Source of the DNA: Oscillibacter sp. 1-3
GTDB taxonomy: Bacteria > Bacillota > Clostridia > Oscillospirales > Oscillospiraceae
Direction: 5' to 3'
Assembly: GCF_000403435.2 (NCBI RefSeq)
Contig: NZ_KE159703.1
Coordinates: 186,001 to 250,000, forward strand
Length of the DNA: 64,000 nt
The position numbers and the translations under genes were made by a program. The notes under the pieces are model-generated. The model made no database searches, had not been told where the DNA came from, and saw nothing but the letters and a program-made list of their open reading frames with translations. Shown here piece after piece: positions 1 through 64,000 of this stretch. The first letter of the stretch is position 1, and every line of letters starts with the position of its first letter.

Positions 1-297
1 CCCTACGTGGTGGAGGCCAAGGTCTACCGCTATCAGGGCCACTACTGCGGAGACCCCGCCGTGTACCGTCCCGACGAGTACATGGAGAAGGCCCTGGAAA
101 ACGACGCCATTGAGAAGATGGGCAGACGCCTGATGGAGATGGGCGTCGCCGCCGAGGAGCTGGAGGCCATCAAGAAGGCCGCCGACGACGAGATGAACGC
201 CGCCGTGCAGTTTGCTGTTGATTCCGAGTATCCCGATCCCTCCGAGGCGGTGACGGATGTCTATGCCTCTGACAACGAAAGGTGTGTGGCAAGATGA
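1..297 (+). CDS. 2-oxoacid (acetoin-type) dehydrogenase E1 alpha subunit, C-terminal part
   Basis: This is the last ~98 codons of a gene that begins before the window; the frame is open from base 1 and stops at 295-297. Residues near the start (YRYQGHYCGDPAVYR) match the C-terminal part of thiamine-diphosphate E1 alpha subunits. The H-x-x-GDP pattern resembles AcoA of acetoin dehydrogenase more than pyruvate dehydrogenase (RGHSMSDP). With the next gene it would form the E1 decarboxylase that passes an acyl group to the lipoyl arm of E2. The stop overlaps the next start (ATGA), so the two are translationally coupled. The substrate, acetoin or a branched 2-oxoacid, is inferred. Confidence 0.85.
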   Translation, partial: PYVVEAKVYRYQGHYCGDPAVYRPDEYMEKALENDAIEKMGRRLMEMGVAAEELEAIKKAADDEMNAAVQFAVDSEYPDPSEAVTDVYASDNERCVAR

Positions 298-1274
298 GCA
301 AGAAGATTACCGTCAGCAAGGCCATTGGCGAGGCCCTGCACGAGGAAATGGTCCGTGACGACAAGGTGTTCATCATGGGCGAGGATATGGCCGTTATGGG
401 CAACGTGTTTGCCATCACCCGGGGCTTTTTGGAGGAGTTCGGCCCCAACCGGGTGATCGATACGCCCATCAGTGAGGAGGGCTTCTGCGGCATGGCCGTA
501 GGCGCGGCCATGCGGGGCATGCGTCCCGTGGTAGAGCTGATGTATGACGACTTTGCCACCGTGGCCGCCGATCCCCTGCTGAACCAGGCCGCCAAGATGC
601 GCTACATGAGCGGCGGGCAGGCCACCGTTCCCATGGTGCTCCGGGCCCCCATGGGCGCCGGCCGCCGCAACGCCGGCCAGCACTCCCAGTCCCTGGAGAA
701 CTTCTTCTGCCACTTCCCCGGATTGAAGGTCATCGCCCCCTGCTCCGCCAAGGACGCCAAGGGTATGCTGAAAACCGCCATCCGGGACGACGATCCCGTC
801 ATCGTGCTGGAGCACAAGCTGCTGTACGCCAAGAAGGAGGAGATCCCCGAGGAGGAGTACCTGATCCCCCTGGGCCAGGCCGATGTGAAGCGGGAGGGCA
901 GGGACCTGACCATCATCACCTGGAGCCGTGAGGTCAACTTCTCCCTGGATGCCGCTCAGACCCTGGCCGCCGAGGGCATCGACGTGGAGGTGCTGGACCT
1001 GAGGAGCCTGGTGCCCCTGGACTGGGACGCCATCGTGAAGTCCGTGTCCAAGACCCACAACGCCGTCATCGTTTCCGAGGAGGTCAAGCGCGGCAGCTAC
1101 GCCGGCGAGATCTCCGCCCAGATCGCCGAGGAGCTGTTCGACGAGCTGGACGCCCCCGTGGAGCGGGTGTGCGGGCTGAACATCGTGCCCCCCTTCAGCC
1201 CCACTTTGGAGGACGAGAACTTCCCCCACCCCGACACCATCGTCAAGGCCGTCAAGCGCGTGCTGAACAAGTGA
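294..1274 (+). CDS. 2-oxoacid (acetoin-type) dehydrogenase E1 beta subunit
   Basis: This 326-residue transketolase-like beta subunit pairs with the preceding E1 alpha to bind thiamine diphosphate and decarboxylate the substrate. Visible motifs include GEDMAV near residue 30, TRGFLEEFGPNRVIDTPISE and the C-terminal transketolase domain (ITWSREV, DLRSLVPLD, VIVSEEV). Length matches the family (~325). The ATG at 294 overlaps the preceding stop. A GTG four codons earlier is in frame, but the AAAGGTG at 279-285 is better placed for 294. It starts the E1 alpha, E1 beta, E2, E3 operon as seen here. The DTPISE-x-GF stretch is AcoB-like; the acetoin assignment is inference. Confidence 0.9.
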   Translation: MSKKITVSKAIGEALHEEMVRDDKVFIMGEDMAVMGNVFAITRGFLEEFGPNRVIDTPISEEGFCGMAVGAAMRGMRPVVELMYDDFATVAADPLLNQAAKMRYMSGGQATVPMVLRAPMGAGRRNAGQHSQSLENFFCHFPGLKVIAPCSAKDAKGMLKTAIRDDDPVIVLEHKLLYAKKEEIPEEEYLIPLGQADVKREGRDLTIITWSREVNFSLDAAQTLAAEGIDVEVLDLRSLVPLDWDAIVKSVSKTHNAVIVSEEVKRGSYAGEISAQIAEELFDELDAPVERVCGLNIVPPFSPTLEDENFPHPDTIVKAVKRVLNK

Positions 1275-1286
1275 GGAGGGTGAATC

Positions 1287-2534
1287 ATGGCATTTGAAGT
1301 ACTGATGCCCCAGCTGGGCCTGACCATGGAGGAGGGCACCGTCTCCCAGTGGATCAAGCACGAGGGCGATGAGGTAAAGGCCGGCGATGTGATTCTGGAG
1401 ATCACCACCGACAAGCTGACCAACGAGGTGGCCAGCGAGCACGACGGCGTGCTGCTGAAAATCGTGGCCCAGGAGGGGGAGGACATCCCCGTCAAGGGAC
1501 TGCTGGCCTATATCGGCCAGCCCGGAGAGAGCCTCTCTGGCGGAGAGGCCGTTGGCGGAGCGTCTGCCCCTGCCCCTGCCGCGGCCCCTGCGGCTGCTGC
1601 CGCTCCCACCGCTGCTCCGGCTCCTGCGGCCGCCGCGAACGGCGCCCGCATCCGCATCTCCCCCCTGGCCCGGAAGACCGCGGCCAAGCTGGGCGTGAAC
1701 TATGCCGGCATCGCCGGCACCGGCCCCTCCGGCCGGATCGTCCTAAAGGACATCCTGGCCGCCTCCGAGATCCAGAAGAACGCTCCCGCCGCTGCCCCCG
1801 CCCCGGCTCCTGCCGCCCCCGCCGCCAAGGCCGGCTCCCTGGAGCTGATGGAGGGCGACACCGTCATCAAGCTGGCGGGGATGCGCAAGGTGGTGTCCCA
1901 GCGGATGTGGGCCTCCCACAACGAGATTCCGCCGGTGACCCAGAACATCAAGGTGGACGTCACCGCACTGATGAAGTTCCGCAAAATGCTGCTGGCGGAG
2001 ACCGGCAAGAAATACTCCGTCAACGACCTCGTTTTGAAGGCCACCGCCAAGTGCCTGCGCCAGCACCCCGAGATGCTGGTGAGCCTGGACGGCGAGCAGA
2101 TCATTCAGCGGGCCCACGTGAACCTGGGTATGGCCGTGGCGTTGGACGCCGGACTCATCGTCCCCGTGATCCGGGACGCCGACAAGCTGAGCCTGGACGC
2201 CCTGTCCGCCGCAGCCAAGGATCTGGCCTCCCGGGCCAAGGAGAACAAGCTGGGGGCCGACGAGTACAAGGGCTCCACCTTTACCGTGTCCAACTTGGGC
2301 ATGTTCGGCATTGAGACCTTCACCCCCATCATCAACCAGCCGGATGCCGCCATTCTGGGCGTGTGCGCCATTCACGACGAGCTGGATCTGGACGGCGAGG
2401 GCAAGCTCTTCAAAAAGCAGGTCATGCGTCTCTCCTGCACCCTGGACCACCGCCTGCTGGACGGGTCCGTTGTGGCCAAGTTTGAGATGGACCTGCGGGA
2501 TCTGCTGGAGAAGCCCATGAGCATTCTGCTCTGA
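1287..2534 (+). CDS. dihydrolipoamide acyltransferase (E2) of the first complex
   Basis: This 415-residue E2 core enzyme transfers the acyl group from lipoamide to CoA. Order: lipoyl domain at residues 1-80 with lipoyl-lysine K43 in TTDKLTNE; an Ala/Pro linker; an E3/E1-binding domain around 118-153 (ISPLARKTAAKLGV...GRIVLKDI); a second Ala/Pro linker; and a catalytic domain from about 185 with the active-site motif DHRLLDG (His ~388). The ribosome site GAGGAGGGTG precedes the ATG, 12 bases after the E1 beta stop. Its first 50 codons are nearly identical in DNA to the start of the next gene, so the lipoyl domain has been duplicated. Complex membership is secure; substrate is inferred. Confidence 0.93.
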   Translation: MAFEVLMPQLGLTMEEGTVSQWIKHEGDEVKAGDVILEITTDKLTNEVASEHDGVLLKIVAQEGEDIPVKGLLAYIGQPGESLSGGEAVGGASAPAPAAAPAAAAAPTAAPAPAAAANGARIRISPLARKTAAKLGVNYAGIAGTGPSGRIVLKDILAASEIQKNAPAAAPAPAPAAPAAKAGSLELMEGDTVIKLAGMRKVVSQRMWASHNEIPPVTQNIKVDVTALMKFRKMLLAETGKKYSVNDLVLKATAKCLRQHPEMLVSLDGEQIIQRAHVNLGMAVALDAGLIVPVIRDADKLSLDALSAAAKDLASRAKENKLGADEYKGSTFTVSNLGMFGIETFTPIINQPDAAILGVCAIHDELDLDGEGKLFKKQVMRLSCTLDHRLLDGSVVAKFEMDLRDLLEKPMSILL

Positions 2535-2549
2535 TAGGAGGAACCACCA

Positions 2550-4304
2550 ATGGCTTTTGAAGTGAAAATGCCCCAGCTGGGGCTGACCATGGAGGAGGGC
2601 ACCGTCTCCAAGTGGATTAAGCATGAGGGCGACGCCGTCAAAGTAGGCGATGTGATTTTGGAGATCACCACCGACAAGCTGACCAACGAGGTGGCCAGCG
2701 AGGCCGAGGGCACTCTTTTGAAGATCGTGGCCCAGGAGGGCGAAGATGTGCCGGTGAAGGGCACTCTGGCCTGGATCGGCCAGCCCGGAGAGGCGATTGG
2801 CGGAGCTCCGGCTCCCGCCGCCCCGGCAGTCCCTTTCGCGCCGGCTCCCGCCGCTGCCGCGGCAACTGCCGCGCCTGCGGCGCCTGCAAAACCCGCCGGT
2901 GATACGAGCGTGATCGTCATCGGCGGCGGCCCCGGCGGGTATGTGGCCGCTATCCGGGCGGCCCAGCTGGGCGCCAAGGTGACGGTCATTGAAAAACAGT
3001 ACCTGGGCGGCACCTGCCTGAACGTGGGCTGCATTCCCACCAAGTGCCTGCTGCACTCCGCCGAGCTGGTGGAGGACATCAAAAATCAGGGTAAGGAGAT
3101 CGGCGTGGAAGTCGAGGGCGTCAAGGTCAACTTCCCCCAGGTCATCGCCCACAAGAACGACATCTCCAAGAAGCTCACCTCCGGCGTGGCGGGCCTTCTC
3201 AAGATGAACAAGGTGAAGAAGATCGACGGCGAGGCCAGCTTCGTCGGGGAGAAGAAGATCTCCGTGAAGAAGCCCGACGGCAGCGCGGAGGAGATGACGG
3301 CGGACGCCATCATTGTGGCCACCGGCTCTGTCAACTCCGTGCCCCCCATCCCCGGCATCAAGGAGAATCCCAACTGCATCGACTCCACCGGCGCGCTGAG
3401 CCTGGAGGCTCTGCCGAAGTCCATGGTGGTCATCGGCGGCGGCGTCATCGGATTGGAGCTGGCCTGCGCCTACGCGGCCTTCGGCACCAAAATCACTGTG
3501 GTGGAGGCCATGGACCATATGCTGCCCATGCTGGACGGCGACCTGACCAAGATCGGCGTGGCCCACATGAAGAAGATGGGCATGGAGTTCAACCTGGAGT
3601 GCCCCGTGCAGTCCGTTGAGTCCAGCCCGGCGGGTGCGAAGGTTGTGTGCAAAAACAAGGCCGGCGAGACCGTCAGCTTTGAGGCGGAGAAGGTGCTGGT
3701 GGCCATCGGCCGCAAGGCCAACACCGCCAGCCTCAACCTGGAGGCCGGGAAGATTGCCAATGACCGGGGCCGGATTATCGTCAACGACAAGATGGAGACC
3801 AATATCCCCGGTGTGTACGCCATTGGCGACTGCGTCATGGGCCGCGCCCAGCTGGCCCACACCGCCAGCGCCATGGGCGAGGTGGCGGCGGAGAACATCT
3901 GCGGCCATGAGGCGTACTACGACGAGAAGACCAACCCCACCTGTGTCTACATTGAGCCGGAGGCCGCGTCCGTGGGCCTCACGGAGGAGCAGTGCAAGGC
4001 CCAGGGCATTGAGTATAAGGTTGGCAAATTCCCCATGAGCGCCAACGGCAAGGCCTTGATTATCAACGGCGGCGAGGGCCTGGTGAAGATCATCGCCGGC
4101 AAGGAGTACGGCGAGATCCTGGGCATGCACATCATCGGGCCCCGGGCAACGGACCTGATCGCCGAGGGCGCGCTTGCCATCGGCGAGGAGATGACTCTGG
4201 ATGAGATCATCGCCACCATCCACTCCCATCCCACGGTCACCGAGACCATGCGGGAGGCCGCCCTCCAGGCCGAGAAGCGGGCCATCCACACCTCCAACAA
4301 ATAA
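2550..4304 (+). CDS. lpdA: dihydrolipoyl dehydrogenase (E3) with N-terminal lipoyl domain
   Basis: This 584-residue flavoprotein re-oxidises dihydrolipoamide with NAD+. The first ~80 residues are a complete lipoyl domain (K43 in TTDKLTNE), followed by a Pro/Ala linker to about 118. The E3 body then begins with the FAD-binding VIVIGGGPGGYVAA, the redox disulfide GGTCLNVGCIPTK, an NAD-binding GGGVIGLE and the C-terminal His-Glu motif HSHPTVTE. Usual E3 length is ~470, so the excess is the lipoyl domain; such fusions occur in Gram-positive and acetoin systems. It is the only E3 in the two-complex cluster and probably serves both. A terminator-like hairpin follows. Confidence 0.95.
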   Translation: MAFEVKMPQLGLTMEEGTVSKWIKHEGDAVKVGDVILEITTDKLTNEVASEAEGTLLKIVAQEGEDVPVKGTLAWIGQPGEAIGGAPAPAAPAVPFAPAPAAAAATAAPAAPAKPAGDTSVIVIGGGPGGYVAAIRAAQLGAKVTVIEKQYLGGTCLNVGCIPTKCLLHSAELVEDIKNQGKEIGVEVEGVKVNFPQVIAHKNDISKKLTSGVAGLLKMNKVKKIDGEASFVGEKKISVKKPDGSAEEMTADAIIVATGSVNSVPPIPGIKENPNCIDSTGALSLEALPKSMVVIGGGVIGLELACAYAAFGTKITVVEAMDHMLPMLDGDLTKIGVAHMKKMGMEFNLECPVQSVESSPAGAKVVCKNKAGETVSFEAEKVLVAIGRKANTASLNLEAGKIANDRGRIIVNDKMETNIPGVYAIGDCVMGRAQLAHTASAMGEVAAENICGHEAYYDEKTNPTCVYIEPEAASVGLTEEQCKAQGIEYKVGKFPMSANGKALIINGGEGLVKIIAGKEYGEILGMHIIGPRATDLIAEGALAIGEEMTLDEIIATIHSHPTVTETMREAALQAEKRAIHTSNK

Positions 4305-4342
4305 AGCGGCTGAGAAGCTCGTCAGAACAGCCAGGACAGCAA

Positions 4343-4375
4343 AGAGCCCCGAAGATGTGATACCTTCGGGGCTCT
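4343..4375. terminator. hairpin after the first dehydrogenase operon
   Basis: A perfect 12-bp stem (4343-4354 with 4364-4375) encloses a 9-base loop. It lies 38 bases after the lpdA stop and about 110 bases before the next gene. There is no U-run on the plus strand, so termination may be inefficient and the next gene may be partly read through. Confidence 0.6.
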
Positions 4376-4486
4376 AAGCTAAAAGAAGACCGGTTCGACG
4401 GGAAGGAGGGGTGTGCGCAGGTCCCCCAGGCGGGGCTCCCTGCGGGACCCTTTTTCAAAATGTTACTGTGAAAGGAGTGTCTTGCC

Positions 4487-5533
4487 ATGGAGGGAACCAT
4501 GCGCGGCGTCTGCAAAATGGCGCCGGGGAAGGGCGCGGAGTACCGGACGGACCTTCCCATCCCCCAGACCGGAGACGATGAGGTGCTGATGAAGGTCCAT
4601 GCCTCCGCCATCTGCGGGACGGATCTGCACATTTACGGCTGGAACGAGTGGGCCGCAAACCGGATGAAGAATCTTCCCATTGTCTTCGGCCACGAGACTG
4701 CCGGAGAGATTGTGGAGATCGGAAAAAACGTCACAGGCTTCCAGGTGGGGGACCGGATCTCCGTGGAGACCCACATCCCCTGCAACCACTGCTTCCAGTG
4801 TGAAAATGACCGGCGTCACATCTGTGAGAACATGAAGCTCTTCGGCGTCACGGAGCCGGGGGCCTTTGCCGAGTACGCCCCGGTGCCCAAGGACTGCATC
4901 GTCCGCCTGGGAGACGGCGTCTCCTATGAGATGGGGGCCATGCTGGAGGCCATGGGCGCCGGCGTCCACGGCGTGGAGAAGGCGGAGGTCCGGGGCAAGG
5001 CGGTCCTGGTCAGCGGCTGCGGCCCCATCGGATTGATGGTGGCAGGAGCCTGCAAAGCCCACGGGGCCAGACGGATCATCGCCTGCGACATTCTGCCGGA
5101 GAAGCTGAAGCTGGCGGAGGCCATGGGGGCCGACGTCACCATCAACAGCATGGAGACGGACATCGTCCAGGCCGTCCGCAGGGAGACCGGCGGCGCGGGG
5201 GCGGACGCCGCCATTGACATCACCGGGAACGGGAGGGCCATCGTGGCGGGACTGCGGGCCCTGCGGAAGGGGGGCCGGATGGTCTCCGTGGGCCTGCCCA
5301 GCGGAGAGATTCCCGTGAACCTCACCGAAGACATCATCTACCGGGAGATCCAGTACACCGGCGTCTCCGGGCGGCAGATGTTCGCCACCTGGGACGACTG
5401 CATGGAGATCTTGCAGTCCCCCGGCTTCTCCCTGGAGCCGGTGATGGGCGGACGGTATCCCCTGGACGGCTTTGAGGATGCCCTGGCGGCCATTCAGGGC
5501 GGCGCGCCGGGAAAGATGCTGCTGATTCCGTAA
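4487..5533 (+). CDS. tdh: zinc alcohol dehydrogenase, L-threonine 3-dehydrogenase-like
   Basis: This 348-residue medium-chain dehydrogenase has a catalytic zinc set C43, H69 and E70 (CGTDLHIYGWNEW, FGHETAGE), a four-Cys structural zinc loop near 101-115, and a Rossmann motif (VSGCGPIGLMVAG). The CGTDLHIY-x-W and GRQMFATW segments match L-threonine 3-dehydrogenase, which oxidises threonine to 2-amino-3-ketobutyrate with NAD+. The usual partner kbl is not nearby. The gene sits between two acetoin-type complexes, so a butanediol/acetoin dehydrogenase role must be considered, but the residues favour Tdh. AAAGGAG lies 10 bases before the ATG. Substrate confidence is moderate. Confidence 0.8.
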   Translation: MEGTMRGVCKMAPGKGAEYRTDLPIPQTGDDEVLMKVHASAICGTDLHIYGWNEWAANRMKNLPIVFGHETAGEIVEIGKNVTGFQVGDRISVETHIPCNHCFQCENDRRHICENMKLFGVTEPGAFAEYAPVPKDCIVRLGDGVSYEMGAMLEAMGAGVHGVEKAEVRGKAVLVSGCGPIGLMVAGACKAHGARRIIACDILPEKLKLAEAMGADVTINSMETDIVQAVRRETGGAGADAAIDITGNGRAIVAGLRALRKGGRMVSVGLPSGEIPVNLTEDIIYREIQYTGVSGRQMFATWDDCMEILQSPGFSLEPVMGGRYPLDGFEDALAAIQGGAPGKMLLIP

Positions 5534-5558
5534 ATCGACGATAGAGGAGGCAATGCTG

Positions 5559-6524
5559 ATGCAGTATTCCAAGGAATTTTTGCTGGAGATCCACAAAAAC
5601 CTGCTGGAGACCCGTCTCTTGGAGGAGAAGATGAAGGACCTCTACGCCCAAGGCCGGGTGCCGGGCCACGTCCACAGCGGCGTGGGCCAGGAGGCCGCCT
5701 ATGTGGGCACGCTGTCCACCCGGAAGCCGGGGGACTACTTCAAGCTGACCCACCGCCCCACCGCCATGCCCCGGATGCTGGGCACGCCGCTGGAGATGCT
5801 CTTCGGCGAGCTGCTGGCCAAGAAGACCGGCAACTCCGGCGGGCGGGGCGGCAGCCTCCACATCGGCGAACTTCGCACCGGCGTGCTGGGCATGTCCGGC
5901 ACGCTGGGCTGTGACGCCGGTGTGGCCGTGGGCGCGGCCCTGACCCTGGACATGGAGGGCCGGGACAACATCGTCTATATGTTCATGGGAGACGGCACCT
6001 CCAGCCGGGGCCCGGTGTATGAGGCAATGAACCTGGCGGCAGCCTGGAAGCTGCCGGTGCTGTTTGTCTGCGAGAACAATCAGTTTGCCATCTCCACCCA
6101 CGTCTCCACCAGCATCCCCGTGGAGAACGCCCTGGCGGACCGGGCCGCGGGCTACGGTATGCCCGCCCGGGTGGCCGACGGCACGGATGTGCTGGCGGTG
6201 TACGAGGCGGCAAAGGAGATGAGCGAATACGTCCGCGACCGCAAGGGCCCCGCGGTGCTGGAGTGCAAGGACTACCGCTGGAGAGGCCACTTCGAGGGCG
6301 ACCAGTGCGCCTACCGGGACGGTGCCGTGGCGAAAGAATGGATGGAGAACCGGGACTGTGTGAAGAACCTGGAGGCCATGCTGGCCCGGCAGGGCGTGCT
6401 GACGGCGGAGGAGGCCGCGGCGCAGCGGAGCGCCTTCGACGCGGAGATGGAGGCGGCCATCGCCCAGGCGGAGGCCGCGCCGTCCATGACGCCGGACGAG
6501 ATCTACGACGGGCTGTACGCCTGA
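5559..6524 (+). CDS. 2-oxoacid (acetoin-type) dehydrogenase E1 alpha, second complex
   Basis: This is a full-length (321 residues) thiamine-diphosphate E1 alpha. The cofactor motif begins MGDGTSSRGPVYEAMN and ends near CENNQFAIST. GGRGGSLHIGE and the C-terminal DYRWRGHFEGD are AcoA-like. AGGAGG at 5545-5550 is only 2 bases before an ATG at 5553 but 8 before the ATG at 5559, so 5559 is preferred. It is followed 17 bases later by its E1 beta. The gene is a paralogue of the first complex's E1 alpha, whose tail has HYCGDP where this one has HFEGDQ. This suggests two related complexes with different substrates. Confidence 0.9.
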   Translation: MQYSKEFLLEIHKNLLETRLLEEKMKDLYAQGRVPGHVHSGVGQEAAYVGTLSTRKPGDYFKLTHRPTAMPRMLGTPLEMLFGELLAKKTGNSGGRGGSLHIGELRTGVLGMSGTLGCDAGVAVGAALTLDMEGRDNIVYMFMGDGTSSRGPVYEAMNLAAAWKLPVLFVCENNQFAISTHVSTSIPVENALADRAAGYGMPARVADGTDVLAVYEAAKEMSEYVRDRKGPAVLECKDYRWRGHFEGDQCAYRDGAVAKEWMENRDCVKNLEAMLARQGVLTAEEAAAQRSAFDAEMEAAIAQAEAAPSMTPDEIYDGLYA

Positions 6525-6541
6525 GAAGGGGGGAGAGCGAG

Positions 6542-7525
6542 ATGAAGGTTCCATATGTAAAGGCCATCAACGACGCGCTGAAAGAGGAGATGCGCCGGGA
6601 CGGCAAAATCGTGGTCTACGGCGAGGATGTGGCGGAGTTCGGCGGCATCTTCGGCGAGACCCGGGGACTGCTGGAGGAGTTCGGCCCCAAGCGGGTGCGG
6701 AACACCCCCATCGCGGAGACCGCCATTGTCTCCTCCGCCGTGGGCGCGGCCATCACCGGCCTGCGGCCCTGCGTGGAGCTGATGTACGCCGACTTTACCA
6801 TGGTGGCGTTCACGGAGATCTTCCACCTGGTGGGCAAGTGGCGGTATATGCACGGGCCGGAGTACAAGCTGCCCCTGGTGATCCGGTGCGCCTCCGGCGC
6901 GTCCAACGGCGCGGGGAGCGAGCACTCCAACGTGGTGGAGAGCCTCTTCATGCACGCCCCGGGGCTGACCATTATCACCCCCTCCTGTGCCTATGACGCC
7001 AAGGGGCTTTTGAAATCCGCCATCCGGTCGGACAATCCGGTCCTCTTCTGCGAGCCCAAGCAGCTCTACCAGGCGAAGCAGGAGATCGCCGATGATGTCT
7101 ACGGGAGCGATTACACCATTCCCATCGGCGTGGCCGACGTGAAGCGCCCCGGCAGGGACGTGACCCTGGTGGCCATCGGGCTGATGGTGCCCCGGGCCCT
7201 GGAGGCGGCGGAGAAGCTCTCCGCCGAGGGCATCGAGGTGGAGGTCATTGACCCCCGGACCCTGGCCCCTCTGGACACGGACACCATCTACCAGTCCATC
7301 CGGAAGACCCACCGGGCCGCCATTGTGGAGGAGAGCGGCAAGACCGCCGGCATCGGCGCGGAGCTCATCGCCCGGTTCCAGGAGGAGCAGTACGACGAGC
7401 TGGACGGTCCCGTGGTCCGCATCGCGGCGCTGGATGTGCCCATGCCCTACAACATCCCCATGGAGAAGTATGCCATCCCCGATGTGGAGCGCATCTGCGC
7501 CTCCATCCGGGCCATGATGAAGTAA
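6542..7525 (+). CDS. 2-oxoacid (acetoin-type) dehydrogenase E1 beta, second complex
   Basis: This 327-residue E1 beta is the partner of the preceding gene. It shows GEDVAEFGGIFGETRGLLEEF, a TPIAETAIVS segment, and the C-terminal transketolase domain (VALVAIG-like VTLVAIGLMV, DPRTLAPLD, AIVEESGK). The start ATG follows GGGGGAGAGCG. Longer in-frame readings begin inside the E1 alpha gene and can be ignored. Compared with the first beta subunit (TPISEEGFCG) the substrate-side loop differs (TPIAETAIVS), which fits a different substrate. The gene sits in an E1 alpha, E1 beta, E2 operon with no E3 of its own. Confidence 0.92.
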   Translation: MKVPYVKAINDALKEEMRRDGKIVVYGEDVAEFGGIFGETRGLLEEFGPKRVRNTPIAETAIVSSAVGAAITGLRPCVELMYADFTMVAFTEIFHLVGKWRYMHGPEYKLPLVIRCASGASNGAGSEHSNVVESLFMHAPGLTIITPSCAYDAKGLLKSAIRSDNPVLFCEPKQLYQAKQEIADDVYGSDYTIPIGVADVKRPGRDVTLVAIGLMVPRALEAAEKLSAEGIEVEVIDPRTLAPLDTDTIYQSIRKTHRAAIVEESGKTAGIGAELIARFQEEQYDELDGPVVRIAALDVPMPYNIPMEKYAIPDVERICASIRAMMK

Positions 7526-7606
7526 GCGCATGGCACGGAGGAAAAATCAGGAAGGAGGAGCCGTCAGGCGGGGGAGACCCGGCCGGGAAGGCGGCGAGGA
7601 AAACCG

Positions 7607-8839
7607 ATGCGTATTGATATTCCGATGCCAAAGGCGGGTCTGACCATGGTGGAGGGCACCATCAGCGAGTGGAAGGCCGCCGAGGGGGCCCTGATCCAAA
7701 AGGGCGACGCCATCATGGAGTACGAGAACGAGAAGAACACCATTGAGTACGAGAGCGTCCACGGCGGCTACCTCCACATTCTGGAGCCCGCCGGGGAGAC
7801 GGTGGAGGTGGGCAGGCCCATCGCCTGGGTCACGGAGACGAAGGAGGAATACGACGCCCTGACGGGCGGCGGGGCTCCGGCGGCTGCGGAGAGCGCCCCG
7901 GCGGCAGTTCCTGCCCGGCAGACGGCCCCTGCTCCGGCGGAGGCGCCTGCACCCCAGGGCCGGCGTCATGTCCGGGCCACGGGCCTTGCCCGGAAGATGG
8001 CCCGGGAGGCGGTGATCGACCTGGCAGACGTTCCCGCCGGCAGCGGCCCCGACGGGCGGCGCGTGGCCGCCAGGGATGTGACGGCCTATCTGGAGTCCCG
8101 GAGGGCCGCGCCCGCCGCGGCTTCCGCCGTCCCGGCGGCGGTGGAGGACGAGGTCACGGCCATCCCCTGGACCGGCGTCCGCAAGACCATTGCCCGGAAC
8201 ATGATGACCAGCCTCCAGCAGTCCGCCCAGTGCACTGCCATGTGCGAGGTGGATGTGACGGAGCTGCTGGCCCTGCGGAGGAAGCTGGTGGAGGGAGAGG
8301 CGTACCTGGGCTGCCGGGTGACGGTGAACGACCTGCTCTGCATGGCCGTGTGCAAGGTGCTGAAAAACCACCCCACGGTCAACGCCACCTTTGACGGCAA
8401 GACGCTCTATTCCCACAAGCACGTCCAGCTGTCTCTGGCGGTGGCCACCGAGGGCGGGCTCATGGTGCCCGTCATCAAAAACGCGGACACCCTGACCCTG
8501 ACGGAGCTGAGCCTTGCGGCCAAGGACCTGGGCCGGCGGGCCCGGGACAAGGCGTTGCGCAATGGGGAGCAGAGCTGCGGCACCTGTACGGTTTCCAACG
8601 TGGGCATGTTCCCCATCGACATGTCCACGCCGATCCTCAACCCGCCGGAGGTGGGCATCTTCGGCTTTGGCCGCACTACCCGCAAGCCCGGTTATCTCCC
8701 CGACGGCACCCTGGCCCCCCGGGAGATGATGTGGGTCTATCTGACGTTTGACCACCGGGTGGTGGACGGCCTGGAGGCGGGAAAGGTATTCAAGGACCTC
8801 CAGTACCTGCTGGAGCACCCCCAGCTGATTACGGCCTGA
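7607..8839 (+). CDS. dihydrolipoamide acyltransferase (E2) of the second complex
   Basis: This 410-residue E2 has a lipoyl domain with the lysine at 43 in an unusual ENEKNTIEYES context, where TDK is the norm. An Ala/Pro linker follows, then a subunit-binding domain near 124-160 (RATGLARKMAREAVIDL...GRRVAARDV), a second linker, and a catalytic domain with FDHRVVDG (His ~383). An 81-base gap with no clear gene separates it from E1 beta; GAGGAAAACCG precedes the ATG. Without an adjacent E3 it must borrow LpdA from the first complex or another locus. The E-N-E-K lipoylation site may be modified by a different lipoate ligase; that is speculation. Confidence 0.9.
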   Translation: MRIDIPMPKAGLTMVEGTISEWKAAEGALIQKGDAIMEYENEKNTIEYESVHGGYLHILEPAGETVEVGRPIAWVTETKEEYDALTGGGAPAAAESAPAAVPARQTAPAPAEAPAPQGRRHVRATGLARKMAREAVIDLADVPAGSGPDGRRVAARDVTAYLESRRAAPAAASAVPAAVEDEVTAIPWTGVRKTIARNMMTSLQQSAQCTAMCEVDVTELLALRRKLVEGEAYLGCRVTVNDLLCMAVCKVLKNHPTVNATFDGKTLYSHKHVQLSLAVATEGGLMVPVIKNADTLTLTELSLAAKDLGRRARDKALRNGEQSCGTCTVSNVGMFPIDMSTPILNPPEVGIFGFGRTTRKPGYLPDGTLAPREMMWVYLTFDHRVVDGLEAGKVFKDLQYLLEHPQLITA

Positions 8840-8915
8840 TATTTGCCCCCTGCGGCTTCGAGCCGAGCGGGCGGGACAGAGAACGGAACCATAACCCAAT
8901 ACGAACATAATTTTA

Positions 8916-8955
8916 CCCCCCTGACGCGGAGCCAAAACGCTTCGCGCCAGGGGGG
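8916..8955 (-). terminator. G/C-rich hairpin between convergent genes
   Basis: CCCCCCTG at 8916-8923 pairs with CAGGGGGG at 8948-8955, and an inner CGCG/CGCG stem extends it. Read on the minus strand it ends in TAAAAT, so it suits the acetyltransferase gene on the minus strand, and it may also stop plus-strand transcripts of the second complex. Confidence 0.55.
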
Positions 8956-8960
8956 TCCAT

Positions 8961-9365
8961 TCAGGTCCAGAGCTCTGTGATGAACATGGGGCTGTAACCG
9001 TCTGGTCTTTGAAAGCCGCAGGACTGATAGAATCCGATCTCCTTGTCATAGGCCACCAGTACAATGCGAAGAAAGTTCCGGTAACGATCCTTCATCAGCT
9101 CGACCAGATGCGTTCCAATCCCCGTGTGCTGGTACTCCGGCCGCACCAGCAGGTAGTGGATGTACGCGGTCATGACGCCGTCGTCCATGGCGCACACCAG
9201 GCCGGCCAGGGTATCCCCGTCCCAGGCGGTGTACACCGTTTCAAAATGCCTCATGGCCTTGCGCAGCTTGTCCGGATAGTGGCCGGAGGACCACTCCACT
9301 GAGAGAAACAGAGCCTCCAGATCGTCCCGGCTCAATTCACGGGTATCGCGGTATTTGATCTCCAT
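8961..9365 (-). CDS. GNAT-family N-acetyltransferase
   Basis: This 134-residue protein is of single-domain GNAT size. The acetyl-CoA loop is visible as RPEYQHTGIGTHLVELM (residues ~75-90), preceded by the beta-4 strand YIHYLLV and followed by FYQSCGF, the usual C-terminal strand-helix. It would transfer acetyl from acetyl-CoA to an amine; the substrate cannot be read. Its ATG at 9365 lies 25 bases downstream of the lysA stop in the same direction, so it may be the last gene of a lysA transcript. Confidence 0.85.
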   Translation of the reverse strand: MEIKYRDTRELSRDDLEALFLSVEWSSGHYPDKLRKAMRHFETVYTAWDGDTLAGLVCAMDDGVMTAYIHYLLVRPEYQHTGIGTHLVELMKDRYRNFLRIVLVAYDKEIGFYQSCGFQRPDGYSPMFITELWT

Positions 9366-9389
9366 ACCGGCCTCGTTCCGCCGCCCGGA

Positions 9390-10691
9390 TCAGAGGTCGT
9401 TGCGGCACAGGTCCTCCAGGGACTCCCGGCGGACGGCCGCATAGCTCTCCTTGCCGCCCCGGAGCATGACGATGGGGGGGCGGGGCAGGCGGTTGTAGTT
9501 GGAGGCCATGGAGTAGTGGTACGCGCCGGTGGTGCACACCGCCACGATGTCCCCCCGGCCAACGCTTCGAGGGAGCTTCACGTGCTCCTGGATGATGTCG
9601 CCGCTCTCGCAGCAGCGGCCCACCACGGAGCACTCGAAGTCCGCGGCCTCGTTCATCTTGTTAGCCAGCAGGCAGGTGTACGGTGAGCCGTACAGGGCGA
9701 AGCGGGGGTGGTCCGGCATGCCGCCGTCTACGGAGACGTAGTTTTTGTAGCCGGGGATGCGCTTGACGGTGCCGGCGGTATAGAGGGTCATGCCTGCGTC
9801 GGCCACAATGCTGCGGCCCGGCTCCATGTGGATCTCCGGCATCTCGATGCCGAGGCGTGCGCAGGTCTCCTGAATGGCCGCGGCCACCTCGCCCACCTTG
9901 GTGTCCACATCCAGGAAGGGATCGCTGTCCACGTACCGCACGCCGTAACCGCCGCCCAGGTCCAGCTGGCGGGCCATGTAGCCGTATTTTTTCTTCATCT
10001 CAGCCACGAACTCCAGCATGATGACGGCGGCCCGCTCAAATACGTCCTCGGCAAAGACCTGGGAGCCCACGTGGCAGTGGAAACCCGCCAGATCCACATG
10101 GGGCTGCTTCAGGGTGAAGGCGGTGATCTCCTCCGCCTGGCCGGTCTCGATGGCGCTGCCGAACTTGGAGTCCACCTTTCCCGTGGCAATGGCCTCGTAA
10201 GTGTGGGGGTCGATGCCGGGGGTGAGGCGCAGGAGGACCGGCTGTTTGATATTCCGCGCGCCGGCCTCGGCCTCGATGACCTTGATCTCCTCCACATTGT
10301 CGGCCACAAAGCAGCCGATGCCGTGGTCCAGCCCATAGCGGATGTCCTCGTCGGTCTTGTTGTTGCTGTGGAAGTAGGCCCGGCTCAGGTCGTAGCCCGC
10401 CTGGAGGGCGGTGTAGATCTCGCCGGAGGAGACCACGTCGATGCCCATGTTCTCCTCCCGCATGATCTCGTAAATGCGCTTGCAGGAAAGGGCCTTGCTG
10501 GCGTAGAGGGGGCGGGCCTTATCGCCAAAGTGCTTGCGGAAGGCGGCGGTGTAGACCCGGCACTTCTCCCGGACCCGGTCTTCGTCCATCAGATACAGGG
10601 GCGTGCCGTACTGCTTGGCCAGGTCCACCGTATCCTGCCCGGCGAAGAGGAGATGGCCATTTTCGGCCGTAGTGATGTTGTCGCAGATCAT
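9390..10691 (-). CDS. lysA: diaminopimelate decarboxylase
   Basis: LysA converts meso-diaminopimelate to L-lysine, the last step of lysine synthesis. The 433-residue protein has the alanine-racemase fold: PLP lysine in YASKA (~residue 54), HCHVGSQ, the glycine-rich LDLGGGYG, EPGRSIVADAG for phosphate binding, and CCESGDII with the active-site Cys. The start at 10691 follows GAGAAAGGAAGCATCCT; an upstream in-frame start at 10751 lacks a ribosome site and would add 20 unrelated residues. The gene lies 108 bases downstream of a DAACS symporter with only a weak hairpin between, so co-transcription from the sigma-54 promoter is possible. Confidence 0.96.
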   Translation of the reverse strand: MICDNITTAENGHLLFAGQDTVDLAKQYGTPLYLMDEDRVREKCRVYTAAFRKHFGDKARPLYASKALSCKRIYEIMREENMGIDVVSSGEIYTALQAGYDLSRAYFHSNNKTDEDIRYGLDHGIGCFVADNVEEIKVIEAEAGARNIKQPVLLRLTPGIDPHTYEAIATGKVDSKFGSAIETGQAEEITAFTLKQPHVDLAGFHCHVGSQVFAEDVFERAAVIMLEFVAEMKKKYGYMARQLDLGGGYGVRYVDSDPFLDVDTKVGEVAAAIQETCARLGIEMPEIHMEPGRSIVADAGMTLYTAGTVKRIPGYKNYVSVDGGMPDHPRFALYGSPYTCLLANKMNEAADFECSVVGRCCESGDIIQEHVKLPRSVGRGDIVAVCTTGAYHYSMASNYNRLPRPPIVMLRGGKESYAAVRRESLEDLCRNDL

Positions 10692-10732
10692 AGGATGCTT
10701 CCTTTCTCTTTTGTTGTGCCGGGGGATGGACG

Positions 10733-10762
10733 GGGGCCAAGGCTCAACCACACCCTGGCCCC
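10733..10762 (-). terminator. imperfect hairpin between symporter gene and lysA
   Basis: GGGGCCAAGG (10733-10742) can pair with CCTGGCCCC (10754-10762) with one bulge. No U-run follows on the minus strand, so it may only reduce read-through into lysA. Confidence 0.35.
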
Positions 10763-10799
10763 ACCCATGCCCGCAAGGGGAGAAAAGGGGCGCTTTGAA

Positions 10800-12050
10800 T
10801 CAGCCGGCGGACTTTTTGGCAATAGCTTTGTCCAGCCAGTCCTTGCCGTCGGCGAAGCGGGAGACAATGTAGCAGACCACATAGTCACCGGCGGAGTTAA
10901 TCATAGTGGCGGGGGGATCTACCAGGTTGCCGATGGCCACCAGAATTGGGAAGGCGATTTCAATATTCTGGGGGAAGAAGATGGAGCAGATGATATACTC
11001 ACCGATGTAGCCGCCGCCGGGGACGCCGCTCATGCCCACGGAGCTGAGCACAGCCACCAGGACCACGGGGACCAGCATGCCCCAGCTGAAGTCCTGGCCC
11101 AGGGCGCCCAGGACGAAGGCGATCTTCAAAACGCAGGAGAAGCAGGAGCCGTCCATGTGCATGGTGGCGCCCAGGGGGCAGACCATCTCGGCCACGTCCT
11201 TGGAGATGCCGGTGTCCTCCGCCTCGGTGAGGTTGGTGGGAATGGTGGCCACGGAGGAGCAGGTGCCCAGAGACACCACGGCGGGCTTAGCAATATGACT
11301 GAACATGGTCTTGATGCCGTGCTTGCCGCCGCCGAACCAGGCGAAGAGGGGGAAGGCGGTGAAGATGTAGATAAAGCACAGGGGATAGTACACCACCATG
11401 GCCCGTCCGTAGGACTCGGTGATGGCGGAGCCGTAGGTGGCCATCAGGTCGGCGAAGATGGCGAAGAAGGCGATGGGGGCGTAGTAGGTGATGATCTGCA
11501 CGAACTTCATCATGACGTCGGTGAGGCCGCTGAGCCACTTGCCGACGATGCTGTCTGCGCCGCCGGAGAGGTTGGTGGCGAAGCCGAACAGCACGGAGAA
11601 CACGATCAGGGGCAGCATGGCGCGGCGGCTCAGCAGACCCACAAAATCGCTGGCGGTGAAGAAGTTGACGATCATGTCGGAGATGGAGGCGTACTCGCCC
11701 AGCTCCTCAGTGGGCAGCTCCGTCCAGGGGGCGAGCACCGGGGGGAAGATCTTCATCAGGGCGAACATAATCACGGCGGCAATGGCGCCGGTGATGACGA
11801 AGGTGGCCACGGTGGTGCCCATGATCTTACCGGCCCGTTTGCGGCTGCGCATGTTGGCCACAGACCCGGCGATGGAGGCGAAGACCAGGGGGACCACCAC
11901 GCAGAACATCATGTTGATGAATACAGTGCCCAGGAAGCTGATCTTGTTGCCGAACTCAGGGGCGAACCAGCCCACGACGCAGCCCAGCACCATGGCGCCC
12001 AGCATGATTGCCAGGAACCGGTAGTTTTTCGCAACAGCTTTTTTGTCCAT
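10800..12050 (-). CDS. DAACS-family dicarboxylate/amino acid:cation symporter
   Basis: This 416-residue membrane protein couples uptake of an acidic or small amino acid or a dicarboxylate to Na+ or H+. Family marks are a serine-rich turn (LGTCSSVATIPTNL), CPLGATMHMDG, and SGVPGGGYIGEY; about eight hydrophobic helices plus two re-entrant loops are expected. The ATG at 12050 follows GAGAGGAGTCATT. The gene is preceded by a -24/-12 promoter and three activator-type palindromes and lies next to a sigma-54 activator gene, so inducible expression is likely. The substrate (glutamate, serine/threonine, C4-dicarboxylate or cystine) cannot be decided from sequence alone. Confidence 0.9.
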   Translation of the reverse strand: MDKKAVAKNYRFLAIMLGAMVLGCVVGWFAPEFGNKISFLGTVFINMMFCVVVPLVFASIAGSVANMRSRKRAGKIMGTTVATFVITGAIAAVIMFALMKIFPPVLAPWTELPTEELGEYASISDMIVNFFTASDFVGLLSRRAMLPLIVFSVLFGFATNLSGGADSIVGKWLSGLTDVMMKFVQIITYYAPIAFFAIFADLMATYGSAITESYGRAMVVYYPLCFIYIFTAFPLFAWFGGGKHGIKTMFSHIAKPAVVSLGTCSSVATIPTNLTEAEDTGISKDVAEMVCPLGATMHMDGSCFSCVLKIAFVLGALGQDFSWGMLVPVVLVAVLSSVGMSGVPGGGYIGEYIICSIFFPQNIEIAFPILVAIGNLVDPPATMINSAGDYVVCYIVSRFADGKDWLDKAIAKKSAG

Positions 12051-12167
12051 AATGACTCCTCTCAATTTCTCTCATTTGCGAACAGATTTGGTTGATTTTT
12101 CTGCGGCATCCGCCCGGCTGCTGCCGGGGAAGACCTCCCTTGCGGTTTGGATTCTGGTGTCAATATA

Positions 12168-12183
12168 AGCAAAAAGAATGCCA
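12168..12183 (-). promoter_or_regulatory. sigma-54 (-24/-12) promoter of the symporter gene
   Basis: The minus strand reads TGGCATTCTTTTTGCT, which keeps the invariant GG and GC with exactly 10 bases between them and the flanking T/A bases of the consensus. Transcription should start near 12157, giving a ~107-base leader before the ATG at 12050. The adjacent gene encodes an activator with a GAFTGA loop, the partner such promoters need. Confidence 0.8.
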
Positions 12184-12287
12184 AAACCGCGAAGGAAGAT
12201 GAAAGCTGTCGAATAAAACAAAACCGGTGTCTGGAATTTTACAGATAAAACAGAGTTTTTCCGATTTTAAGCAAAATATAAACAGGA

Positions 12288-12349
12288 AGTTCTGAAATCA
12301 GAGCGAAAAGAGTTCTGATTTCAGAACTGCATTTCCTGAAATCAGAACT
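12288..12349 (-). promoter_or_regulatory. three phased palindromes, probable activator binding sites
   Basis: Three copies of an 18-bp palindrome of the type AGTTCTGA-AA-TCAGAACT lie at 12288-12305, 12311-12328 (perfect arms) and 12332-12349. Their centres are 23 and 21 bp apart, about two helical turns. They sit roughly 140-185 bp upstream of the predicted start of the sigma-54 promoter, the usual place for enhancer sites. The likely ligand is the Fis-type helix-turn-helix of the activator encoded just upstream. Confidence 0.75.
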
Positions 12350-12372
12350 CCTTACAAAAAACGGAAATCCGT

Positions 12373-14187
12373 CTACTCGATTTGATACTCTTTCAGCTTG
12401 CCGTAAAACACGGTCTTGGACAGCCCCAGCTCCTCCATGGCCCGGGCGCGGCTGCCGCCGCACTGAGCCAGAGTCTGGCGGATGATCTTCTCCTCCTCCT
12501 GCCGCAGACGCTGGCGCAGGGTCATACGAACGGGGGTCTGCTCCAGGCGGATGTGCTCGGCATAGATGATGTCGGACTCGGAGAGGGCCGCGGCGCTCTC
12601 CAGCACATTTTCCAGCTCCCGGATATTTCCCGGCCAGTCATAGGCCAGCAGCTTGTTCACCGCCTCCCCGGAGAGGACCTTTTTGGGCATGTCGTATTTT
12701 TGGAGGATCTTTTCCATCAGGTGGTCGATGAGGAAGTAGACGTCCTCCTGGCAGTTTCGCAGAGAGGGCAGCTCCAGAGAGAAGGCGCTGAGGCGGTAGT
12801 ACAAGTCCTGCCGGAACTGCCCGGCGGCCACCTTGTCCCGCAGATTGCAGTTGGTGGCGGCCAGGATGCGCACATTGACGGGGATCAGCCGGGTGGAGCC
12901 CACCCGGCAGACGACCTTGTCCTGGATGGCCCGCAGGAGCTTTGCCTGGATGTCCAGGGGGATCTCGCCGATCTCATCCAGGAAGATGGTGCCGCCGTCC
13001 GCCTCCTCGAAAAAGCCGGCCCGGCCCTTGGGGTCCGCCCCAGTGAAGGCGCCGCCGGCGTAGCCAAACATCTCGCTTTCAAAGAGGGAGGGGGCGATGG
13101 TGGAGCAGTCCACGGTGACGAAGGCACCCTTCCGGGGCTGGGCCCGGGAGAAGGCCCGGGCCATGTAGCTCTTGCCGGTGCCGCTCTCCCCGGTGATGAG
13201 CACGTTGCAGTCCAGCTGGGAGAGCTTGTAGGCCCGGTGGCGCACCTCCGCCGTGGCGGCCCCGCCGCCGAAGAGGGCGGCAAAGGCGGCTTCCTCCGGC
13301 CGGGAGGCCTGCTCCCGCTCCCGGTACCGCCGCTCGGCGGATTTGATGGCGTTGTTCCGCTCCTGGATGGTGACCCGGATGTCCTCGATGTTCCGGAACT
13401 TCACGATGACGCCGCTGAGGGTCCCGCCGCTGTCCGTGACGGGCAGGATGGAGGCCACCAGCTCGTAGCCGTTGATCTCGTAGGGCATGTCCCGGAACTC
13501 CGGGGCCTGGCCGGTCATCACCTGCTCCAGGTGCCGCTCGAACAGCGTCCCCTCGAAGAACTCCCGGAAGTAGTACCCCGTCACCTTGATCTCGGAGCCG
13601 GGGCTCTTGCCGGTGAAGGGCGCGCCCCGCAGCAGGCTGCCGATGCCCTCCTTCCGGGCGGAGTAGCCCTTCTCCTCCCAGAATTTCACCTGGCCGGTGT
13701 TCCCGTCCAGCACCACCAGCTGGCCGATGCACCAGAAGTAATCAATGGTATATGTAACCTCTCCCACAGTCACCGCGGCCTCCCTGCCGTCGATGAAAAT
13801 CCGGATGGAAATGCCCTCCCAGGCGGTGGACAGCTCCAGCGTCTCGGCGTCCCCGCCGGGCAGGAATTTGTAGACCGGCTTGCTGTCCGGTGTGTCGTAG
13901 CGGCCTACCGCCGCCAGCCGGTCCCCGGCCCGGAGCTTCCGGTCGCGGATGTTCAGCCGCTCCAGGTCGGCGGGGGAGAGGTTTCCGTCGTCGGCGCCAA
14001 TGGAGGTGTCGGCGATAATGACCAGATCCCCGCGCTCCAGCCGCCCGGGGCCATGGGAGTGCCGGCTGTGGTTGAACAGGCCGAAGTAGTCCTTGGTCTG
14101 TTGGTTGATGTGGGTGATGGTGCCCTCCCGGTCCAGGGTGAACATGGCCTGGGAGGAGGCCTCCATCACGCTTTGCAGCATATCCAT
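12373..14187 (-). CDS. sigma-54-dependent transcriptional activator with PAS domain
   Basis: This 604-residue enhancer-binding protein has a sensory N-terminal half (residues ~1-300) with two PAS-like segments (FTLDREGTITHIN near 15; EINGYELVASILPV near 240). An AAA+ domain follows: Walker A GESGTGKS, the sigma-54 contact loop GGAFTGA, Walker B GTIFLDEIGEIP and arginine finger RQDLYYRLS. A C-terminal Fis-type helix-turn-helix spans the last 40 residues. It hydrolyses ATP to open promoters bound by sigma-54. The start at 14187 follows AAAGGAACGCGGGAT; an earlier ATG at 14226 has no ribosome site. It most likely drives the symporter gene just downstream. The signal sensed is unknown. Confidence 0.93.
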   Translation of the reverse strand: MDMLQSVMEASSQAMFTLDREGTITHINQQTKDYFGLFNHSRHSHGPGRLERGDLVIIADTSIGADDGNLSPADLERLNIRDRKLRAGDRLAAVGRYDTPDSKPVYKFLPGGDAETLELSTAWEGISIRIFIDGREAAVTVGEVTYTIDYFWCIGQLVVLDGNTGQVKFWEEKGYSARKEGIGSLLRGAPFTGKSPGSEIKVTGYYFREFFEGTLFERHLEQVMTGQAPEFRDMPYEINGYELVASILPVTDSGGTLSGVIVKFRNIEDIRVTIQERNNAIKSAERRYREREQASRPEEAAFAALFGGGAATAEVRHRAYKLSQLDCNVLITGESGTGKSYMARAFSRAQPRKGAFVTVDCSTIAPSLFESEMFGYAGGAFTGADPKGRAGFFEEADGGTIFLDEIGEIPLDIQAKLLRAIQDKVVCRVGSTRLIPVNVRILAATNCNLRDKVAAGQFRQDLYYRLSAFSLELPSLRNCQEDVYFLIDHLMEKILQKYDMPKKVLSGEAVNKLLAYDWPGNIRELENVLESAAALSESDIIYAEHIRLEQTPVRMTLRQRLRQEEEKIIRQTLAQCGGSRARAMEELGLSKTVFYGKLKEYQIE

Positions 14188-14247
14188 ATCCCGCGTTCCT
14201 TTCCGCCGCTCCAACTTGTCCTGCAATCCCCGGTTTCGCTTCTTTTT

Positions 14248-14269
14248 CTCATTATTTTCGGGAACTGCT
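14248..14269. repeat. 22-bp dispersed repeat, copy 1
   Basis: This 22-bp sequence, with core ATTATTTTCGGGAACTGCT, occurs again without mismatch at 21511-21532, 7.3 kb away. Here it lies about 60 bases upstream of the sigma-54 activator start. Its role is unknown. Confidence 0.7.
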
Positions 14270-14328
14270 CTAGGCCATGCACCCTATGGGGCTTGTCCGG
14301 CGCCCGGAGTTTTGATGATTGCCAAAGC

Positions 14329-16572
14329 TTATGCTTCCCGTCCGGCCCTGTCAGAACCGGCGGCCGCTTCCCCGCTGTGGGCCAGCCGCCACCGCAGGCC
14401 GGAGTACCGCCGCTGCTGGCGGTCGTTGGCAGCCATGGAGCGGAGGACGGCGTCGTCCCCCACCACCACCAGCAGCTCCCGGGCCCGGGTCAGGGCGGTG
14501 TACAGCACCCCCCGCACCATCAGGGACTGAGCCGAGGGCATGGCCGCCAGCACCGCGCAGCGGTACTCGCTGCCCTGGGCCTTGTGGACCGTCACGGCGT
14601 AGGCCAGCTCTAGCTCGCTGAGCTGCTCTGTGCCGTAGACCGCCCGCCGCCCGTCGTCAAAGGCCAGCTCCAGCAGCTCCCCGGAGGGGTCGATCTTCTC
14701 GATCCGCCCCATGTCGCCGTTGAAGATGCCGCTGCCCACGGAGCCGTCCTCTTTTTCCCAAATCACGTCGTAGTCGTTCCGGGTCTGCATGACCCGGTCC
14801 CCCTCCCGGAACAGCCGCTCCCCCCAGAGGAGTTCCCGCTTGTCCGGCGATTTGGGATTCAGCGCCTCCTGGAGGCAGCCGTTGAGGCGGATGGTGCCGC
14901 TGGGTCCCTTGCGCATGGGGGAGAGGACCTGGATCTGGTCCGCCGGAATGCCCATGCCTCCCGGCAGGCGGGTTTTGCACAGCTCCACCACTGTGGAGAC
15001 CGCCCGCTCCGCCTCCCGGCGGCAGAGGAAGAAAAAGTCCCCCTGGTTGTTGGCGAGCGCCGGCGGCTGGCCCAGGTTCACGGCGTGGGCGTTGCGGATG
15101 ATGGCGGACTGCTCCGCCTGGCGGAATACCTCCCGCAAAAACACCGTCTCCACCCGGCCGCTGCGGATCAGGTCGGAGAACACGTTCCCCGCCCCCACGG
15201 AGGGCAGCTGGTCCGCGTCCCCCACCAGCACCAGCCGGGTGCCGGGCCGCAGGGCCCGCAGCAGGGCGGAGAACAGCGGCAGGTCCACCATGCTCATCTC
15301 GTCCACGATCACCGCGTCCGCCTCCAGGGGCTCTTTCTCCGTCTTGGAGAACACCGGTTCCCGGGTGTTTTCGTCCCACTTTACCCCCAGCAGGCGGTGG
15401 ATGGTCTGTGCCTCCATATCGGAGAGCTCGCTCATGCGCTTGGCCGCCCGGCCTGTGGGGGCCGCCAGCACCATGTCCAGCCCCATCCGCCGGAACAGGG
15501 CCACGACGCCCCGCACGGTGGTGGTCTTGCCGGTGCCGGGGCCTCCGGTGAGGATCAGCACTCCCTCCCGGGCCGCCAGCTCCACCGCCTGCCGCTGCTG
15601 GGGGGCGTAGGCGACCCCCTGCTCCTCCTCGATCTCCCGGACCGTCTGCTCCGCGGCACGGCTCTCGTCGGCCTCCGCCGCCAGCAGGACGTTCAGCCGC
15701 GTACAGGCAGAAAGCTCCGCCTCCCACAGCCGCCGGAGGTAGCAGGCGTCCACCTTGGCCACATGCTCCTGCACCACCGCTCCCCGCTGGATCAGCGCGT
15801 CCAGGGCCGTCTCCACCGGCTCGGCGGCGCAGTCCAGCAGGCGGCAGGTGGCGTCCAGCAGCTTGTTTCTGGGCAGGAAGACATGGCCGTTGTTCTCGTT
15901 GTGGCTCAGCTCATAGATCACCGCCGCCTCCACCCGGCAGCCGCTGTCGGCGGAGAGGCCCAGACTCATGGCGATCTCGTCGGCGGCGGAGAAGGCCACG
16001 CCGCACCCGTCGTCCGCCAGCAGGTAGGGATTCTCCCGCACCATCTCCAGGGCGGCTGCGCCGTACAGCCGCCGCAGCCGCATGGCCAGCACCGGCGGCA
16101 GCTGGTACTGGGCCAGAAAGGCCATCAGCCGCCGCAGGCCCATGTGCTGTTGGAAGCCCTGGGCGATCTCCTGGGCCTTCTTGGCGGTGATGCCCTTGAT
16201 GGTGTTCAGCCGCTCCGGCTCCCGCTCCAGGATGTCCAGGGTCTCCGCTCCGAACCGGTCCACAATGCGCCGTGCGGTGGCAGGGCCTACACCTTTACAG
16301 ATACCGGAGGAGAGGTAGCTGAAAATCTCCTCCTCGTCCTCCGGCAGGGACCGCTCCAGCTCCGTGGCCCGCAGCTGTTCCCCGTGCTGGGGGTGGGTCT
16401 CCCATGCGCCGGAAGCCGTCAGATGCTCCCCCGGAGCCACGCAGGGGATGCACCCCACCACGGTGACCACCTCTCCCTCCAGCGTCAGGAGGCGGAGGAC
16501 AGTATAGCCGTTTTCCGGATTTTGAAAGATGACGCTATGTACAGTCCCCTCGCAGCAGGTCAGTTCTTCCAT
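14329..16572 (-). CDS. recD2: ATP-dependent RecD2-type DNA helicase
   Basis: This 747-residue superfamily-1 helicase unwinds DNA 5' to 3' and works in repair without RecBC. The long N-terminal region of helix-hairpin-helix type (GICKGVGPATARRIVDRFG, NTIKGITAKKAQEIAQ) is typical of RecD2. Helicase motifs are I (GGPGTGKTTTVRG), II (VDEMSMVDLPL), and V/VI near AYAVTVHKAQGSEY. Length fits the family (720-780). The gene follows a small membrane-anchored protein by 18 bases on the same strand and probably ends the ybeY-recD2 transcript. Confidence 0.95.
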   Translation of the reverse strand: MEELTCCEGTVHSVIFQNPENGYTVLRLLTLEGEVVTVVGCIPCVAPGEHLTASGAWETHPQHGEQLRATELERSLPEDEEEIFSYLSSGICKGVGPATARRIVDRFGAETLDILEREPERLNTIKGITAKKAQEIAQGFQQHMGLRRLMAFLAQYQLPPVLAMRLRRLYGAAALEMVRENPYLLADDGCGVAFSAADEIAMSLGLSADSGCRVEAAVIYELSHNENNGHVFLPRNKLLDATCRLLDCAAEPVETALDALIQRGAVVQEHVAKVDACYLRRLWEAELSACTRLNVLLAAEADESRAAEQTVREIEEEQGVAYAPQQRQAVELAAREGVLILTGGPGTGKTTTVRGVVALFRRMGLDMVLAAPTGRAAKRMSELSDMEAQTIHRLLGVKWDENTREPVFSKTEKEPLEADAVIVDEMSMVDLPLFSALLRALRPGTRLVLVGDADQLPSVGAGNVFSDLIRSGRVETVFLREVFRQAEQSAIIRNAHAVNLGQPPALANNQGDFFFLCRREAERAVSTVVELCKTRLPGGMGIPADQIQVLSPMRKGPSGTIRLNGCLQEALNPKSPDKRELLWGERLFREGDRVMQTRNDYDVIWEKEDGSVGSGIFNGDMGRIEKIDPSGELLELAFDDGRRAVYGTEQLSELELAYAVTVHKAQGSEYRCAVLAAMPSAQSLMVRGVLYTALTRARELLVVVGDDAVLRSMAANDRQQRRYSGLRWRLAHSGEAAAGSDRAGREA

Positions 16573-16590
16573 GCTTTTGTACCCTCTATC

Positions 16591-16914
16591 TCACTTCATT
16601 TGAAAATCCCCGCCGTCCGCCACTACGGCGTTTTTCCCGCGGCCCGCCAGGTATTGGGCCAGCTGGCGGGCGTCCGGCGTGAGGCCGCAGTCCGCCAGAA
16701 CGATCTTGGCCCCGGGCAGCTGGCCCTGGACCCGGCGGAGCTCCCGCACGTCGGACTCCATGGCCAATGCCTCGCCCCGCAGGGGGAGGACCAGCAGAAG
16801 GCCCGGGATGGCGGGCCGGCCCGCGTGGAACAGGGCGCCGGCCGCCAGCCAGACCACGGTGGTCAGGCCCACGGCGGCGAGGAATGCGATACAGCCGTCT
16901 TGAAGCAGCATCAT
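16591..16914 (-). CDS. small conserved-looking membrane-anchored protein of unknown function
   Basis: I do not recognise this 107-residue protein. An N-terminal hydrophobic segment (about residues 8-47) forms one or two membrane helices. A soluble tail follows, with a Rossmann-like pattern (AKIVLADCGLTPDARQLAQYL). AGGTGATTTACC precedes an ATG-ATG start. It lies between ybeY (68 bases upstream) and recD2 (18 bases downstream) in the same direction, so it is probably a real operon member. GC content and codon use look like its neighbours. Confidence 0.6.
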   Translation of the reverse strand: MMLLQDGCIAFLAAVGLTTVVWLAAGALFHAGRPAIPGLLLVLPLRGEALAMESDVRELRRVQGQLPGAKIVLADCGLTPDARQLAQYLAGRGKNAVVADGGDFQMK

Positions 16915-16981
16915 GGTAAATCACCTCATGACAGCGTATGCAGCGGGGCCTGGGTTTGCCCCTGGCCCCGCGGGGGAGCAC

Positions 16982-17473
16982 TTACCGTCCAATCCCTAAT
17001 TCGGAGAGGATCGCCTCTTCCCGCTTCCGCATCTGCGCCTTCATGGCCCCCTCATCCAAATGGTCGTACCCCAGCAGATGGAGCACGGAGTGCACCACCA
17101 GATACGCCAGCTCCCGGCGGGCGGAGTGACCATACTCCTTGGCCTGGGCGGCGACGTGCTCCATGGAGATCACCATGTCTCCCAGAGGCACCAGCCCCGT
17201 GCCGGGGTCGGCGTCCTCCGCCTTCGGCAGTACCCCGGGGGAGAGGTCAAAGGCGGGAAAGCTCAGTACGTCCGTGGAGCTGTCCACCTGCCGCGTCTCC
17301 CGGTTCAGGCGGCGGATCTCGGCGTCGTCTGTGACAAGCACATCCACTTCACAGGGAGAGTCCACTCCCTCCGCCGCCAGGGCCGTGCGGATGACCCGGC
17401 GAATCAGGGCCTTCTGGCCGTCGTTCACGCCGGGGACGCTGGCCGTGACGGGAATATAGTGCCGCTTTGCCAT
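16982..17473 (-). CDS. ybeY: endoribonuclease YbeY, rRNA maturation factor
   Basis: This 163-residue metalloprotein takes part in 16S rRNA 3' processing and ribosome quality control. The zinc motif H-x3-H-x5-H is present as HSVLHLLGYDH near residue 130, preceded by RELAYLVV. The central segment TDVLSFPAFD is also diagnostic. The ATG at 17473 follows AGGAGAGAAAACC; an upstream in-frame GTG or TTG adds six residues without benefit. It lies downstream of phoH as in most Firmicutes, here with one small unknown gene between and without the usual yqfF/pgpH neighbour. Confidence 0.95.
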   Translation of the reverse strand: MAKRHYIPVTASVPGVNDGQKALIRRVIRTALAAEGVDSPCEVDVLVTDDAEIRRLNRETRQVDSSTDVLSFPAFDLSPGVLPKAEDADPGTGLVPLGDMVISMEHVAAQAKEYGHSARRELAYLVVHSVLHLLGYDHLDEGAMKAQMRKREEAILSELGIGR

Positions 17474-17487
17474 GGTTTTCTCTCCTC

Positions 17488-17883
17488 TCAAAGCCCTTCC
17501 GCAATCCAGTCAGGCAGATTATCCCAATCCCAGAACTCTCCGCCTCCGCAGTCCACGATCCGGGCGTCCAGCAGCCGGCACAAAAACTTCAGGGGATAGG
17601 CCCAGCGATCTCCGCTGCCGGGACGGCCGAACATGATACCTGTCAGGGGCTCGTCCTCGCTGTCCACGGCCAGATTGAACTCCAGGGCGTAGTCCGGGGA
17701 GCTGAGAACGGGGAAGTCCATGCCGTCGTCCAGCTGGGCATAGCCGCTGATGAGGTCCGGAAAGCGGCAGCGCAGCATCATTTTCAGCTCCCGCCAGCAG
17801 GGCATGGGCTCCACGCTCTCAATTTCACTCAGGTCCCGCTCTTGATTCGAGGCGGTTTTCATCATATAGACCTCGTAACTCAT
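17488..17883 (-). CDS. small acidic hypothetical protein between phoH and ybeY
   Basis: This 131-residue soluble protein has no motif I can name. It is acidic and rich in Trp and aromatic residues (EFWDWDNLPDWI at the C-terminus), with a short pattern GRPGSGDRWAYPLKFLCRLLDAR. Its start overlaps the phoH stop (17880-17883, ATGA) and its stop lies 14 bases before ybeY, so it is translated as part of the phoH-ybeY operon. Context suggests a role near RNA metabolism or sporulation, but nothing in the sequence proves it. Confidence 0.7.
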   Translation of the reverse strand: MSYEVYMMKTASNQERDLSEIESVEPMPCWRELKMMLRCRFPDLISGYAQLDDGMDFPVLSSPDYALEFNLAVDSEDEPLTGIMFGRPGSGDRWAYPLKFLCRLLDARIVDCGGGEFWDWDNLPDWIAEGL

Positions 17884-18860
17884 CTTCGCTTCCCCGCGTC
17901 CTTCCGGCTTTTGCGGTTTTCATAGTCCTCGTAGGCCTGGACGATCCGCTGGACCATGACGTGGCGCACCACATCGGCGTTGGTCAGCTCACAGATGCCG
18001 ATGCCCTCCACGTTCTTGAGCACCCGCATGGCCTCCTTCAGGCCGGAGGTCTTGCCGTCGGGCAGGTCGATCTGGGTGGCGTCGCCGGTGATGACGATCT
18101 TGGAGCCGAAGCCCAGCCGGGTGAGGAACATCTTCATCTGCTCCCGGCTGGTGTTCTGGGCCTCGTCCAGAATGATGAAGCTGTCGTCCAGGGTCCGGCC
18201 CCGCATATAGGCCAGGGGGGCCACCTCGATGTTGCCCCGCTCCAGGTACTTCTGGTACGTCTCCGCCCCCAGCATATCGAAGAGCGCGTCGTACAACGGC
18301 CGCAGGTAGGGGTCCACCTTGCTCTGGAGATCCCCGGGCAGGAAGCCCAGACGCTCCCCGGCCTCCACGGCGGGCCGGGTGAGGATGATGCGGTTCACCT
18401 GCTTGTCCCGAAAGGCCTGGACCGCGGCGGCCACGGCAAGGTAGGTCTTGCCGGTGCCCGCCGGGCCCACGCCGATGGTGACGGTGTTCTTGAGCACGGA
18501 CTGGATATACTCCTTCTGCCCGATGGTCTTGGGCTTGATGGGGCGGCCCTTGGCGGAGATGCACAGCACGTCGCCGGTGAGCTCCGCGATCTGGCCCTCC
18601 TTTCCCGCCCGCACCAGGTTAATGACGTAGCGCACATTCTGCTCCCCGATGGCCTCTCCCCGGCTGGAGAGGGTCAGCAGGGCCTGGATGGCCTTGCAGG
18701 CGGGCATGGTGTTCTCCGCCTCGCCGTTGACCCGCAGCTCCCCGTCCCGGTTGGTCACCGTGACGGAGAACTCCTGCTCCAAAAGGCGGATATTCTCGTC
18801 AAAGGAGCCGAAGATGTTCACGGCCTGCTCCAGCCGTTCGATGCTGATTCTCTGTTCCAA
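17880..18860 (-). CDS. phoH: PhoH-family ATPase
   Basis: This 326-residue PhoH/YbeZ-type protein has Walker A GPAGTGKTYLAVAAAV near residue 140, LTRPAVEAGERLGFLPG, and Walker B FIILDEAQNTSREQMKMFLTRLG. A KH-like N-terminal region (VTNRDGELRVNGEAE) suggests RNA binding. PhoH proteins are thought to act with YbeY in RNA processing, which fits the operon. It lies 19 bases downstream of yqfD, a sporulation gene, the classic Firmicutes order yqfC-yqfD-phoH. Confidence 0.93.
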   Translation of the reverse strand: MEQRISIERLEQAVNIFGSFDENIRLLEQEFSVTVTNRDGELRVNGEAENTMPACKAIQALLTLSSRGEAIGEQNVRYVINLVRAGKEGQIAELTGDVLCISAKGRPIKPKTIGQKEYIQSVLKNTVTIGVGPAGTGKTYLAVAAAVQAFRDKQVNRIILTRPAVEAGERLGFLPGDLQSKVDPYLRPLYDALFDMLGAETYQKYLERGNIEVAPLAYMRGRTLDDSFIILDEAQNTSREQMKMFLTRLGFGSKIVITGDATQIDLPDGKTSGLKEAMRVLKNVEGIGICELTNADVVRHVMVQRIVQAYEDYENRKSRKDAGKRR

Positions 18861-18879
18861 ATCGCTTCACTCCTGTTAA

Positions 18880-20082
18880 TTACGGGCTCTCGCCCGGTTC
18901 TTCCGTATAGATGGGCACCCGCACCCCGATCTCCTCCACGCACTCCGCCGAGAGGGTCACCAGCAGCACGCCGTCTCTTTGGCGGGAGGAGCACAGGGTG
19001 GAACTGACGCTGCCATAGGGTTCCACGATGGAGGCCAGGTATGAGGTCAGAACTGCCTCCCCGGCCCGCTCCGCCTCCGCCGCCTCCCGGGAGGCGGGAA
19101 CGGTCTCGTAAAAGCGGCAGGTTTCGCTCACCAGCGTCGCCGGCAGCCGCAGTCCGAAGAGGGAGAGCGGGACCCTGTTTGTTATTTTATCATATTTCTC
19201 CCCCTGGATGCTACTGTTTGAGAAGAATTTTATGCGGCGGGTACCGAAGACCAGGGAGAGATATGTCTTCTCCTCCCCGGTGTACTGTTTTTCCAGCACC
19301 TCCAGGGGCATGGCGGCGGTCAGCGTGTACCATGTCCGGGCGGTGACGCTGCCCATTCCCGCCAGCACCCGGGCGCCCACGGTCTCCGTATCCTCCACGC
19401 CGGAGACCAGAAGCTGCTTCTCCGTTACGGCGGTCCCCGGCTGGACGGCCGCCACGCCGTCCACGGCCCGGACCTTCAGTACCAGCCCCGCCCGCCGGGC
19501 AATCAGGTTGGAAGGGGTCTGCCGGTCCAGCCGCTCTGGGGCCGGAATCCGCTCCCTCACCTGGACATGAGCCCGGCAGCCGGAGACGTTGACGGTGATC
19601 CAGCTCAGCTCCGGGATGTCCAGCAGCACGTGGTTGCGGATACTCTCCCCGTCCAGGGACAGGCCGAAGGCCCCCAGATGCACGTCATTTTTCTCCAGAG
19701 CCCGCAGGATCTTCTCCGTGGGCACGGTCTCGTTGCCCTCCACAACGAAGTCCCAGACAAAGAAGGAGCCCAGGAACAGCGCAGTGGCGCAGAGCGTCAG
19801 ACCAATCAGAAGAACCTGCCTGTGGCGGAACCGGAAGAGAAAATAGGGCGCCCCCTCCCGGCCCACCACGGTGAGCTCACAGTCCAGATGCTTCGCCGCC
19901 TGGCGCAGGATGTGCCAGTCCCGGCGGCTGAGGCGGCAGGTGAAGGCGGTGGGGGACTCCCACGTCACGTCCCAGAAGGCCAGCTCCCGGGCGCCGCACA
20001 GGTTTAAGATCCGCTCCGGAAAGGCGCTCTCCGCCCGGATGCGCACCTGGCCCCGGAGGCGGTTGATGATTCCAGTCAGCAT
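18880..20082 (-). CDS. yqfD: sporulation protein YqfD
   Basis: This 400-residue protein is of the YqfD family, expressed in the mother cell during sporulation and needed for efficient spore formation. A cytoplasmic N-terminal domain (LTGIINRLRGQVRIRAE) precedes one membrane helix near residues 90-115 (VLLIGLTLCATALFLGSFFVW). A large external part follows, with the conserved FVVEGNETVPTEKI and ELSWITVNVSG segments. GAGGTGAGGCC lies directly before the ATG at 20082, four bases after the yqfC stop. Length and order match other spore formers. Confidence 0.93.
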   Translation of the reverse strand: MLTGIINRLRGQVRIRAESAFPERILNLCGARELAFWDVTWESPTAFTCRLSRRDWHILRQAAKHLDCELTVVGREGAPYFLFRFRHRQVLLIGLTLCATALFLGSFFVWDFVVEGNETVPTEKILRALEKNDVHLGAFGLSLDGESIRNHVLLDIPELSWITVNVSGCRAHVQVRERIPAPERLDRQTPSNLIARRAGLVLKVRAVDGVAAVQPGTAVTEKQLLVSGVEDTETVGARVLAGMGSVTARTWYTLTAAMPLEVLEKQYTGEEKTYLSLVFGTRRIKFFSNSSIQGEKYDKITNRVPLSLFGLRLPATLVSETCRFYETVPASREAAEAERAGEAVLTSYLASIVEPYGSVSSTLCSSRQRDGVLLVTLSAECVEEIGVRVPIYTEEPGESP

Positions 20083-20086
20083 GGCC

Positions 20087-20377
20087 TCACCTCACCCACT
20101 CCACGGACTGAATGTGTCCGCCGATCCGCAGCTCTCCCGCTGTCATGGCCAGCAGTGTCAGCCTTTCTCCCTTTACACGCAGGACTCCGCCGGCGGTGTT
20201 GGCGTCAATCTGTTGGTCTGTGTACGCCAGGATCCCGGTGTGGTGCTCCAGGTACAGCTGGCGGCTGCCCACCATCTCCAGCCTGGGAAGTCCCGCCACC
20301 ACGTCCGCCGGCAGGTCGAACAGCTCCGCCACCGTGGTCAGGACGCCGCCCTCCCGGTCTTTTCGATTTCGCTCCAT
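20087..20377 (-). CDS. yqfC: sporulation protein YqfC (YabP/YqfC family)
   Basis: This 96-residue protein is of the YabP/YqfC family. The typical ending pattern is VLRVKGERLTLLAMTAGELRIGGHI, preceded by a segment reading PRLEMVGSRQLYLEHHTGIL. YqfC is made in the mother cell under sigma-E control in Bacillus. It starts the yqfC-yqfD-phoH-ybeY-recD2 transcript. The short divergent promoter region upstream contains mirrored GCATAGGGT motifs (see 20399-20477). Confidence 0.93.
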   Translation of the reverse strand: MERNRKDREGGVLTTVAELFDLPADVVAGLPRLEMVGSRQLYLEHHTGILAYTDQQIDANTAGGVLRVKGERLTLLAMTAGELRIGGHIQSVEWVR

Positions 20378-20398
20378 TTGCAGTTCACCCCTTGTCTG

Positions 20399-20477
20399 AC
20401 CCTATGCGGCCGGCGGCGAAAACTTGCCTGAAAACGAAAGCGCCCCGGACATAAGCCCGCTCCCTCCGGCATAGGGT
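20399..20477. promoter_or_regulatory. divergent sporulation promoter region with mirrored GCATAGGGT motifs
   Basis: The sequence GCATAGGGT reads outward on the minus strand (20399-20407, toward yqfC) and outward on the plus strand (20469-20477, toward the ylbJ-like gene). Both contain CATAnnnT, which resembles the -10 element of mother-cell sigma factors. On the plus strand ACATAAG ends 14 bases earlier, a plausible -35. Assignment to sigma-E is inferred from the genes served and the motif. Confidence 0.5.
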
Positions 20478-20487
20478 AGGGGCGGTG

Positions 20488-21411
20488 ATGTGTATGAGAA
20501 TGCGGTGGCGGGGACTGGCCTGCCTGGGACTGTGCGTGGTGCTGGCCTGGTTTCTGGCGGACGCGGGTGAGATTCGCCAATGGGCGGCAGAGGCGTTGGC
20601 TCTGTGCGGGCGGTCCGTGGTCCCGGCGCTGTTTCCCTTCCTGGTGCTGTCCAGCCTGCTGGTGTCCCTGGGCTTTGGGGAGCTGGTCTCGCCCTATCTG
20701 GCGGGGCTGATGACGCCCTTGTTCCGCCTGCCCGGGTGCGCCAGCTCCGCGCTGCTGCTGGGACTGGCGGGCGGGTATCCCATCGGCGCCCAGACGGCGG
20801 CCCGCCTCTATCAGGAGGGCTCCCTGACCCGGGGCGAGGCGGAGCGGCTGCTGGCCTTCTGCAACAACTCCAACCCCGTGTTTCTCATCAGTGTGCTGGG
20901 GGCCGGGGTCTTCGGCAGCGTCCGGGCCGGGGTGTGGCTGTGGCTGATTCATATCCTGGCCGCCCTGCTGACGGGGCTGGTGTTCCGCCGGGCCGGGGAG
21001 AGCGGCTCTCACCAGCACACGACAAGGAAAACGCCTTGCAGGACAGTCTCTTTCTCCACAGCCCTGGTTGAGGCGGTGCGGGGCGGAGCGGCGGGGATGC
21101 TGTCGGTCTGCGCCTTTGTGATCTTCTTCTACGCGCTGGCGGCCCCCCTGGCTGCCCTGGGAGGACGGCTGGGGCCGCTGCTGGTGGGCCTGACGGAGCT
21201 CTTTTCCCTGACGCCCCTGCTGACAGCGGACAGCTTCGGCTTTGTCCTGGCGGCGGGCTGCGCCGGCTGGGGCGGGCTGTCCGTGCTGTTTCAGACGGCG
21301 GCGGTGCTGGAGGGCAGCGGCCTGCGCCTTCGGAACTGCCTTCTGGGCAAGGTCCTCCAGGGCCTGCTGTCCGCCGCCCTGGCTCTGGCGCTCCAGGGGT
21401 ATGTCCTATAG
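20488..21411 (+). CDS. ylbJ: YlbJ/SpoVV-type sporulation integral membrane protein
   Basis: This ~307-residue protein has about eight hydrophobic helices. Signature stretches are GGYPIGAQTAARLYQEGSL and FCNNSNPVFLISVLGAGVFG, which belong to the nucleoside-recognition 'gate' fold of YlbJ/SpoVV. In Bacillus this protein moves dipicolinic acid across the outer forespore membrane. A GTG at 20485 and ATGs at 20488, 20494 and 20500 compete; AGGGG at 20477-20481 favours 20488. It is divergent from yqfC and shares its promoter region, consistent with sporulation control. Confidence 0.88.
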   Translation: MCMRMRWRGLACLGLCVVLAWFLADAGEIRQWAAEALALCGRSVVPALFPFLVLSSLLVSLGFGELVSPYLAGLMTPLFRLPGCASSALLLGLAGGYPIGAQTAARLYQEGSLTRGEAERLLAFCNNSNPVFLISVLGAGVFGSVRAGVWLWLIHILAALLTGLVFRRAGESGSHQHTTRKTPCRTVSFSTALVEAVRGGAAGMLSVCAFVIFFYALAAPLAALGGRLGPLLVGLTELFSLTPLLTADSFGFVLAAGCAGWGGLSVLFQTAAVLEGSGLRLRNCLLGKVLQGLLSAALALALQGYVL

Positions 21412-21510
21412 CGGTCCGGCAGACCCCGGGGCAGCGGGCCGCCGCGATAGTTCTTTGATTGCTGGGTTGTCCGTTCCCCGCGGTCTCCAGGCAAAAAATC
21501 ATCCTTTTTA

Positions 21511-21532
21511 CTCATTATTTTCGGGAACTGCT
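21511..21532. repeat. 22-bp dispersed repeat, copy 2
   Basis: Identical to 14248-14269. Here it marks the left edge of the AT-rich segment that carries the DUF6881-like gene. It could be a remnant of an insertion boundary or a regulatory site. Confidence 0.7.
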
Positions 21533-21562
21533 TTAAGCACCAGTAATTTTACGAATCACGGG

Positions 21563-21591
21563 TTGAAACAAGAAGTTCGGCATGATATACT
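21563..21591 (+). promoter_or_regulatory. sigma-A-type promoter
   Basis: TTGAAA at 21563-21568, a 17-base spacer and TATACT at 21586-21591 give a strong vegetative promoter ahead of the small AT-rich gene at 21634. Confidence 0.75.
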
Positions 21592-21633
21592 TATCTCAGT
21601 AAATCGGTATTTTGTATAGAGAGGCGCTTGTCA

Positions 21634-21948
21634 ATGGAAAGCGATATTGAGTATATACAGCTATTTATGGAATATGAATCCGATGATATGCCTGTGGTAT
21701 ATTTTTATGAAGTAGATTTGAAGGATAACCGCTTTGCGCTTAGAGAGATGGAAATCTTTGCAGACAGGACAGTAAAGATTGAGAATGACCTCTATCGTGA
21801 TGTCATAGAAGTATGTCCAATCCCAACCGTTGATGAATTTAACGCAAAGGTCTGGGGAGAAGGCTTCTATGCAACGATTATTTCCAGAGAAGAATTTGAT
21901 GAAATATGGAATACCAGAATTTATTGCGGAAGCTTGGCTGCTGTCTAA
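21634..21948 (+). CDS. DUF6881-like small protein in an AT-rich islet
   Basis: This 104-residue acidic soluble protein reads MESDIEYIQLFMEYESDD with YFYEVDLKDNRFALREMEIFAD, a pattern I associate with the DUF6881 family of unknown function. Family members often occur near toxin or immunity genes, but no toxin is visible here. GAGAGG at 21619-21624 supports the ATG at 21634; a TTG two codons earlier is also in frame. Base composition is clearly more AT-rich than the surroundings. The gene has its own promoter and terminator, which suggests horizontal acquisition as a stand-alone cassette. Confidence 0.7.
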   Translation: MESDIEYIQLFMEYESDDMPVVYFYEVDLKDNRFALREMEIFADRTVKIENDLYRDVIEVCPIPTVDEFNAKVWGEGFYATIISREEFDEIWNTRIYCGSLAAV

Positions 21949-21962
21949 CTTCCGGTTTGTCG

Positions 21963-21989
21963 GGCGGTTATCCATGATGGATAACCGCC
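21963..21989 (+). terminator. terminator of the DUF6881-like gene
   Basis: A 13-bp perfect inverted repeat (21963-21975 with 21977-21989), folding with at least a 3-base loop, begins 15 bases after the stop codon and is followed by a T-rich stretch. Confidence 0.65.
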
Positions 21990-22049
21990 TGTTCAGTCAT
22001 TTTGGCGGAAGGGGGTATTTATCAACACAAAAGGTAAGAGGGAGAAATC

Positions 22050-22088
22050 ATCCCCTCTGCTGTCGCATAATTCGACAACAGAGGGGAT
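22050..22088. terminator. bidirectional terminator beside deoC
   Basis: ATCCCCTCTG-x-TGTCG (22050-22065) pairs with CGACA-x-CAGAGGGGAT (22073-22088) around a 7-base loop, with one mismatch. TTTTC follows on the plus strand. It lies just beyond the deoC stop and can end transcripts from both sides. Confidence 0.75.
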
Positions 22089-22116
22089 TTTCTGAACGTT
22101 TTTCTACAAAAAGGAG

Positions 22117-22779
22117 TTATTTTTCTGCCTCCAGGGCCTTCACGGCTCTGACAATGCGGCTGGTGCCCAGGCGGGACGCGCCCAGGGCGATGAAGTCCTC
22201 CGCGTCCTGGAGGCTGGCAATGCCGCCGGCGGCTTTGATCTTCACATCGGGGCCGATGTGCTTTGCGAACAGGGCTACATCCTCCCGGGTGGCGCCGCCC
22301 CCGCCGAAGCCGGTGGAGGTCTTGATATAGTCCGCGCCGGAGTCTGTGACGATCCCGCAGAGCCGGATCTTCTCCTCATCCGTCAGCATACAGCACTCGA
22401 TGATGACTTTTAAGAGCTTTTGGCCGCAGGCGGCCTTCACTGCTCGGATCTCCGAGAGCAGGTCCTCCCACCGCCGGTCCTTCACCCAGCCCAGGTTGAT
22501 GACCATGTCCACCTCGTCCGCGCCGCTGTCTACGGCGTCTTTTGCCATGAAGCACTTGGCCGCGGTGGTGTCGTAGCCGTTGGGGAAGCCGATGACGGTA
22601 CAGATGGGAATCTGCCCAGCGGCGTATTCCGCAGCCCGTTTCACGTAGCTTGCGGGGATGCACACGCTGGCGCAGCCGTATCTGATGCCGTCGTCGCACA
22701 GGGCTTGGATCTCCTCCCAGGCGGCCGTCTGGGCAAGGAGGGTGTGGTCGCATTTGCGCAAAATGTCTTTCAGTTCCAT
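22117..22779 (-). CDS. deoC: deoxyribose-phosphate aldolase
   Basis: DeoC splits 2-deoxyribose-5-phosphate into acetaldehyde and glyceraldehyde-3-phosphate in nucleoside salvage. The 220-residue protein has the Schiff-base lysine in [10 protein letters not shown], the second lysine in VKIKAAGGI, and [15 protein letters not shown] and [10 protein letters not shown]. Usual family length is 210-225. The ATG at 22779 follows AAAGGAGCATCCTGAA. It lies 14 bases downstream of a metallo-beta-lactamase-fold gene on the same strand. No other deo genes are near. Confidence 0.96.
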
Positions 22780-22793
22780 TTCAGGATGCTCCT

Positions 22794-23774
22794 TTATTCT
22801 CTTGCATAGTAGCGGTATTTTCCCCGCTCCTCCCGGCGGAGCACCCGGCCCCGGACCTCCAGGTAGTCCAGGTGGGCCAGCGCCTCTCCCACGGCGAAAA
22901 ACTTCTGCTCCAGGGGGAAGTCCTCCCAGCTGCGGCTGCGGATTCTCCAGCGCATCCGTCCGGCGATCTCGTAGCCCGTCAGCCCCGGCTCCTCCCGCAC
23001 GGTATGCCAGGCGTCCTCGATCCTGCCCAGGTGGTGGGCGGTGAGCTCGTCCGCCCGGTCCCGGAGGACGCCGGTATCCCGCCGGTGGGCGGGGAGCAGC
23101 AGCTCCACCGGCAGGTCCCGCACGGTCTGCAGACTCTCCAGATAGCTGCCCAGGGCGTCCGGCATGGTTTCCCAGCGGCAGATGTTGGGGGAGATATAGA
23201 AGAGGATGTGGTCTCCTGTGAAGAGCCATCTGGCCTCCGGCTCATAGAGGCACATGTGCCCCGGTGTGTGGCCTGGAGTCAGGATGCAGCGAAAGGTATG
23301 CCCGCCGTAGGACAGGGTATCCCCGTCCCGCAGGTACTGGTACCGGGTCCACGCGGCGGGGGCGGCCGTCTGGGCGGGATTGCCGGCCCAGAGACGGTCC
23401 GTCTCCTCCCGGGTGAAGCCGTCCCGGATATACCGGGCGTAGAGGTCCCGCCAGCGGTTTTCGTCCATATAGGCTGCCACGCCGGGTCCGTCCACCTCCC
23501 CGATGAAGATCCGGCACCCGGGCCGGATCAAGTCCGGCGCCAAGCCCACGTGGTCACTGTGAAGATGGGTGATGAAGATGTCCATCCGGTCCCGGTCCGC
23601 ACCCAGCTGCTCCAGCTGCCGCTCACAGGCGGCGCGGCAGGAGTCCCAGCGAAAGCCGGTGTCGATCAAAAGGCTCCGCTCCCCCCGGACAAAATAGCTG
23701 TTCAGGGTCTTCAAAGGGCTTCCCTCCAAAGGGATCTCCAGCCGCCACAGGTCCCGTGCCAGTTGCTCCGCCAT
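22794..23774 (-). CDS. metallo-beta-lactamase-fold hydrolase
   Basis: This 326-residue hydrolase has the zinc motif [15 protein letters not shown] (HxHxDH) near residue 82, a second histidine in [12 protein letters not shown], and the bridging Asp in [10 protein letters not shown]. The C-terminal ~80 residues form a winged-helix-like extension ([15 protein letters not shown]...[14 protein letters not shown]), as in the LACTB2/glyoxalase-like branch. GGAGGCGCGT precedes the ATG at 23774; an upstream in-frame start lacks a site. It is likely co-transcribed with deoC. Substrate unknown: thioester or RNA ends are both possible. Confidence 0.88.
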
Positions 23775-23893
23775 ACGCGCCTCCGCCTTCTCGTTTGGTG
23801 ACGAGTATAGCAAATTTCCACCAAAATGTCCAGTCTCTTCCGGCGGGGAGCCGCGCCGGAGCAGAGTTTTCCATGGCCGCCTTTTGTTTTCCC

Positions 23894-23922
23894 TTGCGCC
23901 GCGGGCCGGATGGTGCTACAAT
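23894..23922 (+). promoter_or_regulatory. candidate promoter of the secreted protease gene
   Basis: TACAAT at 23917-23922 is a good -10. TTGCGC at 23894-23899 is a weak -35 with a 17-base spacer. The same CTACAATAGAGT string recurs before galE at 29776. Confidence 0.45.
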
Positions 23923-23999
23923 AGAGTGCGTTGACGGCGTCGGCCGGATCAACGTACATCGCTTTCACAACGGATATACCCTGAATTCGGAGGAACATC

Positions 24000-25319
24000 A
24001 TGAAAAAAAGAATTCTGTCACTGTTTTGCGTCCTGGTTCTGCTGGCGGGGGCCCTGCCCTCCGCCGCCGCTCTCCAGGGGGAGGCCGCCCGGGCGGCGGA
24101 CGCTCTGGCCACACTGGGGCTGATTGAGACCGCCGCTTCCGGAGATTACGGACTGAATGAGCCCGCCTCCCGGGCCCAGGCGGTGGTGCTGCTGGTGGCT
24201 CTGGCCGGGGCGCGCCAGGAGGCGGAGAACGACGCATGGATCTCCGGCTTTACCGACGTTCCCGCCTGGGCCCGGGCGGAGATCACCTATGCCGCCCACC
24301 AGGGCTGGGCCTCCGGAACGACATCGACGGAGTTCCGGCCCGACAGCGCCGTTACCGCCAACGCCTGGTTTGCATTTTTGCTGCGGATGCTGGGATACAG
24401 TGACAAGGCCGGGGACTTTACGGTGTCCGGCGCGGCGGTTTTTGCCCAGCAGATCGGCCTGGCGGCCAGGGGATACAGCGGCGGGCTGACCCGCGGCCAG
24501 CTGTACCAGTCCGCTGTGGACGCGCTGACCTTCCCCTATAAGGACGGCGGCGCCACAGTGATCGGCCGTCTGGCGGAGAAGACCCCCTCCGTCCGGGCTG
24601 CGGCCAACGCACTGGGCCTGCTGGAGACCACGCTGACGGTCCGTCAGGCGGCGGACCGGCTGACTGCCGCCGTCTTCCGCATTGACCTCTATGAAAAGCA
24701 GAAGAATGTGGACAAGGGTACGCCCACCTCCACCGCCAGCGGCTTTTTCATCTCCGCCGACGGCATGGCCGTCACCAACTACCACTCCATCGATGGCGGC
24801 ATCTACGCCACCGCCACCCTCTCCACAGGGGAGACCTTCCCGATTGAGCGGGTCCTCTACTATGATCCGGAGATTGACATTGCCGTGGTGAAGGTCTCCC
24901 GGACCACCGACAAGGGCAAGACCACTTCCGCCTTCAAATATCTGGAGATGGCGGGCACCGGCGACGTCCGGCCCGGCGACAAGGTGTACTCTTTGGGCAA
25001 CCCGCTGGGCAGCGGTCTGGCCGTCAGCGAGGGCGTGGTCAGCGCCACGGACCGGGAGGTGCCCGGCTACGCATGGCCCTGCGTCATGAATACGGCGGAC
25101 ATCTCCAAGGGCAGCAGCGGCGGCGTGCTGATGAACGTCTACGGGCAGGCAATCGCCGTCACCACCGGCGCCTACGCCCAGGGCAACAGCATGTATCTGG
25201 GCGTTCCTGTGGACCCGGTGATGGAGGCGGACCTGACCGGAAAGGGCTGGACCCTGCAGGAGGTTGTCAACGCCGAGCAGGCCAAGGTGGAGCAGGCCAG
25301 AGCGGAAAACGACAAATGA
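24000..25319 (+). CDS. secreted S-layer-homology/trypsin-like serine protease
   Basis: This 439-residue protein starts with a clear signal peptide (KKRILSLFCVLVLLAGALPSAAA). Residues ~30-200 look like SLH repeats that bind cell-wall polymers (ALATLGLIE, GFTDVPAWARAEITYAAHQGW). From ~230 a two-domain trypsin-like protease follows: His in TNYHSID, Asp in EIDIAVVKV, Ser in SKGSSGGVLMN, so the triad is intact. It resembles HtrA without a PDZ domain. GGAGG precedes the ATG. It likely acts at the cell surface in protein processing. The final stretch is Glu/Ala/Lys-rich and may be helical. Confidence 0.85.
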   Translation: MKKRILSLFCVLVLLAGALPSAAALQGEAARAADALATLGLIETAASGDYGLNEPASRAQAVVLLVALAGARQEAENDAWISGFTDVPAWARAEITYAAHQGWASGTTSTEFRPDSAVTANAWFAFLLRMLGYSDKAGDFTVSGAAVFAQQIGLAARGYSGGLTRGQLYQSAVDALTFPYKDGGATVIGRLAEKTPSVRAAANALGLLETTLTVRQAADRLTAAVFRIDLYEKQKNVDKGTPTSTASGFFISADGMAVTNYHSIDGGIYATATLSTGETFPIERVLYYDPEIDIAVVKVSRTTDKGKTTSAFKYLEMAGTGDVRPGDKVYSLGNPLGSGLAVSEGVVSATDREVPGYAWPCVMNTADISKGSSGGVLMNVYGQAIAVTTGAYAQGNSMYLGVPVDPVMEADLTGKGWTLQEVVNAEQAKVEQARAENDK

Positions 25320-25320
25320 C

Positions 25321-25354
25321 CAAAGAGGGAGCGCCATACGGCGCTCCCTCTTTG
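25321..25354. terminator. bidirectional terminator between convergent genes
   Basis: A perfect 15-bp stem (25321-25335 with 25340-25354) with loop ATAC separates the protease gene from the convergent HAD gene, starting 1 base after one stop and 3 bases before the other. Confidence 0.85.
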
Positions 25355-25357
25355 GTC

Positions 25358-26023
25358 TTATGTATCCGCTCCGCTGTGCGCCAGAATGAAGGCCTCCAGC
25401 TCCGCCACGGTCCCGACAACTGTGACGGCGCCCGCCGCCTCCAGCTCTCCCGGGGGCGCGTAGCCGAAAAACTCCACGCCCGCGCAGTCCATGCCGCAGG
25501 CCCCGGCGCCCTCCACGTCGTACTTCCGGTCGCCCACCATCAGGGCGCGGCGGGGGTCCGTCAGGCCCAGGCGGGCCATGGCCTCCCGGATGACGTCCGC
25601 CTTGCTCTGGTCCCGGCTTTCGGAGCTGCCGGCGATCACCGCCAGATGGGGGGCGAAGCCGAACCGCTCACAGATGGAGACGCACTGGGACTCGGCCTTG
25701 GAGGAGGCCAGCGCCAGCGTGAGCCCCCGGGCCTTCAGCCGTCCCATCATGTCTGCGATGCCCGGGGCCGGGCGGTTTTTGAACTGGCCCACGGGGACGT
25801 ATTGCTCCCGAAAGAGCCGCAGGGCCTCCTGGGCCTCCTCCCGGCTCAGGCCGCAGTACTGCATAAAGGAGTTCTGGAGCGGCGGGCCGATGAATTTCAG
25901 CAGGTTCCGGTCCTCCGGCAGCGGGCGACCCATGGCCTCTATGGCGTACCGCACACATTCCAGCACGCCCTCCTGGGAATCGGTCAGAGTGCCGTCCAGG
26001 TCGAAAAAGACGTATTGATACAT
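25358..26023 (-). CDS. HAD-family phosphatase (phosphoglycolate phosphatase-like)
   Basis: This 221-residue HAD subfamily IA hydrolase has motif I FFDLDGTLTDS, motif II LALASSK (Ser), motif III lysine in QSKADVIREAM and motif IV MVGDRKYDVEGA. The cap domain spans about residues 15-85. Family members remove phosphate from phosphoglycolate, pyrophosphate or nucleotide 5'-phosphates; the substrate is not readable. AGGAGGGTGAG lies before the ATG at 26023. It stands alone between a terminator and the ZIP transporter. Confidence 0.88.
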   Translation of the reverse strand: MYQYVFFDLDGTLTDSQEGVLECVRYAIEAMGRPLPEDRNLLKFIGPPLQNSFMQYCGLSREEAQEALRLFREQYVPVGQFKNRPAPGIADMMGRLKARGLTLALASSKAESQCVSICERFGFAPHLAVIAGSSESRDQSKADVIREAMARLGLTDPRRALMVGDRKYDVEGAGACGMDCAGVEFFGYAPPGELEAAGAVTVVGTVAELEAFILAHSGADT

Positions 26024-26123
26024 ACTCTCACCCTCCTGCCGGAAAGTGTATCACGCCTTTTGAATTTTCGCAAGAGAAATGCGGATTTTCTGGGGGAATT
26101 AACAGGATTGCCGGGAACACAGC

Positions 26124-26870
26124 CTACGCGTACACGATTACCATTCCGGTGATGATTCCCAGCACCGCCGCCAGGGCGGGGGCCTTCCCCCGCCACATCA
26201 GGGACGATTCCGGCAGCAGCTCCCCGAACACCACGTAGAGCATGGCCCCGGAGGCAAAGCTCAGGGCCAGGGTCAATGCCGCCGGGCCCAGAGTCCCCAG
26301 GCTGAACCCCAGCAGGGCCCCCAGCACGGTGGGGGCGCCGGTGAGTGCCGCGGCTCCGGCGGCCCTCGCCCGGCCCATGCCGCCGGAGATCAGGGGAACG
26401 GCCACCGCCATGCCCTCGGGGATGTTGTGCAGGCCGATGACCGCCGCCATCACCATTCCGCCCCGGGCTGAGCCGGGACGGGCCGCCCCCCTGGCGAAGG
26501 CGGCGCCGATGACCATCCCCTCCGGCACGTTGTGCAGGGCGATGGCCGCCGCCATTACCAGCCCGGCCAGAAACAGGCCCCCGCCTGTCCCGCTCCGCCG
26601 CCCAATCCAGGCGTTGAGCGCGCCGGTGACCCCGCAGCCCAGCAGGATGCCGGGAATCGCCAGCCACAGACGTCCGTTCTCCGGGGACACGGCGTCCGCC
26701 AGCAGGTCGAAGCACACCACCGCCGTCATCACCCCGGCGGCAAAGCTCAAAAGCAGACTCACCGCCCGGCTGGAGTCCCGCCGGAACAGGCAGGCGGTCA
26801 GTCCGCCGGTTCCCGTGCCGCCGATGCCCGCCGCCGCCGTAATCAGCAGAACCTCTCCCAAACGCCCCAT
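26124..26870 (-). CDS. ZIP-family metal transporter
   Basis: This ~248-residue membrane protein of the ZIP/GufA type imports zinc or other divalent metals. The paired metal motifs HNVPEGMVIG and HNIPEGMAVAV on two helices are decisive. About eight helices are predicted. A TTG start at 26921 would add 17 residues but lacks a ribosome site; the ATG at 26870 has an AAGG-rich upstream region, so it is preferred with modest certainty. No metal regulator lies next to it. Confidence 0.88.
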   Translation of the reverse strand: MGRLGEVLLITAAAGIGGTGTGGLTACLFRRDSSRAVSLLLSFAAGVMTAVVCFDLLADAVSPENGRLWLAIPGILLGCGVTGALNAWIGRRSGTGGGLFLAGLVMAAAIALHNVPEGMVIGAAFARGAARPGSARGGMVMAAVIGLHNIPEGMAVAVPLISGGMGRARAAGAAALTGAPTVLGALLGFSLGTLGPAALTLALSFASGAMLYVVFGELLPESSLMWRGKAPALAAVLGIITGMVIVYA

Positions 26871-26973
26871 GCCGTCCGCCGCCTTCCAAAACAGTCTCTG
26901 GAAAACTCTATTTTTCCCCAAAGCCGTCTAGAACTATTCCCGCGGGCATAGCCTGATGGAGAGGTGATATTCC

Positions 26974-28248
26974 ATGACGATCCATGTTGTGCGGTCCGGG
27001 GAGACCCTGGACGCCATTGCCGCCCAGTACGGGGTGAATCCCGCCCAGCTGGGCGCGGCCAACGACGTCCCCGCCGACGGCGCCCTGGCCGTGGGACAGA
27101 CCCTGGTGGTACGCTTTCCCCGGCAGGTCCATGCCGTCCAGCCCGGGGAGACGCTCAGCTCCATCGCTGCGGCCTACGGCACCGACACCCGCACCCTCTG
27201 GCAAAACAACTGGGCCCTGGGCGGGGGAGACGCCCTGGCGGCGGGCCAGCTTCTGACAATCTCTTACTTTGACGAGAAGATCGGCGCCGCGGCCTTCAAC
27301 GGCTACGCCTATCCCTTCATCCAGACGCGGCTGCTGGAGGCCCAGCTGCCCTATCTCACCTACATGGCACCCTTCACCTATGGCATCGCCGCCCAGGGCG
27401 GTCTGCTGTCTTTGGACGACGGCGCCATGCTCTCCTCCGCCCAGACCCACGGCGCCCGGCCGGTGATGCACCTGTCCACCCTGACGGAGTCCGGCGGGTT
27501 CGACACGGAGCGGGGGGCCATGGTGCTGACGGACTATGCCATACAGGACCGCCTGATAGACGAGATATTCTGGGTGATCGGCGAAAAGGACTATGTGGGG
27601 CTGGACGTGGATTTCGAGTACCTGCCCGGTTATCTGGCGGCGGCCTACGCCGCCTTTTTGGACCGGCTCCACCGGATGCTGCGGGCCCGTGGGCTGTTTT
27701 TGTGGGCGGCCCTGGCCCCCAAGACCTCTGCCGCCCAGCGGGGACTGCTGTACGAGGCACATGACTACGCCGGCGTCAGTGCCTCCGTGGACGGCGTGCT
27801 GCTGATGACCTATGAGTGGGGATACACCGCTGGCCCTCCTATGGCAGTGGCCCCGCTCCCCAATGTCCGGGCGGTGCTGGACTACGCCGTTACGGAGATC
27901 CCCGCCGGGAAGATCTTCCTCGGCATCCCCAATTACGGCTACGACTGGCCCCTGCCCTTTATCCGGGGCACCACCCGGGCCCAGTCCATCTCCAACCAGC
28001 GGGCCATTGAGCTGGCCCTGGAGCACGACATCGCCATCCAGTTCGACGAGACCGCCCAGGCTCCCTTTTTCCACTACACCGACGGCGGCGGCACAGTCCA
28101 TGAGGTCTGGTTCGAGGACGCGCGAAGCATGGACGCCAAGCTGCGGCTTATCGCGGAGTACGGCTTCCAGGGCGGCGGGGTCTGGAACCTGATGCGGCCC
28201 TTCTCCCAGATCTGGCAGGTGATGGCGGCGCTGTACGACATTTGGTAA
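26974..28248 (+). CDS. sleL: LysM-GH18 spore peptidoglycan hydrolase (SleL/YaaH type)
   Basis: This 424-residue protein has two N-terminal LysM domains (residues 2-48 and 50-98, each with a GETL-x-x-IA core) followed by a glycoside hydrolase 18 barrel. The catalytic D-x-D-x-E is present as VGLDVDFEY near residue 210. YaaH/SleL enzymes cleave cortex peptidoglycan during spore germination. There is no signal peptide, as expected for proteins packed from the mother cell. GGAGAGGTGATATTCC lies before the ATG. A GGGCATAGCCTG motif 32 bases upstream of the start resembles the mother-cell -10 seen at yqfC/ylbJ. Confidence 0.9.
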   Translation: MTIHVVRSGETLDAIAAQYGVNPAQLGAANDVPADGALAVGQTLVVRFPRQVHAVQPGETLSSIAAAYGTDTRTLWQNNWALGGGDALAAGQLLTISYFDEKIGAAAFNGYAYPFIQTRLLEAQLPYLTYMAPFTYGIAAQGGLLSLDDGAMLSSAQTHGARPVMHLSTLTESGGFDTERGAMVLTDYAIQDRLIDEIFWVIGEKDYVGLDVDFEYLPGYLAAAYAAFLDRLHRMLRARGLFLWAALAPKTSAAQRGLLYEAHDYAGVSASVDGVLLMTYEWGYTAGPPMAVAPLPNVRAVLDYAVTEIPAGKIFLGIPNYGYDWPLPFIRGTTRAQSISNQRAIELALEHDIAIQFDETAQAPFFHYTDGGGTVHEVWFEDARSMDAKLRLIAEYGFQGGGVWNLMRPFSQIWQVMAALYDIW

Positions 28249-28266
28249 GACCGAACTGAACGCAGA

Positions 28267-28300
28267 ACCGGGCGGCTGCCCAAAATGGCAGCTGCCCGGT
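28267..28300. terminator. hairpin between convergent genes
   Basis: A 14-bp stem with one G-U pair (28267-28280 with 28287-28300) and a 6-base loop lies after the SleL-like gene and before the end of the convergent zinc-ribbon gene. Confidence 0.65.
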
Positions 28301-28311
28301 CATCCCTGCGG

Positions 28312-28584
28312 TCACGCCTTTTGCCACCGCTTCAAGGTGGGGAACCAGCTCCGCATCATCTTCTCCGCCTCTTCCTGGGGGCCAAACGGGTGGCCGTTTT
28401 CGGCGTTGAACTTCAGGTTGAAGGCAATGATGTCGTCCATGGTGGCGTCGGGAGCGGTGAAGGCCCCTTTCTGGTAGCAGTAACGGCAGTAGTCGGCGCT
28501 GGGGGAGCCGTTCGCTTCGGTGCCTGCGTCTGCGGGCTTGTCCAGGGGCATGCCGCAGCACTGGCAGAATTTTCTTTCTTCCAT
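28312..28584 (-). CDS. small zinc-ribbon protein
   Basis: This 90-residue protein has two Cys pairs (FCQCCGMPL and YCRYCYQKG) that should bind one zinc ion, followed by a helical tail with FGPQEEAEKMMRSWFPTLKRW. It matches the small putative zinc-ribbon family common in gut Clostridia, whose function is not established. AAGGAGG lies 8 bases before the ATG at 28584. It follows a WYL-type regulator on the same strand after 81 bases, and the pair may be co-regulated. Confidence 0.8.
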   Translation of the reverse strand: MEERKFCQCCGMPLDKPADAGTEANGSPSADYCRYCYQKGAFTAPDATMDDIIAFNLKFNAENGHPFGPQEEAEKMMRSWFPTLKRWQKA

Positions 28585-28665
28585 TGAGAAAACCTCCTTA
28601 TGTTGGACGGGTTCCGTTCCCCCGCCTCTGACACAAGGATACTTCATGAAACCCGACAGGGTCTG

Positions 28666-29571
28666 TCAGGTTTCATAGACCGCTGAAAGTTTTTGGATCT
28701 CTTCGGCGAGGAGCTTTCGCCAATAGGCCGGCGACAGGACTTCCAGCTGGCTGCCGAAGGACAGGAGAAAGGACAGCAGCCACTGGTCCTCCGGAAAATT
28801 GCACGCCACCAGCAAACAGCCGTCCGGCTCCCGGGTAATCTCCTTCGGGTGGAAGTAGTCCCGTACCCGCCAGGCGGCGGCCGGGGCAAAGCGCAGCCGC
28901 AATTCCACGCCCCGGTACTCCGGGGACGGCGGGGCCTCCAGCCGCTCCGGAGGGCGGCGGGTCGGGCAGGCTCCCTCCTCTGCGGTCAGGTCCTCCATCC
29001 GCATCAGGCGGAAGATCCGCCAGTCCTGCCGCTTTTGGCAGAAGGCCGACAGATACCAGCAGCCGCCCTTGAACACCAGCCGGGTGGGCTCCACGGTCCG
29101 GCGGCTCCGCTCCCCGGCGGAGCTGTAATAGGTGAAGGACAACGGTCGGCGGGCCAGAATCGCCCCCTTCACCAGGGCGAAATTCTCCCGCTCCACCGCC
29201 CCGCTGCCCCAGTCGGTGAAGTCCACCTCCAGCCAGCCGGTTCCCTCCCGGCGGAACAGGGCGGTCAGTCGGGCCAGCGTCTCCTCCTCCGCCCCGCCGC
29301 CGGTGGCCAGAATGGCCTGGAGGGCGAAGAGAATCTCGTCCTGCTGGGCATGGGAGAGGAGGGCCTTGTCCAGCACAAACTGGTCCATCAGCCGGATACC
29401 GCCGCCCTGCCCCCTCTGGGTGAACACCGGGATGCCGGCGGCGGACAGGGCGTCGATGTCCCGGTAGATGGTGCGCTCCGACACCTCCAGCCGCTCCGCC
29501 AGCTCCCCGGCGGTGACGGCCCGCTTTTCCACCAATAAATATAAAATCTCAAAAAGACGGCTGTTCTTCAT
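28666..29571 (-). CDS. HTH/WYL-domain transcriptional regulator
   Basis: This 301-residue YafY-type regulator has an N-terminal winged helix (LAERLEVSERTIYRDIDALSAAGIPV, residues ~20-48) and a WYL sensor domain in the middle (LSFTYYSSAGERSRRTVEP, GCWYLSAFC, RIFRLMRM). A C-terminal extension follows. WYL domains sense nucleic acid or small ligands and often regulate defence or repair genes. AGGAAAAG precedes the ATG at 29571; an upstream in-frame start adds 20 residues of poor quality. The likely target is the zinc-ribbon gene downstream or its own promoter. Confidence 0.88.
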   Translation of the reverse strand: MKNSRLFEILYLLVEKRAVTAGELAERLEVSERTIYRDIDALSAAGIPVFTQRGQGGGIRLMDQFVLDKALLSHAQQDEILFALQAILATGGGAEEETLARLTALFRREGTGWLEVDFTDWGSGAVERENFALVKGAILARRPLSFTYYSSAGERSRRTVEPTRLVFKGGCWYLSAFCQKRQDWRIFRLMRMEDLTAEEGACPTRRPPERLEAPPSPEYRGVELRLRFAPAAAWRVRDYFHPKEITREPDGCLLVACNFPEDQWLLSFLLSFGSQLEVLSPAYWRKLLAEEIQKLSAVYET

Positions 29572-29677
29572 CTTTTCCTGCGCCCCCGAATGCTGCAAGT
29601 GCGTCCCCATCAGGCCCGGCTCATAAGGCAACTATACCACGCCGGCCGGCCGGATTCAACGCTGCTTTCAAAACGGC

Positions 29678-29706
29678 TGGACACGCCCTGGGATTTCTAG
29701 TATAAT
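29678..29706 (+). promoter_or_regulatory. sigma-A-type promoter for the galE operon
   Basis: TGGACA at 29678-29683, a 17-base spacer and TATAAT at 29701-29706. The predicted leader to the galE start is about 140 bases. A second -10-like TACAAT lies at 29777-29782, so two start sites are possible. Confidence 0.7.
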
Positions 29707-29852
29707 AAACGCATAATTCGGACGATTTTTCTAATAATGAGTACGTTCCTCTCTTCCCATTTTCACCCAGGGAGCCTACAATAGAGTTTGATGAATCTTG
29801 AAAATCTTTCACCGGCACGAAAAATTTTCATAATTTGAAAGGAGCGGTTCTT

Positions 29853-30872
29853 ATGTCCATTCTTGTCACCGGCGGCGCCGGGTATATCGGCAGCCACACC
29901 TGCGTGGAGCTGATCCAGGCGGGCTGCGAGGTCATTGTGGCGGACAATCTCTACAACTCCAGCGAGGAGGCCGTCCGCCGGGTGGAGAAGATCGTGGGGA
30001 GGAAGATCCCCTTTGTCAAGGCGGAGCTGTGCGACATGGAGCAGGTGGAGGCCCTTTTCACCAGGTTCCCGGACATCGACTCCGTGATGCACTTCGCCGG
30101 GCTCAAGGCCGTGGGGGAGAGCGTCAGCAAGCCCCTGGAGTATTACTCCAACAATCTCATCAGCACCCTCTACCTTCTCCAGGCCATGCGGACCCACGGG
30201 GTGAAGAATTTCGTCTTCTCCTCCTCCGCCACGGTCTACGGCGATCCCGCCACCGTGCCCATCCGGGAGGATTTCCCCACCGGCGGCACCACCAATCCCT
30301 ACGGCACCACCAAGCTCTTCCAGGAGCGCATTCTCTCCGACTACTGCGCCGCCGACCCCACCCTGAACGTGGCCCTGCTGCGGTACTTCAACCCCATCGG
30401 CGCCCATGAGAGCGGCCTGATCGGCGAGGACCCCAACGGTATTCCCAACAACCTGGTGCCCTATATCGCAAAAGTCGCCGTGGGCCAGCTGGAAAAGCTC
30501 CACGTATACGGCAACGACTATTCAACTCCCGACGGCACCGGCGTCCGGGACTATATTCACGTCGTTGACCTGGCCAAGGGCCACGTGGCGGCGCTGAAAA
30601 AGCTGGAGCAGAACTGCGGCCTCTTCATCTGCAATCTGGGCACCGGCAAGGGCTACTCCGTGCTGGACGTGCTCCACGCCTATGAGAAGGCCTGCGGCAA
30701 GGAGCTGCCCTACGTCATCGACCCCCGCCGCCCCGGAGACATCGCCGCCTGCTACGCCGACCCCAAGAGGGCCCGGGAGGAGCTGGGCTGGGAGGCGGAG
30801 CTTGGCATCGAGGAGATGTGCGCCTCCTCATGGAAGTGGCAGTCCATGAACCCCAACGGATACAAGGGTTAA
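29853..30872 (+). CDS. galE: UDP-glucose / UDP-N-acetylglucosamine 4-epimerase
   Basis: GalE interconverts UDP-Glc/UDP-Gal and in many bacteria UDP-GlcNAc/UDP-GalNAc. The 339-residue protein has the NAD motif VTGGAGYIGSHT, the catalytic Ser/Tyr-Lys (SSSATVYG and YGTTK) and the sugar-site VALLRYFNPIGAH. AAAGGAG lies before the ATG at 29853. The next two genes are a sugar nucleotidyltransferase and an N-acetylhexosamine kinase, so its physiological substrate is probably the UDP-HexNAc pair. It is the first gene of a three-gene operon (13-base gap, then an ATGA overlap). Confidence 0.95.
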   Translation: MSILVTGGAGYIGSHTCVELIQAGCEVIVADNLYNSSEEAVRRVEKIVGRKIPFVKAELCDMEQVEALFTRFPDIDSVMHFAGLKAVGESVSKPLEYYSNNLISTLYLLQAMRTHGVKNFVFSSSATVYGDPATVPIREDFPTGGTTNPYGTTKLFQERILSDYCAADPTLNVALLRYFNPIGAHESGLIGEDPNGIPNNLVPYIAKVAVGQLEKLHVYGNDYSTPDGTGVRDYIHVVDLAKGHVAALKKLEQNCGLFICNLGTGKGYSVLDVLHAYEKACGKELPYVIDPRRPGDIAACYADPKRAREELGWEAELGIEEMCASSWKWQSMNPNGYKG

Positions 30873-30885
30873 GGGAGGACGGATT

Positions 30886-31812
30886 ATGAACAAGCCTGTT
30901 CTCGTCATCATGGCCGCCGGCATGGGCAGCCGGTACGGCGGCCTCAAGCAGCTGGACCCCGTGGGCAGCCACGGCCAGCTGATTATCGACTACTCCATCT
31001 ACGACGCCCGCCGGGCGGGCTTTGAGACCGTGGTCTTCGTCATTAAGCCCGAGATCGAGGCGGATTTCAAGGCCGCCATCGGAGACCGGGTGGCCCAGGT
31101 GATGGACGTGAAGTACGCCTATCAGCTCAAAGAGGACCTGCCGGAGGGGTACGCCGTCCCGGCGGAGCGGACCAAGCCCTGGGGCACCGCCCATGCGGCG
31201 CTTTCTGTGCGGGGCATTGTGGACGGCCCCTTCGCCGTCATCAACGCCGACGACTACTACGGCCCGGAGGCCTTTCGGGAGATCCATGCCTACCTCTCCA
31301 GCCATCCCGACGGGGCGCTGTACGAGTACGTCATGGTGGGGTACCTGCTGAAAAACACGGTGACGGAGAACGGCACCGTGGCCCGGGGCGTGTGCGAGGA
31401 GACGGCGGAGAACTTCCTCACCCAGGTCACCGAGCGCACCAAGATCGAAAAGGGCGAGCCCCCCCGCTTCACTGAGGACGACGGCAAGACCTGGACGGAC
31501 CTGGCGGGGGACACCATCGTATCTATGAACATGTGGGGCTTTAACCGCAGCTTCCTGGACGAGGCGTGGAAGCGTTTTCCCGCCTTTTTGGACAAGGCCC
31601 TGGCGGAGAACCCCGCCAAGGCGGAGTACTTCCTGCCCACCGTGGTCAGCCAGCTGATCGACGAGGGGAAGGCTCGGGTGAAGGTGCTGCGCAGCGAGGA
31701 CAAGTGGTACGGCGTCACCTACCGGGAGGACAAGCCCGCGGTCATGGCTGCCATCGCGGAGAAGACGGCCTCCGGGCTGTATCCGGACAATCTCTGGGAG
31801 GTGCGGGTATGA
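30886..31812 (+). CDS. sugar-1-phosphate nucleotidyltransferase
   Basis: This 308-residue nucleotidyltransferase has the nucleotide loop MAAGMGSRYGGLKQLDPVG at the N-terminus, the metal-binding VINADDYYG near residue 120, and a typical VSMNMWGF strand. It would join UTP to a hexosamine-1-phosphate. Its gene lies between galE and a NahK-like kinase, which makes HexNAc-1-phosphate, so uridylyl transfer to GlcNAc-1-P or GalNAc-1-P is the natural guess. Bifidobacterial loci use a GalT-type enzyme at this step, so this is a non-homologous replacement if the inference holds. Confidence 0.85.
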   Translation: MNKPVLVIMAAGMGSRYGGLKQLDPVGSHGQLIIDYSIYDARRAGFETVVFVIKPEIEADFKAAIGDRVAQVMDVKYAYQLKEDLPEGYAVPAERTKPWGTAHAALSVRGIVDGPFAVINADDYYGPEAFREIHAYLSSHPDGALYEYVMVGYLLKNTVTENGTVARGVCEETAENFLTQVTERTKIEKGEPPRFTEDDGKTWTDLAGDTIVSMNMWGFNRSFLDEAWKRFPAFLDKALAENPAKAEYFLPTVVSQLIDEGKARVKVLRSEDKWYGVTYREDKPAVMAAIAEKTASGLYPDNLWEVRV

Positions 31813-32924
31813 TCCAGGCGGAACAGACTCTGCAGGAGGTCTTGGTGGCCTTTGACTTCGGCGCGCCCGTGGTGGGCGCCGTCCGGTACGGCCAGGGACA
31901 TATCAACGACACCTTCTGCGTACACACCCAGCCGGAGAACGCCTGCTGCCGCCGCTTCATCCTCCAGCGCATGAGCGCCGCCGCCTTCAAGCGGCCGGAC
32001 CAGCTGATGGAGAACATCATCGGCGTCACCGAGTACCTTGGCCGGCAGATTGAGGCCCGGCGCGGAGACCGCGGCCGGGAGGCCATGGAGGTTCTCCGTC
32101 CGAAAAACGGGGAGCCCTACTACACCGACAGCCAGGGCGGCGCCTGGCGGGTCTATCCCTTTGTAGAGCGCACCGTCTGCTGCCAGGCGGCGGATACGCC
32201 GGAGCTCTTCGCCGCCTCCGGCCGGGCCTTCGGCCGCTTCCAGCAGCTTTTGAAGGACTACCCGGCGGAGACCCTTCACGAGACCATCCCCAACTTCCAC
32301 AACACCGAGGACCGGCTGAAAAAGTTCAAGGCCGCCCTGGAGGCGGACAAGCTGGGGCGGGCGGCAGAGTGCGGGCCGGAGATCAGCTTCGTCCTGGAGC
32401 GGGAGGCGGACTGCTCCGCTGCCCTGAGCGCCATGCGGGAGGGAAAGCTTCCCGTCCGCGTCACCCACAACGACACCAAACTGAACAACGTCCTCATGGA
32501 CGAGACCACCGGAGAGGGGATCTGCATCATCGACCTGGATACTGTGATGCCGGGCCTTGTGATTTACGATTTCGGCGATTCCATCCGCTTCGGCGCCAAC
32601 CACAGCGCCGAGGACGAGACCGACCTCAGCAAGGTCAGCCTGGACGTGGACCTCTTCGACGTGTACACCAAAGCCTTTTTAGAGGGGACCGGCGGCTCTC
32701 TCACAGATGCGGAGATCGAGTATCTCCCCTGGGGGGCCAAGCTGATGACGCTGGAGTGCGGCATCCGCTTCCTCACCGACTATCTGGTGGGGGATGAGTA
32801 CTTCCACATCAGCCGGGAACGGCAGAACCTGGACCGCTGCCGCACCCAGTTCAAGCTGGTAGCGGACATGGAGGCGCGCTGGGACGAACTGCGGGCCATC
32901 GTGGACCGGTACCGCGGAAACTGA
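31809..32924 (+). CDS. nahK: N-acetylhexosamine 1-kinase-like phosphotransferase
   Basis: This 371-residue APH-fold kinase resembles NahK of bifidobacteria, which phosphorylates GlcNAc and GalNAc at C1. Matching stretches are GQGHINDTF, GGAWRVYPFVE, ALEADKLGRAAECGPEI, the catalytic loop RVTHNDTKLNNVLMD, IDLDTVMPG (metal-binding Asp) and YDFGDSIRFGA. The start overlaps the preceding stop (ATGA). It supplies HexNAc-1-P to the adjacent nucleotidyltransferase and epimerase. No lacto-N-biose phosphorylase gene is in the window, so the free sugar may come from mucin or wall hydrolysis. Confidence 0.88.
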   Translation: MIQAEQTLQEVLVAFDFGAPVVGAVRYGQGHINDTFCVHTQPENACCRRFILQRMSAAAFKRPDQLMENIIGVTEYLGRQIEARRGDRGREAMEVLRPKNGEPYYTDSQGGAWRVYPFVERTVCCQAADTPELFAASGRAFGRFQQLLKDYPAETLHETIPNFHNTEDRLKKFKAALEADKLGRAAECGPEISFVLEREADCSAALSAMREGKLPVRVTHNDTKLNNVLMDETTGEGICIIDLDTVMPGLVIYDFGDSIRFGANHSAEDETDLSKVSLDVDLFDVYTKAFLEGTGGSLTDAEIEYLPWGAKLMTLECGIRFLTDYLVGDEYFHISRERQNLDRCRTQFKLVADMEARWDELRAIVDRYRGN

Positions 32925-33015
32925 GACACGGGATTGAAAAACAACGTGGGAGGGCGCCCTCCCGCAGTCGCTCTGCAGGGCAGAGCGCCGCGTCCGCACG
33001 GGAGGTGATCTTTGA

Positions 33016-33882
33016 ATGGCGGAGATGAATATCCTGTTTGACGAGGAGCGGCTGCGCAAGCTCATTGCCAACCTCAACATCCTCACCGGCCTGCCCGCCA
33101 ACATTTTGGACCCGGAGGGGCGGGACATCAACCTGTTCAAGGGCCACCCGCCCTTTTGCCGGATGCTCAACGACCTGCCGGAGGGGCATGAGCGCTGCGT
33201 GGCCTGCGACCGGTGCAAGATCCAACACTACACCGCGGATAAGGGGTTCCAGTTCTACCGCTGCCACGCCGGGATCTGCGAGGCCATCATGCCCCTCTTT
33301 GATAAAAAGAGACCCCTGGCCTATCTGGCCTTTGGCTGCTACCTGGACGAGAGCCCCCTGGAGGAGCAGTGGGAGGTGACCCGGAGCCGGCTGGACTGGT
33401 ATCCCGGCGGGGCCGACGCCCTGCGCCCCGCCTTCTTCCAGTTCCGGCAGTACAGCCAGAAGGAGCTGCGGGCCTATGCCGAGACGCTGGAGGCCCTGTC
33501 CGCCTATATCCAGCTCAAGGGCATGATTCTCACAGCCGAGCAGACGGACCTGCAGAAGCTGGAGCTGTATCTGGACCAGCACTATATGGAAAAGCTCTCC
33601 CTGGCCTCTGTCTCTCAGGAGCTGCGCATCGGCCGCACCAAGCTGTGCGCCCTGGCCAAGGAGCTCTCCGGCGGACACACCCTGTCCCACCTCATCGCCC
33701 AGCGGCGCATCAGCGAGGCAAAGCGCCTGCTGCTCCAGAGCAGCCTGCCCATCTCCGTGGTGGGGGAGATGGTGGGCATCAGCGACTACAACTATTTTTC
33801 CAAGGTCTTCCGCTCCGTCACCGGCAGCACCCCCAGCGCCTTCCGCAAAAACGGCCTAAAGGGCGGGGGGATTTCCGGCTAA
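33016..33882 (+). CDS. PocR-sensor AraC-family regulator
   Basis: This 288-residue regulator has an N-terminal PocR ligand domain (residues ~8-165) with clustered cysteines (ERCVACDRCK, FYRCHAGI) and an AraC helix-turn-helix pair at the C-terminus (SLASVSQELRIGRTKLCALAKELSGG and VGEMVGISDYNYFSKVFRSVTGSTPSAFRK). GGGAGGTGATCTTTGA lies before the ATG. It stands between the NahK operon and the sugar ABC transporter and probably activates the latter, whose promoter has a perfect -10 but no good -35. The effector is probably a sugar or sugar phosphate. Confidence 0.9.
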   Translation: MAEMNILFDEERLRKLIANLNILTGLPANILDPEGRDINLFKGHPPFCRMLNDLPEGHERCVACDRCKIQHYTADKGFQFYRCHAGICEAIMPLFDKKRPLAYLAFGCYLDESPLEEQWEVTRSRLDWYPGGADALRPAFFQFRQYSQKELRAYAETLEALSAYIQLKGMILTAEQTDLQKLELYLDQHYMEKLSLASVSQELRIGRTKLCALAKELSGGHTLSHLIAQRRISEAKRLLLQSSLPISVVGEMVGISDYNYFSKVFRSVTGSTPSAFRKNGLKGGGISG

Positions 33883-33891
33883 TCGATTACG

Positions 33892-33924
33892 AAATCGTAC
33901 GAACTTTCACGGTTCGTACGATTT
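33892..33924 (+). terminator. terminator of the AraC-type gene
   Basis: A perfect 13-bp stem (33892-33904 with 33912-33924), 7-base loop, followed by T and then GC. The arms contain AATCGTACGAAC, so it could also be an operator for the regulator just upstream. Confidence 0.7.
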
Positions 33925-33970
33925 TGCTATAAAGCGGACTTTTTGCTCTATTATTCGCAGAATGAACAAG

Positions 33971-33976
33971 TATAAT
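33971..33976 (+). promoter_or_regulatory. -10 element before the sugar-binding protein gene
   Basis: A perfect TATAAT at 33971-33976 with no recognisable -35 at 16-18 bases, consistent with an activator-dependent promoter. The leader to the ATG at 34069 is about 85 bases. Confidence 0.5.
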
Positions 33977-34068
33977 TTAGATTAAGGAAACGCGTTTGTG
34001 GATTATTTCCCATGAGGATGCTCCGCAGCTGGGTTTCCCACATCATTTCATGAAAGAGGAGAATGAAG

Positions 34069-35358
34069 ATGAAAAGATTTCTTGCGTTGCTGCTGGCCCT
34101 GGTCATGACGATGGCCCTGGCGGCCTGCGGCGGCAAAACCGACACCCCTTCCACTGACAACACCCCTCCCGCGGAGAGCAATGATCCCGCGCCCGCGGCC
34201 CCCGCTGAGAAGATCCCCGTCAACGTCATCGCCGCCGAGTACGGCCAGAACACCAAGCAGTGGTGGGCTGACTTTGTGGAGGACTTCAACAAGGACAATG
34301 AGAACATCGACCTGACTGTGGAGGTTGTCTCCTGGAACGACATCTACACCGTGGTCAACACCCGCATCTCCGGCAACAGCGCCCCCGACATCCTGAACAT
34401 CGACGTCTTCGCCGACTATCAGGCCGATGACCTGTTGCTGCCCGCCGAGGAGTTCGTCTCCCCCGAGACCTACGCCAAGATGTACCCCGCCTTCCTGGAT
34501 CAGTCCGTTGTGGACGGCACCGTGTGGGCCATCCCCGACCTGGCCTCCGCCCGCGCCATGTACTACAATGTGGACATCCTGGAAGCCGCCGGCGTGGAAG
34601 TTCCCACCACCTGGGACGAGCTGACCGAGGCCTGCAAGAAGATCAAGGAGTATGACTCCAGCATCTATCCCTGGGGCATTGACATGACCACCGACGAGGG
34701 CCAGGCCGCCTTTGCCTACTACATTTGGAACAACGGCGGCGACTTCACCGACGCCGACGGCAACTGGACTCTGAACACCCCCGAGAACGTGGAGGCCATT
34801 GAGTACGCCATCAGCCTGGTGAAGGACGGCTACACCAACTCCGACCCCGCCAACGAGACCCGCTACACCCTGCAGGATCTGTTCGGCGCCGGGAAGCTGG
34901 CCATGATGATCGGGCCCAACTCCATCCCCACCTACATCAAAGAGGGCGGCAGCACTATCAACTACGCCTTCGCGGCCATCCCCACCAACGGCGGCAACCC
35001 CTCCGTCTCCGCCGGCGTTATGGACCGCTTCATGTGCTTCGACAACGGTCACTCCGACGAGAAGATCGAGGCCATCAAGACCTTCTTCGACTACTTCTAT
35101 GACGATGCCCGCTACTCCGACTGGGTGCTGATGGAGGGCTTCCTGCCCGCCACCTCCGCCGGCGGCGAGATCGTGGCCGCCTCCGATCCCTCCATGGCCC
35201 CCTGGGTCGAGATCGTTGGCTCCTGCAAGTTCTATCCCACCGCCAAGGCGGAGTGGGCCGACGTGAAGCAGGGCGTCATTGATGTCGAGCAGCACGCGCT
35301 GCTGGGCGGCGATGTGGCCGAGCTGCTGGATACCCTCCAGGCCAGCCTCCCCGGCTGA
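34069..35358 (+). CDS. ABC transporter sugar-binding lipoprotein
   Basis: This 429-residue extracellular binding protein is of the MalE/UgpB cluster. A lipoprotein signal (KRFLALLLALVMTMALAAC, Cys20) is followed by an acidic Pro/Ser/Thr spacer and a two-lobed binding domain (DFNKDNENIDLTVEVVSWND; NSAPDILNIDVFADYQAD). AGAGGAG at 34055-34061 is 7 bases before the ATG at 34069, so an ATG at 34063 is less likely. It heads the importer operon with two permeases downstream. Its ligand is inferred to be an amino sugar or chitobiose-like oligosaccharide from nagB, nagA and nahK nearby. Confidence 0.92.
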   Translation: MKRFLALLLALVMTMALAACGGKTDTPSTDNTPPAESNDPAPAAPAEKIPVNVIAAEYGQNTKQWWADFVEDFNKDNENIDLTVEVVSWNDIYTVVNTRISGNSAPDILNIDVFADYQADDLLLPAEEFVSPETYAKMYPAFLDQSVVDGTVWAIPDLASARAMYYNVDILEAAGVEVPTTWDELTEACKKIKEYDSSIYPWGIDMTTDEGQAAFAYYIWNNGGDFTDADGNWTLNTPENVEAIEYAISLVKDGYTNSDPANETRYTLQDLFGAGKLAMMIGPNSIPTYIKEGGSTINYAFAAIPTNGGNPSVSAGVMDRFMCFDNGHSDEKIEAIKTFFDYFYDDARYSDWVLMEGFLPATSAGGEIVAASDPSMAPWVEIVGSCKFYPTAKAEWADVKQGVIDVEQHALLGGDVAELLDTLQASLPG

Positions 35359-35393
35359 AAGGGCCGTCAATACCTGAATTAGAAAAACGCACA

Positions 35394-35486
35394 GCCGCGG
35401 GCCGGGCCGGCTTGGTCCGGCCCGCGGCCTCTTCCATTTGCGGCCGCTTTCAAAGGGCGGAGCGTTCCGCCCTTTGAAAGCGGCCG
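35394..35486 (+). promoter_or_regulatory. two strong hairpins between binding-protein and permease genes
   Basis: Hairpin 1 pairs 35394-35405 with 35417-35428 (12 bp). Hairpin 2 is a perfect 21-bp stem, 35441-35461 with 35466-35486, loop GCGT. Such structures after a binding-protein gene usually block 3' decay or cause partial termination, so the lipoprotein is made in excess over the membrane parts. No U-run follows hairpin 2. Confidence 0.75.
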
Positions 35487-35516
35487 GAGAGAAAACGTAC
35501 TTAGGGAGGTGTCTCC

Positions 35517-36473
35517 GTGAACGCAGCAACCCAAACCGTTCCCGCAGAGAAGAAAGCGCCCGCGAAGAAAAAGGTCCCCGGCAGTTCCGGGAAGAAGCTG
35601 TTCCGGAAGGTGGAGCCCTATATCTGGATCGCGCCCAGCGTGATCCTCATGGCGGTTTTCATCCTGGTGCCCATCCTGTCCGTGTTCCAGATGGCCATGA
35701 GCGACGTCAGCCGGGCGGGCAAGATCAAGGGCTTCAACGGCCTTGAGAATTTCTCGAAGGTCATCAGCAATCCCTCGTTCAGCCTGGTCCTGAAAAATAC
35801 CCTGGTGTGGACCGTGGCCGTGGTGGTTCTCTCCACCGTGCTGGGCTTCATGCTGGCCCTGGTGCTGAACAACAAGTTTCGCGGGCGGAAGATCGCCCGG
35901 GCCATTGTGGTCTTCCCCTGGGCCACCACGCTGGTCATCCAGGCCAGCGCCTGGAACTTCATCATCAACACCGACTACGGCACCCTGAACACCCTTCTGA
36001 TGAAGATCGGCCTGATTTCCGCCCCGGTGAACTGGACCCCCACGCCGGCAGCCTACTTCGCCTGGGAGATCGCCTGCGGCATCTTCGTCACCATCCCCTT
36101 TGTCACCTTCTGCGTCCTCTCCGGTCTCCAGAGCATCGATACCTCCTATTATGAGGCCGCCACGGTGGACGGAGCCGGCTATTTCCAGAAGCTGTTCAGC
36201 ATCACCCTGCCTCTGGTGAAATCGTCCCTGACCGTGGCCACGGTGCTGAACATCATCTACGTGTTTAACTCCTTCCCCATCATTTGGACCATGACCAAGG
36301 GCGACCCCGCCAACCACACGGACACCCTGGTCACCTACCTCTACAAGCTGGCCTTCTACAACGGCAAACAGGGCGAGGCCGCCGCCGTGTCGGTCATCGG
36401 CTTTTTGATTCTGCTGATCTGCGCCAGCACCTACATGATCTACACCCTGCGGAAAGGAGATGAGGACCTGTGA
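35517..36473 (+). CDS. ABC transporter permease, MalF/UgpA type
   Basis: This 318-residue permease has six expected helices after a Lys/Ala-rich cytoplasmic N-terminus (residues 1-30). The EAA loop that docks to the ATPase is YYEAATVDGAGYFQKLFSITLPLV near residue 215. The GTG start at 35517 follows TTAGGGAGGTGTCTCC; no better ATG is present. The stop overlaps the next start (GTGA at 36470-36473). It forms the transmembrane channel together with the next gene. Confidence 0.93.
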   Translation: MNAATQTVPAEKKAPAKKKVPGSSGKKLFRKVEPYIWIAPSVILMAVFILVPILSVFQMAMSDVSRAGKIKGFNGLENFSKVISNPSFSLVLKNTLVWTVAVVVLSTVLGFMLALVLNNKFRGRKIARAIVVFPWATTLVIQASAWNFIINTDYGTLNTLLMKIGLISAPVNWTPTPAAYFAWEIACGIFVTIPFVTFCVLSGLQSIDTSYYEAATVDGAGYFQKLFSITLPLVKSSLTVATVLNIIYVFNSFPIIWTMTKGDPANHTDTLVTYLYKLAFYNGKQGEAAAVSVIGFLILLICASTYMIYTLRKGDEDL

Positions 36474-37333
36474 GCCAGCCCGCTGCCGCTTTGAAAAAGC
36501 CGCTCTCCGTGAAAAAGGTGATTTTGCGCCTCCTGCTGTACTTTGTGGTGCTTGACGTGTGCATCATCACCCTGTATCCCTACTTTGCCATGCTCTGCAC
36601 TGCGTTGAAGAGCCGCAACGAGATCTTCAGCGGCAATACCATCCTGCCCGTCACGGCCCTGTGGTCCAACTTCATCGACATCTGGAGCCGGGCCCCCATG
36701 GCCAAGTACATGCTCAACTCCATCCTGATTGCCGGCGGCTCCACCATCATCGCCATGCTCTGCGGCATCCCCGCCGCCTATGCCCTGGCCCGGATGAAGT
36801 TCAAGGGTCAGACCGCTTTCCTGGGCGTCATCATCGTCTCTCAGATGTTCGCACCGGTGGTGCTGCTGATCGGCATCTACAAGGTGATGCTCTCCATGGG
36901 GCTGACGGACAGCATCCTGGGACTGATTTTCATCAACGCCGCCTTCAACCAGGCCTTCACCGTCTGGCTGCTGCGGGGCACCTTCATGGGCATCTCCGCA
37001 GAGATGGAGCAGGCCGCCACCATTGACGGCTGCAGCCGGGTTCAGTCCATGATGAAGGTGTTGCTGCCTGTGGCGGCCCCCGGCATTGTTACCACGCTGA
37101 TCTTCATCTTCATCAATGCCTGGAACGAGTACACCGTGGCCCTGTGCCTCATTCAAACCGACACCCTCAAGCCGCTGACTGTTGGCATCAACACCTTCAA
37201 CGGCTACAACATCATCGAGTGGCAGTATCTCTTCGCCGCATCCATCTTCGCCATCATCCCTGTGGTGATTCTCTTCATGTGCATCGAAAAGAATCTGGTC
37301 AGCGGTTTGGCCTCCGGCGGTGTGAAGGGTTAA
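36470..37333 (+). CDS. ABC transporter permease, MalG/UgpE type
   Basis: This 287-residue second permease has the EAA loop EMEQAATIDGCSRVQSMMKVLLPV. The typical ending is short and Gly-rich (GLASGGVKG). The GTG start at 36470 overlaps the preceding stop; AAAGGAG lies a few bases upstream. It pairs with the MalF-type partner. The energy source is likely the MsmK/UgpC-like ATPase at 39559, separated from the permeases by nagB and nagA. Confidence 0.93.
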   Translation: MSQPAAALKKPLSVKKVILRLLLYFVVLDVCIITLYPYFAMLCTALKSRNEIFSGNTILPVTALWSNFIDIWSRAPMAKYMLNSILIAGGSTIIAMLCGIPAAYALARMKFKGQTAFLGVIIVSQMFAPVVLLIGIYKVMLSMGLTDSILGLIFINAAFNQAFTVWLLRGTFMGISAEMEQAATIDGCSRVQSMMKVLLPVAAPGIVTTLIFIFINAWNEYTVALCLIQTDTLKPLTVGINTFNGYNIIEWQYLFAASIFAIIPVVILFMCIEKNLVSGLASGGVKG

Positions 37334-37383
37334 GGGCTGTACAAACTCACAAAAAATTGGTGGATTCCCTCCGGCGAGCATGG

Positions 37384-37389
37384 TATACT
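37384..37389 (+). promoter_or_regulatory. candidate internal -10 before nagB
   Basis: TATACT at 37384-37389 lies 66 bases before the nagB ATG. The -35 region is poor (TGGATT at 37361-37366, 17-base spacer). nagB and nagA may therefore have their own regulated start besides read-through from the permease genes. Confidence 0.4.
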
Positions 37390-37455
37390 ATGCATAGGAT
37401 CTCCGTGTTCCGCCGGAGCGCGCCAATCAGGACTTTTGGAAAGGGAGAGCATACC

Positions 37456-38208
37456 ATGAGAATTTACTGCGAGAAGGACTACGACGCCATGAGCCGCCGG
37501 GCGGCCAACCTGATCTCCGCCGAGGTGATCCGCCGCCCGGACTGCGTGCTGGGTCTGGCCACCGGCTCCACGCCGGAGGGGACCTACAAGCAGCTGGTGG
37601 CCTGGAACCAGCGGGGCGATTTCAGCTTCAAGGAGGTCCGCTCCGTGAACCTGGACGAGTACCGGGGGCTGGCCCCGGACCATGACCAGAGCTACCGTTA
37701 TTTCATGCAGAAGCACCTCTTTGACCATGTGGACATCCGCCCGGAGAACACCTGGGTGCCTGACGGTCTGGCGGAGGACCCTGCCGCCGAGTGCGCCCGG
37801 TATGACGAGCTGATCCGCTCCCTGGGCTACGCCGACCTCCAGCTGCTGGGCGTGGGCCGCAACGGCCATATCGGCTTCAACGAGCCCGACGAGGACTTCA
37901 TGAAGCCCACCCACGTGGTGGATCTGGCCGAGAACACCATTGACGCCAACGCCCGTTTCTTTGCCAGCCGCGACGAGGTGCCCAAGCAGGCCTTCACCAT
38001 GGGCATCGGCTGCATTATGGCCGCCCGCCGGGTGCTGCTGCTGGCCAGCGGCACCAACAAGGCGGATGCCATCTACAACGCCGTCTGCGGGCCCATCACG
38101 CCCCGCTGCCCCGGCTCCATCCTCCAGCTTCACAATGACGTGGTGCTGGTGGGCGACGAGGCCGCCCTCAGCAAGCTGATCGAGGCGGGGGTATGCGTAT
38201 GCGGATAA
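37456..38208 (+). CDS. nagB: glucosamine-6-phosphate deaminase
   Basis: NagB turns glucosamine-6-phosphate into fructose-6-phosphate and ammonia. The 250-residue protein carries LGLATGSTPEGTYK (phosphate loop), VNLDEYRGL (catalytic Asp) and LLGVGRNGHIGFNEPDE (active-site His/Glu). GGGAGAGCATACC precedes the ATG at 37456. Its end overlaps nagA by 16 bases. It places the locus firmly in amino-sugar catabolism. Confidence 0.96.
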   Translation: MRIYCEKDYDAMSRRAANLISAEVIRRPDCVLGLATGSTPEGTYKQLVAWNQRGDFSFKEVRSVNLDEYRGLAPDHDQSYRYFMQKHLFDHVDIRPENTWVPDGLAEDPAAECARYDELIRSLGYADLQLLGVGRNGHIGFNEPDEDFMKPTHVVDLAENTIDANARFFASRDEVPKQAFTMGIGCIMAARRVLLLASGTNKADAIYNAVCGPITPRCPGSILQLHNDVVLVGDEAALSKLIEAGVCVCG

Positions 38209-39332
38209 CCGGCGGCCAGGTCTTTGACCTGGAACGGGGATTCATTGCCCGGGATGTCTGCACCGACGGCGGGCTGATCGCTCAGGCCAGCGGCGGCGGT
38301 GAGACGCTGGACGCCGCCGGATGCTATGTGATCCCCGGTCTGGTGGATGTCCACTTCCACGGCTGCGTGGGGGAGGATTTCAGCGACGCCACCCCCGAGG
38401 GACTCCAGCGCATCGCGGACTTTGAACTCAGCCAGGGCGTGACCTATATCTGCCCCGCTGGCATGACTCTGCCGGAGGACCAGCTGACGGCCATCTGCAA
38501 AAATACCGCCGCCCACCGCAGGCACAACACCGGCGGCGCGGAGGTGGTGGGGGCTCACCTGGAGGGCCCCTTCCTGTGCATGGCCAAGAAGGGTGCTCAG
38601 AACGGGGACTTCCTCCACGACCCGGACATTCCCATGCTGGAGCGCCTCCAGGCGGCAGCGGAGGGGTGCGTGAAGCTGGTGACCGTGGCCCCCGAGCAGC
38701 CCGGCTCCGTCGCGTTTATCAAGGCCGCCAGGGAGATGGGTATTCACGTCTCCGTGGGTCATACTGTGGCGGACTACAACACCGCAAAGGCCGCCTTTGA
38801 GGCGGGGGCGGATCATGCCACCCACCTCTTCAACGCCATGCCGCCCCTGGCCCACCGGGACCCCGGCGTCATCGGCGCGGCCTACGAGGTCTCCGCCGTC
38901 CAGCCGGAGCTGATCTGCGACGGCATCCACATCCACCCGGCTGTGGTGCGCCTGACCTTTGACCTGTTCGGCAAAGAGCGGATGATTATCATCTCCGATT
39001 CTCTGCGGGCCACGGGCATGCCCGACGGCGAGTATCCCTTCGGCGGGCAGATGATCGAGGTTCACGGCAACCGGGCCACCATCCTGGGCCACCCGGAGAC
39101 GCTGGCGGGCTCCGTCACAAGCCTCATGGGCTGTCTGCGCCAGGCAGCCGCCTTCGGAATTCCCCTGGCGGACGCGGTGCGGAGCTGCACCTACAACCCG
39201 GCCCGCTCCATCGGCATTGAGGACAGAGCGGGCACCTTGGATGTCGGCAAGGAGGCCAGCCTCGTTCTGCTGAATCAGGCGGACCTGTCCATCCGGGCCA
39301 TTGTGTTCAAGGGCCAGGTTGTGAAGAGCTGA
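38193..39332 (+). CDS. nagA: N-acetylglucosamine-6-phosphate deacetylase
   Basis: NagA removes acetate from GlcNAc-6-phosphate. The 379-residue amidohydrolase has VDVHFHG, the metal Glu in HLEGPFLCM, His in SVGHTVADY and HATHLFNAM, and the catalytic Asp in IISDSLRATG. ATG codons at 38193 and 38199 are both possible; the GGGGG upstream fits either. It overlaps nagB, so the two are coupled. A kinase or PTS giving GlcNAc-6-P is not seen; the NahK-like kinase upstream makes the 1-phosphate instead. Confidence 0.95.
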   Translation: MRMRITGGQVFDLERGFIARDVCTDGGLIAQASGGGETLDAAGCYVIPGLVDVHFHGCVGEDFSDATPEGLQRIADFELSQGVTYICPAGMTLPEDQLTAICKNTAAHRRHNTGGAEVVGAHLEGPFLCMAKKGAQNGDFLHDPDIPMLERLQAAAEGCVKLVTVAPEQPGSVAFIKAAREMGIHVSVGHTVADYNTAKAAFEAGADHATHLFNAMPPLAHRDPGVIGAAYEVSAVQPELICDGIHIHPAVVRLTFDLFGKERMIIISDSLRATGMPDGEYPFGGQMIEVHGNRATILGHPETLAGSVTSLMGCLRQAAAFGIPLADAVRSCTYNPARSIGIEDRAGTLDVGKEASLVLLNQADLSIRAIVFKGQVVKS

Positions 39333-39558
39333 GCGCGCCCCATTTTTTCGTTGGAACTGGCGGAGTCATCCGCCTTTCCATAAATAAACCAGGGCCGCGG
39401 GCTGCTCCACTTCCACAGCCCCCGGTACCAAACAAAAGGAGGAAAACCCGCAGCGGCTTGCGGTGCGGCAGTGTGGAGACCTGCCGTAAAGTCCTCGGGG
39501 CCGTGCGCCCCGGGACGAGGTGGAGAGGGCGGAGGCCGCTCCATCAAAGCCGAAGTGT
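39333..39558 (+). promoter_or_regulatory. leader of the ATPase gene with two hairpins
   Basis: The 226 bases before the ATPase gene hold an AAAGGAGG (39436-39443) that is not followed by a start codon at the right distance, then a CGGCAG/CTGCCG hairpin and a CTCGGGGC/GCCCCGGG hairpin. No gene is evident. It may be an attenuator or a remnant of a lost start site. Confidence 0.35.
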
Positions 39559-40749
<1,191 letters not shown>

Positions 40750-40760
40750 TTGGAAGCGCG

Positions 40761-40793
40761 AAAAAGAGGAGCGGCTTTGCCGCTCCTCTTTTT
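40761..40793. terminator. bidirectional terminator between msmK and spoVAF
   Basis: A perfect 15-bp stem (40761-40775 with 40779-40793), loop TTT, with A-run and T-run at its ends, serves both converging genes. Confidence 0.92.
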
Positions 40794-40799
40794 GCGTTT

Positions 40800-42224
40800 T
40801 TACGTGTTGTCCCGGCTGATGGGCTCCCGGAGGAAGAGCCGCCGCAGGGCCCTGCCGTTGAAGGGGACCAGCGGGTACAGATACCCCTTGCCCACCAGTG
40901 GCTTTGTGGTGGCCAGCAGTACCAGGATGCCTAGAATCCCTAAGAAGAACCCCCACACGTCAAACATCGCGGTGACCACCAGCAGCACCACCCGCAGCAG
41001 CTTGAAGGCATAGCCGATCTCATAGCTGGGCTGAGCGAAGCTGGCCACGGACACGAAGGCCATATACACCAGCACCTCCGGCCCCAGCCACCCCGCCTGG
41101 ACGGCGAAGTCGCCTAAAATCAGGGCCCCCAGCATGGAGAAGGAGTTGGACAGGGAGTCCGGCGTGTTCAGGGAGGCCAGCTTCAAAACGTCAATCAGAA
41201 ACTCCACCACCAGCAGCTGCCACAGCAGGGGCAGGGAGGCCGGCTCCGGCGAGGAGAGAAAGTCCAGCCATCCCGGCAGGCGGTTGGGCTCGCTGACCAT
41301 CATATACCAGGCCGGCGTAATCAGCAGAGAGATGAGAAAGACCACAATGCGCAAAAGCCGCAGGTAGGTGCCAACCAACGGCGGGAAGTAGAACTCATTG
41401 GCCTCCTGAGTAAAGTCGAAAAAGGTGGTGGGCAGGATCATCACCGAGGGGGAGTTGTCCACCATCAATATGATGTTACCCTCCATGACACAGGCGGCGG
41501 CGCTGTCCGGCCGCTCGGTGTAGCGCACCTTGGGGAAGGGGTTGTACCACTGCTTCCGCTTGGGCCGGATGGCCTCCGCCACGCTCTCCTGGGACATGAC
41601 AAGGGAGTTGACGTCGATGGAGTTCAGTTTGTTCCGGATCTCCTCCAGCAGCCCTGGGTCCGCCTTGTCGTCCAGATAGCACAGCACCGCGTCCGTGCGG
41701 GAGCGGAGCCCCACCTTGAGACCCTCCATGGTGAGATGGGGGTCCCGGATGCGGCGGCGCAGCAGCGCCATGTTGGGGACCACCGCCTCCACAAAGCCGT
41801 CGTGAGAGCCCCGGAGGACCTTGCCGTCCGGCGGCTCCTCCACGCCCCGGCCGGGGTAGTTTTTGGCGTCCATCAGCGCCGCACCAGAGAGGCCCTCCAT
41901 CAGCAGCAGCGTCTTGCCCAGCAGAACGGAGGTGACAATATCCTCCCCGTCAAAGCTGACGTCAGTCTCCGAGAAGGTGATGAAGCGGTCGGCAAATTGC
42001 TGCATCTCCGTGAGCCCGCTCAGATGTTCCTCTGTCAGCGACAGCCAAAAAGACCCCATCCGCTCCAAAATCTCATCCTTGCCGTAGCCGTCAATGACCC
42101 AGATCCTGGCCCGTTTTCCGCCGATGATGTAATCCCTGCTGACCAGGTCGCAGCTGCGGCCCACGCCCAGCACATCATTGAAACGGCGTACATTTTCTCC
42201 GTAATTATTTGAAAGTTCTTCCAT
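40800..42224 (-). CDS. spoVAF: spore germination protein, SpoVAF/GerA family
   Basis: This 474-residue GerA-type protein has an N-terminal soluble half (residues 1-270: DVLGVGRSCDLVSRDYIIGGKRA, RSRTDAVLCYLDDKAD) and a C-terminal membrane half of about five helices. Segments such as NSPSVMILPTTFFDFTQEANEFY and SFAQPSYEIGYAFKLLR resemble SpoVAF, which speeds dipicolinate release during germination. The rest of a spoVA operon is absent. GGAGGTGGCGC precedes the ATG, and a sigma-G-type promoter lies directly upstream, so forespore expression is likely. Confidence 0.92.
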   Translation of the reverse strand: MEELSNNYGENVRRFNDVLGVGRSCDLVSRDYIIGGKRARIWVIDGYGKDEILERMGSFWLSLTEEHLSGLTEMQQFADRFITFSETDVSFDGEDIVTSVLLGKTLLLMEGLSGAALMDAKNYPGRGVEEPPDGKVLRGSHDGFVEAVVPNMALLRRRIRDPHLTMEGLKVGLRSRTDAVLCYLDDKADPGLLEEIRNKLNSIDVNSLVMSQESVAEAIRPKRKQWYNPFPKVRYTERPDSAAACVMEGNIILMVDNSPSVMILPTTFFDFTQEANEFYFPPLVGTYLRLLRIVVFLISLLITPAWYMMVSEPNRLPGWLDFLSSPEPASLPLLWQLLVVEFLIDVLKLASLNTPDSLSNSFSMLGALILGDFAVQAGWLGPEVLVYMAFVSVASFAQPSYEIGYAFKLLRVVLLVVTAMFDVWGFFLGILGILVLLATTKPLVGKGYLYPLVPFNGRALRRLFLREPISRDNT

Positions 42225-42245
42225 GCGCCACCTCCGTTATGAAGG

Positions 42246-42275
42246 TAGTATGCGCAGTACAGGGTACAATATCCG
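42246..42275 (-). promoter_or_regulatory. sigma-G-type promoter of spoVAF
   Basis: On the minus strand CGGATA (42270-42275), a 17-base spacer, then CATACTA (42246-42252), an exact match to the sigma-G -10 and a 4/6 match to its -35. It ends 21 bases before the start codon. Confidence 0.65.
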
Positions 42276-42296
42276 GAAAATGAAACAAAAGGGAAG

Positions 42297-42322
42297 GGCG
42301 GGGCCGGAAATCCGGCCCCGCC
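42297..42322 (-). terminator. terminator of the ferredoxin gene
   Basis: An 11-bp G/C stem (42297-42307 with 42312-42322) lies just after the ferredoxin stop on the minus strand and is followed there by a pyrimidine-rich CTTCCCTTTTGTTT. Confidence 0.75.
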
Positions 42323-42329
42323 TTGGCGA

Positions 42330-42512
42330 TTACTCCTCAATGCTGATGGCGCTGACAGGGCAGCCGTCCCGGGCGTCCTGGGCGCTGGCCAGCTGGTTTG
42401 CGGGGACCTCGCCGCCGTGGGCCAGACCGTCATCGCCCATGGTAAAGCACACGGGGCAGGTGCCGGCGCACAAGCCGCAGCCGATGCAGTTTTCATTGAC
42501 CGTCGCGTTCAT
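42330..42512 (-). CDS. single [4Fe-4S] ferredoxin
   Basis: This 60-residue electron carrier is encoded by a gene with AAGGAGG before the ATG at 42512. Cys9, Cys12 and Cys15 (CIGCGLC) and a distal Cys in DGCPVSAI can bind one cubane cluster. The CxxxCP-type Cys19 has no second set of ligands, so this is the one-cluster Thermotoga-like type, not the clostridial 2x[4Fe-4S] form. It would serve low-potential electron transfer, for example with 2-oxoacid oxidoreductases or hydrogenase. It is monocistronic. Confidence 0.92.
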   Translation of the reverse strand: MNATVNENCIGCGLCAGTCPVCFTMGDDGLAHGGEVPANQLASAQDARDGCPVSAISIEE

Positions 42513-42711
42513 GAAAAAGCCTCCTTGTCGATTCCGCCTCCGGCCCGGCAGGGCCGCTCCGGAAGTGTGCCTGTTTTCAGACGCCTCTATTATCTCTCAT
42601 TTTTTCGTTTTCAAACCGGGACAGCGGACAAAGAGGTAAACGGTTGCTTATGCAGATTGCATTTTTGAGGCGGTGTGGATTTGGTAAAAATGTTGAAATT
42701 GCATAAAGCTA

Positions 42712-42740
42712 TTGACAAATCAAAAAAAATATTGTACAGT
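42712..42740 (+). promoter_or_regulatory. strong promoter of an orphan transcription unit
   Basis: A perfect TTGACA (42712-42717), a 17-base A/T-rich spacer and TACAGT (42735-42740). An AAAGGAG follows at 42752-42758 but only a three-codon ATG GGC TAG (42767-42775) stands behind it. Confidence 0.7.
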
Positions 42741-42745
42741 ATAGA

Positions 42746-43093
42746 CACAAGAAAGGAGTGAGTCCCATGGGCTAGGTAAGTCCAAGAGATTCCCAAATTC
42801 CCACGCCGTTCGGAATCGAGAGCATTCTCAGTAACCGCGCAAACTCCGGAAGATCCCCCAAAGACGAAACACACTCACTATGCTGAGCAGCACGAGACAG
42901 GCCGTTTTGGAAAAATCCAGAGCAATGATCTGCGTGTACCGCTGTTTTATGGATTGGAGCATATCCCTGAGTTTCCCGACTCCCCAGCATTCCCGGCATC
43001 CGAACGGTAATCCCGAAGAAATCTGGAGGTAGACAAATTGGAAAATCCGATCCACGCGTAGGCCCCCCATTCGCCGCTGGAGCGAGTGGGGGG
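42746..43093 (+). other. orphan transcription unit without a convincing gene (RNA or decayed gene)
   Basis: Between the promoter at 42712 and the terminator at 43063 no intact gene is seen. A ribosome-site-like AAAGGAG leads only to a 3- or 5-codon open frame. One frame is open without a start codon from 42780 to 43007, then has a stop and continues to a TAG at 43059-43061, directly before the terminator. This may be a structured small RNA, a leader peptide with an RNA, or a recently broken small gene. The region lies between ferredoxin and gap and is transcribed toward gap. Confidence 0.4.
43063..43093 (+). terminator. terminator of the orphan unit
   Basis: CCCCCCA-T-TCGC (43063-43074) pairs with GCGA-G-TGGGGGG (43082-43093), including one G-U pair; TTGTGTTTTGC follows on the plus strand. 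Confidence 0.8.
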
Positions 43094-43174
43094 TTGTGTT
43101 TTGCTGTTGAACGGACCGCCGCAGAGGCGGCGCGGGCTGGAGAAGTCTCCGGCCTGGTATTTTTTTGCATAAAA

Positions 43175-43210
43175 GGAAGGTGCGGCGGGCTTTTGCCCGC
43201 CGCACCTTCC
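43175..43210 (-). terminator. terminator of gap
   Basis: A perfect 16-bp stem (43175-43190 with 43195-43210), loop TTTT on the plus strand, ends the gap transcript 22 bases after its stop; on the minus strand TTTTATGC follows. Confidence 0.92.
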
Positions 43211-43232
43211 AAACAGAAGTGATTGGAAAGAA

Positions 43233-44252
<1,020 letters not shown>

Positions 44253-44302
44253 TTACTCCTTTTCATGAATAATAGACTGATGAGTTGGCTGCAATGTCGA
44301 AA

Positions 44303-44316
44303 CGTTTGCGTAAACG
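44303..44316. promoter_or_regulatory. LacI-type operator upstream of gap
   Basis: CGTTTGCGTAAACG is a near-perfect palindrome with the central CG typical of LacI/GalR-family sites. Its TTGCGTAA half-site is the reverse complement of the TTACGCAA repeats at the start of the adjacent regulator gene. Confidence 0.6.
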
Positions 44317-44468
44317 ATTTGCCTAATCGATTTTCCAGGAGTATCGTACCACACTGTCAGCTTTTTGACAATTGTCATTTCAGATAACAATCACCACCCG
44401 AGGTTGTTAATTTTTGATAATAAAATCTCAAAAAATATGGGAATTCAGGAAAAACCCGGGGAAAAAAC

Positions 44469-44529
44469 TTGACGAAAAAGGGGGAGTATTCTATACTGTT
44501 AATTGATTACGCAAATTGGATTACGCAAA
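44469..44529 (+). promoter_or_regulatory. promoter with operator repeats before the LacI-family gene
   Basis: TTGACG (44469-44474), 17 bases, TATACT (44492-44497). Two direct copies of GATTACGCAAA follow at 44505-44515 and 44519-44529, spanning the predicted start site, the position expected for repression of the gene by its own product. A third half-site (TTTGCGCAA) lies further down, next to the ribosome site. Confidence 0.7.
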
Positions 44530-44559
44530 GAGAGCGAACTTTGCGCAAGGAGAGGCAAT

Positions 44560-45573
44560 ATGAAAGTGACCATCAGCGATGTGGCCCGGCTGGCGGGGGT
44601 GTCCACCGCCACGGTGTCCCACACGATCAACAATACGCGCTACGTCTCCGGGGAGACCAAGGAGAAGGTCTATCAGGCCATCGCGGAGCTGGGCTACACG
44701 CCGGACGCCTCCGCCCGCAGTTTCCGCACAGGGAAGAAAAAGACCATCGGCTTTATCGTGCCGGACATCTCCAACAAGTTTTTCGCCACCATGATCGAGG
44801 CAGTGGAGTACCAGCTCTCCGCCCGGGGCTACCACCTGATAATCGCCAACACCAAGGAGAACATGGAGCGGGAGGAGAACACCATCCGCCTTTTGACTGC
44901 GGGACTGGTGGACGGGCTGCTGATCGCCAGCACCATCGACGACTTCGCCCGCTTTGACAGCCTGATCCCCGCCGGCTTTCCGGTGGTGCTGGTGGACCGC
45001 ACCTTTGAGGAGAAGAAGTATTCCTCCATCTGCGTGTCCAACTTCCAGCCCATCTACCGCAGCGTCTGCCGCCTGGCGGGGAAGGGGGCCCGCCGGGTGG
45101 GCATCATCGGGGGACTGCCCCGCCTGTCCACCACCAAGGAGCGGATTTTCGCCTACCAGCAGGCCGTGGCGGACTGCGGCCTGGTCCAGGAGGAGGGGCT
45201 CGTTCAGTACGGCGACTCTATGGAGAACAGCGCCCGGTTCTGTCTGGAGACACTGCTGGAGCAGGGGTGCGACGCCCTGATTGTCTGCCAGGGCCTGATG
45301 TCTCTGGAGACCATCAGCTACCTGAATCTAAAGAACATCCGGCTGGCGGAGGACATTGATCTGGTCAGCTTCGTAGATTATGATTACGATTTTTATCAGC
45401 TTTATTCCAGCCGCATGGATTCCATCATCCAGCCGGTGGAAGAACTGGGGGCCGCCGCCGGGGAGCAGATTCTGCGGCGGGTGGAGGAGCCGGAGGCGCC
45501 GGTATTTGAAAAGGTGCTGACCTCCGCCTACAAGCCCTGCAGCCTGTCCGCCCAGAGCCACTCGGACCGCTGA
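44560..45573 (+). CDS. LacI-family transcriptional regulator
   Basis: This 337-residue regulator has an N-terminal LacI helix-turn-helix and hinge ([28 protein letters not shown], residues 2-30) and a periplasmic-binding-like sensor from ~60 ([24 protein letters not shown]). AAGGAGAGGCAAT precedes the ATG. It probably represses itself and, from shared half-sites, may control the divergent gap gene, so the effector may be a glycolytic sugar phosphate. It lies 35 bases upstream of fumC and may be co-transcribed with it. Confidence 0.9.
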
Positions 45574-45608
45574 GTACCGGATACATATTGATATTGGGGG
45601 AATTTTGC

Positions 45609-46967
<1,359 letters not shown>

Positions 46968-46975
46968 ATATAAGG

Positions 46976-47002
46976 AGTGAGGACGGCGGCGCCGTCCTCA
47001 CT
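46976..47002 (+). terminator. terminator of fumC
   Basis: A perfect 12-bp stem (46976-46987 with 46991-47002), loop GGC, then GTTTTTG. The stop codon of the convergent XRE gene lies inside it. Confidence 0.9.
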
Positions 47003-47222
47003 GTTTTTGACCCTGCGGAATTCGCCGGTCCGTAAGCCCTGCGAGGTAATCCAGGCTGGTGTGGTGGATGTCCGCGAGACCGCAGATTACAACTAAGGGA
47101 ATATCAGTCGTTCCGCGCTCATAGTTGGAATACGAGCTGCGGCTGATCTGCAGCAGCTCCGCTATTTGCCGCTGTGTCAGGTGCTGTTCTTCCCGCAGTT
47201 CCCGGATGCGTTTGTATTGCAT
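46998..47222 (-). CDS. XRE-family helix-turn-helix regulator
   Basis: This 74-residue protein is a single XRE domain (RIRELREEQHLTQRQIAELLQISRSSYSNYERGTTDIPL) with a short tail (HHTSLDYLAGLTDRRIP). Such proteins repress small phage-like or toxin-antitoxin promoters. GGGAGGGATTTT precedes the ATG at 47222. The promoter has TATAAT and TTGTCT on the minus strand. A divergent ribbon-helix-helix gene starts at 47400, and a nested inverted repeat lies between. The 3' end overlaps the fumC terminator. Confidence 0.9.
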   Translation of the reverse strand: MQYKRIRELREEQHLTQRQIAELLQISRSSYSNYERGTTDIPLVVICGLADIHHTSLDYLAGLTDRRIPQGQKQ

Positions 47223-47251
47223 AAAATCCCTCCCTGTAATCCTTTTGATGT

Positions 47252-47368
47252 ATTATAGCACAGTTCCATCTGTTAAGACAAAATTGACAACTAAGTGACA
47301 TCACCTGTTATATAGTGATCCCACTTAGTTGTTAATCTCTTTTCAAAAAAACGCTTTGATGGTATTAT
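47252..47368. promoter_or_regulatory. divergent promoters and nested inverted-repeat operator of the XRE/RHH pair
   Basis: XRE promoter (minus): -10 ATTATA at 47252-47257 and -35 AGACAA at 47276-47281, 18-base spacer. RHH promoter (plus): TTTTCA at 47340-47345, 17 bases, TATTAT at 47363-47368. Between them a 52-bp palindrome (47284-47335) has outer arms TTGACAACTAAGTG / CACTTAGTTGTTAA (13 of 14 matching) and inner arms ATCAC / GTGAT, a layout suited to cooperative binding by a small dimeric repressor. Confidence 0.75.
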
Positions 47369-47399
47369 GCTGTTACTAAGATAACATGGAGGGAGCCTT

Positions 47400-47567
47400 A
47401 TGCCGTCATATCTGCCCCAGTATACCTTGCGGATACCTGAAGATACCATGAACAAGCTTAAATATATTGCGGAGCGTAGCGGACGCTCTGCGAATAAGGA
47501 GATTGAGCAATTGATTTTAGCGCATATTGAGAAGTGGGAATGCGGACATAGGCCAATTATTTTGTAG
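47400..47567 (+). CDS. small Arc-type ribbon-helix-helix DNA-binding protein
   Basis: This 55-residue protein reads MPSYLPQYTLRIPEDTMNK then LKYIAERSGRSANKEIEQL and a short tail. The beta-strand YTLRIP, a turn and two helices with S-x-NKEI are the Arc/MetJ fold, as used by phage repressors and antitoxins. GGAGGGAGCC lies 3 bases before the ATG. The gene is divergent from the XRE gene and shares its operator region. No toxin gene follows; a hairpin array begins 25 bases after the stop. It is too short for usual gene-length cut-offs and easily missed. Confidence 0.8.
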   Translation: MPSYLPQYTLRIPEDTMNKLKYIAERSGRSANKEIEQLILAHIEKWECGHRPIIL

Positions 47568-47591
47568 TTCTCCCGCAGGTCCCAGCCAGAC

Positions 47592-47915
47592 GGGCGGGCG
47601 CAGAGGCCCGCCCCTACAGGGTGTTCCGGCGGAAGTGCCGGGGTGTTGTGGGGCCTGGTCAGGTGACCAGGTCCCACAAGTCTTCCGTTGAAAATGCTGG
47701 AGGTTGAGGGGGGATGGCCAGCAGAGGGCTGCTGGCCCCACAGTTCTCCTGGCAGGGAATGGCCGGGTCAGGAAACCAGGCCCAAGAGGTCTTCCGCCGA
47801 AAGTGCTGGAGGTTGAGGGGGGATGGCCAGCAGAGGCTGCTGGCCCCACAGGTGTTCTACCGGAAAACAGAAGGTTGTTGGAGGGGAGAGCCGGGTCAGA
47901 GCCCGGCCCCTACAA
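47592..47915 (+). repeat. array of six short hairpins with conserved tails and spacers
   Basis: Six hairpins follow one another: 47592-47613, 47654-47671, 47716-47737, 47761-47782, 47825-47845 and 47890-47907. Their stems differ, but most are followed by CCC(T)ACAG/A, and the loops are often AGGG or CAGG-like. The spacers share a TTCCGnnGAAAnTGCTGGAGGTTG core; a long unit repeats with a 109-bp period (47652-47760 and 47761-47869). Relatives stand at 54000 and, inverted, at 54312. No protein gene is credible here. Confidence 0.75.
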
Positions 47916-47919
47916 GAAA

Positions 47920-48480
47920 ATCGGTAGAATAGGGCACCATCTCACATGGACCCAGCCAGGCGCGAAGCGCGGGAAGAGAAGAACGTCCCTGCGTCCACGC
48001 ACCAAAACAGCTTCGCAGGCATTGGCAAATGCGGCAGAGCGCCCCCGCAAGGTACGCTGTCAAGCGCACCCGGCAGAAGAGTGGCAAGACTTATGGGCAT
48101 TGGTTCAGACCAGCCCCCGTAATTTGGCCAAATTCGGCCCCAGCGCCTTTTCTCTTTTGGACCGTGCACGGCCCGTTTTCTCTTTTCGGCGCAACCGAAA
48201 AGAGGGGCCCCCGCCGGAGCCCAGCGAAGCGGGTCCGGTGGGGAGAGGAGGAAGGAACGGAGCTTGAGCGGAATGTTCGGCTTTAGCCGGAAATGGAGCG
48301 GCGGAGTTTCTTCCGACGACATGGGGGTGCATTGCCCAGCCATCACCATGGCTGAATCCCGCCCCGCCCGCAAGGGCGAGCAAAAGCCGCCCCCACCCGC
48401 AGGGCGGCCACCCTCCAACTGCCATACTCTCTCAAAATATGCAAAATACGCCAGTACCCGGACAGAATCTTGTACAATCT
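47920..48480. other. intergenic segment with a dispersed repeat, no gene seen
   Basis: Open frames here have no ribosome sites, biased composition and no recognisable motifs. Positions ~48205-48346 resemble 63276-63409: GGGCCCCCGC, then GGGGAGAGGAG, then a TTTC(T/C)TCCGACGA tail. A CTTTTCGG...CCGAAAAG hairpin lies near 48182-48203. The segment is best read as a non-coding spacer with mobile or structural repeats. Confidence 0.5.
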
Positions 48481-48485
48481 CACAA

Positions 48486-48515
48486 TTGAATAAATATACA
48501 CATAGGGCGTATAAT
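48486..48515 (+). promoter_or_regulatory. argG promoter with overlapping ARG-box-like sequence
   Basis: TTGAAT (48486-48491), 18 bases, TATAAT (48510-48515). TGAATAAATATACA at 48487-48500 matches 12 of 14 positions of the ArgR-box core TGAATAAAAATTCA and covers the -35, so arginine-dependent repression is likely. Confidence 0.6.
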
Positions 48516-48552
48516 GCACCTATCATCCAACAACACAAGGGAGGACCCCATC

Positions 48553-49776
<1,224 letters not shown>

Positions 49777-49782
49777 AAGATG

Positions 49783-49806
49783 CAGGGGGGAGCAGGCTCC
49801 CCCCTG
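49783..49806 (+). terminator. hairpin after argG
   Basis: A perfect 10-bp stem (49783-49792 with 49797-49806), loop CAGG, without a U-run. The 164 bases between it and argH hold no gene; it may act as a partial terminator or RNA stabiliser. Confidence 0.5.
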
Positions 49807-49970
49807 AGAATCCCCCTCTACTGCCGGAGGAACCGGGGCGGGGAGGATGGGTCTGATTTTCTGCCGAAGCCCGTCCTGACACCGGCGAGATCCGCTTGCT
49901 ATGAGGCCGCCGCTCTCGGCGGCCCAATCCCTTCCGTTTTCTAAAAATTTTCCGTTCAGGAGGTCTCCCC

Positions 49971-51356
49971 ATGAAACTCTGGTCCGGCCGCTTTGCCAAA
50001 GACACCGACGCTCTGGTGGATCAGCTGAATGAATCCATCTCCTTCGATCAGCGCCTTTACCGCGAGGACATCCAAGGCAGTCTGGCCCACGCCAGAATGC
50101 TGGGGGACTGCGGCATCATCTCTTTGGAGGATGTTGCCGCCATCACCGAGGGCCTGAACGGCATCCTCCGGGACATTGAGGCGGGAGAGGTGGAGTTTAC
50201 CACCGATAATGAAGACATCCATATGAACATTGAGGCCCTGCTCACCGCCCGCATCGGCGACGCGGGAAAGCGGCTCCACACCGCCCGGTCCCGCAACGAC
50301 CAGGTAGCCCTGGACTTTCGGATGTACGTCCGGGGGGAGATCCCCGTCGTCGTGGGTCAGCTGCTGGAGCTGGAGAAGGTCCTCTGCAGGCAGGCCCGGC
50401 AGTACCAGAGTGCCGTCATGCCGGGTTACACCCACCTCCAGCGGGCCCAGCCCATCTCCTTTGCCCAGCACCTGATGGCCTACGCCCAGATGTTCGCCCG
50501 GGATGTGACCCGGCTGGAGGACTGCGCGAAACGACTGAATGTGTGCCCCCTGGGCTCCGGCGCCCTGGCGGGGACCACTTACCCCATCAACCGCGCCCAG
50601 ACCGCCGCGGATTTGGGCTTTGACGGGCCCATGAGCAACTCCCTGGACGGCGTCAGCGACCGGGATTACGCCCTGGAGCTTTTGTCGGATCTCTCCATTT
50701 TGATGATGCACCTAAGCCGCTTCGCCGAGGAGATCATTCTCTGGTGCAGCTGGGAGTTTAAGTTTATCGAGCTGGACGACGCCTACGCCACCGGCTCCAG
50801 CATCATGCCGCAGAAGAAGAACCCGGACGTGGCGGAGCTGGTCCGGGGCAAGACGGGCCGGGTGTACGGCGATCTGATGAGCCTTTTGACCGTCATGAAG
50901 GGCCTGCCTCTGGCCTATAATAAGGACATGCAGGAGGATAAGGAGCCGGTGTTTGACGCGCTGGACACGGTGGAGATGTGTATCCCTGTGTTCGCGGCCA
51001 TGCTGGACACCATGACCGTCCGGACGGAGAATATGCGTCAGGCGGCGGGAAGGGGCTTCATCAACGCCACGGACTGCGCCGACTACCTCACCAAGAAGGG
51101 GATGCCCTTCCGGGACGCCTACACGGTGACGGGCCGCCTGGTGGCGGACTGCGCCGCCAAGGGGAAGACGCTGGAGGAGCTGACGCTGGAGGAACTGCGG
51201 GAGGTTTCGGACCTCTTTGCCGGGGACGTGTACGACGCCCTGAACCTGGAGAACTGCATGGCCCTGCGGAACAGCTATGGCGGGCCGGCCAGGGAGAGCG
51301 TGGAGCGGCAGATTGCCCTCATAGAGGAATTCACGGCGGCCCGAAGGGATGTTTAA
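49971..51356 (+). CDS. argH: argininosuccinate lyase
   Basis: ArgH splits argininosuccinate into arginine and fumarate. The 461-residue protein has [28 protein letters not shown] (catalytic His) and the signature [28 protein letters not shown] precedes the ATG at 49971. The fumarate released could be used by the FumC encoded nearby. Genes argC, argJ, argB, argD and argF follow in the same direction. Confidence 0.97.
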
Positions 51357-51526
51357 GCTGGAGGAAGCAACCCGGCCCCCCTGGCCTGCGCCCTGGAGGT
51401 CCTGGAGAAGGCCGCCCGAATGGCGCTTCGGCTTTCTGGAGACCGGGAAACGCGCTCCGGAGACGAGCTGGGCAGTGAACCGGGAGGAGATCTGCCCTGG
51501 AATTTTTGAAGAACAGGGAGGCTGAC

Positions 51527-52468
51527 ATGAGCAGACCGATTGTATACATCGACGGCAGGGAGGGCACCACCGGCCTCCAGATCTACGACCGCCTGTCGGC
51601 CCGGGAGGACATTGAGCTCCTTCTCATCGACGGGGAAAAGCGCAAGGACCCGGCGGAGCGGGCCCGGCTGATGAACGGGGCGGACATCGTCTTTCTCTGC
51701 CTGCCGGACGATGCCGCCGTGGAGGCCGTGGAGCTGGCGGCAAATCCCAACACCCGAATCATCGACTGCTCCACCGCCCACCGGGTGGCTCCGGGCTGGG
51801 TGTACGGCTTCCCGGAGCTCACCGGCCAGCGGGAGAAGATCCGTTCTGCCGGGCGGGTGGCCAACCCGGGGTGCTATGCCACCGGCTTTCTGGCCCTGGT
51901 CCGGCCCCTGGTGGAGCGGGGCGTGCTTCCCGCCGGAGCCAGGGTGACCTGCCACGCGCTCTCCGGCTACACCGGCGCGGGGAAAAAGGCCATCGCCCAG
52001 TACACCGCCCCGGACCGGGAGACGGAGCTGGACGGCCCCCGGCACTACGCCGTCTCCCTCAGCCACAAGCACCTGCCGGAGATGGCTGCCGTGGCCGGGC
52101 TGGACAGCCCGCCGCTGTTCACACCCATGATCTGCGATTACCCCCAGGGTATGGTGGTCACGGTTCCCCTGTGGCTGGACCAGCTGAACGGGGAGCAGTC
52201 CATTGATACGCTGCGAACGCTGTACGCCGGCTACTACTGCGGCAGCCCCGTAGTGGAGCTGCGCCCTGCCGGCGCCCCCGCCTGCGGCTTCATCGGGTCC
52301 AACAATCTGGCGGGGAAGGACACCCTCCAGATCTTTGTCAACGGCGGCGGCGGGGCGGTGCTGCTCTCCGCCCGCCTGGATAACCTGGGCAAGGGCGCCA
52401 GCGGCGCGGCGGTGCAGAACATGAACCTGATGCTGGGCTTTGAAGAGACTGCCGGATTAAGCCTGTAA
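51527..52468 (+). CDS. argC: N-acetyl-gamma-glutamyl-phosphate reductase (short type)
   Basis: ArgC reduces N-acetylglutamyl-phosphate to the semialdehyde with NADPH. The 313-residue protein is the short (type 2) form; catalytic Cys near residue 115 in ANPGCYATG, and LSGYTGAGKK and YAVSLSHKHLPEM are also present. The N-terminus is YIDGREGTTGLQIYDRL. AGGGAGGCTGAC precedes the ATG at 51527. The 170-base gap from argH has no clear gene. Type 2 enzymes occur in several Gram-positive and proteobacterial arg clusters. Confidence 0.94.
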   Translation: MSRPIVYIDGREGTTGLQIYDRLSAREDIELLLIDGEKRKDPAERARLMNGADIVFLCLPDDAAVEAVELAANPNTRIIDCSTAHRVAPGWVYGFPELTGQREKIRSAGRVANPGCYATGFLALVRPLVERGVLPAGARVTCHALSGYTGAGKKAIAQYTAPDRETELDGPRHYAVSLSHKHLPEMAAVAGLDSPPLFTPMICDYPQGMVVTVPLWLDQLNGEQSIDTLRTLYAGYYCGSPVVELRPAGAPACGFIGSNNLAGKDTLQIFVNGGGGAVLLSARLDNLGKGASGAAVQNMNLMLGFEETAGLSL

Positions 52469-52715
52469 AAGTTTTCGTCCACCTTTTTCAAAAGGCGGCG
52501 GGGTGCAGGGGCAGGGCCCCTGCCGTCTCGGGCGATGCGAAGCGAGCCCGCTTCCAAGAGCGGAGACAGCCAACGCAGTGAAACAAAATGATTGGGCTCC
52601 GCCCAAACCCGCCAGGGCGTTGCCCTGGACCCACCGCCCTTTGAAAAGGGCGGCCCTAAACTTTATTCTTTTCAGCTGCCGCAGCTATAACAACAAACAG
52701 CGAGGTATCAAAACT
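52469..52715. repeat. dispersed triple-hairpin element between argC and argJ
   Basis: The spacer contains CAGGGGC/GCCCCTG, CCAGGGC/GCCCTGG and CCGCCCTT-TGAA-AAGGGCGG (52634-52653) hairpins. Part of it (CAGGGC-TTGCCC-GGACCC) reappears near 58340-58365. No gene is seen. Such composites are common between genes in Clostridia and may be non-autonomous repeats. Confidence 0.55.
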
Positions 52716-53942
52716 ATGCTGAACTTCATCGACGGCGGCGTCTGCGCCGCACAGGGCTTCCGGGCCGCCGGCGTCCACGTGGGGGTCAAAACCCACGCCG
52801 CTTGGAAAAAGGACGTAGCCCTCATCGTCTCCGACACGGACTGCGCCGCAGCGGCGGTGTTCACGAAAAACGTGGTGAAGGCCGCCCCCATCCACGTGGA
52901 CCTGGCCCATCTCAAAGACGGGCGGGCCCGGGCCGTCATCGCCAACAGCGGCAACGCCAACGCCTGCGCCCCTCATGGGGAGGAGTACGCGGAGCGCATG
53001 TGCGCCGCTGCGGCAAAGGCCATCGGCTGTGAGGCCGGGGACGTGCTGGTGAGCTCCACCGGCGTCATCGGCCAGACCATCAATGTCTCCGTGATCGAGG
53101 AGGGCGTCCCGGCGCTGTACGCTGCCCTGGAGGCATCTCCCGAGGCCAGCGACGCCGCGGCCCACGCCATCATGACCACCGACACGGAGAAGAAGGAGGC
53201 GGCGGTGGAGACCGTTGTGGGCGGGAAGACTGTCCGCCTGGGCGGCATCGCCAAGGGCAGCGGCATGATCCACCCCAACATGGGCACCATGCTCTGCTTC
53301 CTCACCACGGACTGTGCCATCTCCTCCCAGATGATCAAAACCGCCCTGCTGGAGACGGTGAACGTCAGCTTCAACCGCATCAGCGTGGACGGCGACACCT
53401 CCACTAACGACACCTGTCTTGTCCTGGCCAACGGCCTTGCGGGCAACGCCGAGATCATTGAGAAGGGACCGGACTACGAGGCCTTCCTCGCGGCCCTGCG
53501 GACGCTGTGTGTGGAGCTGGCGAAAAAGATGGCCTCCGACGGCGAGGGGGCCAAGCACCTCATTACCTGCTCCGTCGTTGGTGCGAAGAGCGAGGCGTCG
53601 GCGGAGATCATCGCCAAGTCCGTCGTCTCCTCCACGCTGACCAAGGCCGCCATTTTTGGCGCGGACGCCAACTGGGGCCGGGTGCTGTGCGCCATGGGCT
53701 ACTCCGGGGAGGACTTTGACCCGGACAAGGTGGATGTCCATTTTGCCAGCGCCGCCGGAGACATTGCGGTGTGCGAACAGGGCCGCGGCCTGGATTTTGA
53801 CGAGGAGCTGGCCAAGACGATCCTGACGGAGCACGACGTGGAGATTCTGATCTCCATGGGCGAGGGCCAGGGGACCTGCACCTGCTGGGGCTGTGACATC
53901 ACTTATGATTATATCAAAATTAACGGCGATTACCGGACTTGA
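52716..53942 (+). CDS. argJ: glutamate N-acetyltransferase / amino-acid N-acetyltransferase
   Basis: ArgJ recycles acetyl from N-acetylornithine to glutamate. The 408-residue precursor cleaves itself at the Thr in HPNMGTMLCF (~residue 190) to give alpha and beta chains; GGIAKGSGMI stands just before. FNRISVDGDTSTNDT and FGADANWGRVLCAMGYSG are further marks. Whether it is also an acetyl-CoA-dependent synthase cannot be told, but no argA is near, which favours the bifunctional form. The ribosome site (CGAGG) is weak. Confidence 0.95.
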   Translation: MLNFIDGGVCAAQGFRAAGVHVGVKTHAAWKKDVALIVSDTDCAAAAVFTKNVVKAAPIHVDLAHLKDGRARAVIANSGNANACAPHGEEYAERMCAAAAKAIGCEAGDVLVSSTGVIGQTINVSVIEEGVPALYAALEASPEASDAAAHAIMTTDTEKKEAAVETVVGGKTVRLGGIAKGSGMIHPNMGTMLCFLTTDCAISSQMIKTALLETVNVSFNRISVDGDTSTNDTCLVLANGLAGNAEIIEKGPDYEAFLAALRTLCVELAKKMASDGEGAKHLITCSVVGAKSEASAEIIAKSVVSSTLTKAAIFGADANWGRVLCAMGYSGEDFDPDKVDVHFASAAGDIAVCEQGRGLDFDEELAKTILTEHDVEILISMGEGQGTCTCWGCDITYDYIKINGDYRT

Positions 53943-53999
53943 CCGTTGATTGGCGGACACTGGGGCCGGCTGATGACTGCCGAGGAGGGCGGGGGGCAT

Positions 54000-54021
54000 G
54001 GCCCGCACAGGGGTGCGGGCC
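54000..54021 (+). repeat. AGGG-loop hairpin element
   Basis: GGCCCGCAC (54000-54008), loop AGGG, GTGCGGGCC (54013-54021), then CCACA. It has the same frame as the array at 47.7 kb but a different stem, so the base pairs covary. Confidence 0.7.
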
Positions 54022-54311
54022 CCACAAAGATCCCTCTTGTTCGCCAATGTCACTGAGTTAAAGAAAATTGCCCAATAATGGACTGCAGAAATGTTTTGGA
54101 TTTCCCTTGTTCAGCTGAAATCCAGGGGCATTTTAATGCGCTGCTATTTGGAAAATGGTCTTATCTTGATGACATTGGCCTGTCCGCCTGACAGCCGGTC
54201 CCGCTCTGTTCCGGTGCATATTGGAAAATCGCTGTAAGGGTGGAAAAACCTGTGGAGCCAGATCCCCACTGTGGGATCAGCCTTTCAGGGGAAGGCGGCG
54301 CCCTACTGTGG

Positions 54312-54333
54312 GGCCCGCTGCCCTCAGCAGGCC
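54312..54333 (-). repeat. AGGG-loop hairpin element, inverted
   Basis: On the minus strand GGCCTGCTG, loop AGGG, CAGCGGGCC, then CCACAG. One G-U pair exists only on this strand, which supports an RNA made from the minus strand. Upstream TGAGGGGGAAT matches the flank of the copy at 47716. Confidence 0.7.
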
Positions 54334-54410
54334 ATTCCCCCTCAGCGATCCGACTCCCCATCATCCTGCAAAGACGGGGAGCATTTCCCCAAGAGAAAGG
54401 AAGATCACCC

Positions 54411-55271
54411 ATGTCCTCCCATGAACAGCAGGCCCAGACCCTGATTGAGGCCCTGCCCTATATTCAAAAATTCACCGGCAAGACCGTGGTGGTGAAGTAC
54501 GGCGGCAACGCCATGGTCTCCGACACCCTCCGCCGCTCCGTCATGAGCGACATCGTCCTTTTGAACCTGGTGGGCATCCGGGTGGTGGCGGTTCACGGCG
54601 GCGGGCCGGAGATCTCCGCCATGCTGAAAATGATCGGCCATGAGTCCCGCTTTGTGGACGGCCTGCGCTACACCGACGCCACCACCATGGACGTGGTCCA
54701 GGCCATCCTCTGCGGCAAGGTCAATAAGGACCTGGTCTCCCAGCTCAGCCGCCTGGGCGGGCAGGCCATCGGACTTTGCGGCATGGACGGCGGCCTCTTC
54801 CAGGCCGTGCAGCTGGACGAGAAGTACGGCCTGGTGGGCCGCATCACCGGCGTGAATCCCGCTCCGGTGGAAAACGCTCTGGCCAGCGGCTACATCCCCA
54901 TCGTGGCCACCGTGGCCCAGGGGACGGACAGCGATACTGTCTACAACATCAACGCCGACACCGCCGCCGCAAGATTGGCGGAGGCCCTCCACGCCGAGAA
55001 GCTCATCCTGCTCACCGACGTCCGGGGCCTTCTCCGGGACCCCAAGGACGAGGAGACGCTGATCCACGTGGTTCGCACCGGCGAGGTGCCGGAGCTCATC
55101 AAAACCGGCGTCGTCTCCGGGGGGATGATCCCCAAGATGGAGTGCTGTGTGGACGCCATCCGCGGCGGCGTGGAGCGGGTCCATATTCTGGACGGCCGCA
55201 TCCCCCACTCCATTCTCATCGAGCTGCTCAGTGACCGCGGCATCGGCACCATGCTGAAAAGGGAGGAATGA
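54411..55271 (+). CDS. argB: acetylglutamate kinase
   Basis: ArgB phosphorylates N-acetylglutamate. The 286-residue amino-acid kinase has VVKYGGNAM, VAVHGGGPEIS, and LTDVRGLLRD with the nucleotide site near NINADTAAARLAEAL. AAAGGAAGATCACCC precedes the ATG at 54411. There is an N-terminal helix of ~20 residues (SSHEQQAQTLIEALPYIQKF), as in arginine-sensitive hexameric kinases, so feedback inhibition by arginine is plausible. It overlaps the argD region by a few bases. Confidence 0.97.
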   Translation: MSSHEQQAQTLIEALPYIQKFTGKTVVVKYGGNAMVSDTLRRSVMSDIVLLNLVGIRVVAVHGGGPEISAMLKMIGHESRFVDGLRYTDATTMDVVQAILCGKVNKDLVSQLSRLGGQAIGLCGMDGGLFQAVQLDEKYGLVGRITGVNPAPVENALASGYIPIVATVAQGTDSDTVYNINADTAAARLAEALHAEKLILLTDVRGLLRDPKDEETLIHVVRTGEVPELIKTGVVSGGMIPKMECCVDAIRGGVERVHILDGRIPHSILIELLSDRGIGTMLKREE

Positions 55272-55273
55272 AC

Positions 55274-56452
55274 ATGACTTCTCAGGAGATCAAGAGCCTG
55301 ACCCATCAGTATATCATGAACACCTACGGCCGCTTCCCCGTGGCCATTGACCACGGCCAGGGCGCGCGGCTCTACGACCCAGAGGGCCGGGAGTACGTCG
55401 ACTTCACCAGCGGCATCGGCGTCACGGACCTGGGCTATGGGTATCAGCCCTGGGCAGACGCCGTGGCGGCCCAGGCGAAGAAGCTCAATCACGTTTCCAA
55501 CCTCTTCTACACCGAGCCCGCCGCCCGCCTGGCGGAGATCCTCTGCAGGCGCACCGGGGAGAGCTGTGTCTTCTTCGCCAACGGCGGCGGAGAGGCCAAC
55601 GAGGGCCTCATCAAGCTGGCCCGAAAGTACAGCTTTGACAAGTACGGCCAGGGGCGGAGTACCATCATCACGCTGAAAAATTCCTTCCACGGCCGCACCG
55701 TCACCACCTTGAAGGCCACGGGGCAGGACGTGTTCCACAACTACTTCTTCCCCTTTACCGAGGGGTTCCGCTACGCCGCCGCCAACGATCTTGACTCCCT
55801 GAGGGCCGCCGCCGGCGAGGACGTGTGCGCCGTTATGGTGGAGCTGGTTCAGGGCGAGGGCGGCGTGCTGCCCCTGGAGCCGGACTATGTGAAGGCTCTG
55901 GCGGAGCTCTGCGCCGAAAAGGATTGGCTGCTGCTGGCGGACGAGGTCCAGACCGGCGTGGGCCGGACGGGCAGCCTCTTCGCCTTCCAGCAGTACGGCA
56001 TCCTGCCGGACGCGGTGTCCTTTGCCAAGGGCATCGCCGGGGGCCTGCCCATGAGCGGCATCCTGGCCAATGAGAAGTGCCGGAACGTGCTGGGGCCCGG
56101 CACCCACGCCACCACCTTCGGCGCCAATCCCGTCTGCGCCGCCGCGGGCCTGGTGGTGCAGGAGACCCTGAGCGACGCCTTTTTGGAGGAGATCAAGGCC
56201 AAGGGCGCATACCTCCGCGAGGGCATTGAATCGCTGGCCCTGCCCTGCTTCGACAGGACCCGGGGCCTGGGATTGATGATCGGCATCGAGGTCAAAGACG
56301 GCTTTACCAACAAGGACATCGCAAACCGGCTCATTGAAAACGGCCTCCTGGTGCTGACTGCGGGCCCCGGCATGCGCCTGCTGCCGCCGCTGGTCATCAC
56401 GAAGGAGGAGATGGATCAGGGGCTGGAGATCATGCGGAAGGTTTTGGCATAA
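55274..56452 (+). CDS. argD: acetylornithine aminotransferase
   Basis: ArgD transfers an amino group from glutamate to N-acetylglutamate semialdehyde. The 392-residue PLP enzyme has the class-III signature: [19 protein letters not shown] with PLP lysine in [13 protein letters not shown], and [21 protein letters not shown] at 55262-55266 favours the ATG at 55274 over one at 55268, which overlaps the argB stop. It is translationally close to argB. A terminator follows before argF. Confidence 0.96.
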
Positions 56453-56466
56453 CAGATATATCCAGA

Positions 56467-56492
56467 CAGGCCGCCGAGGGTGGCGGCCCCTG
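56467..56492 (+). terminator. terminator after argD
   Basis: CAGGCCGCC (56467-56475) pairs with GGCGGCC-C-CTG (56482-56492) around GAGGGT, then TTTCTTTC. A second hairpin, GGGCCGGC/GCCGGCCC, follows at 56522-56543. Its loop recalls the AGGG hairpins, but the T-run marks it as a real terminator. Confidence 0.7.
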
Positions 56493-56588
56493 TTTCTTTC
56501 TATTAAAAAACCTCCTGCAGGGGGCCGGCGCTCTTGCCGGCCCGTTCCCCCCGGTTTTGCGAAATTGACGAAAGAGAGGCGTTCTCCC

Positions 56589-57572
56589 ATGAACAACCAC
56601 ACCCATTTCTTAAAGCTTTTGGACTTTACCCCTGCTGAGATTCAGCAGTTCCTGGACACTGCCGCCGATTTGAAGGCCAAGAAAAAGGCGGGGATTCCCC
56701 ACCGGTACTTAGAGGGCAAAAACGTGGCGTTGATCTTTGAGAAGACCTCCACCCGTACCCGCTGCGCCTTTGAGGTGGCGGCCCAGGACCTGGGGATGGG
56801 CTCCACCTACCTGGGGCCCACCGGCTCCCAGATCGGCGTGAAGGAGTCCATCGCCGACACCGCCCGGGTGCTGGGGAGGATGTACGACGGCGTCGAGTAC
56901 CGGGGATTCGGACAGGCGTTGGTGGAGGAGCTGGCGGCGCACGCCGGGGTGCCGGTGTTCAACGGGCTGACCAACGAGTTCCATCCCACCCAGATCTTGG
57001 CGGACTTTTTGACCATACAGGAGCATTTTGGAAAGCTCAAGGGCGTGAAGCTGGTGTACCTGGGGGACGCCCGGTTTAACATGGGCAACAGCCTGATGGT
57101 GGGCTGCGCCAAGATGGGGATGCACTTCGTGGCCTGCGCTCCCAAGGCGTATATGCCGGACCCCGCCCTGGTGGAGACCTGCCAAAAGATTGCCGGGGAG
57201 ACCGGCGCGGCGCTGGAGTTCATAGAGGACCCCATGGAGGCCGCAAAGGCCGCGGACGTGCTGTACACCGACGTGTGGGTCTCCATGGGCGAGCCGGTGG
57301 AGGTCTGGCAGGAGCGCATCGAGGCCCTGGGACCCTATCAGGTGACAAAGGCCCTGATGGACAACGCCGGCCCCCAGTGTAAGTTCATGCACTGCCTGCC
57401 CGCCTACCACGACCACAAGACCAAGGTGGGACGCGAGATGGGCGAGAAGTTTGGACGCAGCGCCATGGAGGTCCCCGACGAGGTCTTTGAGTCCCCGGCC
57501 TCCATCGTCTTCGACGAGGCGGAGAACCGGATGCACACCATCAAGGCGGTTATGTACGAGCTGATGAAGTGA
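56589..57572 (+). CDS. argF: ornithine carbamoyltransferase
   Basis: ArgF makes citrulline from ornithine and carbamoyl phosphate. The 327-residue protein has the carbamoyl-phosphate loop [20 protein letters not shown], and the ornithine-site HCLPAYHD (Cys). GAAAGAGAGGCG lies before the ATG at 56589. It is the last arg gene here. With argJ, argB, argC, argD, argG and argH it completes the pathway from glutamate to arginine. Confidence 0.96.
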
Positions 57573-57578
57573 ATAAAA

Positions 57579-57605
57579 ACCGCCTCCGGCAGCGCCGGAG
57601 GCGGT
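57579..57605. terminator. bidirectional terminator after argF
   Basis: A perfect 12-bp stem (57579-57590 with 57594-57605), loop AGC. The AAAA before it becomes a U-run for the minus-strand gene. Confidence 0.8.
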
Positions 57606-57672
57606 GAGGATATTGCAAAAAGCAGGGCGGCCGGATCAAAACGTGCCGCTCTTGTTTTGCGCTTTTACCCTG

Positions 57673-58083
57673 TCAGGGATGTTTTTGTCCGTTGCAGCGA
57701 TGTGAGCCCATGTCAAACCAGGTAATCAGCTCGCCGCATGCAGGGCACTTGTGCTGTTCAATCTTCTCGCGAAGCCATTGGGGAATGCCGACTTCCCGCA
57801 TACGCAGGGAATCGGGGATGACGGAGGCATGATTGCAGATGCCGTTGATGACCGGCTTTGTGCTGAATTCCCTCAACTTTTCACAGGGAAAATCCTGGCA
57901 CTCACAGCAGCGGCGAACACCGTGACACACAGCGCAGTCCAAAAATCCATGATCGGCGCAATTTTGACATCCCTTGCGGACGTAGTCGGAAAGACAGCCG
58001 TGACATTCGTCGGGAAAGGACGGACAGGCCCCGCAAAACAGACCGCATATTGACGCGCAGTCCTCATCTGGAATTCTTTTCAT
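57673..58083 (-). CDS. Cys-rich DUF3795-like protein
   Basis: This 136-residue protein is full of cysteines: ICGLFCGACPSF, ECHGCLSDYVRKGCQNC, LDCAVCHGVRRCCEC, then a C-terminal zinc ribbon (KCPACGELITW). The first part resembles DUF3795, a family of small metal-binding proteins of unknown role. The ATG at 58083 lies directly against a MITE-like element that begins 42 bases upstream. A longer frame to 58416 runs through the element and is not credible as a start. Confidence 0.75.
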   Translation of the reverse strand: MKRIPDEDCASICGLFCGACPSFPDECHGCLSDYVRKGCQNCADHGFLDCAVCHGVRRCCECQDFPCEKLREFSTKPVINGICNHASVIPDSLRMREVGIPQWLREKIEQHKCPACGELITWFDMGSHRCNGQKHP

Positions 58084-58124
58084 AGCTTGCCTCGCTCCAA
58101 TCAGAGTAGATTGGTCAATACTAG

Positions 58125-58281
58125 GCCTTGTTTGAAAAAAGCGGAATGCCCAACGGCGAGAGATGTTTTCGCCAATCAAGGCAAATTTTTGCAGGCGGGC
58201 TGACGCCCGGCAAGAAAACTTAACGCAGAGTGGCGGATAAAGATCCACCGTTTGGGCGTTTTGACTTTTTTCAAACAAGGC
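58125..58281. mobile_element. 157-bp MITE-like element
   Basis: Perfect 17-bp terminal inverted repeats (58125-58141 and 58265-58281, GCCTTGTTTGAAAAAAG on the left) enclose 123 bases without a gene; similarity continues inward (GCCCAACGG against CCGTTTGGGC). No clear target duplication is seen. The ends recall IS5-like termini, so a full-length relative with transposase may exist elsewhere in the genome. The element stands in the promoter region of the DUF3795-like gene. Confidence 0.7.
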
Positions 58282-58519
58282 TTGAATATAAAGTATACTT
58301 AAATTATGCGGACAAGTCAATACAGCAAGAGAGGAATACTCAGGGCTTTGCCCCGGGACCCCGCAGACTTTGCAAAGGCTTGCGAAACCTTTTTCCGTGC
58401 TTCGCGCCTCTTTCATGCGTTTGCCCGGGGAACACCCAAAGCCGCGAGGGCCGACAGCAGGTGTCCTTTTGGCCTGTTGTCAAAAATGTCTGGTTAGGGG
58501 CCTTTCTTCCAAAATCGGC

Positions 58520-58548
58520 TTGACAGCCGCGTCTGTCCCTCCTAAAAT
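58520..58548 (+). promoter_or_regulatory. sigma-A promoter of malQ
   Basis: Perfect TTGACA (58520-58525), 17 bases, TAAAAT (58543-58548). The leader to the ATG is about 30 bases. The preceding 58282-58519 holds no gene; it has a CAGGGCTTTGCCC-type repeat near 58340 shared with the argC-argJ spacer. Confidence 0.8.
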
Positions 58549-58585
58549 AGAATAGCAATTCTAGCAGACAAGAGGAGAGGGTTTT

Positions 58586-60058
58586 ATGGAACGTTCCGCC
58601 GGCATTCTGCTGCCGATTTTTTCCCTGCCGGGGGCCTATGGCGCCGGCGTCCTGGGGACGGAGGCCCGAGAGTTTGTGGATTTCCTCCGCGATGCCGGAC
58701 AGAAGTGGTGGCAGATTCTGCCCATCGGCCCCACTGGGGCGGGCAACTCCCCCTATACCAGCGAGTCCACCTTCGCGGGCAGCCCCCTGCTGATCGACTT
58801 GGAGCATCTGGCGGCGGAGGGGCTGCTGGACCGGTCCGACCTGGAGGGCGCCCGGGTGCCGCCCTCGGACCGGATCGACTACGGAGAGCTGTACCGGCTG
58901 CGGGAGCCCCTGCTGCGCAAGGCCTTCCAGCGGGCCAGGGGGAAGGGGGACGAGGCCGTCCGGGCTTTCGCGGAGAAAAATCCCTGGCTGGCGGAATACG
59001 TGCTGTACCGGGCCGCCAAGATCCACTTTGAAAACGCGGCCTGGTTCGACTGGCCGGACGAGGGCCTGCGCCGCCACGAGCCGGAGGCCCTGGACCGCTG
59101 GCGGCGGGAGCTTCAGGAGGATGTGGCCTTCCGCTCCTACGTGCAGTACTGGTTTTTCACCCAGTGGGCGGAGCTGAAGGACTACGCCAACGGAAACGGC
59201 GTGGGAATCATCGGCGATATGCCCATCTATGTCTCCCTGGACTCCGCTGACGTGTGGTCGGAGCGGGGGGAGTTTCTGCTGGACGGCGAGGGCCGTCCCT
59301 CCAAGGTGGCGGGGGTGCCGCCGGACTACTTCTCGGAGGAGGGCCAGCTCTGGGGCAATCCCCTGTACGACTGGCCAGCCATGAAGCGGGACGGCTTCGG
59401 CTGGTGGATTCGCCGGGTGGAGGGGGCCAGCAGGCTCTTCGACGCCATCCGCATCGATCACTTCCGGGGACTGGAGAGCTACTGGGCCGTTCCCGCCGGG
59501 TCCGACACCGCCAAGACGGGGGCCTGGGAGAAGGGCCCCGGCATGGATTTGCTGCGGGTGCTCATCAGCTGGTTTCCCAAGACCACATACATTGCCGAGG
59601 ATCTGGGAATCCTCACCGACGATGTCCACCGGCTGCGGGAGGAGGCGGGCCTGCCGGGAATGAAGGTTCTGGAGTTCGCCTTCTCCGGGCCGGACAACGC
59701 GTATCTTCCCCACCACTACAAGCCCGGCTGCATCTGCTACACCGGAACCCACGACAACGACACCGCCGCGGGCTGGTACGCCCACGCCTCGGAGGAGGAG
59801 CGGGCCTTTGTGAAGACGTACCTGGGCGTGTCCGACGCCGGGAGCGCGGCGCGGGCCCTGCTCCGGTGCGGGCAGGGCAGCGTGGCGGAGCTGTTCGTGG
59901 CCCAGATGCAGGACTACCTGGGCCTTGGCAGCGAGGCGCGGCTCAACGTCCCTGGCGTGGCGGAGGGCAACTGGCGCTGGCGGCTGCTGCCCGGACAGGT
60001 CACGGAGGCGCTGGCGGAGGAGATCCGTGCCATGACGGCGGCGTTCAGCCGGTGCTGA
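58586..60058 (+). CDS. malQ: 4-alpha-glucanotransferase
   Basis: This 490-residue GH77 amylomaltase moves glucan segments between maltodextrins. It has the start RSAGILLPIFSLPGAYGAGVLG and WWQILPIGPTGAGNSPYTSESTFAG. Catalytic residues lie in AIRIDHFRG (nucleophile Asp), YIAEDLG (acid Glu) and YTGTHDNDTAAGW (Asp). AGAGGAGAGGGTTTT precedes the ATG. It is monocistronic with a strong promoter and terminator. Glycogen phosphorylase or other maltose genes are not in the window. Confidence 0.96.
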   Translation: MERSAGILLPIFSLPGAYGAGVLGTEAREFVDFLRDAGQKWWQILPIGPTGAGNSPYTSESTFAGSPLLIDLEHLAAEGLLDRSDLEGARVPPSDRIDYGELYRLREPLLRKAFQRARGKGDEAVRAFAEKNPWLAEYVLYRAAKIHFENAAWFDWPDEGLRRHEPEALDRWRRELQEDVAFRSYVQYWFFTQWAELKDYANGNGVGIIGDMPIYVSLDSADVWSERGEFLLDGEGRPSKVAGVPPDYFSEEGQLWGNPLYDWPAMKRDGFGWWIRRVEGASRLFDAIRIDHFRGLESYWAVPAGSDTAKTGAWEKGPGMDLLRVLISWFPKTTYIAEDLGILTDDVHRLREEAGLPGMKVLEFAFSGPDNAYLPHHYKPGCICYTGTHDNDTAAGWYAHASEEERAFVKTYLGVSDAGSAARALLRCGQGSVAELFVAQMQDYLGLGSEARLNVPGVAEGNWRWRLLPGQVTEALAEEIRAMTAAFSRC

Positions 60059-60117
60059 GCTGGGCGCGGCGGAGCGGAGACGTTCCCAGGGCCTTCTCCC
60101 GTGAATACAGGTTCTAA

Positions 60118-60150
60118 GGGCAGGGCGGACCATTTTGGTCCGCCCTGCCC
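60118..60150 (+). terminator. terminator of malQ
   Basis: A perfect 15-bp stem (60118-60132 with 60136-60150), loop TTT, then GTTTTTACTG. Confidence 0.93.
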
Positions 60151-60154
60151 GTTT

Positions 60155-60976
60155 TTACTGCCACGCAATTAGACCCAGATGTTTGCCAAGCGCGTCCAAA
60201 TGCGACTCGTCCAGGGCTCCGGCATGAATATCCGCATAAAATCCATTGCTTCGTATCCACGCGATGAGCGTTTCCTCGGAATACATCACCGCAATTCCAT
60301 ACGCGTTGAACTCCGGTAAGAGGTGATAGCGGTCATTGCAGAAGCTCTCTAATTCCCTTTCAATATCGAGGGTTGTTACAAAGCTTCCTTTGCATCTTCC
60401 CTTCTTAAAAACGGGCTTGTTTTCCAGAGCGATTGTAAGCATTCTGCCTGCGCAGAACTGATAACAGGAAAAGCCGCTCCGCTCTATATTCCATTCCCGT
60501 TTGTAATATTGCGCAAGGCGCCCGCCTGTGATCTCATAGCCGGCAATTGGCGCCCGCTTCTTTTTGAAGAAGACGAGGATTCCCTGCTCTTCATAAATTT
60601 CATCCAGGGGTAAAAAGCGCTCCGCGCCCGCAAAATATTCCTCCTGATGATGAATCGCTGTATAGATCAGCTTTAATTCCTCGGGGAAAGGGCGGCCTAG
60701 TTTTTCCTCAACCGCGGAGAAATCGACCGTTTCCTCTGTGTTGAGGTTCATGAACAGGCTCATTTTTAAGAGCATAGTCCGCAGATCCGCGTACTCCGGC
60801 TCCAGCAGCCTGTGATTGTCCCATAGACGAACCGCCCGGTCGTCTTCACAGATCGGGTGTTCTGACTGGATCAACTCCGGTTTGATGATGGAGAGGCTTG
60901 CATACCCGCACATCTGCGTTTCATCATATCGGCCATAATAGACCTTTTTCCTGTAAAAGTAAAATCCCTCTTTCAT
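60155..60976 (-). CDS. SMI1/KNR4 (SUKH)-like protein
   Basis: This 273-residue soluble protein has a central SUKH-like stretch (VDFSAVEEKLGRPFPEELKLIYTAIHHQEE, then FLPLDEIYEEQGILVFF). SUKH proteins are often immunity proteins against nuclease toxins or contact-dependent toxins, but here no toxin partner is seen. GGAGGGCGAAAA precedes the ATG at 60976. Composition is more AT-rich than neighbours, which suggests transfer. The N-terminal ~90 residues and the C-terminal ~90 residues are not recognised. Confidence 0.7.
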   Translation of the reverse strand: MKEGFYFYRKKVYYGRYDETQMCGYASLSIIKPELIQSEHPICEDDRAVRLWDNHRLLEPEYADLRTMLLKMSLFMNLNTEETVDFSAVEEKLGRPFPEELKLIYTAIHHQEEYFAGAERFLPLDEIYEEQGILVFFKKKRAPIAGYEITGGRLAQYYKREWNIERSGFSCYQFCAGRMLTIALENKPVFKKGRCKGSFVTTLDIERELESFCNDRYHLLPEFNAYGIAVMYSEETLIAWIRSNGFYADIHAGALDESHLDALGKHLGLIAWQ

Positions 60977-61039
60977 TTTTCGCCCTCCGTCCGCTTTGGC
61001 CGTCCAATGACGACGCAAAGCGCCGCTTTTATATTGTGC

Positions 61040-61453
61040 TCACAGCGCCATCAGCAGCGTCCCCGCGCCGATGAGGACACAGCCGGCCAGGGATTTGGCG
61101 GTGAATTTCTCGTGGAGAAAGACGAAGGCCAGCGCCAGCGTGATGACCACGCTGAGCTTGTCGACAGGCACCACCTTGGAGGCCTCGCCGATCTGGAGGG
61201 CCTTGTAGTAGCACAGCCAGGAGGCCCCGGTGGCAAGACCGGAGAGGATCAGAAACAGCCAGCTCCTCCGGCTGATGTCCGTGATGCCGCCCTGGGCGTT
61301 GGTGACAAACACCATGCCCCAGGCCATAACCAGCACCACGACGGTGCGGATGGCGGTGGCCAGGTTGGAGGACACGCCCTCAATACCCACCTTTGCCAGG
61401 ATAGAGGTCAGGGCGGCGAAGACCGCCGATAAAAGGGCCAGGATGAACCACAT
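61040..61453 (-). CDS. half-size EamA-family transporter
   Basis: This 137-residue protein has four or five helices matching a single EamA domain (SAVFAALTSILAKVGIEGVSSNLATAIR; SWLCYYKALQIGEASKVVPVDKLSVV; LHEKFTAKSLAGCVLIGAGTLL). Ten-helix family members have two such domains, so this one should dimerise, like small multidrug-resistance proteins. It lies downstream of a GNAT gene and may be in a three-gene minus-strand group with the CAT-like gene. Confidence 0.85.
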   Translation of the reverse strand: MWFILALLSAVFAALTSILAKVGIEGVSSNLATAIRTVVVLVMAWGMVFVTNAQGGITDISRRSWLFLILSGLATGASWLCYYKALQIGEASKVVPVDKLSVVITLALAFVFLHEKFTAKSLAGCVLIGAGTLLMAL

Positions 61454-61516
61454 AGCAACGCTTCCCTTCTTCCGAGATATGTTCAGATGCCGGATGCCGC
61501 GGGGCGGGCCCCGCTG

Positions 61517-61948
61517 TCACAGAGGCTTTTCCATGGCCACGTGGGGCACCGGGGCGCACTCCATGATGAAGACCTCGCTGGTGGTCTTATAGCCGCGGCG
61601 GGCATAGAAGGGCTGGGCCGTCACCCGGGCGTCCAGGTACATGGTCTTTCCGCCCTGCTCCGCCGCCATGGCCTCCATCCGCTCCAGCAGCTCCCCGCCG
61701 ATGCCGCTGCCCTGGAGCGCGAAGTCCACGCACAGATATTCCACCTTGAATACCTCCTTGTGGCTCATGACGCCGACGCCCAGAAGCTGCCCGCCGTCAA
61801 AGGCGCCGATGACGGCGGACTCCTTTTCGCAGCTGAAATCCTCCTTGTGGATGTCCAGGCCCAGGGGAATCCGCATGACCCGGTTCCGCAGCTCCAGCGT
61901 CTCCAGGTACTCCGCCGAGCCGTATTCGATGGGTTTGATCTGCCGCAT
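61517..61948 (-). CDS. GNAT-family N-acetyltransferase
   Basis: This 143-residue single-domain GNAT is of the ElaA/YjcF-like type. The acetyl-CoA loop is LQGSGIGGELLERMEAMA, preceded by VEYLCVDF and followed by FYARRGYKTTSEVFIMECAP. Its N-terminus (EYGSAEYLETLELRNRVMRIPLG) is typical of this branch. AGGAGGCGTACAT lies before the ATG at 61948. The substrate is unknown. It is 76 bases downstream of the CAT-like gene. Confidence 0.85.
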   Translation of the reverse strand: MRQIKPIEYGSAEYLETLELRNRVMRIPLGLDIHKEDFSCEKESAVIGAFDGGQLLGVGVMSHKEVFKVEYLCVDFALQGSGIGGELLERMEAMAAEQGGKTMYLDARVTAQPFYARRGYKTTSEVFIMECAPVPHVAMEKPL

Positions 61949-62024
61949 ATGTACGCCTCCTGAAAATATGATAAAAGATTATAGCACGCAGGGGATGCCC
62001 TGCCAAGGCGGGGAGGCGGAAATT

Positions 62025-62642
62025 TCACAATTTCAGTCCCCGGATCTCTGCCTGGAGGCGCTCCAGAAACCGCGCCGCGGGGATGCCGTCCAGCTGGGTG
62101 TGGTGAAACTGGAAGGAGACGGGGAGCTCGGTCCGCAAAAGCCTCTTCCGGTACCGTCCCCAGATCAGGAAGGGGTTGTTGTAAACGCCGGCGTAGATGT
62201 TCACCGCGCCGTCTATGTCGTATTGGGCCAGGGCGGAGGTGCCGATGACCATATAGTCCTCCAGGTCGTGGGGGCGGCCGGTGCCGCGCACCCGCTCGGT
62301 GAGGGCCAGGTAGTCCCGCTCAAACTGCTCCAGGTCCTGGGAGAAGGGAATGTCGCAGGTGCTGATCCCGCCGCCAGCGGCAACGACGGTGTTCACCGCG
62401 ATGCGGTCGTACTGGATCAGCTTGTCCCCCGCCGGCAGCAGGTAGAGCTCCTCTGTCCGAAAGGCCGCCGCGCCGATGCACCAGCACATGAGCATGTTGA
62501 ATTTGCGGCCGCGCCTGCGGCTGAGCCTTGCCAGGTTTGTGACGTCCAGGGTTTTGAAAAGCGTCACCATGGGCATGGGGGCGTTCATCCACAGGGCAAA
62601 CGCCTCGGCGCGGCCGGTCTGGCCGGGATCGATCTCTCTCAT
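62025..62642 (-). CDS. chloramphenicol-acetyltransferase-like O-acetyltransferase
   Basis: This 205-residue CatA-like enzyme has the catalytic motif as SFQFHHTQLDGIPAARFL (H-H-x3-DG) near the C-terminus, and NMLMCWCIGAAAF and FLIWGRY match type-A CAT folds. The N-terminal helix lies in EAFALWMNAPMPMVTL. Whether it gives chloramphenicol resistance is uncertain; many genomic CAT-like genes do not. The gene is slightly shorter than usual (~215). The leader region of the TM1266-like gene lies upstream, transcribed away. Confidence 0.85.
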   Translation of the reverse strand: MREIDPGQTGRAEAFALWMNAPMPMVTLFKTLDVTNLARLSRRRGRKFNMLMCWCIGAAAFRTEELYLLPAGDKLIQYDRIAVNTVVAAGGGISTCDIPFSQDLEQFERDYLALTERVRGTGRPHDLEDYMVIGTSALAQYDIDGAVNIYAGVYNNPFLIWGRYRKRLLRTELPVSFQFHHTQLDGIPAARFLERLQAEIRGLKL

Positions 62643-62774
62643 TGTTCAACACTCCTCTCAAAAATCGGAAATTGTACCGCATTGTACCACGGAAGTTCCC
62701 GCAAATCAAGGATGAGGCCCCGGCCCGCTCTCTTTTGCGCGGGCCGGCCCGGGGTTTGGCGGGCGCGGGGGAGC

Positions 62775-62804
62775 TTGACATTCCGCCCTGTTTTGTGGTA
62801 TTAT
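62775..62804 (+). promoter_or_regulatory. promoter of an attenuated leader
   Basis: Perfect TTGACA (62775-62780), 18 bases, TATTAT (62799-62804); start expected near 62811, about 186 bases before the TM1266-like ATG. Confidence 0.75.
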
Positions 62805-62810
62805 TTTCTT

Positions 62811-62971
62811 GTTCCCGGGAAGTTTTCTGACCGGCGGACGGTAAAATTCATTCTGTCGTTCTGGCAGCGAGGCATGAGACCCGAGCTGTAAGAGGAGAGA
62901 GGTGGCGCGGGGGCTCCCGCGTCCTGTCAGGTTATGCCACACCCCTCCGCCAAACGGCGGAGGGGTGTTTT
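62811..62971 (+). promoter_or_regulatory. candidate riboswitch-like or attenuator leader with intrinsic terminator
   Basis: The leader has a GCGGG/CCCGC hairpin (62907-62911 with 62916-62920), a GTGGC/GCCAC long-range pair (62902-62906 with 62936-62940) and a perfect 13-bp terminator (62939-62951 with 62956-62968, loop AAAC) followed by TTT. The long-range pair overlaps the first bases of the terminator, so the two folds compete. GGTGGCGCGG...CGCGTCCT resembles a T-box antiterminator but lacks the NACC core, so it is not a standard T-box. Confidence 0.55.
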
Positions 62972-62996
62972 AGATTTCAGGAGAGGAGGGACTTGT

Positions 62997-63254
62997 ATGG
63001 AGACCCGGGTGGCTTTGATCGCCGTCATCGTCCGCCAGGGCGGCGCCGTGGCGGAGCTGAACGGCCTGCTGCACCAGTACGCAGAGCATATTATCGGACG
63101 GATGGGCGTACCCTATCCGGCGAGAGGCGTCAATGTCATCAGCGTTGCCATGGACGCGCCGGCGGATGTGATCTCGGCGCTGTCCGGCAAGCTGGGGCGG
63201 CTCCCCGGCGTGACGGCCAAGACGGTGTACGCGCCGGAGGCGGCGCTGCAATAA
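62997..63254 (+). CDS. TM1266-like regulator associated with iron-only hydrogenase
   Basis: This 85-residue ferredoxin-like-fold protein resembles the TM1266/iron-only hydrogenase system regulator family (ETRVALIAVIVRQGGAVAELNGLLHQYAEHIIGRMGVPY; INVISVAM-like VNVISVAMDAPADVISALSGKLG). Such proteins are ACT-like/NikR-like and usually lie near hydrogenase maturation genes, which are not in this window. GGAGAGGAGGG precedes the ATG at 62997. The strong terminator upstream implies control by attenuation. Confidence 0.85.
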   Translation: METRVALIAVIVRQGGAVAELNGLLHQYAEHIIGRMGVPYPARGVNVISVAMDAPADVISALSGKLGRLPGVTAKTVYAPEAALQ

Positions 63255-63453
63255 AAGACTGCGCCCGCCCTTTTGGGCCCCCGCGCGAGCCCGGCGGCTG
63301 CGCAGCCCCTGGCAGCTCTGCCGCTTAGGGATGCGGCGCGCCCCATGCGGGTAAGCGGGCCGGACGGGGAGAGGAGCGGAACATAAGCGGTATTTCCTCC
63401 GACGAGACGCCGGGGCGCGGCCTCGGCAACAATCAGAAAAAGAGGCGTTCATC
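63255..63453. repeat. spacer with dispersed GC-rich repeat
   Basis: No gene is seen. The segment resembles 48205-48346: GGGCCCCCGC near 63276, GGGGAGAGGAG near 63367 and ATTTCCTCCGACGA near 63392-63405. AGAGGCG near the end serves the next gene. Confidence 0.5.
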
Positions 63454-64000
63454 ATGAAACTGTATCAAAGAATTATGTCCTTGTCCCTGGCGATCCTGCT
63501 CCTTTTGTCTCTGGCCGCCTGCGGCCAAAGGCCGGACATTCCGGATACGTCCTCCACGGCCCCGCAGGGCGATGCGCAGGAGCTGGTTCCCACCGACCCT
63601 CCGTCTCCCCCGGAAGCTGTCCAGACCCGGTTCGCCGCCCTGAAGGGCCCCACCGCCATGGGACTAGTCCATCTGATGTCCACGCCCGGTATTGGTGAGC
63701 ACTGGACGTTCACACTGGCGGGCTCCGCCGACGAGGTGACCCCCGCTCTCATCAAGGGGGATTTGGACGTGGCCTGCGTCCCGGCCAACCTGGCCTCCGT
63801 GCTCTACAACAAGACGGAAGGCGGCGTTGTGTGTCTTGCCGTCAACACCCTGGGCGTGCTCTATATTGTGGAAAACGGGGATGAGATCCAGTCCGTGGCA
63901 GATCTTGCGGGCAAGACCATTGTCTCCGCCGGCAAGGGCTCCACGCCGGAGTACGGCCTGCGGTATCTCCTCAGCGAAAACGGCGTCGACCCGGACAAGG
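63454..64000 (+). CDS. ABC transporter substrate-binding lipoprotein, NitT/TauT-like (partial)
   Basis: This gene runs past the window end; 182 codons are visible. A lipoprotein signal ends at Cys23 (LSLAAC) and is followed by a Pro/Ser/Thr-rich spacer and the binding domain: RFAALKGPTAMGLVHLM, VTPALIKGDLDVACVPANLASVLYN, and SVADLAGKTIVSAGKGSTPEYG. This pattern fits binding proteins of the NMT1/ThiY/SsuA class. The ligand is unknown (thiamine precursor, sulfonate or similar). Permease and ATPase genes are expected downstream. Confidence 0.85.
   Translation, partial: MKLYQRIMSLSLAILLLLSLAACGQRPDIPDTSSTAPQGDAQELVPTDPPSPPEAVQTRFAALKGPTAMGLVHLMSTPGIGEHWTFTLAGSADEVTPALIKGDLDVACVPANLASVLYNKTEGGVVCLAVNTLGVLYIVENGDEIQSVADLAGKTIVSAGKGSTPEYGLRYLLSENGVDPDK

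Follow-up and report, generated by a model that had tools for sequence, protein, structure and literature searches.

What kind of RNA precedes the TM1266-family gene of Oscillibacter sp. 1-3, and what might it respond to? The gene (85 aa; 62997-63254, + strand; NCBIfam TIGR03959 at 102.4 bits, cut-off 60.8; Pfam PF21699) is located near the end of the window, that is, the whole stretch of 64,000 nucleotides analysed here. The promoter in front of it, TTGACA-18-TATTAT (62775-62804, +), has its -35 element at 62775-62780 and an extended -10 element, preceded by TG, at 62799-62804; 11 of the 12 consensus bases are present and the spacer is 18 nt. It was recognised in the sequence and by a scan, which found three promoter-like sites in the 2.5-kb region vs 0.5 expected from shuffles, and a similar layout is seen in many of 25 aligned leaders of the same genus. 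Transcription would start near 62811, giving a leader of about 130 nt. At its end is an intrinsic terminator (62939-62968, +), found by the scan and consisting of 13 pairs, a 4-nt loop and a U run of TTTT only; the 25 aligned leaders have a terminator at the same place. The region has no excess of terminator-like sites (two found vs 2.2 expected from shuffles); the one in the leader has 13 pairs and the other has 5. The fold of 62810-62975 is better than those of dinucleotide shuffles (z = -4.7; one of 200 as good), much of this score being due to the terminator. The sequence, the scan and TIGR03959 agree with the earlier note on this DNA, which had placed the promoter, the leader, the terminator and the gene in this arrangement.

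Two hairpins occupy the leader upstream of the terminator. P1 (62811-62839, +; GUUC-CCGG-GA-AG..CU-GA-CCGG-C-GGAC) starts near the probable transcription start. P2 (62858-62897, +) has the conserved core UCU-GG-CAGC-GA-GG..CC-GA-GCUG-UA-AGA. In both, a stem is followed by a tandem purine mismatch (RA/GA), two further pairs and a loop. In P2, UCU/AGA forms a lower closure beyond a second 2x2 mismatch (GA/NA), so that it has two purine-rich 2x2 internal loops. The earlier note had proposed a covariance search upstream of TM1266 relatives, and such a comparison finds the leader conserved: P1, P2 and the terminator align in 25 of 29 same-genus leaders, with L026 (contig end) and L008, L051 and L053 (not alike enough) omitted. 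The hairpin between P2 and the terminator, which is rich in G+C (CGCGGG/CCCGCG, 62906-62921, +), varies in sequence, as seen from folding and the same-genus alignment. The key role once given to the GCGGG/CCCGC hairpin passes to P1 and P2 just upstream, since the exact hairpin is not kept.

Covariation is found in both hairpins. In P1, 97.9% of cells are paired and 11 cells are changed on both sides, and none of 500 shuffles reaches its covariation score; three pairs are changed on both sides, and 17 of 500 shuffles have as many. Alignment A6 has 18 of the 25 same-genus leaders, L047, with an odd outer helix, being among the seven not entered. For P2, alignment A3 (18 of the 23 sequences of A1; L010, L027, L029, L008 and L013, misaligned by an extra base or a shift, were omitted) shows double changes in seven of nine pairs and 95.1% pairing, and none of 500 shuffles is as high on four of five covariation measures. 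In the larger alignment A4 (47 sequences), which was fitted to the structure, 66 cells are changed on both sides vs 17 in shuffles; as many pairs with a double change occur in 50 of 500 shuffles. Further pair types in the A3 and P1 counts do not exceed those in shuffles. These shuffles, like the swaps described below, take no account of shared descent. The leader has, then, a conserved, structured, aptamer-like element with covariation, of the general kind seen in riboswitches.

Of 60 genomes, which include the window's own, 10 showed some plain DNA similarity. In G030:C6, G005:C2 and G008:C133 it spans the terminator alone, and covariance models were therefore used. The first model, R1, describes P2 alone and had TM1266 leaders from the window's order, and no others, as its training set; it scores the P2 of the window, itself in the training set, at 43.2 bits. 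Of the 29 same-genus genomes with TM1266 above cut-off, 21 have an R1 match upstream of this gene (15 of the 21 are in the training set; G034 is a doubtful 22nd). Elsewhere in the order, matches come from G045, G052 and G053, which belong to the training set, and from G051, which is new; a smaller search gave one for G055. Of 392 class-level genomes, 24 gave a total of 25 matches, including that of the window. Of the other 24 matches, 21 are upstream of hydG, hydE, hydF, TM1266 or a nifH-like/nifD-like operon; L079 and L081 are without a related gene and L090 runs off its contig. These three were excluded by gene context from the training of a wider model, R2, which was given 50 sources and matched 47 of them at E<=0.01 (L008, L009 and L013 did not match).

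With R2, at least 75 matches are seen in at least 69 of the 392 class-level genomes. Among the candidates scored, 323 of the 392 have no R2 match, under stricter filters and irrespective of hyd gene content. Related genes follow 61 of 70 annotated matches, and 41 of the 50 outside the training set. The annotation of the 70 was by BLAST for 55 and by reading for 6; one is at a contig end and 8 have no BLAST match to the reference set, the neighbourhood of L127 being read among these. Matches in G343, G306, G151, G120 and G237, the last without a related gene, are outside the 70. HydG, HydE and HydF were identified with NCBIfam on one example each and with BLAST for most others. The RNA was also searched for from the side of TM1266, which passes its cut-off in 43 of the 60 genomes, the window's among them. 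At 41 of 80 TM1266 loci there is an R2 match at E<=0.06, a few of the loci (e.g. L176, L181, L183 and L234) being training leaders again. All 47 matches are on the strand of the gene, and 45 are 450 nt or less upstream of TM1266, hydE, hydF, hydG or a nifH-like gene. The other 39 loci, some with little upstream DNA, have no R2 match at E<=0.06. Oscillibacter ruminantium, Desulfosporosinus hippei, Sporobacter termitidis, Emergencia timonensis and Loigolactobacillus rennini are among the named hosts.

The RNA is thus found upstream of HydE, HydF, HydG or linked genes across families. It precedes aspA at L099, L106 and L109, which represent three species of the same genus; hydF is visible behind aspA in L109 only, as the L099 and L106 stretches end earlier. 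Single weaker R2 matches (E 7e-4 to 5.5e-3) precede hypC-hypD-hypE (L130), a FecCD-type ABC transporter (L124) and the operon at L138. The aspA, hyp and FecCD genes were named by reading their sequences, except the FecCD-like protein of L074. The first protein of the L138 operon (G223) is a homologue of the substrate-binding protein of the window (BLAST E <1e-10), and G223 has the RNA also before hydG (L088) and before TM1266-hydE-hydG-hydF (L123). Two good copies of the motif are in tandem in L210 and L211, 8-15 nt apart, and in L202, L204 and L245 a second copy, weak (E 0.6 to 1.2) or partial, is 6-21 nt away. All five resemble the P1-P2 layout of the window. Sequence comparison gives strong evidence for the predicted structure and regulon of this RNA family. 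The idea in the earlier note of a conserved attenuator or riboswitch-like leader linked to hydrogenase genes holds: P1, P2 and the terminator are kept, and the RNA stands before hyd genes.

Several other neighbourhoods should be mentioned. In L078, L102 and L122 the RNA is followed by TM1266 and then by a membrane protein resembling an ECF S component; this likeness is from a TIGR04518 score of 19.3 bits, below the cut-off of 60, for the L078 piece, and from general likeness for L102 and L122. L060 (G018:C35:4686-4724) is a motif match of 31.4 bits with a matching terminator and no clear gene behind it, and is just downstream of a PF02906 hydrogenase match (G018:C35:3574-4440). At L116 (G179:C2:10200-22000) the genes encode NifH-like, NifD-like, HypF-, HypD- and HypE-like proteins, TM1266, two nitrogenase-like proteins and HydF, the Hyp-like names being given by reading; HydG was not found above cut-off in this genome. 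The NifH-like/NifD-like/Hyp-like/HydF operon (L116; also L130, L089 and L107) looks like an alternative route of H-cluster maturation. The order TM1266-HydF-HydE-NifH-like-NifD-like is observed in L182, L239 and L253.

The relation between P2 and the downstream signals suggests how the RNA might act. In terminator-type leaders, the bases after P2 (AAAGG... or AAGAGG...) have their complement in the 5' arm of the same leader's terminator; in L012, for example, GAAAGGUUCGGC pairs opposite GCCGUACCUUUUU. The duplex energy with the own terminator has a mean of -9.0 kcal/mol vs -6.7 kcal/mol with swapped terminators (sd 0.25; 0 of 20,000 swaps; 88 leaders). The 88 are those with a detected terminator among 111 leaders entered; some hydG-leader hairpins are inside the gene and spurious, and L092/L107 and L095/L116 are double entries. 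The outer helix of P2 has the same AAGR as its 3' strand, so P2 and the antiterminator compete. A second design is seen in 18 of 25 hydG-labelled matches, where the start codon is 5-12 nt after the motif, a AAAGAAAGG-like ribosome-binding site is on the 3' end of the motif (in L145 it is partly beyond), and the distance is too short for a leader terminator.

In the window, the 5' strand of the proposed antiterminator (AAGAGGAGAGAGGUGGC, 62890-62906, +) would overlap the 3' strand of P2, and its 3' strand (GCCACACCCCUCCGC, 62936-62950, +) would overlap the 5' arm of the terminator. The GTGGC/GCCAC pair pointed out earlier is present: GTGGC (62902-62906) and GCCAC (62936-62940) flank the GCGGG/CCCGC hairpin, the pair shares A62939-C62940 with the terminator arm, and it fits as part of the antiterminator. 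For a transcript that ends at the terminator's 5' arm, the antiterminator and P2 folds are within about 2 kcal/mol, and in the energy model the P2 core partly persists in the antiterminator state. A switch in the window's own leader is plausible on these calculations. An expression platform overlapping the aptamer is seen across the leaders, and in the window's own leader it is only suggestive.

It is proposed that binding of a ligand closes P2, so that its 3' strand would be usable neither as antiterminator nor as a free ribosome-binding site, and expression would stop. With P2 empty, the operon would be read. The terminator and ribosome-binding-site designs would follow the same logic, closed P2 being OFF. 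The ligand would report that the H-cluster is in sufficient supply, and might be an intermediate or the product of the pathway, or an imported precursor. P1 and P2 of the window are arranged in tandem ahead of TM1266 and the genes of an ABC importer. The leader is almost certainly a conserved cis-regulatory RNA. It is probably a riboswitch that binds its ligand directly, with OFF logic, and serves H-cluster supply.

A possible but less likely explanation is that the leader is a binding site for a protein, most simply TM1266, which would regulate its own operon and hydEFG by stabilising or melting P2. TM1266 is a putative regulator according to NCBIfam, its only solved relative by sequence being 2NZC, and it is directly behind the RNA in many genomes. 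Furthermore, TIGR03959 finds it in 59 of 62 RNA-bearing genomes tested (23 of 26 and 36 of 39 in two sets that share the three genomes without it); these genomes were selected from those with model matches, and most have a related gene next to the RNA. However, the RNA precedes hydG in G071 (97% complete), G233 (93%) and G430 (86%), where TM1266 was not found; this leans against TM1266 as an obligatory partner, although assembly gaps could mimic such absence. The 39 TM1266 loci without an RNA match also speak against it. It is very improbable that the leader is unregulated, its terminator ending another transcript and its conservation being by descent only. The lack of enrichment of terminator-like sites would agree with this, but the nearest upstream gene (62025-62642, CatA-like acetyltransferase) is encoded on the minus strand, which means that the terminator is not the end of that gene's transcript, as the earlier note had considered it might be. 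In addition, P1, P2 and the terminator are conserved as a unit with covarying pairs, and the RNA is met again in other families, ahead of different hyd genes, as well as in Loigolactobacillus rennini (L246).

A T-box, or a degenerate one, sensing uncharged tRNA can be set aside as extremely improbable: the partial likeness noted earlier (GGUGG...CGCGGG) falls in the hairpin that varies, no aminoacyl-tRNA synthetase is encoded behind the RNA, and no Rfam T-box match was obtained in the window, in 18 relatives or at the motif in 20 class loci, whereas the same model detects a T-box, separate from the element, in L111:2034-2276 (103 bits). T-box leaders have as hallmarks a specifier loop in Stem I and a UGGN bulge in the antiterminator. 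By eye, neither a specifier stem nor this bulge is conserved in the 25 aligned leaders.

The direct-binding riboswitch remains the preferred reading. TM1266 is followed by an SsuA/NMT1-like substrate-binding lipoprotein (63454-64000, +), cut by the end of the window; a permease and an ATPase follow in the genome. The RNA precedes hyd genes elsewhere; the window's own operon consists of TM1266 and an ABC transporter and contains no maturation genes. Two PF02906 matches are present in the genome, the better one being a 588-aa frame with TSCCPGW, MPCSAKKAE and EVMACPGGCAGGGGQP, which we take to be the H-cluster motifs; its [FeFe]-hydrogenase looks intact, judged from these letters. No HydF is above cut-off in this genome (best 91 bits vs 325.6) and HydG has no match; a HydG search in six genomes of the same genus gave none above cut-off.

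Of the same 60 genomes, 15 have a HydF above cut-off and 44 have the binding protein at E<=1e-15. The binding protein is without HydF in 41 and HydF without the protein in 12; both are in G030, G052 and G058, and neither is in G032, G035, G040 and G041 (77, 71, 55 and 90% complete). The transporter and HydF are thus anticorrelated (Fisher p = 4.6e-7; own genome included, 37 genomes from one genus, not tree-corrected), also in 23 order-level genomes with one per family (p = 0.0034, shared descent ignored). One or the other is present in 43 of 43 TM1266-bearing genomes. The hydrogenase domain was dropped as a contrast, PF02906 being found in 58 of the 60. In the same-genus genomes with HydF (G020 and G030), TM1266-HydE-HydG is in place of TM1266-transporter. 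This exchange and the anticorrelation suggest that the importer behind the RNA stands in for, and may replace, the missing cofactor-building enzymes.

More tentatively, and on balance doubtfully, the RNA might be a riboswitch for the diiron precursor or a late intermediate of the H-cluster, with the importer salvaging this precursor for [FeFe]-hydrogenases of gut bacteria that have no HydEFG. Import of an H-cluster precursor would explain the pattern of importer and HydF; other substrates would too. No credible RNA match was found at 16 transporter loci without an adjacent TM1266, or at L003, which has TM1266 and the transporter, and this argues against a tight link between transporter and RNA. 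The model of the binding protein is of moderate quality (pLDDT 75). The nearest solved fold is 3HN0 from Parabacteroides distasonis (ligand not stated), followed by TauA, SsuA, Thi5 and, lower down, PqqT; the fold search with this model points to no substrate. All 15 aligned sequences of the binding protein (L055:955-1998 and relatives) have a cysteine close to the C-terminus, within a P-x-C motif.

As a switch, the leader would be the first RNA of this sort linked to cofactor assembly of [FeFe]-hydrogenase, as far as our searches reach. Searches of mostly open-access literature, PMC12578642 and PMC10418091 included, turned up no account of this RNA or of HydEFG-free maturation. The covariance model is available for finding the RNA, and testable ligands are indicated. 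TM1266, a protein named only by its context, is now linked to an ABC importer that seems to replace maturation genes in a large gut lineage, and the source of the cofactor in the hydrogenases of this lineage becomes directly testable.

The RNA can be compared with known systems as follows. Rfam 15 (4227 families) gives no relevant match at the element in the window, its relatives or the class loci. No family reaches the gathering threshold in or near the leader, in line with the earlier note, which saw no riboswitch class it recognised, and at E up to 5 the leader has only two matches, far below gathering scores. The only Rfam match of the window at gathering threshold is a malK-I RNA (RF03069; 39387-39564, +; 147 bits). 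Rfam has no entry for the cis-regulatory RNA family to which the leader belongs; the kind itself is known. The leader resembles a T-box leader (RF00230) in the choice between terminator and antiterminator before a gene, and differs in the lack of a T-box match or visible specifier stem and in the genes that follow. The Guanidine-II (mini-ykkC) RNA has two small similar hairpins in tandem. P1 and P2 of the window resemble this arrangement; the leader gives no match to that family in the Rfam scans, and its sequence seems to differ. As in HydEFG/TM1266 operons elsewhere, the RNA stands in front of these genes, whereas the operon of the window has TM1266 and the ABC importer. The closest likeness in kind is to metabolite riboswitches with terminator or ribosome-binding-site platforms. 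Although the leader RNA is, unlike the known ones, in no Rfam family, it shares with them a compact conserved fold, covariation, a single pathway, two kinds of platform, tandem copies, and transporter and biosynthesis genes side by side.
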